Positions 1 to 43,405 of a stretch of DNA of 43,405 nucleotides are shown piece after piece (positions within the stretch are counted from its first letter, which is position 1; every line of letters starts with the position of its first letter). The notes under the pieces are model-generated. The model was not told the origin of the DNA. It did not search any database and was given only the letters and a program-made list of their open reading frames with translations. Source of the DNA: Chloroflexia bacterium (GTDB lineage Bacteria; Chloroflexota; Chloroflexia; DTKN01); NCBI GenBank assembly GCA_016928715.1, contig JAFGKG010000019.1, positions 1-43,405 of the forward strand. The letters are read 5' to 3'. A program made the position numbers and the translations under genes.

Positions 1-39
1 CTTGGCCACTGATGATCCCTCCAGGCCTGTTGACCAGGC

Positions 40-1245
<1,206 letters not shown>

Positions 1246-1311
1246 TTGACTTACTCCTTGTTCCTTTTCTATCCCTGACCAGCCCTCAAAGCGGTCAGAC
1301 CCTGGGATCCA

Positions 1312-3396
1312 CTACAATACATATCCGCGTACCCGAGCAATGACTTCCTGTGCTACCTGGTCGGGCAACTCGCGATAATGACTAAACTCCATCGAATGAC
1401 TGGCCCGGCCCTGCGTGAGAGAACGCAGATCCGTGGCATATCCAAACATCTTTTCCAGGGGCGCCTGGGCCTGTACAATCTGCGTGCCCTCACGCCCCTC
1501 AAAGCCCTGAATCTCGGCCCGGCGAGCGTTCAAATCGTTGAGCACGTCGCCCAGATACTCCTCCGGCAAGACGACCTCGATACGCATCACCGGTTCCAAC
1601 AGAATCGGCCGGGCCTGACGAACCCCCTCTCGCAGGGCCTGCGAGGCAGCCAGCTTGAAAGTCAATTCCGAGGACTCGTCCTCGCGAAAAGAACCCCCCA
1701 ATAGAACAGCCCGCAAATCCACCACCGGGTATCCCGCCAGTACCCCCGTATCCATCGCCTCCCGGATACCCATCCGGACGGCCGGCACATATTCCCGCGG
1801 CACCTCTAGATCGGGGGCCCTGTTCTCAAAGGCAAAGCCTTGTCCCCGTGACAACGGTTCCAGTCTCACCCGGACCTGGCCAAACAGGATCTTGCCGGCC
1901 GTATGCCGGGAAAAGACCCCCTGGATCTCCACCGCCTTGGAGATCGACTCCCGATAAGCCACCTGAGGCCGGCCCACGTTTGCTGCTACCTTGAACTCGC
2001 GCAGCATACGCTCGACCAGGATCTCCAGGTGAAACTCGCCCATGCCCGAGATCAGCACCTGGCCGGTCTCTTCGTCCGTCCGCACCTGGAAGGTCGGGTC
2101 CTCCTCGCTCAAGGCTCGCAGGACATCCATCAAGCGCTCCTGATCGGTGCTTGTCTTGGCCTCAACAGCCACAGAGATCACCGGCTCTGGGAAGCGCATG
2201 GCCTCCAGCACCACCGGAAAATTCGGGTGACAAAGCGTATCCCCCGTAAAGGAGAACTTGGGCCCGATCATGGCGGCAATGTCCCCGGCAAAGACCTCTT
2301 GCATCTCTTCCCGCCGGTTCGCCTGCATCCGCAACAGCCGGCCAACACGTTCTTTGCGATCACGGGTGGCATTCAAGACCCGTTCACCCACACGCAGATG
2401 TCCCGAATACACTCGGAAATAAGCCAGCCTACCTGCGTATGGATCCGTCACGATCTTGAAAACTAGGGCCGCAAAAGGTGCATTATCCTCTGCTGGCCTA
2501 GCGATTGCCTCCCCGTTGCGCGGGTCGGTTCCCACGACCGGCGGCACGTCCAGAGGCGAAGGCAGGTAATCCACGATAGCCTGAAGAAGGGGGGGCACCC
2601 CTTTGTTACGCAAGGCCGCGCCACAAAACACAGGGACCAAGTGCCCCTCAATAGTGGCCCGGCGCAGAGCCGCCCGCAGTTCGTCCGGGCGAATCTCCGC
2701 TCCCTCCAGGTATTTGAGCGTCAGATCGTCATCTGTCTCGGCAATGCGCTCGACCAGCTCCTCTCGCCGCGACACAAAGTCCGAGGCAAGACCTGCCGGT
2801 ATCGACCGCCGCTCCGGATTGGCCCCCAACTCGTCCGTGTAAAAAAGGGCCTCTCCCTCAATCAGATCGATCACTCCCTGGAAAGAGTCCTCCACGCCTA
2901 TCGGGATCTGCACCGCCAGGGGCCGGGCTTGCAAACGCTCCCGGATGGTCTCCAGCGCGTAGCCAAAGTCCGCCCCGATGCGATCCATCTTGTTAATGAA
3001 ACAAATTCGCGGAACACCGTAGCGATCCGCCTGGCGCCAGACCGTCTCAGACTGCGGCTCGACGCCAGATCGAGCATCAAAAATGACCACGCCCCCATCA
3101 AGCACCCGCAGGCTACGTTCCACCTCTGCGGTAAAATCCACATGGCCGGGGGTGTCGATAATGTTGATTTGATAGTCCCCCCACTGGCAACTGATGGCCG
3201 CGGCCGTGATGGTCACACCACGTTCCCGCTCCTGCTCCATCCAGTCGGTCACGGTCGTCCCATCATCCACCGTGCCCATGCGGTGAATGCGTCCTGTGTA
3301 GTACAGGATCCGCTCGGTGGTCGTGGTCTTGCCCGCGTCGATGTGGGCGATAATGCCGATATTTCGAATCAGTTGTAAAGGATACTGCCTGGGCAT
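1312..3396 (-). CDS. fusA: Elongation factor G
   Basis: Translocation GTPase, 694 residues, the normal EF-G length. Seen: P-loop [15 protein letters not shown] near the N-terminus, DTPGHVDF in switch II, NKMDR as G4, and a domain IV/V ending with the [12 protein letters not shown] segment typical of EF-G. It lies between rpsG and tuf in the same direction, the classic str operon order. The start is the ATG giving [20 protein letters not shown]. The Shine-Dalgarno there is weak (GTGACGAG), so translation may be coupled to rpsG, although 86 bases separate the two genes. The N-terminus is a few residues different from E. coli, but the G domain is complete. Confidence 0.97.
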
Positions 3397-3482
3397 CGCT
3401 CGTCACTCACTTTGCCAAACGGCCAAAGCCCCTCGCTAGAAAGAGGAGGCCGCTTTGCCCGCCAAAGTGGACGAACGGCCCT

Positions 3483-3953
3483 CTACCAGCGATAGTGAGC
3501 GAAGGCCTTGTTGGCTTCCGCCATCCGATGGGTGTCCTCACGCCGCTTCACCGCGACCCCGGTGTTGTTGGCCGCGTCCAACAACTCGATGGCTAATCGC
3601 TCGGCGATAGGCCGACCAGAGCGCGAACGGGCAGCATTCAGAATCCAGCGCATCGCCAGAGAAGTCCGGCGGTGGGACGTTACCTCCACCGGCACCTGAT
3701 AGGTCGCCCCACCCACACGGCGGGGACGAACCTCGATCACCGGAGAGGCATTGCGAATGGCCTGCTCAAACAACTCGAGCGCGTCGCGCTTGGCCCGCTG
3801 AGCCATGATCTCCATCGCCTCATAGACGATGCGTTCGGACAGGCTTTTTTTGCCCTTCCACATCACCTTGTTGATGAATATCTGCACCCAACGGCTGTTG
3901 TACTTGGAATCTGTCGGCACTTCGTGCCGGCTGTACCGTGGTCGTCTCGGCAT
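3483..3953 (-). CDS. rpsG: 30S ribosomal protein S7
   Basis: S7 nucleates assembly of the 30S head and contacts the E-site tRNA. The product is 156 residues, the family norm, starting [12 protein letters not shown] and carrying [33 protein letters not shown]-type C-terminal features (quoted in part: [16 protein letters not shown]). The open frame extends further upstream, but the ATG at 3953 matches the known S7 N-terminus and has an AGAGGG Shine-Dalgarno. The upstream extension would be non-homologous and overlap the rpsL intergenic region. It is the second gene of the str operon, 73 bases after rpsL. Confidence 0.97.
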
Positions 3954-4026
3954 CGCTACCCTCTCAAAAAAAGAACCTATGGCCGCTATCTGTGCACACC
4001 GTCCGCCGGCCACAGGCCCTAACTGG

Positions 4027-4467
4027 CTAGACGTTCCTACGTTTCGCCGCTCGTGTCCCGTACTTGGAGCGCCCCTTCTGCCGCCCCTCCACCCCCTGCG
4101 CGTCCAGCGTGCCCCGCACAATGTGATAACGCACCCCCGGCAGGTCCTTCACTCGACCACCACGCACCAAGACCACCGAGTGCTCTTGCAGGTTATGACC
4201 CTCACCCGGGATATAAGCCGTCACCTCGATGCCGTTGCTCAAACGCACACGGGCAATCTTGCGCAAGGCCGAGTTGGGCTTCTTGGGGGTCATTGTACGA
4301 ACCTGTACACAAACCCCGCGCTTTTGCGGCGAACCCTTAAAGGTGCGCACCGTACGGTTGCGCAAAGCGTTGTAGTGATAACGCAACGCCGGCGCCTTGG
4401 CTTTCTTCCGAATCGGTTTCCTTCCTTTGCGCACCAACTGATTAATGGTTGGCAAAATCTCCTCCAT
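4027..4467 (-). CDS. rpsL: 30S ribosomal protein S12
   Basis: S12 sits at the decoding centre and controls accuracy. Seen: [27 protein letters not shown] and [15 protein letters not shown], all diagnostic. Compared with E. coli S12 there is an insert of about 14 residues ([16 protein letters not shown] region) after KAPAL, at the place where Bacilli also carry an insert. The annotated ATG gives [15 protein letters not shown] at 4455 would give the canonical MPTINQL start, and the GAGGAG spanning codons 2-3 would then be its Shine-Dalgarno, about 5 bases upstream. I consider the TTG quite possible. First gene of the str operon, with its own promoter at 4526-4554. Confidence 0.96.
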
Positions 4468-4525
4468 TCACCGTCCCGTTTCAGCATGGACAGTGCTCAC
4501 TACACAAACTAGATGCCAAGCAGCA

Positions 4526-4554
4526 AGTATACCATAGGGCATCGTTATTGTCAA
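4526..4554 (-). promoter_or_regulatory. Promoter of the str operon (rpsL-rpsG-fusA-tuf)
   Basis: On the minus strand TTGACA (4549-4554) is followed after exactly 17 bases by TATACT (4526-4531), with a TG one base upstream (extended -10). The predicted start, near 4519, gives a leader of about 50 bases before rpsL. This is one of the closest matches to the housekeeping sigma consensus in the window and fits a highly expressed operon. Confidence 0.85.
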
Positions 4555-4851
4555 ATGAGTCCGACTGAACGGCCAAGTCGACAATTTCCACCAGCCGAGG
4601 CATTTTACACCAACATGGCGATTTTGTCCAATTACACCCCGCAACCGCGTTTGCGCGCCGCGTCCAGCTATAGTAAAATGCAGGGGAACTAGTCCGCCCA
4701 GCAGCCGCAAGATGGCATGTTTTAGCCCTGATTTTCGCCAGGGCATCGTTGCCGTTCTTTAGATCTTGTTTTTTCTTTGCGTCCCTTCGACTGCGCTCAG
4801 GACAGGCCTTTGCGTCTTGGCGGTGAGCAGTAAACCAGGAGGAAAGGTCGA
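4555..4851. other. Divergent intergenic region with weak plus-strand promoter, hairpin and repeat
   Basis: Together with the rpsL leader this makes 384 bases without a convincing gene. A possible plus-strand promoter for the GNAT gene is TTGCGC then TAAAAT (about 4651-4679, 17-base spacer). A short hairpin GCCCTG/CAGGGC lies at 4725-4744, and a dispersed-type repeat at 4783-4808. A 137-codon open frame crosses the region on the minus strand, but it runs through the repeat and the rpsL promoter and resembles no protein I know, so I treat it as spurious. Confidence 0.5.
4783..4808 (+). repeat. Dispersed intergenic repeat (CTTCGACTGCGCTCAGGACAGG type)
   Basis: The sequence around CTTCGACTGCGCTCAGGACA is one I recognise as a dispersed intergenic repeat of many environmental bacteria. 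Translated, it yields the spurious CPERSRR peptide often seen in mis-called genes. The flanking TTTGCGTC...TTTGCGTCTTGGCGGTGA words are also typical of such intergenic sequence. Only this copy is in the window, so repeat status rests on prior knowledge. Confidence 0.6.
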
Positions 4852-5745
4852 ATGCCGTTCGGACTTGGGCAGACCCGGCAAGGGCCTCTCTCAATTCAAA
4901 GCACTCGTGAGGAGGACCGGCCGGCCCTGCGGGCGATCTTGAAACAGTCCTCCCGAGCTTATACGGGCCTGGGGGGGGGCCTGCGCCAAACTATTCAGGA
5001 CGACCTGTCCCTGACCGCCTGGCAGGACAACCTGCCGGCCGGGTTTATCATAGCCCATCGGCAGGGACCGTCCGTGTTCTGGATCCACGCTTTCGCACTG
5101 GACCGAGACGTTGCCCCCAGCCAGGTCGGCAGCGCCCTGCTCGAACGACTCGACCGAAGCGTTGCTCAACAAGGCGCCCATTGGATTGCTTATATGGATG
5201 AATACCCGCAGGCCTGGCTGCAGCGGCTGCTGGAAAAGCGCGACTTCCAGCGCCATACTCGGGTGCTGGCCTACGAGACCACCCTCCATCGTCCCCCACA
5301 GCCGGGCAACCAAAAGGTGCAGGTGCGCCCGGCCCGGCCCGAGGATATACCCAACATCGCCCAGATCGACCAGCAGGCCTTTGCTCCCCTTTGGGCTTAC
5401 CGGCAGTGCGTCTTGGACAAACTCATCGACCAGGTAAGCTGTTTTCTAATCGCTGAATCGGCGGCAGGGCTTTGCGGCTATATCCTGTGCACGGAGCATC
5501 GAGGACCCCACGCTCACGTGGTCCGACTGGCCGTAGCCCCCTCCTGGCAAGGGCAAGGCGTCGGGACACGCTTGCTGGGAGAAAGCTTTTCATTTTTCCA
5601 GTCCCGCGGGGTGCGCAGCATCAGCCTGAACACCCAGAAGGAGAATTGGGAGTCCCAGCGCTTGTATCAACGCTTTGGCTTCCGGCCAACGGGGGATTCT
5701 GTCCAAGTCTGGGCAAAAGTCGTGACGGTAGCGGCCGAGCGCTAA
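4852..5745 (+). CDS. Tandem-GNAT-domain N-acetyltransferase
   Basis: 297 residues made of two GNAT-like halves. The N-terminal half (about 13-145) has the fold pattern but no clear acetyl-CoA loop and looks degenerate. The C-terminal half (about 155-297) has VRPARPEDIPNIAQIDQQAF, then beta-4/helix-3 with RLAVAPSWQGQGVGTRLL, which holds the Q-x-x-G-x-G pyrophosphate-binding loop at 233-238, and ends with NWESQRLYQRFGF, the usual GNAT C-terminal signature. It should transfer an acetyl group from acetyl-CoA to an amine; the substrate is unknown. ATG has AGGAGG nine bases upstream. It is monocistronic, divergent from the str operon and convergent with pyrG, 28 bases away. Confidence 0.85.
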   Translation: MPFGLGQTRQGPLSIQSTREEDRPALRAILKQSSRAYTGLGGGLRQTIQDDLSLTAWQDNLPAGFIIAHRQGPSVFWIHAFALDRDVAPSQVGSALLERLDRSVAQQGAHWIAYMDEYPQAWLQRLLEKRDFQRHTRVLAYETTLHRPPQPGNQKVQVRPARPEDIPNIAQIDQQAFAPLWAYRQCVLDKLIDQVSCFLIAESAAGLCGYILCTEHRGPHAHVVRLAVAPSWQGQGVGTRLLGESFSFFQSRGVRSISLNTQKENWESQRLYQRFGFRPTGDSVQVWAKVVTVAAER

Positions 5746-5773
5746 AAACCCTCACCCCTTTTGGTGACAACCT

Positions 5774-7411
5774 TCAATCCTCGTCCAAAGGCAGGGGGTG
5801 TTGTCCTCCAGCAGGCACCTGCTTGAGCGCCACGCCAATGAAATCACGAAAGAGGGGATGGGGCCGCGTTGGACGCGAGCGGAACTCGGGATGAAACTGG
5901 GTCCCCACAAACCAGGGATGATCACGCAATTCAACAATCTCCACCAGACGGCCATCGGGGGAGGTGCCGGCAACAACCAGGCCGGCCTCCTGCAGGGCCT
6001 GACGAAAGCGGTTGTTGAACTCGAAACGATGGCGGTGCCGCTCATCCACCTGCTCTTCAGCATAGGCCTCGGCCACACGGGTGCCCGGTACCAAGCGACA
6101 GGGATAAGCGCCCAAACGCATCGTGCCACCTTTTTCATAAATGTCGCGCTGATCGGCCATCAGGTCGATCACCGGGGCCGAAGTGCGCGGGTCGAACTCG
6201 GTACTGTTGGCATCGGGGGCATCCAGTACCTCGCGGGCAAATTCAATCACCGCGCATTGCATTCCCAGACAGAGGCCCAGATAGGGAATGTTGTGCCGCC
6301 GGGCGTAACCGGCCGCAGCTATCTTGCCCTCGATGCCACGATGACCAAATCCCCCAGGCACCACAATGCCCCGCACACCCTGCAAGACCGCCGCGGGATT
6401 GTGTCGCGGGACATCCTCCGAGTTGATCCAACGGAGCTTTAATTCCACGCCATGATGCAAACCAGCATGTCGCAGGGCCTCGCAGACACTGATGTAGGCG
6501 TCGCGCAGGTCCACGTATTTTCCTACCAGCGCAATTTCAATCTCGGGCTTGGGCAGCGCCATGTTCTCCACCAGACGGCTCCACTCAGCCAGATCAGGTT
6601 CTTGATCGGGGAGCCCCAACCGCTGCACAATAAGCCTTCCCAGGCCCACCCCCTCCATGTGCAGGGGTACCTGATAGATACTGGGCATCGTCACCAGCGG
6701 AATCACCGCCTCCGCATCGACGTCACAAAAGAGAGCGATTTTCTCGCGAATTTCCTCCGAAATAGGATAATCCGAGCGGCAGACAATCACGTCGGGGTGG
6801 ATACCCACCCGGCGCAATTCCATCACGCTGTGCTGGGTCGGTTTGGTTTTGAGCTCCCGGGTCGCGGCGATGTAGGGAAGCAGGGTCAGGTGCACGTAGA
6901 GCGAGTTGCCGGGTCCGGCATCCTTGCGCATCTGGCGGATGGCCTCCAAAAAGGGCAAGCCCTCAATGTCCCCCACCGTGCCGCCAACTTCGGCAATGAC
7001 CACGTCGGCGTTCATCCTCCGCCCCACGGCGGCAATGCGCGATTTCATCTCGTTGGTGATGTGCGGAATAACCTGGATGGTGCCTCCCAGAAAATCGCCA
7101 CGGCGCTCCTGCTGAATAATGGCCGCATAAATCTGCCCTGAGGTGACGTTGCTGGCCTGGCTCAGGTTGACATCGATAAAACGCTCATAGTGACCCAGAT
7201 CCAGGTCCGTCTCGGCCCCGTCGTCCGTGACAAAGACCTCGCCATGCTGATAGGGACTCATGGTGCCCGGATCGACATTGAGATAGGGATCCAGCTTTTG
7301 CACCGCCACACTGATCCCACGACTGCGCAGCAACAGCCCGATCGAGGCAGCGGTGATCCCCTTGCCGACGGAAGAAACAACCCCACCCGTGCAGAAAATA
7401 TATTTGCGCAT
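5774..7411 (-). CDS. pyrG: CTP synthase
   Basis: Makes CTP from UTP, ATP and glutamine. The 545 residues match the family. The N-terminal synthetase domain (1 to about 270) begins [18 protein letters not shown], with the P-loop-like SSVGKG. The C-terminal class I glutaminase domain carries [16 protein letters not shown] with the nucleophilic Cys, and the His-Glu pair in [16 protein letters not shown] at 7432 would add seven residues, but the ATG at 7411 gives the canonical N-terminus. A promoter lies at 7453-7481. The gene stands alone, convergent with the GNAT gene and divergent from the lipoprotein gene. Confidence 0.97.
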
Positions 7412-7452
7412 ATCTCTTGCCCCATTTCTCAAGTTCTCGCAAAACCCGCCCT

Positions 7453-7481
7453 ATGGTACCCGATTAAACACTCTAGGTCAA
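7453..7481 (-). promoter_or_regulatory. Promoter of pyrG
   Basis: TTGACC (7476-7481) and TACCAT (7453-7458) on the minus strand, 17-base spacer. The predicted start near 7446 gives a leader of about 35 bases. No pyrG-type attenuator hairpin with a U-run was seen in that leader. Confidence 0.6.
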
Positions 7482-7582
7482 GTCGACGGCCAATCGCTCA
7501 AATCGCACATCCAAAACACCCAGGGAACTCGCCCTCCTCTTGACACGTTTAACCTTTAACCAAATCACAAAAGGAGAAGAAA

Positions 7583-8023
7583 ATGGCCCCACACGCAGCT
7601 TTAGCAGTTCCGGTATACCTTTCCAAGGGAACAGGCTACAGCCTCCTCGCCCTATTGGTCTGCCTGCTTTTGGCCAGTGGGTGTGGCGGTTGCCCCTGGA
7701 CGCAAGCCTCACAAGTCAGTACCTCCCCCGATAGGCCCTGCCTGGAATTGCGCATTCACAACAAAGAGGGGGATACTCACCCCGGGGGATGTGTCGACCC
7801 GCACCTGGTCGGCTCGAACAACTGCCAGGAAACTCTCGATATCAGCATCAGCAAGTTGTCCATCAGCCAGACCTATTCTTTTGCCCCCGGGGAACAAGTG
7901 GACGTGCTGGTCGCACTAGAGGTTGCGGACAATCAGGGGGATCGCTACAGCTTTAATCTGCCGGCCACCTTGGGCGAACAAGCCATCACCATCAGTTTTC
8001 ATACCTGGCGCCAAGATCCCTGA
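7583..8023 (+). CDS. Small predicted lipoprotein, unknown function
   Basis: 146 residues. A hydrophobic stretch (about 20-31) is followed by LLASGCGGC, a plausible lipobox with the modified Cys at about residue 33, so the protein is probably exported and lipid-anchored on the outer face of the membrane. The -3 position is Ala rather than Leu, slightly off consensus. The mature part has six or so Cys including the N-terminal pair and a beta-rich composition (ISISKLSISQTYSFAPGEQ), but I recognise no family. ATG has AAGGAG 8-9 bases upstream. The reading frame is convergent with recX, ending 22 bases away. Confidence 0.7.
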   Translation: MAPHAALAVPVYLSKGTGYSLLALLVCLLLASGCGGCPWTQASQVSTSPDRPCLELRIHNKEGDTHPGGCVDPHLVGSNNCQETLDISISKLSISQTYSFAPGEQVDVLVALEVADNQGDRYSFNLPATLGEQAITISFHTWRQDP

Positions 8024-8045
8024 CCTGCTCCAACTTGTGGCACCA

Positions 8046-8705
8046 TCAAGCGGGTGGGTCCTCCTCTGGCTCCATTTCCTGCCACACCTGACCCACGACC
8101 TCATAGACCAACCCCGCGGGGAACCCACGGCGGGCCAGATAGCCCCGCAGCCGTCGCCAAAAGACCTCCCGATCCAGGCCGGCCATAGAGCCGGCCCGAC
8201 CCCGGGCCAAGTCAAAAGCCATCGCCCGCTCGTCCCCCTCGTCTATGGACTCGTCAAGCGCCTGCTGGATCATCGTGCCCGGCACCCCCTTGCGCCGCAG
8301 CTCATTCTCCAGAGCCCGCCGGCCACGCGGCCTGAGTGCCAGGCGATTCTCCACCCAAAGGCGGGCAAAGGCCAGATCGTCCAAGAGCCCCAGACCCAAA
8401 AGTCGCTCTATGACCTCCTCAATCTGGGGCTCCTCATATTCTTTTTTGGCCAGGCGTCGGCGCATTTCGACCACGCTGCGCGGCCGGTAGGAGAGCAGGC
8501 GGAGGGCGTCTTGATAAGCCCGCCGACCCTGTTCGGCCCGCTCCAGCGCGGCCAAGTCGGCGTCGCCAAGTTCCATCCCGCGCCGCAGTCCAAAGTCCTG
8601 TACGACCTCGAGGCTCAGTCCGAGGGCAAACTTGCCATCCAAAAAGAGACTGACCCGGCGGTGGTTCTTTTTCTGGACACGGATAGCGGTAATCGTACCG
8701 CCCAC
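8046..8705 (-). CDS. recX: Recombination regulator RecX
   Basis: RecX binds RecA filaments and limits their extension. 219 residues, with the tandem three-helix repeats of the family: DALRLLSYRPRSVVEMRRRL, LGLLDDLAFARLWVENRL (the conserved LDDxxFAR motif) and NELRRKGVPGTMIQQAL. An N-terminal beta extension (GTITAIRVQKKNHRRVSLFL) is typical of longer RecX proteins. The start is GTG, one base after the stop of the acyl-CoA dehydrogenase gene, so the two are almost certainly translationally coupled. It is the third gene of the recA transcription unit. Confidence 0.9.
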   Translation of the reverse strand: MGGTITAIRVQKKNHRRVSLFLDGKFALGLSLEVVQDFGLRRGMELGDADLAALERAEQGRRAYQDALRLLSYRPRSVVEMRRRLAKKEYEEPQIEEVIERLLGLGLLDDLAFARLWVENRLALRPRGRRALENELRRKGVPGTMIQQALDESIDEGDERAMAFDLARGRAGSMAGLDREVFWRRLRGYLARRGFPAGLVYEVVGQVWQEMEPEEDPPA

Positions 8706-8706
8706 T

Positions 8707-9852
8707 CTAGGGTTCCTGAAGGACGTGACGGCCGATCACCAGGCGCAGGATTTCGCTGGTACCCTCCCCGATGGTCATCAGGCGCACATCGCGGTAGACG
8801 CGCTCGACGGCATACTCCTTACTATAGCCATAACCGCCGTGGATCTGCAGGGCCTCGTAGGCCACCCGCTCGGCCATCTCGCTGGTAAAGAGCTTGGCCA
8901 TGGCCGCCTCTTGGGTAAAGTGCTGGGCCTGGCCCTCTAGCCAGGCTGCGTGATGGAGCATCAGGCGGCCGGCGTGAATCTGGGTCGCCATGTCGGCCAG
9001 TTTGAACTGGACAGCCTGGTGCTGGGCGATGGGCCGGCCAAAGGCCTCCCGCTCCAGGGCATAACGGCGCGCCTCTTCGTAGGCCCGCTGGGCCAGACCC
9101 ACGGCCAACGCACTGATCGCTACCCGACCCGTGTCCAGGACTTTTAACGCTTGATGCAAGCCCCGTCCCCGCTGACCCAACAAGTTGCTCCGGGGCACCC
9201 GCACGTCCTCAAAGGTCAGCCCATGGGCAGGGGCACCCCGCAGCCCCATTTTCTTCTCGTGGGGCTCGATGGTCAAGCCAGAACGGTCGGTTTCGACCAA
9301 CATCATGGAAAAGGCCTTGCTGCCGGCGTCGGGATCAGTGCGCAGCAGGACAATGATGACATCGGTCAGGCTGGCGTTGGTGATCCAGGCCTTGGTCCCA
9401 TTAATGACCCACTCCTCGCCATCCTGCACCGCTGTCGTGCGTATCCCGGTCAGGTCCGAGCCGGCCCCAGGTTCGGTCAGGGCCAGACAACCCCAGGACT
9501 TGCCCTCGGCCATGCGCGGCAGAAAACGCTGCTGCTGTTCCGGTGTACCCCAACGAACCAGGGGCAGTACCCCTAGGCCAGTGTGCGCCTCTAACGCCAA
9601 ACCCGTGCTGCCACAGGCCCGCGCAATCTCTTCCAGCGCAAGGGCAATGCTAAGCGGGTCCATCGGCAGCCCCCCATACTCCTCAGGGATCACCATCCCC
9701 AGCAGCCCTAGCTCGGCCATTTTGCGAATGGCCTCCGGGTCCATCTGCTCACGTTCATCGGTCTCTTGAGCACGGGGCGCCAGTTCTCTGTCAGCAAAAT
9801 CTCGCACCATGTCCCGAAGCATCCGCTGTTCTTCGGTAAGCCGGAATTCCAT
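8707..9852 (-). CDS. Acyl-CoA dehydrogenase (short/branched-chain type)
   Basis: FAD-dependent enzyme introducing a trans-2 double bond into an acyl-CoA. 381 residues, normal for the family. Seen: LTEEQRMLRDMVRDFADREL at the N-terminus, the signature region CLALTEPGAGSDLTGIRTTA, KAWITNA, a central FGRPIAQHQAVQFKLADM helix segment, QIHGGYGY, and near the C-terminus TIGEGTSEI, whose Glu is at the position of the catalytic base of MCAD/SCAD-type enzymes. GGAGG precedes the ATG. It sits 52 bases after recA and one base before recX, an unusual place for a lipid or amino-acid catabolism gene. The actual acyl substrate cannot be told from sequence. Confidence 0.93.
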   Translation of the reverse strand: MEFRLTEEQRMLRDMVRDFADRELAPRAQETDEREQMDPEAIRKMAELGLLGMVIPEEYGGLPMDPLSIALALEEIARACGSTGLALEAHTGLGVLPLVRWGTPEQQQRFLPRMAEGKSWGCLALTEPGAGSDLTGIRTTAVQDGEEWVINGTKAWITNASLTDVIIVLLRTDPDAGSKAFSMMLVETDRSGLTIEPHEKKMGLRGAPAHGLTFEDVRVPRSNLLGQRGRGLHQALKVLDTGRVAISALAVGLAQRAYEEARRYALEREAFGRPIAQHQAVQFKLADMATQIHAGRLMLHHAAWLEGQAQHFTQEAAMAKLFTSEMAERVAYEALQIHGGYGYSKEYAVERVYRDVRLMTIGEGTSEILRLVIGRHVLQEP

Positions 9853-9904
9853 TACAGCCTCCTTTCAGCGCGCTGCCAACCACCAGATAGGTTCGGGCTC
9901 TTGT

Positions 9905-10975
9905 TTAGTCCTCTTCTTCCAAGTATTCCTCCTCCTCCTCGTTCTCGGCCTCATCCTCCCCTCCGGCCGTCGCCGTCGGCGGCAGAATGGAGACATTCGC
10001 GCGAATCTGCCCCTCAATCTGCTGGGCAACTTCCGGGTGCTCCTTCAGGTACTGGCGCACATTCTCACGACCCTGCGCCAGGCGATCTTCACCCAGGTAG
10101 TAATGAGAACCCGACTTGGTAATGATCTCCATATCCACGGCCATATCCAGAATGCTGCCCTCCTGCGAGATGCCCTCATTGTAGATAATGTCAAACTCGG
10201 CCCGGCGAAAGGGGGGGGCCACCTTGTTCTTGACCACCTTGACCCGTACCCGATTGCCGATGGCCTCGCCGCCCTGTTTGAGGGTCTCGATCCGGCGGAT
10301 GTCCAAACGCACCGAGGCGTAAAACTTGAGGGCACGTCCGCCCGAGGTCGTCTCTGGGTTGCCAAACATCACCCCAATCTTCATGCGCAGCTGGTTGATA
10401 AAGACCACGGCCGTCTTGGATTTACTGATGGCCCCAGAGAGCTTGCGCAGCGCCTGGGACATCAAGCGGGCCTGCAAGCCGGGCAGGCTGTCCCCCATGT
10501 CCCCCTCTAATTCGGCCCGGGGAACCAACGCCGACACCGAGTCCACCACGACCACATCCACGGCCCCACTACGTACCAGGGCCTCGCAGATCTCCAGGCC
10601 CTGCTCCCCAGTGTCAGGCTGCGAGATCAGCAGTTCATCCAGATTCACCCCACAGGCCGCCATGTAACGTGGGTCCAGGGCGTGCTCGGCATCGATATAA
10701 GCCGCCACTCCGCCCATCTTTTGGGCCTCGGCAATGATGTGCTGGGCCAGCGTCGTCTTGCCCGAGGCATCCGGCCCATAGATTTCGGTCACCCGGCCCC
10801 GGGGAATGCCTCCGATTCCCAGGGCAACGTCCAGGGCAATCGAGCCCGTGGGGATGGCCAAAACCTCCTCCCGCGCGGCTTCCTGTCCCATTTTCATGAT
10901 GGAACCCTTTCCAAACCGACGATCAATCTGGCTGATCGCCGCGGATAATGCTCTCGTTCGATTCTCGTCTGCCAT
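9905..10975 (-). CDS. recA: Recombinase RecA
   Basis: ATP-dependent strand-exchange protein and LexA co-protease. 356 residues. Seen: N-terminal [12 protein letters not shown], Walker [10 protein letters not shown] at 67-75 (many RecAs have GPESSGKTT), Walker [11 protein letters not shown], loop L1/L2 region ending in [30 protein letters not shown] (quoted as [18 protein letters not shown]), and a very acidic C-terminal tail rich in Glu, typical of RecA. The ATG has GAGGAGG upstream. Two promoters precede it: one near-perfect consensus site and one with a LexA-like box. First gene of the recA-ACAD-recX unit. Confidence 0.98.
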
Positions 10976-11042
10976 GGGTCCTGCCTCCTCTAAAGGTACT
11001 CCTGTAGGTCAAAGAAATCCCCAAATCACGCCTTGCCCCATC

Positions 11043-11071
11043 ATTATAGCACATGCGTTCGGGGAGTGCAA
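11043..11071 (-). promoter_or_regulatory. recA proximal promoter P2
   Basis: TTGCAC (11066-11071), 17 bases, TATAAT (11043-11048) on the minus strand, with a TG extended -10. The predicted start is about 60 bases upstream of the recA ATG. The spacer is occupied by a LexA-like box, so this is the likely damage-inducible promoter. Confidence 0.8.
11048..11061 (-). promoter_or_regulatory. Candidate LexA (SOS) operator in the recA promoter
   Basis: Minus-strand CGAACGCATGTGCT matches 12 of 14 positions of the Gram-positive SOS consensus CGAACRNRYGTTYC. One half-site, CGAAC, is perfect; the other, GTGCT, is degraded. It lies between the -35 and -10 elements of P2, the standard place for LexA to block polymerase. 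Which box this lineage's LexA really prefers is not known to me. Confidence 0.6.
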
Positions 11072-11121
11072 GCCCCCCAAGAGGGTCTAGGCCAAAGATC
11101 CGCTGCTGACTCGACGATTTC

Positions 11122-11150
11122 ATTATAACAGCTTTAGGGCTTGCTGTCAA
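11122..11150 (-). promoter_or_regulatory. recA distal promoter P1 (perfect consensus)
   Basis: TTGACA (11145-11150), exactly 17 bases, TATAAT (11122-11127) on the minus strand, with TG one base upstream of the -10. The predicted start near 11115 lies about 140 bases before recA and upstream of P2. No LexA-like box overlaps it, so it could give a constitutive level of recA or a short leader RNA. Confidence 0.75.
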
Positions 11151-11175
11151 TACTTGTAGCAAGTTTAGAGCCTGT

Positions 11176-12459
11176 TTAGTGAAGGGAGGGGTATCCGGTC
11201 TCCCCAGCAAGCAAACGCTGATACAAGGTCTCGATACGCTCATAGACCCGCGCCCAGGTCATCCTCTGTTGCACTTTTTCGCGTCCACGCCGGCCCATCG
11301 CTTGCCGCAGCGCAGGGTCGTCGAGAAGCCGAGATATCGCCCGGGCCAAACCCCTCTCATCAGCAAATTCCACCAATAAACCATCCCGGCCCTCCTCAAT
11401 CACGGCCGGAACACCGCCGGCCCGCGCCCCAATCACCGGGACCCCGTTCGCCCAGGCCTCCAGGTAGACAATACCGAACGAGTCCGTACATGAAGTCATG
11501 CAGAACACTTCCCCCGCCGCCAGCAGGTCGCGCTTCTCCTCCTCGGAAATCGCCCCCAGCCAATGCAGGGGCAAATCCTCCTGCAACAGGCGCTGCAAAT
11601 AGGCCCTAATCGGCGACATCGCCTGGCCGGCCAGGACCAACTCTACCGCCCGTCCCTCCGACCAGAGCAGCCGCAGCGCCTCCACCAACTGCACCGTTCC
11701 CTTGTCAAAGGTCTGCGTGCCCAGGTAAAAGACAATCGGTCCCTGTAGGCCATATCGCTCCCGAAAGCGCTGGCCATTCCCCCCCGTAACTTGGTCGGGG
11801 TTGACCCCAGAGCCCGTACAGAGAATTGCCTCTGGGGAAATGCCAAAAGAGACCAGCAGATCACTCTCCAGGCTGGTCTGAGTAATAAGCGCAGTGGCCT
11901 CCTGCATAAGAGCCCGCTGGTGGCGCATTGTATAGTAGCGCTGTACCCGCCGCTGCCCGGGCACACCCAGATGTACCATAGGGGTCAGCACAAAGGGAAT
12001 TCCGCGCCGGCGGGCAAACTCCAGGGCCGGGGCCAGCATAAAATCCAAGGTGATGTTGGCCCCATGGACCAGGTCAAAGTGCGGCGCGCTTTGCTCCAGA
12101 TAGCGCTCAAAGGCCGGCAGGCGCGGCGTAAGGCGAGCCAAACGACGCAACAGCCCCTCCGTGTCCAAGGGCAACCCCGAAAGTTCGGCCAGCAGCCGAC
12201 GATAAAGGCTGAAAAGCAGGGGTCGCCCCAACCAACGATGCACCGGGAAACGCAGCACCTCGACCCCGTTGATGATCTCCCGCGGCGGTCCGACCGTCTT
12301 GCGGCCGCCGCACCAGAAATGCTCCAACTCCCCAGCATCGCTGGTCGCAACCGTCACCTGATGACCCGCCGCCACCAGTCGCTCAGAAAGCTCCTGGAAA
12401 AACCGCTGCGAGCCTCCTATCCAGGGCAAGTACCCCTGGACAACATGTAGTGCACGCAT
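11176..12459 (-). CDS. Family 4 glycosyltransferase (GT-B fold)
   Basis: Retaining glycosyltransferase of the GT4 type, 427 residues. The N-terminal Rossmann domain starts MRALHVVQGYLPWIGGSQRF, with the usual GG-S-x-x-F acceptor-side loop. The C-terminal domain begins with the YLGTQTFDKGTVQLVEALRL segment and carries SCTDSFGIVYLEAWANGVPV, the E-x7-E nucleotide-sugar motif, then VIGARAGGVPAVIEEGRDGLLV. Donor and acceptor are unknown; it may build surface glycans or glycolipids. Two adjacent ATGs exist; the second (12459) has better Shine-Dalgarno spacing (AGAGG). It follows the 85-codon gene by 8 bases as last gene of the proS-like operon. Confidence 0.9.
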   Translation of the reverse strand: MRALHVVQGYLPWIGGSQRFFQELSERLVAAGHQVTVATSDAGELEHFWCGGRKTVGPPREIINGVEVLRFPVHRWLGRPLLFSLYRRLLAELSGLPLDTEGLLRRLARLTPRLPAFERYLEQSAPHFDLVHGANITLDFMLAPALEFARRRGIPFVLTPMVHLGVPGQRRVQRYYTMRHQRALMQEATALITQTSLESDLLVSFGISPEAILCTGSGVNPDQVTGGNGQRFRERYGLQGPIVFYLGTQTFDKGTVQLVEALRLLWSEGRAVELVLAGQAMSPIRAYLQRLLQEDLPLHWLGAISEEEKRDLLAAGEVFCMTSCTDSFGIVYLEAWANGVPVIGARAGGVPAVIEEGRDGLLVEFADERGLARAISRLLDDPALRQAMGRRGREKVQQRMTWARVYERIETLYQRLLAGETGYPSLH

Positions 12460-12467
12460 CATCCCTC

Positions 12468-12725
12468 TTATCGATCTGGATACAGGGATAGCTTTTTCTG
12501 TGCCTTATCCATCACCGTCAGCCACTCTGGCTGCATCTCGGCAATACGACTAAACACCTTGCTCTCCAACCAACAGACGCTGATATAATGGCGCCGCCGC
12601 CGGCCCTCCTCCTCCCAAAAAACGACCCGGTGCTCACCCTGATCCTCCAGCACCGCATGGTACAGCGTCGCCAATTCTAATTCGTTGAGCTCTATCGTCA
12701 CCGCATATTTGGCTTCGCCAGCCAT
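12468..12725 (-). CDS. Small protein of unknown function (85 residues)
   Basis: The open frame extends further upstream, but the ATG at 12725 is chosen because it overlaps the OsmC stop as TGATG and follows GGAGGGGG at good spacing. The product, starting MAGEAKYAVTIELNELELAT, has no signal peptide or membrane segment. It looks like a compact alpha/beta protein with a basic patch GRRRRH and an aromatic-rich middle (VVFWEEE, ISVCWLE). I recognise no family. Coupled translation with the OsmC-family gene suggests a related role, which is only inference. Confidence 0.7.
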   Translation of the reverse strand: MAGEAKYAVTIELNELELATLYHAVLEDQGEHRVVFWEEEGRRRRHYISVCWLESKVFSRIAEMQPEWLTVMDKAQKKLSLYPDR

Positions 12726-13156
12726 CAGACCCCCTCCGATTGGATTGGCTCCTCCTCTATCACAATGGAGCTGTGAATAGGCGCGGACTGCCTGAGCATC
12801 ACACTCACGGAACAATAGCGCTCCTCGGACAGGGACACCGCCCGCTCGACGGCCTTGCGATCCACCCCACTCCCGCAAACAATATATGTCACTTCATAGC
12901 CAGCATAGACCCGCGGATGCTTTTCCACCCGCTCCGCCTGCACGACGACCTCCAGAGAGGTCACGGGCTGTCGCTGCTTTTGCAGAATGGAAATCACGTC
13001 TATCGCAGTGCAGCCGGCCAGCGCCACCAACACCAAGGACATTGGACCGGGACCGGCATTGCCCGCCGTGGGGCTGTCGATCGTCATGGTGTGACCATGG
13101 GGAATCTGGGCCTCAAAACGCAAGCCTTCCTGCCAGGTCAGGCGAACCTCGGGCAT
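12725..13156 (-). CDS. OsmC-family protein (peroxiredoxin-like)
   Basis: 143 residues with the OsmC/Ohr fold signature. The first conserved Cys lies in VALAGCTAIDVISIL, the second in SEERYCSVSVML, the spacing typical of OsmC-like thiol peroxidases. The YhfA/OsmC-like segment DSPTAGNAGPGPMSLVLVAL precedes it. It probably reduces organic hydroperoxides, but many family members have unknown substrates. A longer start at 13183 exists; the ATG at 13156 is preferred because GAGGAGGA stands 6-7 bases before it. With this start the gene lies 23 bases after the proS-like stop. Confidence 0.88.
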   Translation of the reverse strand: MPEVRLTWQEGLRFEAQIPHGHTMTIDSPTAGNAGPGPMSLVLVALAGCTAIDVISILQKQRQPVTSLEVVVQAERVEKHPRVYAGYEVTYIVCGSGVDRKAVERAVSLSEERYCSVSVMLRQSAPIHSSIVIEEEPIQSEGV

Positions 13157-13179
13157 AGAATCCTCCTCCGCATCGTTCG

Positions 13180-14916
13180 TCAAACTATCGTTTCCAACTC
13201 GGCCAAGGCCCGCTCTACCCAGGCCGGCACATCCACCAGGGGAATGACCAGGACCGCCTCACGAGGCTCAGTGCGCCGCTTGACTTCGGCGCCCTGTTGC
13301 TGCAATGTTCGCTTGCTGAGGGCAATGCGCAAAGGCATCCCCAAGAGGTCGGCATCGGCAAACTTGAAGCCGGCCCGCTCGTCACGATCGTCCCAGAGCA
13401 CCGCGATACCGGCCCGCCTTAACTCCTCGTACAGGCTGGCACTGGCCTCCTGCAACTCGGGGGCATCGCCCAAGGAGAGCAAGTAGACCTGGTAGGGCGC
13501 CAACCGTACCGGCCAGAGGATGCCGCGCTCATCGTGATGCACCTCGACGCAGGCCGCCAACAAGCGGTCCAGGTCCACTTCAGCACAGGCCAATTGCCAG
13601 GGCCGTTCCTGACCGGCAGCATCCTGAAAGGTCGCCCCCAAGGCCCCGCTGTAACGCGAGCCGACTGCCCAGAGCCGCCCCAGGATTGTCCGTCGCTCCA
13701 GCACCAGCAGCTCCTGGCAGTGTGGACAGGGATCGCCCCCATGCACAGCGACTAAATCGGCGACGCTATCTGCGGTATAGTCCCGCCCATAGTTGACGTT
13801 GCGCAGGTGATAATCCTCTTTGTTCGCCCCCATAACCAGGTTGGGGCAATGCGGCAGCAGTTCGTCCACCACGATGTGGACCTGACGCAGCCCCACCTCC
13901 GGGGCCTGCCGGCGTATACCCAACGGCGAGGCGAAACCAGGCGAGGCGCCCAGGGCGGCAATCTCGTCTTCCTCGGCGGGGCGCAAGTCCTCCACGCCCA
14001 TATGTCGGGCCAGCTTGGATTCGTCCAGGTCCATGTCCCCCCGTACAATGACAAAGAAAAAACAATCCCCCGAGACCATCAAAACCGCCTTGGCTGTACG
14101 GCTCGCGGGCACCTCCAAAAAGTCGGCCAAGGCGGCAATCGTGGGACAATTCGGCGTGTATAGCTCCTCCAAAGAGCGGGCCTGCTCCGCTAAAGGCGTC
14201 GCCTTGGCCCGCCGTGCCACCCGCCCTTCGGCCACATAGCCACAAGCCGGGCAGCGGAGCAACGGCTCCGAACCAGGAACCTGGGGACAGAACAGGGCTC
14301 TGGCCGGCAGATCGTCCGGCCCCACCACGGCCTCCGCCGCCAAGAGCTCTAGACCACAAGCCCGGGCCAGTTGCCGCAGGCCCTGCTCCAGCTCCCTCAA
14401 CATATCCGCCAGGCTAGCCGAATCGGCCTGCAGAGCCAGCATCTCCAGGACCAGGGACTGAGCCGCCGCCAACGGGGACCCCGCCGGATGGCCCGTCCAA
14501 GAACGTTGACGGAAATCATAGAACAACTGCGGCAGCAGCCGGTGCGAACGCAGATCGGATCGCAGCAGCAGCGTCAACAAGGGGCCCAATCGATCGGGCC
14601 AAAACAGGGTGCGATGAGCCGCATCCTGCAGAGACAGCGACTCGCGGGCGATATGCTCCCAGGCGCTGCCCTCCTGCCAGGCGCTCGTCGGGAGCAACGG
14701 TGGCAGGGCAATCTCCTGCCCACCCAACGCAATCAGGGCCTTCTGGGCCAAAGACTGAAGTCGCCGCTGCACGCGTCGGCCCAGGGGAAGCCAGGCCCAG
14801 GCCCCAGCCCCCAGCGGCCGCAACAGGCCCGCCCGCAGCAGCAATTGATGGCTCACCTGCTCTGCCTCGGCCGGCGCCTGGTGTAGCGTGTAGGGGAAAA
14901 ACTGGGACATGCGCAT
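13180..14916 (-). CDS. ProRS-like protein with degenerate catalytic domain and intact INS editing domain
   Basis: 578 residues, like bacterial prolyl-tRNA synthetase, starting MRMSQFFPYTLHQAPAEAEQ. By my alignment from memory to E. coli ProRS, motif 1 and the class II scaffold are recognisable, but the ATP/proline residues are gone without gaps. The GPTHEE (TXE) loop reads WPDRLG (about 107-112). Motif 2 FRDE reads SWTG and RSREF reads AAQSL. Motif 3 GCYGIGVTR reads ACAEVDLDR. The INS domain (about 248-390) keeps the Lys equivalent to E. coli K279 (SRTAKAVL), the GxxxP loop (GFASP) and GAN...YH. CPAC and CPHC could bind zinc. The anticodon domain (about 470-578) is well conserved. I infer no aminoacylation; trans editing or regulation is possible. 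First gene of its operon. Confidence 0.85.
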   Translation of the reverse strand: MRMSQFFPYTLHQAPAEAEQVSHQLLLRAGLLRPLGAGAWAWLPLGRRVQRRLQSLAQKALIALGGQEIALPPLLPTSAWQEGSAWEHIARESLSLQDAAHRTLFWPDRLGPLLTLLLRSDLRSHRLLPQLFYDFRQRSWTGHPAGSPLAAAQSLVLEMLALQADSASLADMLRELEQGLRQLARACGLELLAAEAVVGPDDLPARALFCPQVPGSEPLLRCPACGYVAEGRVARRAKATPLAEQARSLEELYTPNCPTIAALADFLEVPASRTAKAVLMVSGDCFFFVIVRGDMDLDESKLARHMGVEDLRPAEEDEIAALGASPGFASPLGIRRQAPEVGLRQVHIVVDELLPHCPNLVMGANKEDYHLRNVNYGRDYTADSVADLVAVHGGDPCPHCQELLVLERRTILGRLWAVGSRYSGALGATFQDAAGQERPWQLACAEVDLDRLLAACVEVHHDERGILWPVRLAPYQVYLLSLGDAPELQEASASLYEELRRAGIAVLWDDRDERAGFKFADADLLGMPLRIALSKRTLQQQGAEVKRRTEPREAVLVIPLVDVPAWVERALAELETIV

Positions 14917-14968
14917 CATCAATATCCCCGATAAAGGACAATGTGGGAGACAGTTGAACAACAAGGCT

Positions 14969-14998
14969 ATTATAGCACCTTGTCCGAACGCTCGTCAA
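14969..14998 (-). promoter_or_regulatory. Promoter of the ProRS-like operon
   Basis: TTGACG (14993-14998), 18 bases, TATAAT (14969-14974) on the minus strand, with TG one base before the -10. The predicted start near 14962 gives a leader of about 45 bases, too short for a T-box, and no T-box motif was seen. Confidence 0.75.
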
Positions 14999-15016
14999 GG
15001 AGTTGCTGCCCGCACA

Positions 15017-15541
15017 TTACAGCAGCGATTCGTCCCCGCAATGCTCGCGCATACTACAACCAACACAGCGAGCCGGCTCGTCATGGCTGCGCCAAACCTC
15101 GTCCCCGGCCACCGCCTGGCGCATTTCCTGCAAAACAAAGAGCAGGTCCTGACGCAGGGACTGATCATAGGGTATCTCGAACGTGTAATCCCGATAGCAC
15201 AATAGCCCATATGGCGGAGCGCCATAATTCTCCTCAACCAGCAGACAGTAAGCCGCCAACTGCAGTATGTCGGCCTCGTAGGGCTGGCAGGAACGGCGCG
15301 AGGGCTTGCACTCGACCGGGATCACGTCGCCGTGGCGACGCATCAGGTAATCCGGCCGACCCACCAAGCCATGCTGAGGCGAGCGCAGGGGGGCAGGAGG
15401 TATACGCCAATCGCGATCGTCCACGTAAACCACCCGCCCCTGGGGCAGGCCACTCTCAGCCCGCTCCCGCCCGGCTCGCCGCAGCAGCAGCAGGGCCAAC
15501 AGGGAGAGCAACAGCGCCGACAGCAGCAGAACAGGATTCAT
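15017..15541 (-). CDS. Cas4-like PD-(D/E)XK nuclease, C-terminal part, membrane-anchored
   Basis: 174 residues. One membrane helix at 2-20, followed by RRAGRER, which by the positive-inside rule puts the rest in the cytoplasm. The nuclease core shows Asp64 in GRPDYL, Glu77-x-Lys79 in PVECKP, and QLAAY at 94-98, the RecB/Cas4 motifs in order. The end has Cys159-x2-Cys-x5-Cys168, matching the three C-terminal ligands of the Cas4 [4Fe-4S] cluster. The first part of a Cas4 fold, with the metal-binding His and first Cys, is missing here but present in the gene just upstream. ATG follows that gene's stop by one base, with GGAGG before it. There is no CRISPR array nearby. Confidence 0.82.
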   Translation of the reverse strand: MNPVLLLSALLLSLLALLLLRRAGRERAESGLPQGRVVYVDDRDWRIPPAPLRSPQHGLVGRPDYLMRRHGDVIPVECKPSRRSCQPYEADILQLAAYCLLVEENYGAPPYGLLCYRDYTFEIPYDQSLRQDLLFVLQEMRQAVAGDEVWRSHDEPARCVGCSMREHCGDESLL

Positions 15542-15542
15542 C

Positions 15543-15806
15543 TCAGCCTCCGCCCAGCAGCCAGGCCAACAGGAAGAGTAGTAGGGCCACCCCCAAGAAC
15601 AGCCAGCCCAGGCGCTGCCCTAGACCCGCCCGCACAACCTGCCGGCCGACCTCGGCATGCCGCTCCACGCCGGCCTGCAGTCGCCCTGGATCGGCCGGTT
15701 CCAGCCCCAAGATTTCCCTCAGCCACCAACTGCGGGCACAATAAGCAAAAGCCTGCACGTCACTGGCACGGATCCAAAAATCGTCCTTTGGCATCAGCTC
15801 GATCAC
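15543..15806 (-). CDS. Cas4-like nuclease, N-terminal part, membrane-anchored
   Basis: 87 residues. It begins with IRASDVQAFAYCARSWWL (about 12-29), the hallmark N-terminus of Cas4/DUF83 nucleases, with Cys23 as the likely first Fe-S ligand. GVERH at 46-50 supplies the conserved G-x3-H metal-binding His. A single membrane helix (about 66-84, LGWLFLGVALLLFLLAWLL) ends in GGG and the stop. It cannot be a nuclease alone; the D-ExK motif lies in the next gene. Start chosen as GTG at 15806, which overlaps the previous stop as GTGA; an ATG at 15794 and a TTG at 15809 are alternatives. Confidence 0.78.
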   Translation of the reverse strand: MIELMPKDDFWIRASDVQAFAYCARSWWLREILGLEPADPGRLQAGVERHAEVGRQVVRAGLGQRLGWLFLGVALLLFLLAWLLGGG

Positions 15807-16510
15807 CAATCCGGATAGACCGTAACCGGAGGGTAGGGGTCCAACGTTTCCGTAGGCAGCGGGGTCGGGGTGGCCGTGGGCAGCGCGGTCGCGGTCGAGG
15901 TTGGGGTAGCCGTAGGTACCGTGGGCGGAGCAGTCAGCGTCGGGGTGGCCGTGGGCAGCGGGGTGGAGGTCAGGGTGGCCGTAGGCTCTGTCGGACGAGG
16001 CGTAGCGGTAGGCTCCGTCGGGCGGGGCGTCGTCGTGGGCCTGGTCGGAAGCGGCGTGGGGAGCGGAGTGTCAGAGGGAGAAAGGGGTACATCCGTCGGC
16101 GGTAGGGGCGTGGCCGTGTCCGGCGGAGGCAGCGGCGTCGAGGTAGGCGGGATTGGCAAAGAGGTAGGGGATAGGCTCGGCCTCGCCGAGGGGGTTACCG
16201 TGGCAGAGGGTGTCGGAAGCGGTGTAGGCAAAGGCAGCGGGGTGGGCGTGGTGGGCGTCTCTGGCACTGGCGTCACGGTCTCTTGGCGTATCTCCCGCAC
16301 CAGGTTGGGATCCAGAGGAGCAAAACCGGCGCGGCCAAAGGGGTCCGCACTGTAATCGGCCAGCAGTAATGAACTGAGGCTGCCCTCTTGCCCAGAAAAA
16401 GGCGCGGCAAAGGCGGTCTGTACGGCCCAGGCCACCCCGAGCACGGCAGACAGCAGGCAGCCGATCGTCAGGATTACCCAGGCCAGCATATGCCTACGAG
16501 ATCTCTTCAT
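15803..16510 (-). CDS. Pro/Thr-rich membrane-anchored extracytoplasmic protein
   Basis: 235 residues. Basic start MKRSRRHM, then a membrane helix or uncleaved signal (about 10-34). After a short linker (about 36-78), residues 79-225 are almost entirely Pro, Thr, Ser and Ala in loose PTATPTP-type repeats, such as RPTEPTATPRPTEPTA. Such tails are common in Chloroflexota surface proteins and are likely extended, perhaps glycosylated, wall-spanning stalks. No folded domain follows, so binding partners are unknown. The ATG overlaps the cyclase stop by four bases (ATGA), and its own stop overlaps the Cas4-like start by four bases, so translation is tightly coupled. Confidence 0.8.
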   Translation of the reverse strand: MKRSRRHMLAWVILTIGCLLSAVLGVAWAVQTAFAAPFSGQEGSLSSLLLADYSADPFGRAGFAPLDPNLVREIRQETVTPVPETPTTPTPLPLPTPLPTPSATVTPSARPSLSPTSLPIPPTSTPLPPPDTATPLPPTDVPLSPSDTPLPTPLPTRPTTTPRPTEPTATPRPTEPTATLTSTPLPTATPTLTAPPTVPTATPTSTATALPTATPTPLPTETLDPYPPVTVYPDW

Positions 16511-18396
16511 GCACCCACATCCACCTGTTCGGCGATACCCTCTACGGCATAGATACGCACTGGCTCACTTTTGCCCTTCAAACTGATCAGGCCAAGGTTA
16601 CGGAAAACATACTGCTCCTTGTCTTTGAGCATTTCATAGGTGTACTCACTGACCAGAATATCGTACTCGGGGAACTCTTTATTCAAACCCTGGATACGCG
16701 CACTCAAGTTGACGGAATCTCCAATGACGGTGTATTCCATGCGGTCCTTCGAGCCCACTGTTCCGGCGACCACGTCACCCGTATTGATACCGATGCCCAT
16801 ACGAATGGGCACTTCGCCCCGAGTCAGTCGCTCTGCATTCAACTGGGCCATCCGCCGCCGCATACCCAGAGCGGTGCGCACCGCCCGGTCGGCATGATCG
16901 GGATGATACACCGGCGCGCCAAAGACGACCAGGGTCGAGTCGCCGCCAAATTTATTGACCGTGCCCCCCTGCTGCTTGGCTACCTCTACCATGGCCGCAA
17001 AGTATTCGTTCAAGATATGCACCATAACGGCCGGATCGTACTGCTCCGAGAGCCGGGTAAAATCGCGAATGTCTGAAAAGAGCATCGAGACAACCCGTTT
17101 CTCACCTTGGACCCGGATACTGCCTGAAAGCAGCCCTTCAGAAACATCCCGGCTGACGAAACGGCCAAAGGCATCGCGAATAAACTCTTTTACCCGCAAT
17201 CCCTGGACCATCCGATTGAAGGCGTGCGCCAGGACACCGATCTCGTCCGTAGAGCGGACCACAATTTTGCGCGAGAGATCGCCGGACTCCACCTGGCTGG
17301 CCGCACTGACCAGATCCTGGATAGGCCGAACAATCTGGGCGGAAACCCAGAGACCCACCAAAACCACGGCCACCACGGCCAGACTAAAGAGCAAGGTCAG
17401 CAGGAGACGGGGCCAAACCTGCTCCTGGCCAACTCCCGGCAGGGCCACCGAAAATACAGCCATATCGGCGCCATGGCGGGACTCGAAAGCGCCAAAGGCC
17501 TCGACGAGCTCCCCGCTCAACTCGAGCTTGCGCGTTAGATAGCCAAAGTCCTCTTGCTCCAGGACTTGCTGATACAAGGTGGGGGCCAACTGCAGGCGGC
17601 TAGCCTCTTGAAGGGTTGTTGCAAGCACCTGTCCGTCCGGCCCATAGACCGTCACCTCCCGAGAGAGGGACAGATCGGTATCTCGCCCGGTTGAGAAAAG
17701 GGGCCGGCCAGCCATGCGATGAATCAGGCGTTGCAAATCCATCCCCACCAAGACGACTCCTACGGTATAGCCGTCCTGATTTTTAATGGGACCACTGATG
17801 TAAAAGGTCCAGCCCCAGGGGGTATGGACCAAATCAGCGAACTTGTCCCCAATATCGTCGACATGCCCAGCTACCACCTGCTGACAGACAGGCCAATCCC
17901 CCGTGTAAAAGCCACTCTCCTCATAATAAAGCCCCGGCGATTCACTCGTCGTATCACGTCGCAAAGAAAGGACCGCCGTACCGTCCAAAGTGACGATATG
18001 GACCAGATCGAGGCCGGCATTGAGCGCAATGGGGCAAGCTAAATCAGAAAGGCGCTGCTGATCCTGCTGTTGCAGCGCCTCGCTCACCCCCTGGGTATAG
18101 GCAATCGCCCGCAATGAGGTCAACAACTCCCGCTCGACATAGACCACTTCGTCCGTAGCGTAATGGCCGGCCTGCCATAACTGGTTTAGCAGGCGTTCAT
18201 AGAGTCGTTCCGCAAAAACCTGGGCCAGGAAATAGCTCGCCGCGACAGCCAAAAGGAGGGCCAGCACCAAATAGGGCGCAATCACCTTAAAGCGCAATTG
18301 AGACCAAAAACTGGGCAGCGGCGGCGAGACTTGCTCCTCCAACGACAATGGCTCCACCGTCGACAAAGAATCAGACTCTTGTTGCACGGACCACAT
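16507..18396 (-). CDS. Membrane class III nucleotidyl cyclase with sensor and HAMP domains
   Basis: 629 residues. Membrane helices at about 39-59 and 329-351 flank an extracytoplasmic sensor of about 265 residues, probably Cache-like. HAMP follows (352-405), then a class III cyclase domain (about 432-620). Catalytic residues seen: metal Asp442 (MLFSDIRDFT) and Asp486 (VNKFGGDS), substrate-contacting Lys482 and Asp560 (EYTVIGDSVNLSAR), and transition-state Asn563/Arg567. Lys with Asp/Thr is the adenylate cyclase pattern, so cAMP is likely, though cGMP is not excluded. It is 12 bases after the DUF3307 gene in one operon. Which signal the sensor reads is unknown. Confidence 0.92.
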   Translation of the reverse strand: MWSVQQESDSLSTVEPLSLEEQVSPPLPSFWSQLRFKVIAPYLVLALLLAVAASYFLAQVFAERLYERLLNQLWQAGHYATDEVVYVERELLTSLRAIAYTQGVSEALQQQDQQRLSDLACPIALNAGLDLVHIVTLDGTAVLSLRRDTTSESPGLYYEESGFYTGDWPVCQQVVAGHVDDIGDKFADLVHTPWGWTFYISGPIKNQDGYTVGVVLVGMDLQRLIHRMAGRPLFSTGRDTDLSLSREVTVYGPDGQVLATTLQEASRLQLAPTLYQQVLEQEDFGYLTRKLELSGELVEAFGAFESRHGADMAVFSVALPGVGQEQVWPRLLLTLLFSLAVVAVVLVGLWVSAQIVRPIQDLVSAASQVESGDLSRKIVVRSTDEIGVLAHAFNRMVQGLRVKEFIRDAFGRFVSRDVSEGLLSGSIRVQGEKRVVSMLFSDIRDFTRLSEQYDPAVMVHILNEYFAAMVEVAKQQGGTVNKFGGDSTLVVFGAPVYHPDHADRAVRTALGMRRRMAQLNAERLTRGEVPIRMGIGINTGDVVAGTVGSKDRMEYTVIGDSVNLSARIQGLNKEFPEYDILVSEYTYEMLKDKEQYVFRNLGLISLKGKSEPVRIYAVEGIAEQVDVGA

Positions 18397-18408
18397 TCCC
18401 TCACAAGC

Positions 18409-19155
18409 TCAAATCGAGGCCCACATGAACCAGAGCACCCCCGCCAACAGCACCGTGCAGACAATACTGATCGCCAACTTGGTCCAGCACAGCAGCGGCG
18501 ACTGGGAGTTCCTGGCCCTACGGCAGAGAATCAACCCTCGGGGCAAAAAGGACAGGGGCGCCAGCCACATCAACGGTTGCCCCAGGTAAAAAAGCAGCAG
18601 GGCCATTGTGCGTTCTGCCCCACCACAGAGACGATCGACCAACAAAGCCGGCGTACCATTCTGGGAACGTTTCGCCGCCGTCCTGCAGACCAGACTGAGC
18701 GACAATTGGATCTCGATAATCGGTACAATAAAGAGGGCCGTCAGCAGCGCCAGCAAAAACAAAAGATTTCGATTGGCCTGCACACTGCCCCCCCCAATGG
18801 CCTCCACCAACGAGGAGTATGGCCACTCCCCCTGCCCCAAGTAGAGCAGGAGAAACATCGCCCCCACGTGTAAGGACTGATCCAGAAAGAACAGGAGTAT
18901 CCCCCAGCGGGGAAAACAGCGATCCAGGCTCACCTTGGCCCAATCCGTAGAAACATGTAAGAAAAACAGGAGCAACAGCCAGGGCCACCAAGCAGGCAAG
19001 TACTCCCACAGGAACAAAGCCGTACAAAGCACCACAATAGCCGCGTGGATCAACAAACCTTTCCAAGAAGCCACCTTGTAGCGAACCAAATCAATGGTCT
19101 GTAGGACAAAATCACCCACCATGTGGCCCAATAAGAACCGTAACAACAAGGACAT
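18409..19155 (-). CDS. DUF3307 family multi-pass membrane protein
   Basis: About 248 residues with about six membrane helices. The N-terminal LLRFLLGHMVGDFVLQT and the following FFLHVSTDWAKVSLDR carry the GHxxGDFxLQ and HxxxDxxK motifs I associate with DUF3307, a family of unknown function. The polar conserved residues (His, Asp, Gln) in the membrane suggest an enzyme or ion site. ATG at 19155 gives a compact N-terminus; a GTG at 19170 would add five residues. Neither start has a strong Shine-Dalgarno. First gene of the operon with the cyclase. Confidence 0.8.
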   Translation of the reverse strand: MSLLLRFLLGHMVGDFVLQTIDLVRYKVASWKGLLIHAAIVVLCTALFLWEYLPAWWPWLLLLFFLHVSTDWAKVSLDRCFPRWGILLFFLDQSLHVGAMFLLLYLGQGEWPYSSLVEAIGGGSVQANRNLLFLLALLTALFIVPIIEIQLSLSLVCRTAAKRSQNGTPALLVDRLCGGAERTMALLLFYLGQPLMWLAPLSFLPRGLILCRRARNSQSPLLCWTKLAISIVCTVLLAGVLWFMWASI

Positions 19156-19203
19156 TCGCAACACCCGCACCTTGGACAGACAATTGCCAACAGGTTAAAA
19201 GAT

Positions 19204-19232
19204 ATCATAGCAGGGATTGGGGCGATTGGCAA
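19204..19232 (-). promoter_or_regulatory. Promoter of the DUF3307-cyclase-Cas4-like operon
   Basis: TTGCCA (19227-19232), 17 bases, TATGAT (19204-19209) on the minus strand, with TG extended -10. It lies between the translin-like stop and the DUF3307 start. No other good promoter was seen before the ProRS-like gene, so it probably serves all five genes. Confidence 0.7.
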
Positions 19233-19267
19233 AAGGCCCGGCTTACAGAACGATTAAAATGGCGGAT

Positions 19268-19939
19268 TCAGTATCCCTCCAAGCCCTTTTCCAGTCGCTC
19301 CAGGGACTCTTGCAGGCGCTGCTGTCGAAATGCCGTGGTCAAATCCGCTCGAGTACTCTCCAGAATGCGTCGTACGATATCCGTTGTCCGGCGTAGACCC
19401 CCGGTCAAGGCATCAGGATAATCAACCGTAACCAAAAACTCGTAAATCTGCTGCATCGATTCCAGCCAGTCCTCGCAGCAAGCCAGATCCTCCCGCCGCA
19501 GGCTATCCAGGATAGAGCGCCGGAGCTCGCCAACCGCCTCCCCCAAAGCATTCAAATAGGGGGCTTCCGGAACGTGCAGCTCCTCCGGACAGGGGATCTG
19601 CTTGTTGCAAATCAAGGCGTAGCTCAACCAGGCCTCGGCATATTCTTTCTGTGCGTCGGCCACATAGCCGCTGGAATGAAAGCGGGGACTGCGCTGGACA
19701 ATCCGCTCCACTCGAAGGATGGAATGCTCCGCCTCGGCCAAATGCGTCTTGCACAACTCTCGCTCGCCACGGTGAATTGCGCGGATGGACTGCGCCGCCA
19801 GACGTATAATCGTCCGCGATAGCCGCAGCAGCTCCTCACGCAGTTGATCCTGACGGGACAACTCGTCCAGAATACTTTCCGCAATCTCGGCAAAGGGCAG
19901 CAATGCGACGGAAAGTTCTTGCTCCGGACGAGGGGCCAT
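19268..19939 (-). CDS. Translin-like protein
   Basis: 223 residues, all alpha-helical, matching the translin fold. Seen: long N-terminal helices with LSRTIIRLAAQSIRAIHRGE, VADAQKEYAEAWLSYAL (the QEYxEA region), PYLNALGEAVGELRR, and FLVTVDYPDALTGGLRRTTD followed by DIVRRILESTRADLT, a pattern typical of translin and archaeal homologues. Translins bind nucleic acid and, with TRAX, degrade small RNAs in eukaryotes. The acidic RNase residues of TRAX are not obvious here, so binding rather than cleavage is likelier. ATG follows GAGGT. It is 98 bases downstream of ftsZ on the same strand, so it may be the last gene of that unit. Confidence 0.82.
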   Translation of the reverse strand: MAPRPEQELSVALLPFAEIAESILDELSRQDQLREELLRLSRTIIRLAAQSIRAIHRGERELCKTHLAEAEHSILRVERIVQRSPRFHSSGYVADAQKEYAEAWLSYALICNKQIPCPEELHVPEAPYLNALGEAVGELRRSILDSLRREDLACCEDWLESMQQIYEFLVTVDYPDALTGGLRRTTDIVRRILESTRADLTTAFRQQRLQESLERLEKGLEGY

Positions 19940-20037
19940 AGCAATACCTCATCATAATAGCGGGCTGCCTCCGCTCCCGCTCAACAAAAAAGCGATCGTT
20001 TTTGTACACAGAAGCAAACTATCCAAGGCAGAACCGG

Positions 20038-21150
20038 TCAACCTTGTTGCCGTCGGCGATAGCGCAGGAAGGGCGGAATATCAATCTCGTCCTCCTGAGA
20101 CAACAAGGAGGGAATTTCCTCCTCTGGTTCAGCGGTAGCAGCACGCAGCTCACGAGCCTTCATCGGTCGATCCACCCGCCGCCGCGTCTCCTTGAGTTGA
20201 TCAAAGCCGGTAGCGATCAGCGTAATCTTGACCTCATCACGCATATTCTCATCAATGACCGCGCCAAAGATGATATTGGCGTCGGGATCAGCGGCCCGGG
20301 CTACAATTTCGGCCGCCTCATTGATTTCCCACATGGTGAGTTCGGCACCGCCGGTGACGTTAAAGAGCACCCCCTTGGCGCCATCGATCGAGATCTCGAG
20401 CAGCGGGCTGGAAATGGCCGCCTGAGCGGCATCGACCATGCGCTTTTCCCCAGTACCGTAGCCAATGGCCATCAAGGCCGAGCCTGCGTCAGCCATAATG
20501 GCCTTGACATCGGCAAAGTCCAGATTGATCAAGCCACGAATTGTAATCAGGTCCGAGATGCCCTGGATCCCCTGGCGCAACACGTCGTCGGCCACCCGAA
20601 AGGCCTCCAGCATAGAAGTATGCTTGTCGGTGATCTGGAGCAATCGATCGTTAGGAATCACGATCAGCGTGTCCACGTGCGGTTTGAGATTGCCAATGCC
20701 CTCTTCAGACACGACGCGCCGGCGGTTGCCCTCAAACGTAAAGGGCCGGGTGACCACCGCCACGGTCAGAGCGCCCAACTCGCGCGAGATCTCGGCAATG
20801 ACCGGGGAAGCCCCGGTCCCTGTCCCCCCACCCATGCCGGCCGTGATAAAAACCATGTCTGAACCACGGAGCGCCTCGCTCAGATCCTCGCTGGACTCCT
20901 CCGCCGCCTTTTGCCCAATCACGGGATTGCCCCCAGAGCCCAAGCCCTTGGTCAGCTTGTCCCCAATCCGTAGCCGCCTGGGGGCCGCAGAATGCAACAA
21001 GGCCTGGGCATCCGTATTGACCGCGATAAACTCCACGCCCTGCACGCCGGCCTCGATCATCCGATCGACGGCGTTGCTTCCACCGCCGCCAACACCAATC
21101 ACCTTGATTTGCGCAAAATTCTCCGTGACAACTTCCAAGAAATCCTCCAT
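20038..21150 (-). CDS. ftsZ: Cell division GTPase FtsZ
   Basis: Tubulin homologue that forms the Z-ring. 370 residues. Seen: [17 protein letters not shown], the tubulin signature GGGTGTG at 107-113, and the T7 synergy loop with [12 protein letters not shown] short acidic linker leads to [14 protein letters not shown], a typical C-terminal peptide for FtsA binding with an extra basic tail. The open frame starts at 21165, but ATG 21150 is chosen because AGGAGG lies six bases upstream and gives MEDFLEVV. It follows ftsA by 127 bases without an obvious consensus promoter in between. Confidence 0.97.
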
Positions 21151-21277
21151 TGTCTGCCTCCTCACCGTCCAGACCTACGACGACCCAGACAGAGCTTTTT
21201 TCCTGCAGACAGCACCCTCTATCGACAGCAGTACCTTTCCACAGAGGGATTCACCCAGCCCAGGCTCACGCTCCCTC

Positions 21278-22537
21278 TCAGGGCAAAAATTCCCGCAGCC
21301 AGCTTTTGAAGCGGTTATAGATACGCGTCCAGCCCTGATCCTGGGGCACCAGAAAGGGTGGCGCCCCGCCTCGCTTCAGACCCCAACGCACCAGCCCTAC
21401 ACTGGTGGCATAAGCCGGCGTGTCAATGGACTCGGCCAATCCGCCCAGGCTGCCCGGTACCCCAATCCGCACCGGCACATTCAGAACCGAGCGGGCGACC
21501 TGCTCAATACCGGGCAACAGGGCCGTGCCCCCGGTGAGCACCACACCCGCCGGCAACAAACCGTCATAGCCTACCCGCCGAACCTCCGAGCGCAGCATCT
21601 GAAAAATCTCGTCCACCCGAGCCTCTATAACCTGGTGCAGCAGCTCGCGCGAAATGATGCGTTTTTTGGCCCCGACAAAGGACTCGACCTCGATTTGGTC
21701 CTCCAATAGGCCCTCCTCCTGCCCCTCCACGACCTCGGGCACCGGCAAAGGGTGAGCCCGACCGTGGCGAATCTTGAGATATTCGGCCACGTCAAAGGGC
21801 GTGCGCAGGACAATCGCAATATCGTTGGTAATGTGATTGCCCCCCACCGGCAACACCATGCTGTGCCAGATGCTGCCGTCGATAAAGATGGCCACGTCCG
21901 TCGTGCCGCCACCACAGTCCACCAGCATGACCCCCATTTCCTTCTCGGCCTCGGTCAACACGGCTTCGCTGCTCGCCAGCGGCTGCAGTACCAGGTCGTC
22001 AATCTCTACCCCGGCCCGCTGTACACACTTGATCAGATTCTGAATGGCGGTCACCGCACCAGTGACAATGTGCGCCTCTACTTCAAGGCGAAAGCCCGAA
22101 AGCCCCACCGGATCGAGAATGCCCTCTTGGCCATCCACAATGTAGGAACGGGGAATCACATGAATGATCTCCCGCTGGGTCGGGATGGCAATCGCCCGGG
22201 CCGCCTCTAGTGCCCGCGCTTGATCGGAAAGCACAATCTCCCGGTCGGCCCGCGGGATCGCCACAACTCCACGGCTGTTGAGGGACTGAATATGCCCCCC
22301 GGCTACCCCCACATAGGCCGAACCAATCCGGTAACCACTCAGCCGTTCCGCTTTTTCTATCGAGGCCACGATGGAAGTAACGGATTCGTCCACATTGACC
22401 ACAATGCCTTTTTTCATACCCTTGGAGGGAGTCAGACCCACACCTAGAATGTTGATCTGGTCTCTGGCGCCAAGCTCGCCCACCAGTGTAACAATCTTGG
22501 TTGTCCCTACATCAATCCCAACGACAGTTTGTGTCAT
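21278..22537 (-). CDS. ftsA: Cell division protein FtsA
   Basis: Actin-like membrane tether for FtsZ. 419 residues. Seen: the phosphate-1 motif VVGIDVGTTKIVTLVGE, the 1C-domain region with NSRGVVAIPR, phosphate-2 VDCGGGTTDVAIF, and the adenosine motif VVLTGGTALLPGI. The C-terminal end (YNRFKSWLREFLP) fits an amphipathic membrane-targeting helix. A TTG start at 22564 would add nine residues; ATG 22537 gives the canonical MTQTVVGIDVGTTK. A promoter lies just upstream, in the ftsQ-ftsA gap. Confidence 0.95.
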   Translation of the reverse strand: MTQTVVGIDVGTTKIVTLVGELGARDQINILGVGLTPSKGMKKGIVVNVDESVTSIVASIEKAERLSGYRIGSAYVGVAGGHIQSLNSRGVVAIPRADREIVLSDQARALEAARAIAIPTQREIIHVIPRSYIVDGQEGILDPVGLSGFRLEVEAHIVTGAVTAIQNLIKCVQRAGVEIDDLVLQPLASSEAVLTEAEKEMGVMLVDCGGGTTDVAIFIDGSIWHSMVLPVGGNHITNDIAIVLRTPFDVAEYLKIRHGRAHPLPVPEVVEGQEEGLLEDQIEVESFVGAKKRIISRELLHQVIEARVDEIFQMLRSEVRRVGYDGLLPAGVVLTGGTALLPGIEQVARSVLNVPVRIGVPGSLGGLAESIDTPAYATSVGLVRWGLKRGGAPPFLVPQDQGWTRIYNRFKSWLREFLP

Positions 22538-22566
22538 GGCCTTTCCCACCCTCTCTTTGGCCAACT

Positions 22567-22595
22567 ATTATAGCCGAACTGGGCCTTTGATGCAA
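22567..22595 (-). promoter_or_regulatory. Promoter for ftsA-ftsZ
   Basis: TTGCAT (22590-22595), 17 bases, TATAAT (22567-22572) on the minus strand, just after the ftsQ stop. The predicted leader to ftsA is about 25 bases. It would let ftsA and ftsZ be made above the level of the cell-wall genes. Confidence 0.65.
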
Positions 22596-22597
22596 GC

Positions 22598-23380
22598 CTA
22601 GCGATAGCGAATCTGCTCTGGGAGACGCAAATCCACTTCGCTAAAAAAGATCCCATTCTGCAACAGGGTCAACAAATTGAGCACCTTTTGCTCAAGGTGC
22701 GCGCCGTTGCCAAAACAGGCCCGCCAGCCATCCACAGAAACGGCCGTGATGCCTCGCTCGCTATGATACTCAAATGGCAGCAGCGTAAAGCCCAGGTCGT
22801 TGTACAAACGGGTAAAAACCTGTTGCGCTGTTTGTACGGCCTCCACATCCACATACTCCCCTACCTCTACGGCTACACCCTCCTTGTCCACAATATAGAT
22901 CAACTGATCCATACCCTCTTGTTCAATCCCCAGCACCAAGCCGTCATCGTCAACCAGGTAACGCTCCAGGCTATTGTCCGGCGCCCAACTGACCGAGGGG
23001 AATTTCTCCCAAATCCGCACCCGTACCTGATTGGGCAAAATACGGTCCACCCGCACCTGCTGAATGTAGGGGATCTGCTCCAACCGCTGTCGAACGAGCG
23101 AGACGTCCAGCAGAAACAGGTTGCGTCCCAGTTCGATCGAGCTTTGGCGCAGGGCCTCGTCCTGGGGCAACGCCAGATTTCCCTGAATGCCTACCTCGGA
23201 AATCTGAAAAGTGGGCGAGAAGAGCAGGTAGCCTAGGACAAGCGAGCTGACCAGCGCCAACAAGGCCCCCACCAGGCGCCCATCCCGTCCCCAAGCCCGC
23301 AGTCCCCGCCAAAGACGTGGCCTGGCACTGGAGCGCGACTTGGATTTTTTCCGCCAGTCCTTTGCTTTGACTTGTGCCAT
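22598..23380 (-). CDS. ftsQ: Cell division protein FtsQ/DivIB
   Basis: 260 residues, bitopic. The cytoplasmic N-terminus is very basic (KDWRKKSKSRSSARPRLWR), followed by a membrane helix at about 35-55. A POTRA domain (about 57-126) has FQISEVGIQGNLALPQDEAL and IPYIQQVRVDRILPNQVRVRI, diagnostic for FtsQ. Then comes the FtsQ beta domain with YLVDDDGLVLG. It bridges early and late divisome proteins outside the membrane. It lies between ddl and ftsA, the conserved dcw order, nine bases after ddl. Confidence 0.94.
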   Translation of the reverse strand: MAQVKAKDWRKKSKSRSSARPRLWRGLRAWGRDGRLVGALLALVSSLVLGYLLFSPTFQISEVGIQGNLALPQDEALRQSSIELGRNLFLLDVSLVRQRLEQIPYIQQVRVDRILPNQVRVRIWEKFPSVSWAPDNSLERYLVDDDGLVLGIEQEGMDQLIYIVDKEGVAVEVGEYVDVEAVQTAQQVFTRLYNDLGFTLLPFEYHSERGITAVSVDGWRACFGNGAHLEQKVLNLLTLLQNGIFFSEVDLRLPEQIRYR

Positions 23381-23389
23381 ACAATCTCC

Positions 23390-24481
23390 TCAGCGCCTCA
23401 CTCGATCCTGTTGTCGTTCCGCAAAACGCTCCTGGGCCAATTCGATCAGACGATCCAACAATCGCGAATAGGCCAGCCCGCTGGCCTCCCACAACTTGGG
23501 ATACATACTGATCGGGGTAAAGCCCGGTATGGTGTTGAGTTCATTAAGAAAAGCCCGCCCGCTTTGCCGATCGAGCAAAAAATCCACCCGGGCCATCCCC
23601 GCCACATCCAGGGCCCTATAGGCCTGGATCGCCAGGACCCGCAACTCTTTGATCAACGCTTCCGGCAAAGGGGCCGGAATCAACAATTCGGATCGATCGT
23701 CGACATATTTGGCCTCATAATCATAAAACTCGCGACAGGGAACAATCTCGCCCGGGACAGAGGCCTGTGGCTCGTCATTGCCCAGAACGCTGATCTCGAT
23801 CTCGCGTGCGTCGACGGCCCGCTCAATCAGCAGCCGCCGATCGTATCCCGCCGCCAGGTCCAAAGCGGCGCCGAGTTCATCCCGGTCGTGGGCCTTGGAT
23901 ATCCCCACGCTGGAACCCAAGTTGGCCGGCTTGACAAAACAAGGATAGCCCAAGCGCCGCTCGACCTGCTCCAGCAGCTCTTCCGGCCCGCCCTGCCATC
24001 GATGACGGTTCAGCTCCACAAACTCCACCACCGGCAATCCACAAGCCTGCAGCACCCGCTTGGCCGAGATTTTGTCCATACAGAGCGCCGAGGCCAGTAC
24101 ACCGGCCCCTACATAGGCCACCCCGGCCATCTCAAATAATCCCTGGATGGTGCCGTCCTCACCAAAAGGGCCATGCAGCACGGGGAAAACAACGTCCAAC
24201 TCGGGAAATACCGACCCGGCCAGCCCGGGAATCAGCGCCGTACGGGCGGGCGACTCGCCCGGTCCGGGCGCTTCCGTCGGTGACTGCTCCAACAACGCTT
24301 CCAGTCTGGCCAACGGGTCGCCATCAACCAACCACACCCCTGCACGGCTAATGCCAATGGGCACAACCTCGTAGCGAGATCGGTCCAAAGCGTCCATTAC
24401 CGAGCGCGCCGAGACCAGCGAGACCTCGTGCTCCCCAGAGCGCCCGCCAAAGATGAGCCCAACTCGCAATCTAGTTCTCAT
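23390..24481 (-). CDS. ddl: D-alanine--D-alanine ligase
   Basis: ATP-grasp enzyme making D-Ala-D-Ala for peptidoglycan. 363 residues, the longer Ddl type. Seen: RVGLIFGGRSGEHEVSLVSA at the N-terminus, PVLHGPFGEDGTIQGLFEMA, the ATP-grasp VKPANLGSSVGISKAH, and the C-terminal FLNELNTIPGFTPISMYPKL with the metal-binding Glu/Asn and the MYPKLW motif of the family. ATG 24481 has GAGG seven bases upstream; a GTG at 24493 would add four residues. A weak promoter is possible at 24525-24554. Confidence 0.96.
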   Translation of the reverse strand: MRTRLRVGLIFGGRSGEHEVSLVSARSVMDALDRSRYEVVPIGISRAGVWLVDGDPLARLEALLEQSPTEAPGPGESPARTALIPGLAGSVFPELDVVFPVLHGPFGEDGTIQGLFEMAGVAYVGAGVLASALCMDKISAKRVLQACGLPVVEFVELNRHRWQGGPEELLEQVERRLGYPCFVKPANLGSSVGISKAHDRDELGAALDLAAGYDRRLLIERAVDAREIEISVLGNDEPQASVPGEIVPCREFYDYEAKYVDDRSELLIPAPLPEALIKELRVLAIQAYRALDVAGMARVDFLLDRQSGRAFLNELNTIPGFTPISMYPKLWEASGLAYSRLLDRLIELAQERFAERQQDRVRR

Positions 24482-24524
24482 GCATATCCTCACTGCTACA
24501 AGCTATCGTAGAGCAATCCGTCGC

Positions 24525-24554
24525 CATATACAAGCAGGCTTGATTACGGTTCAA
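24525..24554 (-). promoter_or_regulatory. Possible promoter of ddl-ftsQ
   Basis: TTGAAC (24549-24554), 18 bases, TATATG (24525-24530) on the minus strand, in the 82-base gap between the unknown membrane gene and ddl. Each hexamer matches only four of six positions, so this is tentative. Confidence 0.35.
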
Positions 24555-24563
24555 TGACATGTT

Positions 24564-25703
24564 TTAGGGCGAATCCTGCCAGCGCCGCAAGAGCAGCCAG
24601 CCCAGCAAGAATAATACCGTCGTCACGGCCGCCCGCAGCAACACGATAACCCAGTCGCGGTCCACCAGGCAGAGGGCCAGGATAGCTGCCCCCAACAGAA
24701 CCATCCACCAAACCGGCGCCCAGCACTCCCTGGGTCGCCCTGCCATCCTCCTCCCTGAGGGAGGTTGCTCTCGCCCTGACGCTTCAATCTGGGACAACCA
24801 AGCCATCCGCGCCAACTGAACGGCCCGGTCGGCTCGCTCCAGGTCATAGCCCCACTGCACCAGGGCCTCCTGCAGCCGCTCCTCGTACCAGGAAAAAAAG
24901 CCCTCTCCATCCTGGCGCAGCTCACGCCCGATCTGCCCGTAGAGGTAGCTACTACTGCGCAAGAGATTGTGCCGGCGGCTCAACCGGGCCAAACCCTGCC
25001 CGGCCACACGGGAGGCCTCGCGCAAGGATCCATGAGGCTGACCGGATTCCCCCGCCAGGGCCGCCAGGGCCGTATTCTCCAAGCGATCCAAGGCCGACCA
25101 AAAGGCCGCCCGCTCCTCCCGACCATATTGGCGCAGTTGGTGCAAAGCACGATGCAGATAGAGTTCGGCCCGCATGAAGGAGGCGTTATCCTCCCACAAC
25201 AAACTCTCTACGCCCTGCCGTACTCCTTCCGTGGGTGCATAGAACCAGGCATAGGCCGCGGTCACGGCACCACGCTCCACCATGGCCGGCGCGCTGACCA
25301 GCCAGACCCGGCCTACCGGCAGCAGCACCACCGGCCGCGCGGCCTCCTGGGACAAGCCCAGGGCCTGCGCCAGCAGATTCTGCTCCTCATAAGGGCCGGC
25401 TGCCACCGCCCCCAAATAGACCTGGCTCACCCCCCAAAAACTCTCCGGAGGTCGATCCCAAAAGGTCCCCAACCAGCGGCCCATCTCGTCCGAAAGCTGC
25501 TGCCAGACCTGTATCTCCCAGCCCCCGCGGCGAGACAATTCGACCTGCACCACGGTGGCCCCGGCCGTACTGGTGCTCTTTCTTCGCGGCACGCTCTCCT
25601 CCGTCGGCGGCAGCGACTGCACCACCTCCCAAAGCTCACTACCCTGGCGATCCCCTGCTGCGAAAAAAAAGGCCACTACTAGGGCGGGGTCATGAAACAC
25701 CAT
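24564..25703 (-). CDS. Membrane protein of unknown function in the usual murB position
   Basis: About 379 residues, family not recognised. The N-terminal half (1 to about 170) is alpha/beta-like, with VVQVELSRRGGWEIQVWQQL and RPVVLLPVGRVWLVSAP. The middle (about 175-320) is predicted helical, with many Leu, Arg and Glu. Two membrane helices close the protein (about 331-346 and 352-372), with a short Asp/Arg turn, so most of it lies on one face of the membrane. It has no FAD-binding motif and is not MurB. It overlaps murC by 14 bases with ATG 25703; a TTG at 25709 is an alternative. Its place among wall-synthesis genes suggests an envelope role, by inference. Confidence 0.75.
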   Translation of the reverse strand: MVFHDPALVVAFFFAAGDRQGSELWEVVQSLPPTEESVPRRKSTSTAGATVVQVELSRRGGWEIQVWQQLSDEMGRWLGTFWDRPPESFWGVSQVYLGAVAAGPYEEQNLLAQALGLSQEAARPVVLLPVGRVWLVSAPAMVERGAVTAAYAWFYAPTEGVRQGVESLLWEDNASFMRAELYLHRALHQLRQYGREERAAFWSALDRLENTALAALAGESGQPHGSLREASRVAGQGLARLSRRHNLLRSSSYLYGQIGRELRQDGEGFFSWYEERLQEALVQWGYDLERADRAVQLARMAWLSQIEASGREQPPSGRRMAGRPRECWAPVWWMVLLGAAILALCLVDRDWVIVLLRAAVTTVLFLLGWLLLRRWQDSP

Positions 25704-27093
25704 AGCCAACTTGCTCCTCTTGATCCCGCAAGCGGGATAAAAGCCTGGGGCCCAGGCCCGTAATGTCGCCGGCCCCCAGAGTCAATACAACGTCCCCCGA
25801 ACAGAGCCGTTCTAACAACCAGGAGAGCGCCTGGTCCAACGTAGCCACATAGTCAGCCGGAACCGAGATCTGCTCCGCTACCAGCGCGCCCGAAACGTCA
25901 CCCGGGTCAATCTCCCGCGCCGCATAGACCCCCGTGACCAACACCTCATCCGCCTGCGAAAGGGCCCCGGCAAAAGCGGCCGCGAATATGCGCGTCCGGC
26001 TGTAGGTGTGCGGCTGAAAGACGGCCACCAGCCGACGTCCGGGGAAACGCTGCCGCGCTGCCTCCAAGGTCGCCCGGACCTCACTGGGATGGTGGGCATA
26101 GTCGTCCACAACCCGTATGCCCTGGGCCAAGCCCAGATATTGAAAGCGCCTCTGCACGCCGCTAAAGGACTCGAGGATCCCGCCAATTTCGGCAAGGTCC
26201 AATCCTTCCTCGGCAGCCACCGCCAGAGCGGCCAGCGCGTTGGCCACATTGTGCCGGCCGGGCTGGGCCAGCCGGAATCGCCCCAGGGCCTGGCCCTCTC
26301 GCAGCACCGTAAAGGTGCTCCCCTGTGGCTCCAAGAGCACGTCCCCCACCCCCCAGGTCGCCCCAGGCGCTAGCCCATAGCCCAACACTGGGGCCGCCGG
26401 CCGGGACAGTCCCCAAGCGCCCGGATCGTCCCGGCAGAGCAGGACCGTGCCCTCCGGCGATACCTGCTCGATAAAGGCGGCAAAGGCCTGGCGTACAGCG
26501 GCCTCGTCAGGATAGCAATCGACGTGATCCCACTCCACATTGGTGACTACCGCAACCTCCGGCTGCAGCGCCAGAAAGGTGTGATCGTACTCGTCCGCCT
26601 CCAGGACAAAACGGCGGTCCGCGCCGGCATGGCCGTTGCCCCCCAATATGGGCAGGTCCCCCCCAATGATAAAGGAGCAGTCCAGGCCGGCCGCTCGCAA
26701 TAACAAAACCAACATGGCCGTGGTGGTGGTCTTGCCATGGGTGCCAGCGATAGCCAGGCAGCGCCGTCCCCCCGTCAAGCAGCGCAGCATCTGGCCCCGA
26801 TGCCACAGCGGCAAGGACAAACGCCGCACCTCGGCCAACTCAGGGTTGTCCGGTGGGACCGCCGAACTCGCCACGACAACATCAGCGCCCTGGACATGCC
26901 CGGCCGCGTGGCCGACAAATACCCGCGCCCCCTGGGCCTCCAGTTGGCGCAAGCCGGCGCTGTCCCGCAGATCCGACCCAGACACGGCGTGCCCACGCTC
27001 CAAGAGCAGCCGGGCAATGGCGCTCATGCCGGCGCCGCCGATACCCACCAGGTGAACCCGCTCGTCACCCCGCCAAGCGTGCGTCTCCGCCAC
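25690..27093 (-). CDS. murC: UDP-N-acetylmuramate--L-alanine ligase
   Basis: ATP-dependent ligase adding L-Ala to UDP-MurNAc. 467 residues. Seen: N-terminal HLVGIGGAGMSAIARLLLE, the ATP loop AIAGTHGKTTTTAMLVLL, LEADEYDHTFLALQP, NVEWDHVDCYPD, and the C-terminal VVDDYAHHPSEVRATLEA and FQPHTYSRTRIF, all MurC-specific. The open frame begins at 27165, inside the CvpA-like gene. I choose GTG 27093 because GGAGGAA stands just upstream and the upstream part has no homology. It is 19 bases after the CvpA-like stop. Confidence 0.95.
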   Translation of the reverse strand: MAETHAWRGDERVHLVGIGGAGMSAIARLLLERGHAVSGSDLRDSAGLRQLEAQGARVFVGHAAGHVQGADVVVASSAVPPDNPELAEVRRLSLPLWHRGQMLRCLTGGRRCLAIAGTHGKTTTTAMLVLLLRAAGLDCSFIIGGDLPILGGNGHAGADRRFVLEADEYDHTFLALQPEVAVVTNVEWDHVDCYPDEAAVRQAFAAFIEQVSPEGTVLLCRDDPGAWGLSRPAAPVLGYGLAPGATWGVGDVLLEPQGSTFTVLREGQALGRFRLAQPGRHNVANALAALAVAAEEGLDLAEIGGILESFSGVQRRFQYLGLAQGIRVVDDYAHHPSEVRATLEAARQRFPGRRLVAVFQPHTYSRTRIFAAAFAGALSQADEVLVTGVYAAREIDPGDVSGALVAEQISVPADYVATLDQALSWLLERLCSGDVVLTLGAGDITGLGPRLLSRLRDQEEQVGYGVS

Positions 27094-27112
27094 CGCTTCC
27101 TCCAAATGTACG

Positions 27113-27730
27113 TCACTGACTGGCTTTTTTACGATTGATCCAGGCCACGGCCAAAAAGAGCACAATGATCAAGGCAATCATACCATAGATCAGGGCCGTC
27201 AGCCTCTCTGCCTCGAGACTCTGAATTGTCACCGTCGGCAGATCGACGCTGCGCCCCTCTTCCAAAGGGTTAAAGATCGGCAAAAGGCGGGCCAGAACCA
27301 AAAAGCCGTTCATCGCCCCAAAGAGCCCCCCAAACAGACGGCCCATAAAATTGACGCCCCGCCGCTTGCCCAAAATCGCGCCGGCCCGGTAAGCCACCAG
27401 AATCATCAACACGTACATCACCAACTGGATCCAGGGGTTGTCCGCCGGAATCAGCCCCTCTTCGCTGGGCCAATCCGTGGGCGTGGGCTTGCCCATCAGG
27501 ATGGCAAAAGCCAGCGGAAAAGCCCCCACCAAGCGGTTGATCAGCAGCACCATAAACCTATTAAACCTTTCCCCCAAATTCGACACAATCAGGGCCAGGC
27601 CAATCGCCGTAAAGCCCTCCTCCTGCCAACCCCGCCGGAATCCATAGATGACGCCCGGCAGCAGCAGGATAAAGATCAACTCCAAATTGCTGATTGTGCC
27701 GTCCACCAACAAATCGACAAAATCGCTCAT
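27113..27730 (-). CDS. Multi-pass membrane protein, CvpA-like
   Basis: 205 residues with about four or five membrane helices. YGFRRGWQEEGFTAIGLALIVS and the later FMGRLFGGLFGAMNGFLVLARLL, with the glycine-rich GGLxGAxNG segment, resemble the CvpA (colicin V production) family, though the match is loose. A loop of about 30 residues (TPTDWPSEEGLIPADNPW) separates helices. Its function is unknown; CvpA homologues affect envelope stability and often lie near housekeeping operons. It sits between murG and murC, not a standard dcw member. Confidence 0.6.
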   Translation of the reverse strand: MSDFVDLLVDGTISNLELIFILLLPGVIYGFRRGWQEEGFTAIGLALIVSNLGERFNRFMVLLINRLVGAFPLAFAILMGKPTPTDWPSEEGLIPADNPWIQLVMYVLMILVAYRAGAILGKRRGVNFMGRLFGGLFGAMNGFLVLARLLPIFNPLEEGRSVDLPTVTIQSLEAERLTALIYGMIALIIVLFLAVAWINRKKASQ

Positions 27731-27739
27731 GGCTCCACC

Positions 27740-28852
27740 TCAGCCCATATCTGCCAGGGCCTGCAAGTGCTGCAGCAGTACCTCAACCGCATCCCGGCGG
27801 GCCAATTGGCGCATCGCTGCGGCCATGCGCAAACGCAGCGCCGTATCGTCCAGAATCATCTCTACCGACCGCCTCAAATCCTGAGGGCGCGGGCCACCAT
27901 CCTCGCCCTGTAAGCAACTGTCCTGAATCTTGACCGCCGCGCCCTGGCGCAGCAGGTAATCGGCATTTTCCTCCTGGTGAACATAGGGATAGGGGATCAA
28001 GACAGCCGGCAGGCCCGCCGCCGGCAGCTCGCCCAAGACCGAGGCCCCCGCCCGGCAGACCGCCAGGTCGGCGGCGGCAAAGGCCAGGTGCATGCGGTGC
28101 AGATAAGGATAGAGCAGATAGCGGGCCCGCAGCGCATCCGGCAGCTTGGCCGCCCGTTCCCTCAACCAGACCTCATCTCCCTCGCGCCCACAGATATGAA
28201 CGACCGCGGCGCTGTCCACAAACGCCTCCAGGTCCGCAGCCAAAGCCCGGTTGATGCTGCGCGCGCCCCGGCTGCCCCCATAGACCAACAGCACTTTCTC
28301 CTCCTCCGTCAGCCCGAAAAAAGCGCGGGCCTGCCGGCGATCCGTCTGCCAGAGGGCCGGACGCACCGGATAGCCGCTGACCACCATGTCGCCCCGGGGC
28401 AAATAAGCCGCCGCATCGGGCGTAGAGGTGGCGACGCGGCTGGCCAGATGGGCCAGAAAACGCACGGCCAAACCGGGGACGACGTCCGGCAGGTAGAGCA
28501 GCAGCGGGATCCCCCGGATCCGGGCAGCCACGCCGACCGGGACACTGGAATACCCCCCCGTCACCAAGACGACCTCCGGCTTGAACTGAGCCATCCGCCG
28601 GCCGGCCTCTCGCACGCCGCGGACAAGCACGACCAGATTGCGCAGTATTGTCCATGGAGCTCGCCCCCGCAGGGCGGCCGCCGGAATGGCCGCAAAGGGC
28701 AGCTCCAGGCCGCTGTGCTCGATCAGGCCGGCCTCCATCCCCCCCTCAGTGCCTACGTACAACACCGGGCTCTCTGCGGGGAGAGCGGCCGCTACGGCCA
28801 GGGCGGGATAGACGTGTCCACCAGTCCCCCCGCCGGCGATGAGGACGCGCAT
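27740..28852 (-). CDS. murG: Lipid II synthase MurG (undecaprenyl-PP-MurNAc-pentapeptide GlcNAc transferase)
   Basis: Transfers GlcNAc to lipid I on the inner membrane face. 370 residues, GT-B fold. Seen: MRVLIAGGGTGGHVYPALAV, whose GGTGGH loop is diagnostic, VTGGYSSVPVGVAARI, YGGSRGARSINRAL, and the donor site CRAGASVLGELPAAGLPAVL followed by PYPYVHQEENADYL. ATG 28852 has GGGAG upstream; an ATG at 28876 would add eight residues. The first 107 bases overlap the ftsW reading frame in another phase. Confidence 0.96.
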   Translation of the reverse strand: MRVLIAGGGTGGHVYPALAVAAALPAESPVLYVGTEGGMEAGLIEHSGLELPFAAIPAAALRGRAPWTILRNLVVLVRGVREAGRRMAQFKPEVVLVTGGYSSVPVGVAARIRGIPLLLYLPDVVPGLAVRFLAHLASRVATSTPDAAAYLPRGDMVVSGYPVRPALWQTDRRQARAFFGLTEEEKVLLVYGGSRGARSINRALAADLEAFVDSAAVVHICGREGDEVWLRERAAKLPDALRARYLLYPYLHRMHLAFAAADLAVCRAGASVLGELPAAGLPAVLIPYPYVHQEENADYLLRQGAAVKIQDSCLQGEDGGPRPQDLRRSVEMILDDTALRLRMAAAMRQLARRDAVEVLLQHLQALADMG

Positions 28853-30038
28853 AGCTCGGCTCCCTCGTGTTCTCATAACAGGATAGATTTAACAGGATGC
28901 CCATTGCCGTCATACAGGAGGCCAGCGAAGACCCTCCGTAGCTGACAAAAGGCAGGGTCATGCCCGTAAAGGGCAACAAACCGGCCACCACCATCATGTT
29001 CAGCAAGGCCTGAAAGGAAATCCAGCTGGTAATGCCCACACCCAGCAACAAACCGTAACGGTCCGGCGCCCGCAGGGCAATGGTATAGCCCCGGTAGGCC
29101 ACCCATAAAAAGAGCGCGATAAACAGCAGGCAGCCCAAAAGGCCCAATTCCTCTCCGATCACGGCGAAAATGCTGTCACTGTAGGCCGACGGCAGCCAGT
29201 AGAACTTTTGACGCCCCTGCCCCAAGCCAACGCCGAACAGTCCGCCCGTCCCCAGGGCCATCTGGTTGTGCACCAGGTGATAACCAATACCGGTGGGATC
29301 GTCCCAGGGATTGATAAAAGCCATCAGGCGGGCCCAGCGGTACGGAGCAAAACGGGCCAACAACAAAAAAATGCCCCCACCGAGCAAACCCGCCAGGGTG
29401 AACTGTTTCAAGTCAGCCCCGGCAACCAAAAAGACCACCGCCCCAATGAGCACCAGGATCACCGCCGTGCCCATGTCCGGCTCCAAGATCATCAGGCCGG
29501 CCAACAATCCCAAGATCGTGGCAAAAGGAACCAAACCATAGGCCACCCGACGCAGGCGCTGACCCCGCTTGGAAAGCCAGTCGGCGATGTAAACGACAAA
29601 GACCAAGTAGGCCAACTGGCTGGGCTGGGCGCTAAAAGGACCAATCTTGAACCAACGCTTGGCCCCGTTGATCTCGGGCACTATCGCCTCGGGCAGGAGA
29701 ACTACGGCGAGCAGGAGCAGCACCACCACAACCATGCCCGACACGCTAAAGCGGCGCCAAAAACGATAGTCCACCCGCATGGCGACCAAGGCGCCCAACG
29801 CCCCCAACAAAACCCAACGCAACTGCCGGCCCAGATAATACATCGAGCCGCCCTCATGTTCATAGGCCGCGGAGACAAAACTGGCGCTGTAAAGCATTAC
29901 CAAGCCCAACACCAGGATGGCCCCAAAAATCGCCAGCAGCCAATAGTCCGGAGAGCCCGCCCGGTTGAACTGCAGGGCCTCCCGCCAGGTTCCCGGAGCC
30001 GACCAAATACCTCGATCGTACGCCTGGTTCTCCGACAT
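28746..30038 (-). CDS. ftsW: Division SEDS peptidoglycan glycosyltransferase FtsW
   Basis: 430 residues with about ten membrane helices. Seen: SPDYWLLAIFGAILVLGLVM start, NGAKRWFKIGPFSAQPSQLA, LEPDMGTAVIL, INPWDDPTGIGYHLVHNQMA, then AYSDSIFAVIGEELG, holding the Asp that is catalytic in SEDS enzymes, and LPFVSYGGSSLASCM. With FtsI it makes septal glycan. The usual FtsW end is reached at about LLNLSCYENTR; a further 35-residue tail rich in Arg follows and is encoded over the start of murG. The ATG overlaps the murD stop as TGATG; a GTG three bases earlier is also possible. Confidence 0.94.
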   Translation of the reverse strand: MSENQAYDRGIWSAPGTWREALQFNRAGSPDYWLLAIFGAILVLGLVMLYSASFVSAAYEHEGGSMYYLGRQLRWVLLGALGALVAMRVDYRFWRRFSVSGMVVVVLLLLAVVLLPEAIVPEINGAKRWFKIGPFSAQPSQLAYLVFVVYIADWLSKRGQRLRRVAYGLVPFATILGLLAGLMILEPDMGTAVILVLIGAVVFLVAGADLKQFTLAGLLGGGIFLLLARFAPYRWARLMAFINPWDDPTGIGYHLVHNQMALGTGGLFGVGLGQGRQKFYWLPSAYSDSIFAVIGEELGLLGCLLFIALFLWVAYRGYTIALRAPDRYGLLLGVGITSWISFQALLNMMVVAGLLPFTGMTLPFVSYGGSSLASCMTAMGILLNLSCYENTREPSYARPHRRRGDWWTRLSRPGRSGRSPRREPGVVRRH

Positions 30039-31498
30039 CACTCTTTCTCCTCCGCTGCTGCTGTCCCCTCTAGTAAGGCCACCTCTTCTCGAAAGCGCTG
30101 TCCGCGCTCAAACTCGTGGCGAAACATACCGAAACTGGCACAGCCCGGCGAAAGCAGGACGGTGTCCCCTCTGCCGGCGGCCTGCCTAGCCCGGCGCAGC
30201 GCAGCGGCAAGCTCGTCAAAACGCCCTAGAACCCTGCCGCCCACCCCGGCCAGCACCAGCTCATGGTACAGCTTGTCCGTCGCCGAGCCCTCCAAGAGGA
30301 CAATGTCCCGCACCCGCTCGGCAATCGCCCAGGCCATGTCTCTATAGGGCAGATCCTTGTCCGCTCCCCCAGCAAGCAGGATCAGCGGGCCGGACAGGGA
30401 CTGCAGCGCCGCAATCGTCGCCGCCGGGCTCGTACTGGTCGTATCGTTGATATAGGTCACCCCATCCAACTCGCGCACCACCTCCAAACGATCGGGCAGC
30501 CCCCGAAAGCCGGCCACCGACCCGGACAGTTGGGCCGGCCGCAAGCCGTACAGGCAGGCCGCCGCGGCCGCCGCCAGGACATTGTCCAGATTGTGCTGTC
30601 CCGGCAATCGGACCTGCTCCCGAACGCACAACTCCTCCTCCCCTTCCGCCTCCACCCACAGCAGACGCTCACCATCCAGCAGGGCCGCCCCCGCTCCTAA
30701 GGGCAGGACCATGCCGTCCCGGCTGCGCAGAGCATCCCCCTCACGCTGCAAGCCCACCCCAAACCAGGCTACCCGCCGCGCCGGGGCGTCCCGGGCAAAC
30801 TCGCGCACGGCCGCATCGTTAGCGTTCAAGACCAAGCCGTCCGGCGGTCCCTGGAAACGATAGATGTAGCGCTTGGCTGCGACATAGGCCTCCCAACTCG
30901 GATAACGATTCAAATGGTCCGGATACAGATTGGTCACGACGGCCAGCATCGGGGCCATCCGCCGCTCCGCCAAGCCCTCCAACTGCCAACTGGACAACTC
31001 TAACACCACCGCCGTGTCCGGCCCGATTCGCGGCAGCGCCTCCAAGGCCGATATACGGATGTTGCCGGCCACCACCGTGTCCACACCCGCGTGCCGCAGC
31101 ATGTGGCCGAGCAGGCTGGTGCTCGTGCTCTTGCCCTTGGTCCCGGTCACCCCCAGGATCTGGCCCGGGCAGCGGGCGAAGAAAAGCGTCATCTCCATCT
31201 CGATCGGGATCCCCTGCCGCCGCGCCTCCTCCAAATAGGGCGAATCGAGGGGCACCGCCGGATTGCGCACAATCAGCTCGGCCTGGCGAAAATCCTCCCG
31301 CCGATGCTCGCCCAGGACATAGCGGACCGGCTGCCCCGCCAATGCCCGCAGCGGGGAGGCCAACTGCTCGGCCGGGCGCAGGTCGGTCACCGTCACCTGC
31401 GCCCCCTGGCGCAGTAAAAACTGGGTGACCCCCAAGCCGCCGCCGTGTACGCCCAGCCCCATCACCAACACCTTGCGGTTCCTGAGGTCCAACATCAT
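30038..31498 (-). CDS. murD: UDP-N-acetylmuramoyl-L-alanine--D-glutamate ligase
   Basis: Adds D-Glu to UDP-MurNAc-L-Ala. 486 residues. Seen: VLVMGLGVHGGGLGVTQFLL, the ATP loop LGVTGTKGKSTSTSLLGHML, LELSSWQLEGL, NLYPDHLNRYPSWEAY with the metal/substrate His, INDTTSTSPAATIAAL, GGADKDLPY, and LLSPGCASFGMFRHEFERGQ near the end, typical of MurD. The N-terminus (MMLDLRNRKVLVMGLGVHGG) has Gly-rich insertion after GLG compared with E. coli. It lies 39 bases after the 56-codon small gene and overlaps ftsW by one base. Confidence 0.96.
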   Translation of the reverse strand: MMLDLRNRKVLVMGLGVHGGGLGVTQFLLRQGAQVTVTDLRPAEQLASPLRALAGQPVRYVLGEHRREDFRQAELIVRNPAVPLDSPYLEEARRQGIPIEMEMTLFFARCPGQILGVTGTKGKSTSTSLLGHMLRHAGVDTVVAGNIRISALEALPRIGPDTAVVLELSSWQLEGLAERRMAPMLAVVTNLYPDHLNRYPSWEAYVAAKRYIYRFQGPPDGLVLNANDAAVREFARDAPARRVAWFGVGLQREGDALRSRDGMVLPLGAGAALLDGERLLWVEAEGEEELCVREQVRLPGQHNLDNVLAAAAAACLYGLRPAQLSGSVAGFRGLPDRLEVVRELDGVTYINDTTSTSPAATIAALQSLSGPLILLAGGADKDLPYRDMAWAIAERVRDIVLLEGSATDKLYHELVLAGVGGRVLGRFDELAAALRRARQAAGRGDTVLLSPGCASFGMFRHEFERGQRFREEVALLEGTAAAEEKE

Positions 31499-31537
31499 TC
31501 ATCCGTCCTCATACGACGCTCTGCCCCCCCCGACAAC

Positions 31538-31708
31538 TCACCGCTCCTGGGCCACCTCTCGCAGGCGGCGGAGGATCTCTTTTTTCAGCTCCTGCGCCGG
31601 CCGGCCCTTGAGCTCGAGTTGGGGCAGAATGTCCCCCAGCCCTACTTGTACATTGCCCTTGCGTCCGCACAGTTGATGCCAGGGATCCTTTGCCGTTCTT
31701 TGAGCCAT
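31538..31708 (-). CDS. 56-residue microprotein between mraY and murD
   Basis: A short reading frame on the operon strand fills most of the 256-base gap between mraY and murD. The ATG at 31708 follows GAGGGTGG at good spacing. The product reads MAQRTAKDPWHQLCGRKGNV, then VQVGLGDILPQLELKGRPAQ and a C-terminal amphipathic helix (ELKKEILRRLREVAQER region). It is charged and soluble, with no membrane segment. I know no family. The Shine-Dalgarno, strand, position and helix pattern argue that it is real; conservation would settle it. Confidence 0.55.
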   Translation of the reverse strand: MAQRTAKDPWHQLCGRKGNVQVGLGDILPQLELKGRPAQELKKEILRRLREVAQER

Positions 31709-31754
31709 GTTCCACCCTCACTGTGTTCATCTGCCGTGCTTTCGACCCCGGCTT

Positions 31755-32777
31755 TTAATTCAAGGCCAGGGCTACGCCTACCATCGCCGCAATGACCCCA
31801 ATAATGGCCAGGCGGGCCACGATCTGTACCTCCGACCACCCCAGCAGTTCAAAGTGATGGTGCAGCGGGGTCATACGAAAGATGCGCCGGCCCTCACCGT
31901 AACGCCGCTTGGTCCACTTGAAATAGCCCACCTGCAAAATTACCGAACTCGCCTCGATGACAAAGACCACGCCAATGATCGGCAGCAGGATCCACTGCCA
32001 GGTCATCAAGGCCACCACGCCCAGGCCGGCCCCCAGGGCCAGACTGCCCGTGTCCCCCATAAAGACGCGCGCCGGATAGGCGTTGTACCAGAGAAAGGAG
32101 AGCAGCGTGCCCATAACCGTGAAACAAAAGGGCAGCAGGTAGTCCTGTCCCTGCAGAAAAGCGATAACCCCATAGGCCGCAAAGGCCAGGCCGGCCGTGC
32201 TGCCGGACAACCCATCCAATCCGTCGGTCAGGTTGACGGCGTGGGCAAAAAAGGCAATGATCAGCGCGGCAATAGGCACGTAAAACAGGCCCAGATAGGA
32301 CTGCAGATCCACCCCGCTCAGGAAAGGCACGTAGGTAGGAGTGGGCCCGACATAGTTCTCGGAATACAGCATCCAGGCCGCGGCCAGGGCGATAGCAAAT
32401 AGCCAGGCGAACTTGACCCGCGCGGACAGACCCTGCCCCTTCCGCCCCACCAGGTTGAAAAGATCGTCCGTCGCCCCCAAAATGCCGCAGCCGAGGATGA
32501 CGCCCACCGGTAACAGCATCGAGTAACGTCCCCCGCGCAGGTTGAACAGCAGGGTGACCACGACAACCGTCACCACGATCATCAGTCCACCCATGGTGGG
32601 GGTGCCCGACTTGGCTTGATGCCGCTCGGGACCCTCTTGACGGATCTTTTTGCCGATCCGCCGCTGCCGCAGGAAACGCACCAGCCAGCCGCCCCACAGA
32701 ACGGTGAACAAAAAGGCCACTGCGCCCTGCACCAACGCTTCGGACATTTCGCGGGCCAACAAAGGCCGGGGAAACAT
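31755..32777 (-). CDS. mraY: Phospho-N-acetylmuramoyl-pentapeptide transferase
   Basis: Makes lipid I from UDP-MurNAc-pentapeptide and undecaprenyl phosphate. 340 residues, about ten membrane helices. Seen: the GTPTMGG motif after HQAKS, GATDDLFNL with the metal Asp pair, AVNLTDGLDGLSGS, NAYPARVFMGDTGSLALG, and RMTPLHHHFELLGWSE with the three His. All polar active-site residues of MraY are present. The ATG at 32777 lies two bases after the murF stop; a second ATG at residue 11 is possible. Confidence 0.97.
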   Translation of the reverse strand: MFPRPLLAREMSEALVQGAVAFLFTVLWGGWLVRFLRQRRIGKKIRQEGPERHQAKSGTPTMGGLMIVVTVVVVTLLFNLRGGRYSMLLPVGVILGCGILGATDDLFNLVGRKGQGLSARVKFAWLFAIALAAAWMLYSENYVGPTPTYVPFLSGVDLQSYLGLFYVPIAALIIAFFAHAVNLTDGLDGLSGSTAGLAFAAYGVIAFLQGQDYLLPFCFTVMGTLLSFLWYNAYPARVFMGDTGSLALGAGLGVVALMTWQWILLPIIGVVFVIEASSVILQVGYFKWTKRRYGEGRRIFRMTPLHHHFELLGWSEVQIVARLAIIGVIAAMVGVALALN

Positions 32778-32779
32778 GC

Positions 32780-34228
32780 TCAGGACTCCTCCCGCCGCAA
32801 GGCGGCCACCATACGGTCCAATCCCATCGCCCGGGATCCCTTGAACAGGACGACGACCCCCTCTGCCAAGCGCGGTCGCAGCAGGCGCAGCAACTGCTCA
32901 GAACTGGTGCAGCAATGCACCTGTTCCGGCAACAGCCCCCGCTCCAACGCCGCCGCCCCCATCCAGGCGGCCCGCTCCCCCAGCAGGAACAGCTCCTCAA
33001 CGACCTCGGCGGCCCAACACCCCACTTGGCGGTGGCCCTCCTCTTCAAGGGGCCCCAGTTCAAGCATGTCCGCTAAAACGGCGATCTTGGGCCCGGGCAA
33101 TTCGTTCAGCAAGTCCAGTGCCGCTCGACAGGAAAGGGGGCTGGCGTTGTAGGTGTCGTCGACCAGGATGCTGCCCTCCGGTCCGGGGACGTATAAAAGC
33201 CTCAGGCGGGCAGCCGGATCCAACAGGCCGGCCTCGACCTCGCTCCAGGCCACGCCCAAGGTCCTCCCCACCGCCACAGCCGCCAGCGCCGTGTAGACAT
33301 TGTGCCGACCAGGCAGCACACAATGCAGCTCCCGCTGTTCCGGCCCCCAGTGCAGCCCAAAAGAAATGCCCGCCAGGCCCCGACCGCGAACATCCTTGGC
33401 CCGCACCGCACAATGCGCGCCCAGACCATAGCTGAGCACGGGGGCCCGGCTTTGCGCGGCCATCCCCAGAACCAGGGACTCGTCGCCATTGAGCACCGCC
33501 AGTCCATCATCGGGCAGCGCGGCCGGTAGTTCGGATTTAGCCTGGGCAATAACCTCCAAGGTCTCCATCCGCTCCAAATGCGAAGCGGATACATTGGTCA
33601 CCACCCCCACCTGGGGCCGGGCGATGTCCGTCAGCAGCGCAATCTCGCCCGGACCATAGGTGCCCATCTCCAGGACGACGACCTCGTGCTCTGCCCGCAA
33701 CTCCAGCAGGGTCAAGGGCAGACCGATCTCGTTATTGTAGCTCTGGGGGCTCTTGAGCACGGCATAATGTCGCCCCAAAACGGCCGCCATTAACTCCTTG
33801 GTACCGCTTTTGCCCACACTGCCCGTAATCCCCACCACCAGCGGCGAAAAACGGGCCCGCCAGGCTGCGGCCAGCCGCTGCAGGGCGGACAGGGTATCGG
33901 GGACCAGGATCAAGACCCCCGCTGCATCTTTTGGCCCAGCGCACAGCCACTCCCGACCATTCCACTCGTAGGAGCGACAGCCCAGGGCCCGGCGCCGGCC
34001 CGTCGGAAAACGGTCGCGCTGGACCACGGCGGCACGGCAGCCCCGCTCCAGGGCCGCCTCAACATAGTCGTGACCATCGTGCTGCTCACCAACCAAGGCA
34101 ACAAAGAGCTGCCCAGGCTGGCACTGCCGCGAGTCCGTGGATACGCCGGAAAAGCTCCGCCCAGCGGCCTCGTCGGCCAGCGGACCTGATAGCGCATAGC
34201 TCGCCAGCAGCACGTCCAATCCAATCAT
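32780..34228 (-). CDS. murF: UDP-N-acetylmuramoyl-tripeptide--D-alanyl-D-alanine ligase
   Basis: Adds D-Ala-D-Ala to complete the UDP-MurNAc-pentapeptide. 482 residues. Seen: FSGVSTDSRQCQPGQLFVAL at the N-terminal domain, the ATP loop VGITGSVGKSGTKELMAAVL, NNEIGLPLTLL, LEMGTYGPGEIALL, NVSASHLERM, and LVDDTYNASPLSCRAAL, the MurF hallmark. The open frame continues upstream to 34312, but ATG 34228 is preferred because GAGAGGG precedes it and MIGLDVLLASYAL fits the family. Its upstream gap holds a large hairpin where murE would normally be. Confidence 0.96.
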   Translation of the reverse strand: MIGLDVLLASYALSGPLADEAAGRSFSGVSTDSRQCQPGQLFVALVGEQHDGHDYVEAALERGCRAAVVQRDRFPTGRRRALGCRSYEWNGREWLCAGPKDAAGVLILVPDTLSALQRLAAAWRARFSPLVVGITGSVGKSGTKELMAAVLGRHYAVLKSPQSYNNEIGLPLTLLELRAEHEVVVLEMGTYGPGEIALLTDIARPQVGVVTNVSASHLERMETLEVIAQAKSELPAALPDDGLAVLNGDESLVLGMAAQSRAPVLSYGLGAHCAVRAKDVRGRGLAGISFGLHWGPEQRELHCVLPGRHNVYTALAAVAVGRTLGVAWSEVEAGLLDPAARLRLLYVPGPEGSILVDDTYNASPLSCRAALDLLNELPGPKIAVLADMLELGPLEEEGHRQVGCWAAEVVEELFLLGERAAWMGAAALERGLLPEQVHCCTSSEQLLRLLRPRLAEGVVVLFKGSRAMGLDRMVAALRREES

Positions 34229-34297
34229 GTGGCCCTCTCGAACACTATGGACCGGGCAGAACAAAGACTTGCCATCGCCCCACCCAAGCAAAAGATT

Positions 34298-34347
34298 GGA
34301 GGCGGCTCCCATACCGCCGGCGGTCCCGGTATGGGAGCCTTACCTCC
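34298..34347. repeat. Long imperfect hairpin between ftsI and murF
   Basis: A perfect 13-base inverted repeat, GGCTCCCATACCG (34304-34316) and CGGTATGGGAGCC (34327-34339), encloses a 10-base loop. An outer GGAGG/CCTCC pair (34298-34302 with 34343-34347) extends it across a small internal loop. There is no U-run, so it is not a standard intrinsic terminator in either direction. In the operon RNA it could be a processing or stabilising element, or a dispersed palindrome. Confidence 0.8.
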
Positions 34348-34379
34348 ACAAGATGTGAATAAACGCCCTGGCGCCAAGA

Positions 34380-36161
34380 TCAATCCGCAGGGCGCTCACC
34401 TGCAGACGGAGGAACGCGCAGATAGCCCAGCAAGAACTGGGTCAGTTCGCGAAAGATCGGCATGGCCACCTGATCTCCCCAGACCTCGGTCTCGCCCTCA
34501 AGCCGCACCAGCATCAGAAAACGGGGATCCTCCGCGGGGGCATAACCGATCACCGAAGCAATGGTGCGATAGGGATCATATCCCTGTCCCGGGATGGGGA
34601 TCTGAGCCGTGCCCGTCTTGGCCGCCACCCGATAGCCCGGCGCGATGGCCCCCCCCTCAAGGCTCTTGATATCGCCAATGTCGGCCAGCATTTCGCTGAC
34701 ATCCCGGCAGACCTCCGAGTGAAAGACGCGGCCCCGCACCGTGGGCAGGGTCTCGGTGACCACGCCGTTGGACTCGATGGCCTGCACAATATAGGGGCGC
34801 ACCAATTCGCCGCCGTTGGCCACCGCCGCCACCGCCGTGACCAGTTGGATCGGGGTCACGTTGATGGCCTGTCCGAAAGAGTTGGCCGCCAGATCGGAAA
34901 GGGCCCAATAGTCCGAGTCCGGCGTGCGCAAGTCACCACTGGCTTCGCCGGCCATATCCAGGCCGGTGGGCCGGCCAAAACCCAAGCGATCCAGGTAACG
35001 GTAGTAAGCGTCCGGCCCAATCCGCTGGCTCAAGTAAACAGCACCAACGTTGCAGGAATGGAGCAGGATTTCGTTCATCGTCTCGTAGCCATGGGCCTGG
35101 CTATTCCAATTGTGGAAATACTGGTCCCCCACCACGGCCAGCCCCGTGCATTCAAAGGCTGAATCGGGGCGTACAACGTGCTCCTCCAGGGCAATCGCCA
35201 TGGTCAAAATCTTGAATGTCGAACCGGGCTCATAGTGCCGGCCAATGACCGGGTTGGTGTACAGCATCTCCTCGCAATTGGGGTCATTGGCACACTGGGT
35301 CACCCGGCCCGGATCAAAGGATGGCAGCGACACAAACGCCAGGATCGCTCCAGTCTGCGGATCCATCACAATAATGTCCCCCCGACGGACCTCGGACTTG
35401 TTCACGGCCTCGGCCAGAATGCGTTCGGCCATGTACTGTATGTTTAAATCCAGGGTCAGGGTCAGATGGGCGCCATCCCGAGGCGGATGCTTTTCCGAAC
35501 GACCAATGGGGATCATGTAATACTGCTTGTCCTGCTCCATCCGCATCCAGCCATCCACACCCCGCAGGACGTCGTCGTAATAGGCCTCCACCCCGCCATA
35601 GGCGTTGTACTCGGTCACCTGGCGCGCATCCGGCTGGCCGCTGTCCTGGAGATAGCCCAGGACCGGTGCCAGTAACTCTTTATATGGATAGCTCCGCCGG
35701 GGCTCGACTTCCAGGGTCACCCCCTTTAGCCCGTTATCCGGCTTGTCGATCCACTCCAAAAGCGGCTCGAGATACTGGGGGTCCACCCAGCGCGCCCAAT
35801 GATAAAAACCGCTGCGCTGCTTGGATATCACCTGGTTGACCAGCGCTTTGTCCCGCCAGTCCGACAACCGGGCCAGCAAGGCCAGGGCCGCAGGGGGACC
35901 TTCCAGACGACCCGCATCCACCCAAAGGACATAGCCCTTTTCGTTCAGCGCCAGCGGCTGGCCTGAACGGTCGTAAATGCGGCCACGCCGCGCCCGCAGG
36001 GGAATCTCGACCCAAATACGCTCGGCGGCCTCTGCCACCAAAAAATCGTGGCGCAGGATCTGCAGGTCCAACAAGCGCGCAAACAGGGCCAGGGCCATGA
36101 TAAAAAGTAAGGCCATGACAAAAATTGTCCGCCGCTTGGCTTGGATGGCAAAGCTGGTCAT
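34380..36161 (-). CDS. ftsI: Septal transpeptidase FtsI (class B penicillin-binding protein)
   Basis: 593 residues. A membrane helix at about 10-32 is followed by RRGRIYDRSGQPLA, the start of the PBP dimerisation domain. The transpeptidase domain has Ser314-x2-Lys317 (EPGSTFKILT), Ser369-Cys-Asn371 and Lys515-Thr-Gly (AAKTGTAQI), the three PBP motifs in order. It cross-links septal peptidoglycan together with FtsW. No C-terminal PASTA domains are present. ATG follows AGGGAGGGG and lies nine bases after the ftsL-like stop. Its dcw position identifies it as the division rather than the elongation enzyme. Confidence 0.93.
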   Translation of the reverse strand: MTSFAIQAKRRTIFVMALLFIMALALFARLLDLQILRHDFLVAEAAERIWVEIPLRARRGRIYDRSGQPLALNEKGYVLWVDAGRLEGPPAALALLARLSDWRDKALVNQVISKQRSGFYHWARWVDPQYLEPLLEWIDKPDNGLKGVTLEVEPRRSYPYKELLAPVLGYLQDSGQPDARQVTEYNAYGGVEAYYDDVLRGVDGWMRMEQDKQYYMIPIGRSEKHPPRDGAHLTLTLDLNIQYMAERILAEAVNKSEVRRGDIIVMDPQTGAILAFVSLPSFDPGRVTQCANDPNCEEMLYTNPVIGRHYEPGSTFKILTMAIALEEHVVRPDSAFECTGLAVVGDQYFHNWNSQAHGYETMNEILLHSCNVGAVYLSQRIGPDAYYRYLDRLGFGRPTGLDMAGEASGDLRTPDSDYWALSDLAANSFGQAINVTPIQLVTAVAAVANGGELVRPYIVQAIESNGVVTETLPTVRGRVFHSEVCRDVSEMLADIGDIKSLEGGAIAPGYRVAAKTGTAQIPIPGQGYDPYRTIASVIGYAPAEDPRFLMLVRLEGETEVWGDQVAMPIFRELTQFLLGYLRVPPSAGERPAD

Positions 36162-36170
36162 GGCCCCTCC

Positions 36171-36566
36171 CTAGGGCTCCTGAGCCATCGAGGCCGGCTG
36201 TTCCAGCCGCAGGAAGGTCTCTTTGGGAGCCGGCAAATAGAGCACATCCGCAGGATCCAACTCGACCATGCCGTTCTCCTTGGCCCAGGCCTCCAGTTCG
36301 GCAGGATCTGCAGCCTCGGCAATCTGCTGCAAAACATGCTCCTGCTGCCAGAGGAGCTCTTCTTCCTCAAGCTGCAATTCCTTCAAACGAGCCCCCAGCG
36401 AAACGACCCGCCCCGTCTGGGCCAGCGCCAGCAAGGCCAGCAAGGAGGCCGCCAGCACGATCAGCAAAAAGAGGGTGTTCCCGCTCAGGTCAAAATACCA
36501 TGGCAGCACAGACCGTCTTTGTTGGGCCTGCCGCAACGGCTTTAGTCGTCGTCTTGCTCCGCTCAT
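36171..36566 (-). CDS. FtsL-like bitopic division protein
   Basis: 131 residues. A basic cytoplasmic start (ARRRLKPLRQAQQRR) is followed by one membrane helix (about 31-51) and a Leu/Glu/Gln-rich coiled coil (about 56-86, ARLKELQLEEEELLWQQEHV). Then AELEAWAKENGMVELDPADV and a Pro-rich end with YLPAPKE follow, a pattern typical of FtsL/DivIC/FtsB septum initiators. Sequence alone cannot separate these families; the slot between rsmH and ftsI points to FtsL. ATG has TGGAGG upstream. Seventy-six bases of leader separate it from rsmH. Confidence 0.8.
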   Translation of the reverse strand: MSGARRRLKPLRQAQQRRSVLPWYFDLSGNTLFLLIVLAASLLALLALAQTGRVVSLGARLKELQLEEEELLWQQEHVLQQIAEAADPAELEAWAKENGMVELDPADVLYLPAPKETFLRLEQPASMAQEP

Positions 36567-36642
36567 CGGACACCTCCATCTCGTACAGCTTGGCCACGAA
36601 ACGTGTCGGACTGCCTCATTGAACCTGCGTCAGCAAGACCGC

Positions 36643-37644
36643 TCAAGCGGCAAGTCGTTCGGCCACCCGCAGCTTGGCACTGCGAGCACGGGGGTTGGCC
36701 GCGATCTCTTCCGCGTCCGCCTGAAGCAGCTTGCCTACGACACGCAGACGCGCCGGCAGATCGCAATAGGCCCGAGCATAAGATCGACACGACCGCCCCC
36801 CCTCGGGATCGAGCCGAAAATACGGACACTCCTGCAAGGGTCGCTCGGTCGGCCACTGACAACGCCCCTCCTCACGCCGCATCGCCTGCTTGACCATGCG
36901 ATCCTCCAAAGAGTGGAACGAGATCACCGCCAAATGCCCCCCCGGAGCCAGGATCTCTACCGCCTGCTCCAAAGCAGCCGCCAGATTCTCCAACTCGCGG
37001 TTCACCGCGATGCGCAGAGCCATAAAGGTCCGCGTGGCCGGATGAATGCGCCCCCGCTTTCGCGGCACCGCCGCCTGCACCAATTGCGCCAAATGCAGCG
37101 TTCGCCGGAGCGGTTCCTCCCGACGGGCCTGCACAATACGCTGGGCAATGCGCCGGGCCTGACGCTCTTCCCCGTAACGCCAGATCAGGTCGGCCAGTTC
37201 CTCTTCCTCCAACTCGTTGACCAGATCGGCCGCACTCGGCCCCTCGGCCGGGTTGAAGCGCATGTCCAGCGGGCCATCTAGCTGGAAGGAAAAACCGCGC
37301 TCCGCCCGGTCTAACTGCAATGAGGAAAGGCCCAGGTCAAGCAGCACCCCCTGCACCGGCACAAATTCGTGCTGCCGCGCCAAAGCCCCCAAATGGGCAA
37401 AATTGCCCTGCACCAGGCAGGCCCGCTCGCCAAAAGGGGCCAGGCGCTGCCGGGCCAGCGCCAGGGCCTGCGGATCCAGATCTAAGCCCAACAAGCGGCC
37501 GTCTGGAGCGCTGCCCCGCAAAATGCCCTCGCCGTGCCCTCCAGCACCGACCGTCCCGTCTATGTAACGGCCATCCCCCTGCAGGGCCAGGGCCTCTAGG
37601 ACGGCCTCGTAGAGAACCGGCTCATGTTCGTAAGGAGCTGCCAT
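36643..37644 (-). CDS. rsmH: 16S rRNA (cytosine(1402)-N4)-methyltransferase
   Basis: SAM-dependent methylation of C1402 in the decoding centre; long known as MraW. 333 residues. Seen: YEHEPVLYEAVLEAL, the SAM motif YIDGTVGAGGHGEGIL, LLDLGLSSLQLDRAERGFSF, PLDMRF, and the C-terminal ATRTFMALRIAVNRELENL and ISFHSLEDRMVK. The start has GGAG inside a small palindrome, nine bases upstream. It is second in the dcw cluster, 18 bases after mraZ. Confidence 0.97.
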   Translation of the reverse strand: MAAPYEHEPVLYEAVLEALALQGDGRYIDGTVGAGGHGEGILRGSAPDGRLLGLDLDPQALALARQRLAPFGERACLVQGNFAHLGALARQHEFVPVQGVLLDLGLSSLQLDRAERGFSFQLDGPLDMRFNPAEGPSAADLVNELEEEELADLIWRYGEERQARRIAQRIVQARREEPLRRTLHLAQLVQAAVPRKRGRIHPATRTFMALRIAVNRELENLAAALEQAVEILAPGGHLAVISFHSLEDRMVKQAMRREEGRCQWPTERPLQECPYFRLDPEGGRSCRSYARAYCDLPARLRVVGKLLQADAEEIAANPRARSAKLRVAERLAA

Positions 37645-37662
37645 AGGAGTATACTCCGCCCG

Positions 37663-38103
37663 CTAAAATACAATCCCCAGGCTGGAAAGATGCTCCGCCA
37701 GGGAACTGGCCCCACTGGCCAGGCGCGGAAGCTCTTCCCCCTCCCAACGCGGCACCGACCAAAGCTCGATATAGTTGTGCAGGCCGGCCACCACGACGTC
37801 CCCCTCCAAGCCGGCGTACTCGCGCAACGGCGCCGGGATCAGAACGCGGCCCTGCTTGTCCATCTCGCAGGCATAGGCGCTGGCAAAAAAACTGCGGCGC
37901 AGCGCCCGTACCGCCGGTTCGCCCAGCGGTAGTCCGCTCAACCGCTCTGCCAAGGGGAACCACTCCGCTTGCGAATAGATGTGCAGGCAGGGATCCAGGC
38001 CCCGCGTGACCACCAGCCCTTCCTCCAGATTGCTGCGAAAGCGCGCTGGTACGGCCAGCCGGCCCTTGGCGTCAATCGTGTGACGGTACTCGCCCAAGAA
38101 CAT
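37663..38103 (-). CDS. mraZ: Transcriptional regulator MraZ
   Basis: Represses its own dcw operon by binding TGGG repeats. 146 residues, with two AbrB-like repeats: MFLGEYRHTIDAKGRLAVPA, and FFASAYACEMDKQGRVLIPAPLRE (quoted as EMDKQGRVLIPAPLRE). Both carry the D-x-K/Q-GR-x-x-I/VP core. The usual ring-forming MraZ architecture is complete. First gene of the cluster, with two matching TGGGG boxes and a promoter directly upstream. Confidence 0.96.
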   Translation of the reverse strand: MFLGEYRHTIDAKGRLAVPARFRSNLEEGLVVTRGLDPCLHIYSQAEWFPLAERLSGLPLGEPAVRALRRSFFASAYACEMDKQGRVLIPAPLREYAGLEGDVVVAGLHNYIELWSVPRWEGEELPRLASGASSLAEHLSSLGIVF

Positions 38104-38122
38104 TGCCGCGTCCTTTCATACG

Positions 38123-38140
38123 TTCCCCACTTTTCCCCAC
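38123..38140 (-). promoter_or_regulatory. Candidate MraZ-binding boxes upstream of mraZ
   Basis: Two direct repeats GTGGGGAA on the minus strand (38133-38140 and 38123-38130) with an exact 10-base period, fitting TGGGN-N5 repeats bound by MraZ in other bacteria. They lie in the leader between the predicted -10 and the mraZ ATG, so bound MraZ would block elongation or initiation. A looser TGGGG...TGGGT pair occurs in the promoter spacer. Confidence 0.75.
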
Positions 38141-38158
38141 TTTGTGCCTCTCTGCTCC

Positions 38159-38187
38159 ATTATACACCCAAAGACCCCAAAAAGCAA
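38159..38187 (-). promoter_or_regulatory. Promoter of the dcw cluster (mraZ)
   Basis: TATAAT (38159-38164) with TTGCTT (38182-38187) 17 bases upstream, minus strand. The predicted start near 38152 gives a leader of about 50 bases that contains both MraZ boxes. Confidence 0.7.
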
Positions 38188-38274
38188 GCGAAAAAGGGGG
38201 CAATTCGCGCAAGTTCTCCAAAATTCATGCCCAAAAGAGGGGCGGCTTGAACGTACCAGTACAAATGTTCCGCT

Positions 38275-38303
38275 TTGCTTTCCGCCCCAGCTTGTGTTAT
38301 CAT
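38275..38303 (+). promoter_or_regulatory. Promoter of the AIM24-like gene and peptidase
   Basis: TTGCTT (38275-38280), 17 bases, TATCAT (38298-38303) on the plus strand with TG extended -10. The start near 38310 is about 30 bases before the gene. It is divergent from the mraZ promoter, some 90 bases apart. Confidence 0.65.
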
Positions 38304-38340
38304 AAGGCCCAACGAGCGGACAAGTAAAAGGAGGTTCCCG

Positions 38341-39210
38341 ATGAACTGCCCGAACTGCGGCGCGGAAAATCCCGCCACCTCGAAATTCTGTGTCGCCTGC
38401 GGCACCCCCCTGGTCGAGGGAGCAACGCCGGCCAAACGCTTTGACCTGCCAGAGGGAGAGGTCACCGCCAGCGGCACCTCGGCGGCGGGCCTGCCCTACA
38501 AGCTGATCGGCACCACCCTCCAGGCCGTCGTGTTGGAACTGCAACAAGGTCAGGTCGTCTATGGAGAGGCCGGCGGCATGTCCTGGATGAGCGGAAACGT
38601 CGAGATGAAAGCCACCAGCGGCGGCGGCTTGGGCAAGGTGCTGGGCCGACTCTTTGCCGGCGAATCCCTCTTTGTGGTGGACTATAACTGTATCTCCGGC
38701 ACCGGACTGGTCGGCTTTGCCAACGAGTTTCCCGGCAAGATCATCCCCTTGGAACTGGCCCCCCAGCAGCAGATCATTGTGCAGCGCGATGCCTTTATGT
38801 GCGCCGAAAAGTCGGTGAGTATGGAGCTCCACTTTCAAAAAAAACTCGGCGCCGGCTTTTTCGGGGGCGAGGGCTTTTTCCTGCAGCGGCTCACCGGTCC
38901 TGGCATGGCCTTTATCGAACTCGACGGCGAGATCATCGAGTATACCCTCGAGTCTGGACAGATCCTCAAGGTCGACCCCGGACACGTGGCCATGTTTGAG
39001 CCCACCGTAGACTTTGACGTGGAGATCATTCACGACATCAAGACCATCTTTTTCGGCGGCGAGGGCCTGTTCCTGGGCCGGCTGCGCGGCCCCGGCCGCG
39101 TCTGGCTGCAAACCATGCCCATGATGAACCTGGTCAAAACCGTGGCCCGCTACCTGCCCAAGCAGTCCAGCAGCAGCGGCAGCGGATTCCAGATCAACCT
39201 GGGAGGCTAG
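38341..39210 (+). CDS. AIM24-like (TIGR00266-type) protein with N-terminal zinc ribbon
   Basis: 289 residues. The N-terminus MNCPNCGAENPATSKFCVAC is a zinc-ribbon with two CxxC pairs. After a linker, residues about 50-275 form the beta-rich AIM24/TIGR00266 domain: GEAGGMSWMSGNVEMKATSG, FVVDYNCISGTGLVGFANEF, GEIIEYTLESGQILKVDPGH and FFGGEGLFLGRLRGPGRVWL. These fold like tubby/C1q-type barrels; their role in bacteria is unknown. The end is a Ser/Gly-rich tail. The open frame extends upstream, but ATG 38341 has AAGGAGG and starts the zinc ribbon. It precedes the peptidase by three bases. Confidence 0.88.
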   Translation: MNCPNCGAENPATSKFCVACGTPLVEGATPAKRFDLPEGEVTASGTSAAGLPYKLIGTTLQAVVLELQQGQVVYGEAGGMSWMSGNVEMKATSGGGLGKVLGRLFAGESLFVVDYNCISGTGLVGFANEFPGKIIPLELAPQQQIIVQRDAFMCAEKSVSMELHFQKKLGAGFFGGEGFFLQRLTGPGMAFIELDGEIIEYTLESGQILKVDPGHVAMFEPTVDFDVEIIHDIKTIFFGGEGLFLGRLRGPGRVWLQTMPMMNLVKTVARYLPKQSSSSGSGFQINLGG

Positions 39211-39213
39211 AAC

Positions 39214-41253
39214 ATGCTGGGCCCAACGCTGAAACTACTCCGGCCGGCCATCTCGGGCCAGGCGGCCCTGCGCACCGTCGCCGGCGTCATCGCCCATCAC
39301 CGCATCCAGTCCAGCCCCGGCTTTCGCGAGGCCGCCCGCTTTTGCCTGGCCCAACTGCGCCAGGCCGGCCTCCCCGCCGAGATACTCTCCTTCCCCGGCA
39401 ATGGCCGCCAGGAATACTGGGGCTACCTCATGCCCCAGGAATGGAATGCCCAGGCCGCCACCCTGCGCCTGGTCGCCCCCAAAAAAAAGGCCCGCGTCCT
39501 GGCCGAGTATCGCGACCACAAGATCGCCCTCATCCAACGCAGCGCCGCTACCCCCCCAGAGGGGCTGGAGGCCGAACTCGTCGTGCTGGAGGATGGCGAG
39601 GAGCCGGCGGAATATGAGGGACTGGACCTGCAGGGCAAATTCGTCCTCACCCGGGGCGACCTGCACCGGGTGCACGAGCTGGCCGTGGAGCACCACGGGG
39701 CCTTGGGCATCGTCTATGACGGAATGCGCGAGGAGCCACACTCCCGGCCCCTCTACAGCCTGAGCGAGGACCGCCAGTATACCTCGTTCTGGTGGGAGAC
39801 CACCGGCCGGGCCGAACCCACCCGCTGCCCGGGCTTTGTGCTGCCCCAACAACTGGGCGAATGGCTGCGGCGATTGGTCCGCCAGGAGGCCGCCGAGGGC
39901 CGTACCGTGCGCCTGCACGCCGCCGTCGACAGTTCCCACTATGATGGGGAGGCCGAGGTCGTGGAAGCTCTGATCCCCGGCGAGACCGCCGAGGAAGTCT
40001 GGCTGATCGCCCACCTCTGCCACCCCCAACCCTCGGCCAACGACAATGCCTCGGGGGTGGCCACCCTGCTGGAGGTCGCCCGCAGCCTGGCCCGCCTGAT
40101 CCAAACTGGCAAGCTGCCCAAACCCAAGCGGGGGCTCCGCTTTCTGCTGCCCCCCGAAATGACCGGCACCTATGCCTACCTGGCCACCCACGAGGAGCTC
40201 ATCCCCAACGCCGTCGCCGCCCTCAACCTGGACATGGTCGGCGAGGACCAGGCCCAGTGCGGCAGCACCCTGCTCCTGACCAAGACCCCGCTCTCCACCC
40301 CCAGCCTGAGCGACGACCTGCTGGCGCTCATCCTGGAGACAGTGGCCGCCGAGGGCCAGAACTTTATGGGCGTCGGCGCCTACTCGCTCATTCGCTGGGC
40401 CGAGACTCCCTTTTCCGCCGGCAGCGATCACTATATCCTGGCCGACCCCAGCGTGGGCATCCCCTGCCCCATGCTGATCCAATGGCCGGACCGCTTTTAC
40501 CACACCAGCGCCGACACCCTGGACAAGGTCGACCCCGAAATGCTGCAGCGCGTGGGCCTGGCCGCCGCGGCCTACCTCTGGTGGCTGGCCAACGCCGGCC
40601 CCCGCGAGGCCCACTGGCTGGGCACCCACATGGTCTCCCGCACGGAAGCCCAACTGACCGCGCTGCGCCAGAACTGGCTCGACCAGATCCTGGAACAGGA
40701 CCCCGTCCCCCCGGCCGAAAAGCTGGCCCAGACCCTGGACCGGCTGCGGGAACGACTCGACCTGCACGTCGAACACCGCCGCGATTCCCTGCGCCTACTG
40801 CAGCGCCTGGCCGGCAGCGAACACCTCTCCAGGGCGAGCTTTTGGGAATGCGAGACTATCGAGGCCGGCCAGCGCGAATTCCAGCGCGCCCAAGACGCCC
40901 TGCAGGATCTCTTTGGTCTGGAAGCCCTCCCCACCCCACCGGCCACCGAACTCGACGAATGGGAGCAGCAGGCCGCCCACATGGTGCCGCGCAAGCTCCT
41001 GCGCGGCCCCTTTCCCACCAATGCCCGCTGGAAGCGGCTCTCCCTGCAGCAGCAGGAGGACTGGCGCCAACTGAACAAGGACCTGGACAGCCGGCTCCTG
41101 CCCGTGCTGGCCGGCTATTGGATGGACGGCCGGCGCACACTGCTCGAGATCGCCGACCTGGTGGAACGCGAGCTGGGCCAGCGCAGGGTGCGCGAACTGG
41201 TGCGGTACTGCCGCTTTTTGGAAACCATGGGGCTGGTAGAGATCGAGGGGTAA
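39214..41253 (+). CDS. M28-type aminopeptidase-like protein (DUF4910 type) with C-terminal extension
   Basis: 679 residues. Residues about 120-240 look like an inserted PA-type domain. The zinc-peptidase core (about 245-510) has WLIAHLCHPQPSANDNASG (His267, Asp277), FLLPPEMTGTYAYL with the Glu position, ALNLDMVGED, and FYHTSADTLDKV with the last His, in the order of M28 ligands. After about 520 a helical segment and a winged-helix-like end (LLEIADLVERELGQRRVREL) follow; this extension is not needed for catalysis. No signal peptide is seen, so it is probably cytoplasmic. Substrate is unknown. It lies three bases after the AIM24-like gene. Confidence 0.85.
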   Translation: MLGPTLKLLRPAISGQAALRTVAGVIAHHRIQSSPGFREAARFCLAQLRQAGLPAEILSFPGNGRQEYWGYLMPQEWNAQAATLRLVAPKKKARVLAEYRDHKIALIQRSAATPPEGLEAELVVLEDGEEPAEYEGLDLQGKFVLTRGDLHRVHELAVEHHGALGIVYDGMREEPHSRPLYSLSEDRQYTSFWWETTGRAEPTRCPGFVLPQQLGEWLRRLVRQEAAEGRTVRLHAAVDSSHYDGEAEVVEALIPGETAEEVWLIAHLCHPQPSANDNASGVATLLEVARSLARLIQTGKLPKPKRGLRFLLPPEMTGTYAYLATHEELIPNAVAALNLDMVGEDQAQCGSTLLLTKTPLSTPSLSDDLLALILETVAAEGQNFMGVGAYSLIRWAETPFSAGSDHYILADPSVGIPCPMLIQWPDRFYHTSADTLDKVDPEMLQRVGLAAAAYLWWLANAGPREAHWLGTHMVSRTEAQLTALRQNWLDQILEQDPVPPAEKLAQTLDRLRERLDLHVEHRRDSLRLLQRLAGSEHLSRASFWECETIEAGQREFQRAQDALQDLFGLEALPTPPATELDEWEQQAAHMVPRKLLRGPFPTNARWKRLSLQQQEDWRQLNKDLDSRLLPVLAGYWMDGRRTLLEIADLVERELGQRRVRELVRYCRFLETMGLVEIEG

Positions 41254-41269
41254 GCACGGCCTGCCGTGC
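41254..41269. repeat. Short palindrome after the peptidase gene
   Basis: GCACGGC (41254-41260), two bases, GCCGTGC (41263-41269), directly after the peptidase stop. It forms a 7-base stem and may extend into the flanking GGTA/TACC. No U-run follows. Confidence 0.6.
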
Positions 41270-41296
41270 CTACCGTGAATGCTGCCTGGGTAGTTT

Positions 41297-41333
41297 CTGT
41301 AGGGGCGAGGCGAGGCGCGCCTCGCCCCTACAG
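41297..41333. terminator. Strong palindrome between convergent peptidase and mutL genes
   Basis: CTGTAGGGGCGAGG (41297-41310) pairs perfectly with its complement at 41320-41333; two more pairs continue inward, leaving a 5-base loop. It ends two bases from the mutL stop. There is no strong U-run on either side, so bidirectional termination is inferred from position. GTAGGGGCGAGGC-type palindromes are also familiar dispersed repeats in Chloroflexota and other genomes. Confidence 0.55.
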
Positions 41334-41334
41334 T

Positions 41335-43236
<1,902 letters not shown>

Positions 43237-43272
43237 CCCGATCTCCTTGCTCAACGCGCTCAACGCAGCACT

Positions 43273-43301
43273 ATTGTACCACAAGGCCCGGGGGCTGTCC
43301 A
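43273..43301 (-). promoter_or_regulatory. Promoter of mutL
   Basis: TGGACA (43296-43301), 17 bases, TACAAT (43273-43278) on the minus strand, with TG extended -10. The predicted start near 43266 gives a leader of about 30 bases. Confidence 0.7.
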
Positions 43302-43319
43302 CGTTGGCGCGTTCTATAT

Positions 43320-43340
43320 GGTTGACGGTTGACGGTTGAC
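43320..43340 (+). repeat. Three tandem GGTTGAC heptamers
   Basis: Three perfect copies of GGTTGAC in the gap upstream of mutL. Each contains TTGAC, so the array could supply a -35 for an outward gene, but no good -10 follows at 16-18 bases. The remaining bases to the window end hold no supported gene. Confidence 0.8.
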
Positions 43341-43405
43341 CGTTTGTGGCAACCTGGAGGACAGGGGCGAAAAGAGCGGAAGGGGGGCGGTCCCATGACG
43401 AGTTC

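Follow-up and report, generated by a model that had tools for sequence, protein, structure and literature searches.

The ProRS-like protein encoded in our window, the 43,405-nucleotide stretch of Chloroflexia DNA analyzed here, is very probably an editing-only descendant of a bacterial ProRS that clears Ala-tRNA(Pro) in trans, which we call ProRS-ed. We also consider it likely that the phylum holds a new class of such multi-domain trans-editors. They would have arisen again and again, no fewer than 6 times on the class tree and probably more often across the phylum, each time a resident ProRS beside an editing-less archaeal-type ProRS had its synthetase site disabled or excised, and they would read tRNA(Pro) through its anticodon, unlike the acceptor-stem-reading ProXp-ala.

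Loss of synthetase residues in a full-length gene

An earlier note on this DNA, made from the sequence by eye, had placed the gene correctly but without its strand, which is minus (Table 1). The start of the CDS, residue 3 of open reading frame P0001, aligns with MRTSQ of E. coli ProRS. Codon statistics are equally good across every domain and the frame contains no stops or breaks, so the gene looks genuinely coding rather than misassembled. Upstream on the same strand, an ORF at 15017-15541 resembles a Cas4/PD-(D/E)XK-type nuclease and another at 16507-18396 a HAMP-adenylate cyclase; both were judged by eye, and this reading gave no sign of a functional link between them and the ProRS-like gene.

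Table 1. Features of the ProRS-like gene, in window coordinates
Feature	Coordinates	Strand	Details
ProRS-like CDS, putatively editing-only	13180..14916	minus	578 aa; ATG at 14916, stop at 13180
N-terminal catalytic-domain remnant, residues 1-222	14251..14916	minus	conserved positions kept 25/72
Eroded TXE loop FWPDRLGPLL, residues 105-114	14575..14604	minus	alignment
Eroded motif 2 RSWTGHPAGSPLAAAQSLVL, residues 138-157	14446..14505	minus	motif-2 Arg and Glu lost
INS editing domain, residues 222-408	13693..14253	minus	Pfam tRNA_edit 6e-25; 14/17 conserved positions kept
INS Lys276 (E. coli K279)	14089..14091	minus	alignment
Editing-site GxxxP loop (GFASP), residues 327-331	13924..13938	minus	alignment
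INS His370 (E. coli H369), within GANKEDYH	13807..13809	minus	alignment
Eroded motif 3 LACAEVDLDRLLA, residues 442-454	13555..13593	minus	GIG replaced by EVD, Arg451 kept
Anticodon-binding domain, residues 464-578 and stop	13180..13527	minus	Pfam HGTP_anticodon 2e-14; 19/19 positions kept

We aligned the window protein to the ProRS of E. coli and to 55 ProRSs from outside the Chloroflexota, and counted a position as conserved when 93% or more of the reference ProRSs agreed there. The TXE loop, VLGPTHEEVI in E. coli, is replaced by FWPDRLGPLL (T109R, E111G). The earlier note had recognized this replacement, but its register (THEE to DRLG) was off by one residue. Motif 2 has changed from KFRDEVRPRFGVMRSREF to RSWTG-HPAGSPLAAAQSL (R140W, E142G, R151A, E154Q), with an Arg present two residues off the motif-2 Arg position, and motif 3 has changed from MGCYGIGVTR to LACAEVDLDR, in which the glycines are gone and R450 is kept. 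These losses are as the note had read them, and the protein is full-length as it had said; its description of the core as gap-free holds nearly, since very short gaps do occur there.

The editing half of the protein tells the opposite story. INS retains I263, L266, K279, D350, and H369 (E. coli numbering) along with the GFASP loop and GAN..YH, and is flanked by zinc-ribbon-like CxxC pairs, one on each side (CPAC, CPHC). The features that define the INS superfamily are all present, namely a PF04073 domain (6e-25), the catalytic Lys (K276, with H370), and the GxxxP loop. Conserved positions are kept at 25 of 72 in the N-terminal catalytic part, 9 of 20 in the C-terminal catalytic part, 14 of 17 in INS, and 19 of 19 in the anticodon-binding domain (ABD), while most intact relatives in the class keep about 51-62, 15-18, 13-16, and 17-19 in the same 4 parts. 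Taken together, 34 of 92 catalytic positions are kept versus 33 of 36 in INS and the ABD (Fisher p=8.6e-9), a contrast which, with the normal codon statistics and unbroken frame, upholds the note's case against frameshift or random decay. We also considered an error of alignment register or a frameshift as the source of the losses, and the alignment and codon statistics ruled out both.

Profile searches agree with this division. Pfam matched tRNA_edit and HGTP_anticodon in the window protein, and tRNA-synt_2b, the synthetase core, is absent from its Pfam matches. The protein falls below both NCBIfam ProRS cut-offs, NF006625 (364.5 vs 558 bits) and TIGR00409 (279.7 vs 306.7 bits). Its best family matches are nonetheless to ProRS, and not of the threonyl type by which the ThrRS-ed family is defined.

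An AlphaFold2 model built with 49 homologues (pLDDT 89.4, pTM 0.84) has the full ProRS fold, and its best PDB match is the E. faecalis ProRS 2j3l (TM 0.89 over 575 columns), with the same domain order. Confidence is lowest around what were once the TXE loop and motif 2, with a pLDDT of about 59 at residues 141-150. Because the full fold is predicted, the loss appears to be one of active-site residues and not of scaffold; as modeled, the scaffold is kept and the synthetase site alone is erased.

A complete archaeal-type ProRS in the same genome

The earlier note had suggested looking for a second, catalytically complete ProRS, possibly archaeal-type, and the genome contains one: a 474-aa archaeal-type enzyme on contig C133 that scores 562 bits against TIGR00408 (cut-off 437). 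Direct reading of its sequence finds motif regions that look complete (RPTSET, RWEMRTR...TTEFLWQE), and Pfam finds no tRNA_edit (INS) domain in it. The presence of this enzyme rules out the window protein as the sole ProRS of the cell.

The genome was assembled as a MAG, with 89% completeness and 5% contamination. A contaminant origin for either contig was considered and is unsupported: recA is single-copy in the genome, lies on the window contig 2.2 kb from the gene, and is closest to class members, and C133 is typical of the genome in its tetranucleotide profile. In that profile, the most atypical of 22 stretches is the left half of the window.

All 3 tRNA-Pro genes carry C1:G72, A73, G35, and G36, which are the elements used by bacterial ProRS, INS, and ABD. 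No ProXp-ala-like protein was found in this 89% complete MAG. The only other INS-superfamily protein is a single-domain, ProXp-x-like protein on contig C148, whose best PDB match, 2cx5 (TTHA1699), is classed as ProXp-x in a review (PMC11295145). This protein could supply weak Ala-tRNA(Pro) editing.

Members of the INS superfamily vary in substrate (PMC11295145), and we compared the editing pocket at few positions only, so one might propose a trans-editor that acts mainly on something other than Ala-tRNA(Pro), such as Cys-, Abu-, or azetidine-tRNA(Pro) or a different tRNA. We regard this as unlikely given that the domain descends from the INS of a cis-editing ProRS with K279, H369, I263, L266, and D350 kept, that the ABD, which limits INS to Pro anticodons, is fully kept, and that for Abu a ProXp-x-like protein is already present in the genome.

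Recurrent erosion in the class

INS-type proteins were found in 80 of the 158 genomes surveyed in the class, and archaeal-type ProRS in 113. About 19 INS-type copies from several genera are eroded and 3 more are partly eroded (G033/G049/G057). Eroded synthetase sites occur in the window genome, a Chloroflexus-like genus, a Roseiflexus-like genus, G065, G080, and G097/G098, while congeners or sisters of eroded copies in G064, G100, G070, and G081 have intact sites. In the Chloroflexus-like copies the TXE/motif-2 stretch is deleted. Elsewhere, the residues replacing motif 2 and TXE are unrelated between eroded lineages, with no conserved substitute. K279 and H369, by contrast, are kept in all the eroded copies examined whose sequence spans these positions.

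Eroded or partly eroded copies are found almost entirely alongside the archaeal-type enzyme (21 copies in genomes with it, 1 in a genome without). The exception is in a Roseiflexus-like MAG that is 82% complete and whose genus-mates have the archaeal-type enzyme; bar this copy, all full-length INS-type ProRSs examined in class genomes without archaeal-type ProRS are intact. The association is one-directional, since intact INS-type copies also occur beside the archaeal-type enzyme (27 in genomes with it, 24 in genomes without). An independent-pairs test of erosion against archaeal-type ProRS is powerless here because the intact sisters carry the archaeal-type enzyme too.

On a careful tree of the class, computed from INS and ABD columns only, the eroded state requires a minimum of 6 independent changes, and supported branches force 5 of these. 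A single origin of all eroded copies was tried as a one-clade constraint on the same columns and was rejected (p-AU 0.008). Placing just the Chloroflexus-like and Roseiflexus-like copies in one clade was not rejected (p-AU 0.23); in a later tree with more sequences, an intact sister, L200, lies beside the Roseiflexus-like group. One Roseiflexus-like genome, G107, has 2 different eroded copies (L204, L205).

Three genomes (G020, G043, G055) have an archaeal-type ProRS yet no detectable tRNA_edit protein, and so apparently manage with no INS-type editing of tRNA(Pro), which suggests that such editing is dispensable. A mirror image of the window protein is seen in 2 Herpetosiphon-like genomes without archaeal-type ProRS: here a second INS-type ProRS (L114 in G035, L115 in G037) has an intact synthetase site and a decayed editing domain, with 8 of 17 positions kept, K279 replaced, and GAN changed to GAA.

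Excised cores and gene neighborhood in other classes

From other classes we took mainly genomes with both ProRS types, and 20 controls without archaeal-type ProRS, which is not a random sample. INS-type ProRS was intact in all 20 controls, whereas several copies from the genomes with both types are eroded (L255-L257, L261-L266). A phylum-level tree gives 9-12 changes, a count that is indicative only, coming from a quick search with many weak forks.

One family, f17 (L268-L272, L313-L322), goes further. Its proteins, about 390-410 aa long, consist of a short ProRS N-terminal remnant followed by INS and the anticodon domain; the alignment shows the catalytic core to be excised, and Pfam detects tRNA_edit and HGTP_anticodon alone. 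Judging from sequence, f17 is what an end product of core erosion would look like. These proteins are possibly misannotated in databases.

In many relatives (L273-L283, L285, L325-L328) the INS-type gene adjoins the archaeal-type ProRS gene on the same strand, mostly downstream and mostly across a gap of 18-186 bp. Most of these adjoining copies are intact and one (G214) is partly eroded; eroded copies are usually outside the archaeal-type ProRS operon. In a relative with a large genome (G376), the INS-type ProRS beside the archaeal-type gene, L323, appears in pieces.

The earlier note had also raised a regulatory pseudo-synthetase. Such a protein, regulatory or tRNA-holding in the manner of HisZ or Gcn2, would bind tRNA(Pro) through its anticodon domain and hydrolyze nothing. 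Dead synthetase paralogues with regulatory roles exist (synthetase-like proteins are reviewed in PMC9437257), and the best-kept part of the window protein is its anticodon domain. Recurrent loss that always leaves the editing site, with its Lys and His, speaks against this reading, as does f17, which retains INS though the catalytic domain is excised. Constraint on INS, moreover, is about as strong as it is in intact enzymes, and no fused regulatory domain was seen, so we think this role very unlikely. The note's other suggestion, an anticodon-reading trans-editing factor for Ala-tRNA(Pro), gains support from the INS-less partner as well as from the recurrent loss with the editing site kept, and it is the reading that this sequence evidence favors.

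Selection on eroded copies

Pairwise dN/dS (Nei-Gojobori) was calculated among relatives; the window gene itself has no close relative. Intact groups have values of 0.025-0.06 in the catalytic part, 0.06-0.10 in INS, and 0.06-0.125 in the ABD, while the Chloroflexus-like and Roseiflexus-like eroded groups have 0.09-0.37, 0.05-0.20, and 0.06-0.18, respectively. Many dS values exceed 1, so closer pairs weigh most, such as L108/L189 (catalytic 0.15, INS 0.07, ABD 0.12) and L106/L201 (0.22, 0.19, 0.10). Constraint in the eroded clades is relaxed mainly in the catalytic part and hardly in INS or the ABD. The closest pairs in f17 have an overall dN/dS of about 0.1-0.25.

A pseudogene on its way out might be suspected from the long terminal branch of the window gene in the tree and from the functional replacement ProRS in the genome. 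We hold this to be highly improbable: the frame is open with normal codon statistics in all domains, loss is limited to the catalytic part, relatives in the same state are under purifying selection, and such copies have been retained in parallel in many lineages.

The kept fold, the kept motif-3 Arg, and a catalytic dN/dS below 1 in eroded relatives could be taken as signs of a synthetase with an altered active site, activating another amino acid or transferring to a carrier. That dN/dS is also as expected if the catalytic part remains as a structural scaffold. The motif-2 Arg and Glu and the TXE loop have been lost without a conserved replacement and differently in different lineages, the Chloroflexus-like copies have deleted the segment, and f17 lacks the catalytic domain, all of which make an altered synthetase scarcely credible.

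Proposed mechanism

The INS of E. coli ProRS hydrolyzes Ala-tRNA(Pro) with no tRNA specificity of its own; specificity is given by the anticodon domain, about 70 Angstrom away, through G35 and G36, and changes in the acceptor stem are immaterial to editing (PMC3973320, PMC11295145). This dependence explains why exactly INS and the ABD survive while the core can be eroded or excised, and it leads us to propose that the Ala-tRNA(Pro) which the archaeal-type ProRS produces is hydrolyzed in trans by ProRS-ed.

In this scheme, the working ProRS of the cell would be the acquired archaeal-type enzyme, which, without INS, would sometimes load alanine onto tRNA(Pro). The window protein, expected to be expressed, folded, and catalytically active, would no longer bind ATP and proline properly and so would charge no tRNA and make no Pro-tRNA. 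Its anticodon domain would bind the Pro anticodon (G35, G36), allowing the CCA end to reach the INS pocket, where the Lys276/His370 site would hydrolyze the putative substrate, Ala-tRNA(Pro). Proline would be kept out by its size and Ala-tRNA(Ala) by its anticodon.

Comparison with known systems

Our search of the open literature, which covered open-licence papers and in which absence is not proof, found no description of an editing-only ProRS. The proline trans-editors in one review are single-domain only (PMC11295145), and ProRSx is listed among ProRS duplicates in another (PMC9437257). A ProRS that only edits and brings its own anticodon reader would be a new architecture, and "proline--tRNA ligase" may be an incorrect annotation for many proteins of this phylum. 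The graded series of intact, partly eroded, eroded, and core-excised copies within one phylum offers a natural experiment on separating synthesis from editing. The series also bears on how INS and the anticodon domain communicate over about 70 Angstrom when the synthetic site is unneeded; this communication has been named an open question (PMC3973320).

The window protein resembles bacterial INS-type ProRSs (E. coli, E. faecalis 2j3l) in being full-length with the same domain order and fold, an INS site, and an anticodon domain, and differs from them in its lost synthetase residues and its scores under the NCBIfam cut-offs. Like Streptomyces ProRSx (PMC9437257), it is a second, diverged bacterial ProRS, but ProRSx still charges a tRNA, which the window protein, to judge by its residues, should not. 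It is predicted to do the same job as ProXp-ala, clearing Ala-tRNA(Pro) in trans in cells whose ProRS has no INS; ProXp-ala, however, has just one domain and recognizes acceptor bases 72/73, whereas the window protein has 578 aa, several domains, and a predicted anticodon reader. With ProXp-x (2cx5/TTHA1699) it shares the INS superfamily and, by prediction, trans-editing, but ProXp-x is a single domain that prefers Abu-tRNA with A73.

As a functional kind, the editing-only synthetase is already known from ThrRS-ed, which occurs in some archaea as a truncated ThrRS without a catalytic site and is the partner of ThrRS-cat (PMC9976931, PMC11295145). Like ThrRS-ed, the window protein has editing and anticodon domains and apparently no working catalytic site, and another synthetase, one with no editing domain, serves the same amino acid. 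The excised-core form of f17 parallels ThrRS-ed. The differences are that the editing domain is of the unrelated INS/tRNA_edit type, the amino acid is proline and not threonine, the hosts are bacteria and not archaea, the partner synthetase belongs to another, archaeal type instead of being a sister copy, and the dead core is still present in the window protein.

Follow-up and report, generated by a model that had tools for sequence, protein, structure and literature searches.

We describe a 56-codon open reading frame (ORF) between mraY and murD in the dcw cluster of a Chloroflexia genome. The reading we favour, with a probability of roughly 55%, is that of a real small gene of the lineage-restricted (orphan) kind. 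Its putative product is probably a small, basic and soluble protein of the dcw operon that is restricted to this lineage. Lineage-restricted small ORFs occur inside conserved bacterial operons, and the ORF resembles this general class in being short, preceded by a Shine-Dalgarno (SD) sequence, coding-like and without a convincing homologue. Unlike the members of that class, however, it sits at a junction that is usually tight, and it is known here from sequence alone. Provided that it is translated and maintained by selection, the ORF would represent a rare gene gain in a cluster that is among the most stable in bacteria. For the present it adds to the orphan small ORFs, in a cluster that already has a much larger ORF, orf381, for which 60 other class genomes gave no match.

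Results

The ORF, its start signal and its neighbours

The window, that is, the whole stretch of 43,405 nucleotides analysed here, is contig C7 of an assembly of 3.54 Mb in 226 contigs (88.86% complete, 5.01% contamination). The best relatives of its MurD are from Chloroflexota, several of them named Thermomicrobium, Roseiflexus or Herpetosiphon, which would place the window in that phylum. On the minus strand, the dcw cluster reads mraZ, mraW, ftsL, ftsI, murF, mraY, the ORF, murD, ftsW, murG, a CvpA-like gene, murC, orf381, ddl, ftsQ, ftsA and ftsZ. Pfam was used to check four neighbours (mraY, murD, orf205 and orf381). The upstream neighbour mraY (31755..32777, minus strand) carries PF00953 and PF10555 above cut-off, and the downstream neighbour murD (30038..31498, minus strand), which has its own SD (GAGGA), carries PF08245, PF21799 and PF02875 above cut-off. 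The names of the other genes (mraZ, mraW, ftsL, ftsI, murF, ftsW, murG, murC, ddl, ftsQ, ftsA and ftsZ) are what we take their translations to be.

The initial annotation had placed a 56-residue frame at 31538-31708 on the operon strand between mraY and murD, and such a frame is indeed present on the minus strand, spanning 171 nt from ATG to TGA and translating as MAQRTAKDPWHQLCGRKGNVQVGLGDILPQLELKGRPAQELKKEILRRLREVAQER. Its claim of a good Shine-Dalgarno also holds, with a GAGG core (31716..31719, minus strand) that can be read in the sequence 7 nt ahead of the ATG; a core SD precedes 54 of the 104 training genes versus 10.3% of 20,000 random positions. The remark that the frame is too short for the usual gene callers is doubtful, since the default minimum length of common gene callers is below 171 nt.

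The mraY-murD spacer (31499..31754, minus strand; 256 nt, 61% G+C) is the longest among the 15 gaps listed for the dcw cluster, the second longest being that between ftsA and ftsZ (112 nt). From the mraY stop to the start of the ORF there are 46 nt, and from its end to the murD start 39 nt; when it is counted as a gene, these two gaps are similar to others in the cluster. Three other ORFs cross the spacer, one of 73 aa on the same strand and two of 83 and 116 aa on the opposite strand. A promoter scan was negative from 31400 to 31850, murD contains one terminator-like site, and ARAGORN did not find a tRNA. The sole repeat found was an overlapping pair of 18-nt arms, forming an imperfect palindrome within the ORF. 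The longest G run of the gap, eight residues on the operon strand (31524-31531), follows the ORF stop and precedes the murD start.

Coding statistics

The length of the ORF weighs little, because when the 256-nt gap was shuffled 20,000 times with dinucleotides preserved, an ORF as long or longer turned up in 21.8% of cases. Its length and coding score together were reached in none of the 20,000 shuffles. The score of +0.185 bits per codon can be compared with 0.16 for murC, 0.21 for ddl and 0.22 for murF, and all remaining ORFs of at least 20 aa that overlap the gap score below zero, including the plus-strand ORF of 116 aa (-0.24), which lies in antisense frame 0 of the candidate. G+C at the three codon positions is 0.78, 0.40 and 0.69, against training means of 0.69, 0.45 and 0.79. 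Thus, when judged by the codon composition of the host genome, the ORF reads as protein-coding.

To train the coding model we took 139 long ORFs from the window and 20 further stretches (243.6 kb in total) and kept 106, discarding the other 33 for low score; the training set is itself filtered on score, and is therefore tilted to high scores and flatters real genes. The score of the ORF is equalled or exceeded by 84.9% of 892 real 56-codon pieces, compared with 0.1 to 0.7% of wrong-frame pieces, except in antisense frame 0, where the figure is 20.1%. The same exception applies to shadow ORFs of 45-120 aa: in four wrong frames (two on the same strand, and antisense frames 1 and 2) none of 533 reached the score of the ORF, whereas antisense frame 0 of the training genes gave 18 such ORFs out of 86. 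Of the 369 ORFs of 45-120 aa in the sampled 243.6 kb that are clear of the training genes, 16, the candidate included, scored as high.

The score can be divided into a contribution from amino-acid composition (+0.194 per codon) and one from synonymous codon choice (-0.009 per codon). Under random synonymous choice the latter would be -0.247 (sd 0.119), and 2.3% of 5,000 random versions reach the value of the ORF; in real 56-codon pieces it is +0.231 (sd 0.185), with 10.1% at or below -0.009. Synonymous codon choice in the ORF is therefore weakly supportive of coding.

The mraY-murD junction in relatives

We compared the junction at class level and beyond, the genome being the only one of its order in the collection searched, using 179 loci: the window's own, 69 named contigs, and stretches from other class genomes (109 of the 148 in which mraY was matched; 29 came from one search and 80 were our own choice), with many genomes present in both locus sources. 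In 22 of these loci one of the two genes had no match within the stretch (mraY in 18, murD in 4); they are uninformative on the gap for that reason, and the 4 without murD may have a long one. Removal of 33 duplicates, defined by an identical last 90 nt of mraY, gave 124 distinct pairs including that of the window, a few of which are from other phyla.

Gaps across the 124 pairs have a median of 13 nt; 96 are shorter than 50 nt, 17 are 50-99 nt and 11, the window's included, are at least 100 nt, so that 113 of the 123 other pairs have a gap below 100 nt. Only four gaps exceed 256 nt, those in L217 (281 nt), L238 (417 nt) and the Portnoybacteria contigs L027 (575 nt) and L034 (1458 nt). The gaps in L217, L027 and L034 contain ORFs longer than 56 aa, none of which is similar to the candidate by tblastn. 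When the ORF was searched by tblastn against all 179 loci, the 12 matches at E≤10 comprised itself and 11 at E≥0.63; against the 157 gap stretches (with 60-nt flanks, duplicates kept), it retrieved itself and 7 matches at E≥1.8. A conserved dcw-cluster gene was thus not found at the mraY-murD junction, at class level and beyond, and the position of the ORF is not common to the class-level relatives examined.

Homology searches

The ORF was searched for in 61 relatives, in 158 genomes of the class and in 400 of the phylum (sets that overlap and include the own genome), with weak matches only and no convincing homologue. The best match outside the own genome (E 0.0035) runs across an in-frame stop, and the next best (E 0.0043 and 0.0046) extend over 18 residues. 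At E≤0.05 there were matches in 18 of 399 other phylum genomes, where about 20 would be expected from the per-genome E-values, and at E≤0.2 in 20 of 157 other class genomes, where about 31 would be expected; since these counts are no higher than the E-values predict, the weak matches are at chance level. L122 and L123, among the best phylum matches (61% over 18 residues), look like chance, and the matching stretch in L123 is antisense to an ORF of 569 aa. Besides the ORF itself, the own genome gave two matches (E 0.37 and 0.62). Among viral contigs, 58 stretches fit a search pattern and none was confirmed, and plasmid and phage collections gave matches only at E≥2.

No Pfam family matched the ORF above cut-off. 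The one match below cut-off, DUF6243 (PF19756; 14.3 bits against a gathering score of 25, E 0.049), aligns the charged C-terminal helix of the ORF (residues 34-55) with positions 33-54 of a 67-position profile; unlike a member of this family, the ORF matches over that stretch only, and we do not assign it there. NCBIfam gave no match, the best PHROGs match had an E-value of 0.3, and the best PDB sequence match, adenylate kinase (E 0.7), was rejected. A search of one library of open-licence papers turned up no account of a small gene between mraY and murD.

As a calibration, MraY and MurD were themselves cut into 14 pieces of 56 residues, of which 4 had matches in no more than 23 of the 178 related loci. 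Missing homologues are therefore weaker evidence than they appear, and that most relatives lack the spacer is a firmer point than the absence of sequence matches.

The predicted protein

The predicted product has a mass of 6.5 kDa, a pI of 10.2 and a GRAVY of -0.86, and lacks a transmembrane stretch (best 19-residue hydropathy 0.26). An amphipathic C-terminal helix, as claimed in the initial annotation, was recovered, its moment of 0.64 being equalled by 2.0% of 20,000 residue shuffles. AlphaFold2, run on the single sequence without an alignment, gave a weak model (mean pLDDT 70.5, pTM 0.38) with a short helix at residues 9-12, a hairpin at 14-23, and helices at 24-30 and 38-54. Foldseek found no match to the predicted structure in the PDB.

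Discussion

The initial annotation's reading of the frame as a microprotein is borne out in part, as codon statistics, the SD and the spacing favour a translated frame. Its suggestion that the product could bind a wall or division protein gained no support: the searches gave no convincing homologue, no family above cut-off and no fold match, and class-level relatives examined do not share the position. In favour of a gene we counted the coding score, the shuffles, the 0 of 533 shadow ORFs, the SD, the division of the gap into two of ordinary size, the amphipathic helix, the lack of a membrane span and the helix at residues 38-54 in the AlphaFold2 model. Against it we counted that the score is driven mostly by amino-acid composition, that equally good scores are found for 18 of the 86 shadow ORFs of antisense frame 0 and for 16 of the 369 ORFs clear of training genes (itself among them), that the training set was filtered on score, that there is no convincing homologue, and that the structural model has a pTM of 0.38 and no Foldseek match. 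On balance we rank a gene as the likeliest reading, followed by a spurious ORF, a remnant and a leader ORF.

A spurious ORF within a lineage-specific, GC-rich and untranslated spacer is possible, though we consider it unlikely. An ORF of such length arises readily in shuffled versions of the gap, three longer ORFs cross the same spacer, the synonymous bias is weak, and the class and phylum genomes searched yielded no convincing homologue. However, chance would also have to account for an SD at the proper spacing and for a combination of length and score that no shuffle reproduced, and none of the other spacer ORFs scores above zero. If a larger or mobile gene had decayed in the spacer and left a coding-like frame behind, this would explain a gene-like composition without a family above cut-off, and compared with most of the class members examined the spacer is an insertion. 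Yet the ATG, SD and stop are all intact and no longer parent was found in the own genome, its two other matches being those at E 0.37 and 0.62, which makes a remnant distinctly improbable.

More doubtful still is a leader or coupling ORF, the translation of which would govern access to the murD start without yielding a useful protein. The murD gene does begin 39 nt after the end of the ORF and a hairpin is predicted to span its start, but 39 nt is a long distance for translational coupling and murD has an SD of its own. RNA folding is also ordinary, both over the whole mraY-murD gap (z -1.37) and at the murD start (z +0.84), and in Rfam nothing in the window reached the gathering score, the one match next to the gap being at chance level (E 0.76).

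If the ORF is an orphan small gene, as we favour, a spacer that most class-level relatives lack would house a gene that is transcribed along with the dcw operon. Its own SD would drive translation of the 6.5-kDa basic soluble protein, which may fold, going by the weak model, into a short hairpin, a helix and a long C-terminal helix. We speculate that this last helix could pair with itself or with a partner, giving a small accessory or adaptor protein made together with the operon. A more specific version, in which a newly arisen or inserted dcw gene of one order-level lineage encodes a small helical protein that is produced along with MraY and MurD and modulates lipid-I or UDP-MurNAc-dipeptide synthesis, is highly improbable. 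Such a gene would be a gain in a cluster whose evolution is inferred in PMC8871954 to have proceeded mainly by loss and relocation, likely with no gain.

Two further ORFs of the cluster deserve mention. The 205-aa CvpA-like protein encoded by orf205 (27113-27730, minus strand), in the murG-murC interval, matches PF02674 below cut-off (E 0.0088) and is matched in 15 of 60 other relatives, several times within a few kb of mraY on the same contig; a weak second match lies elsewhere in the own genome. In the murC-ddl interval, orf381 (24564-25709, minus strand; 381 aa) has no Pfam match and was found in none of the 60 other class relatives searched at E 0.001. Its codon statistics are gene-like (+0.19), making it a full-size orphan candidate of the dcw cluster.
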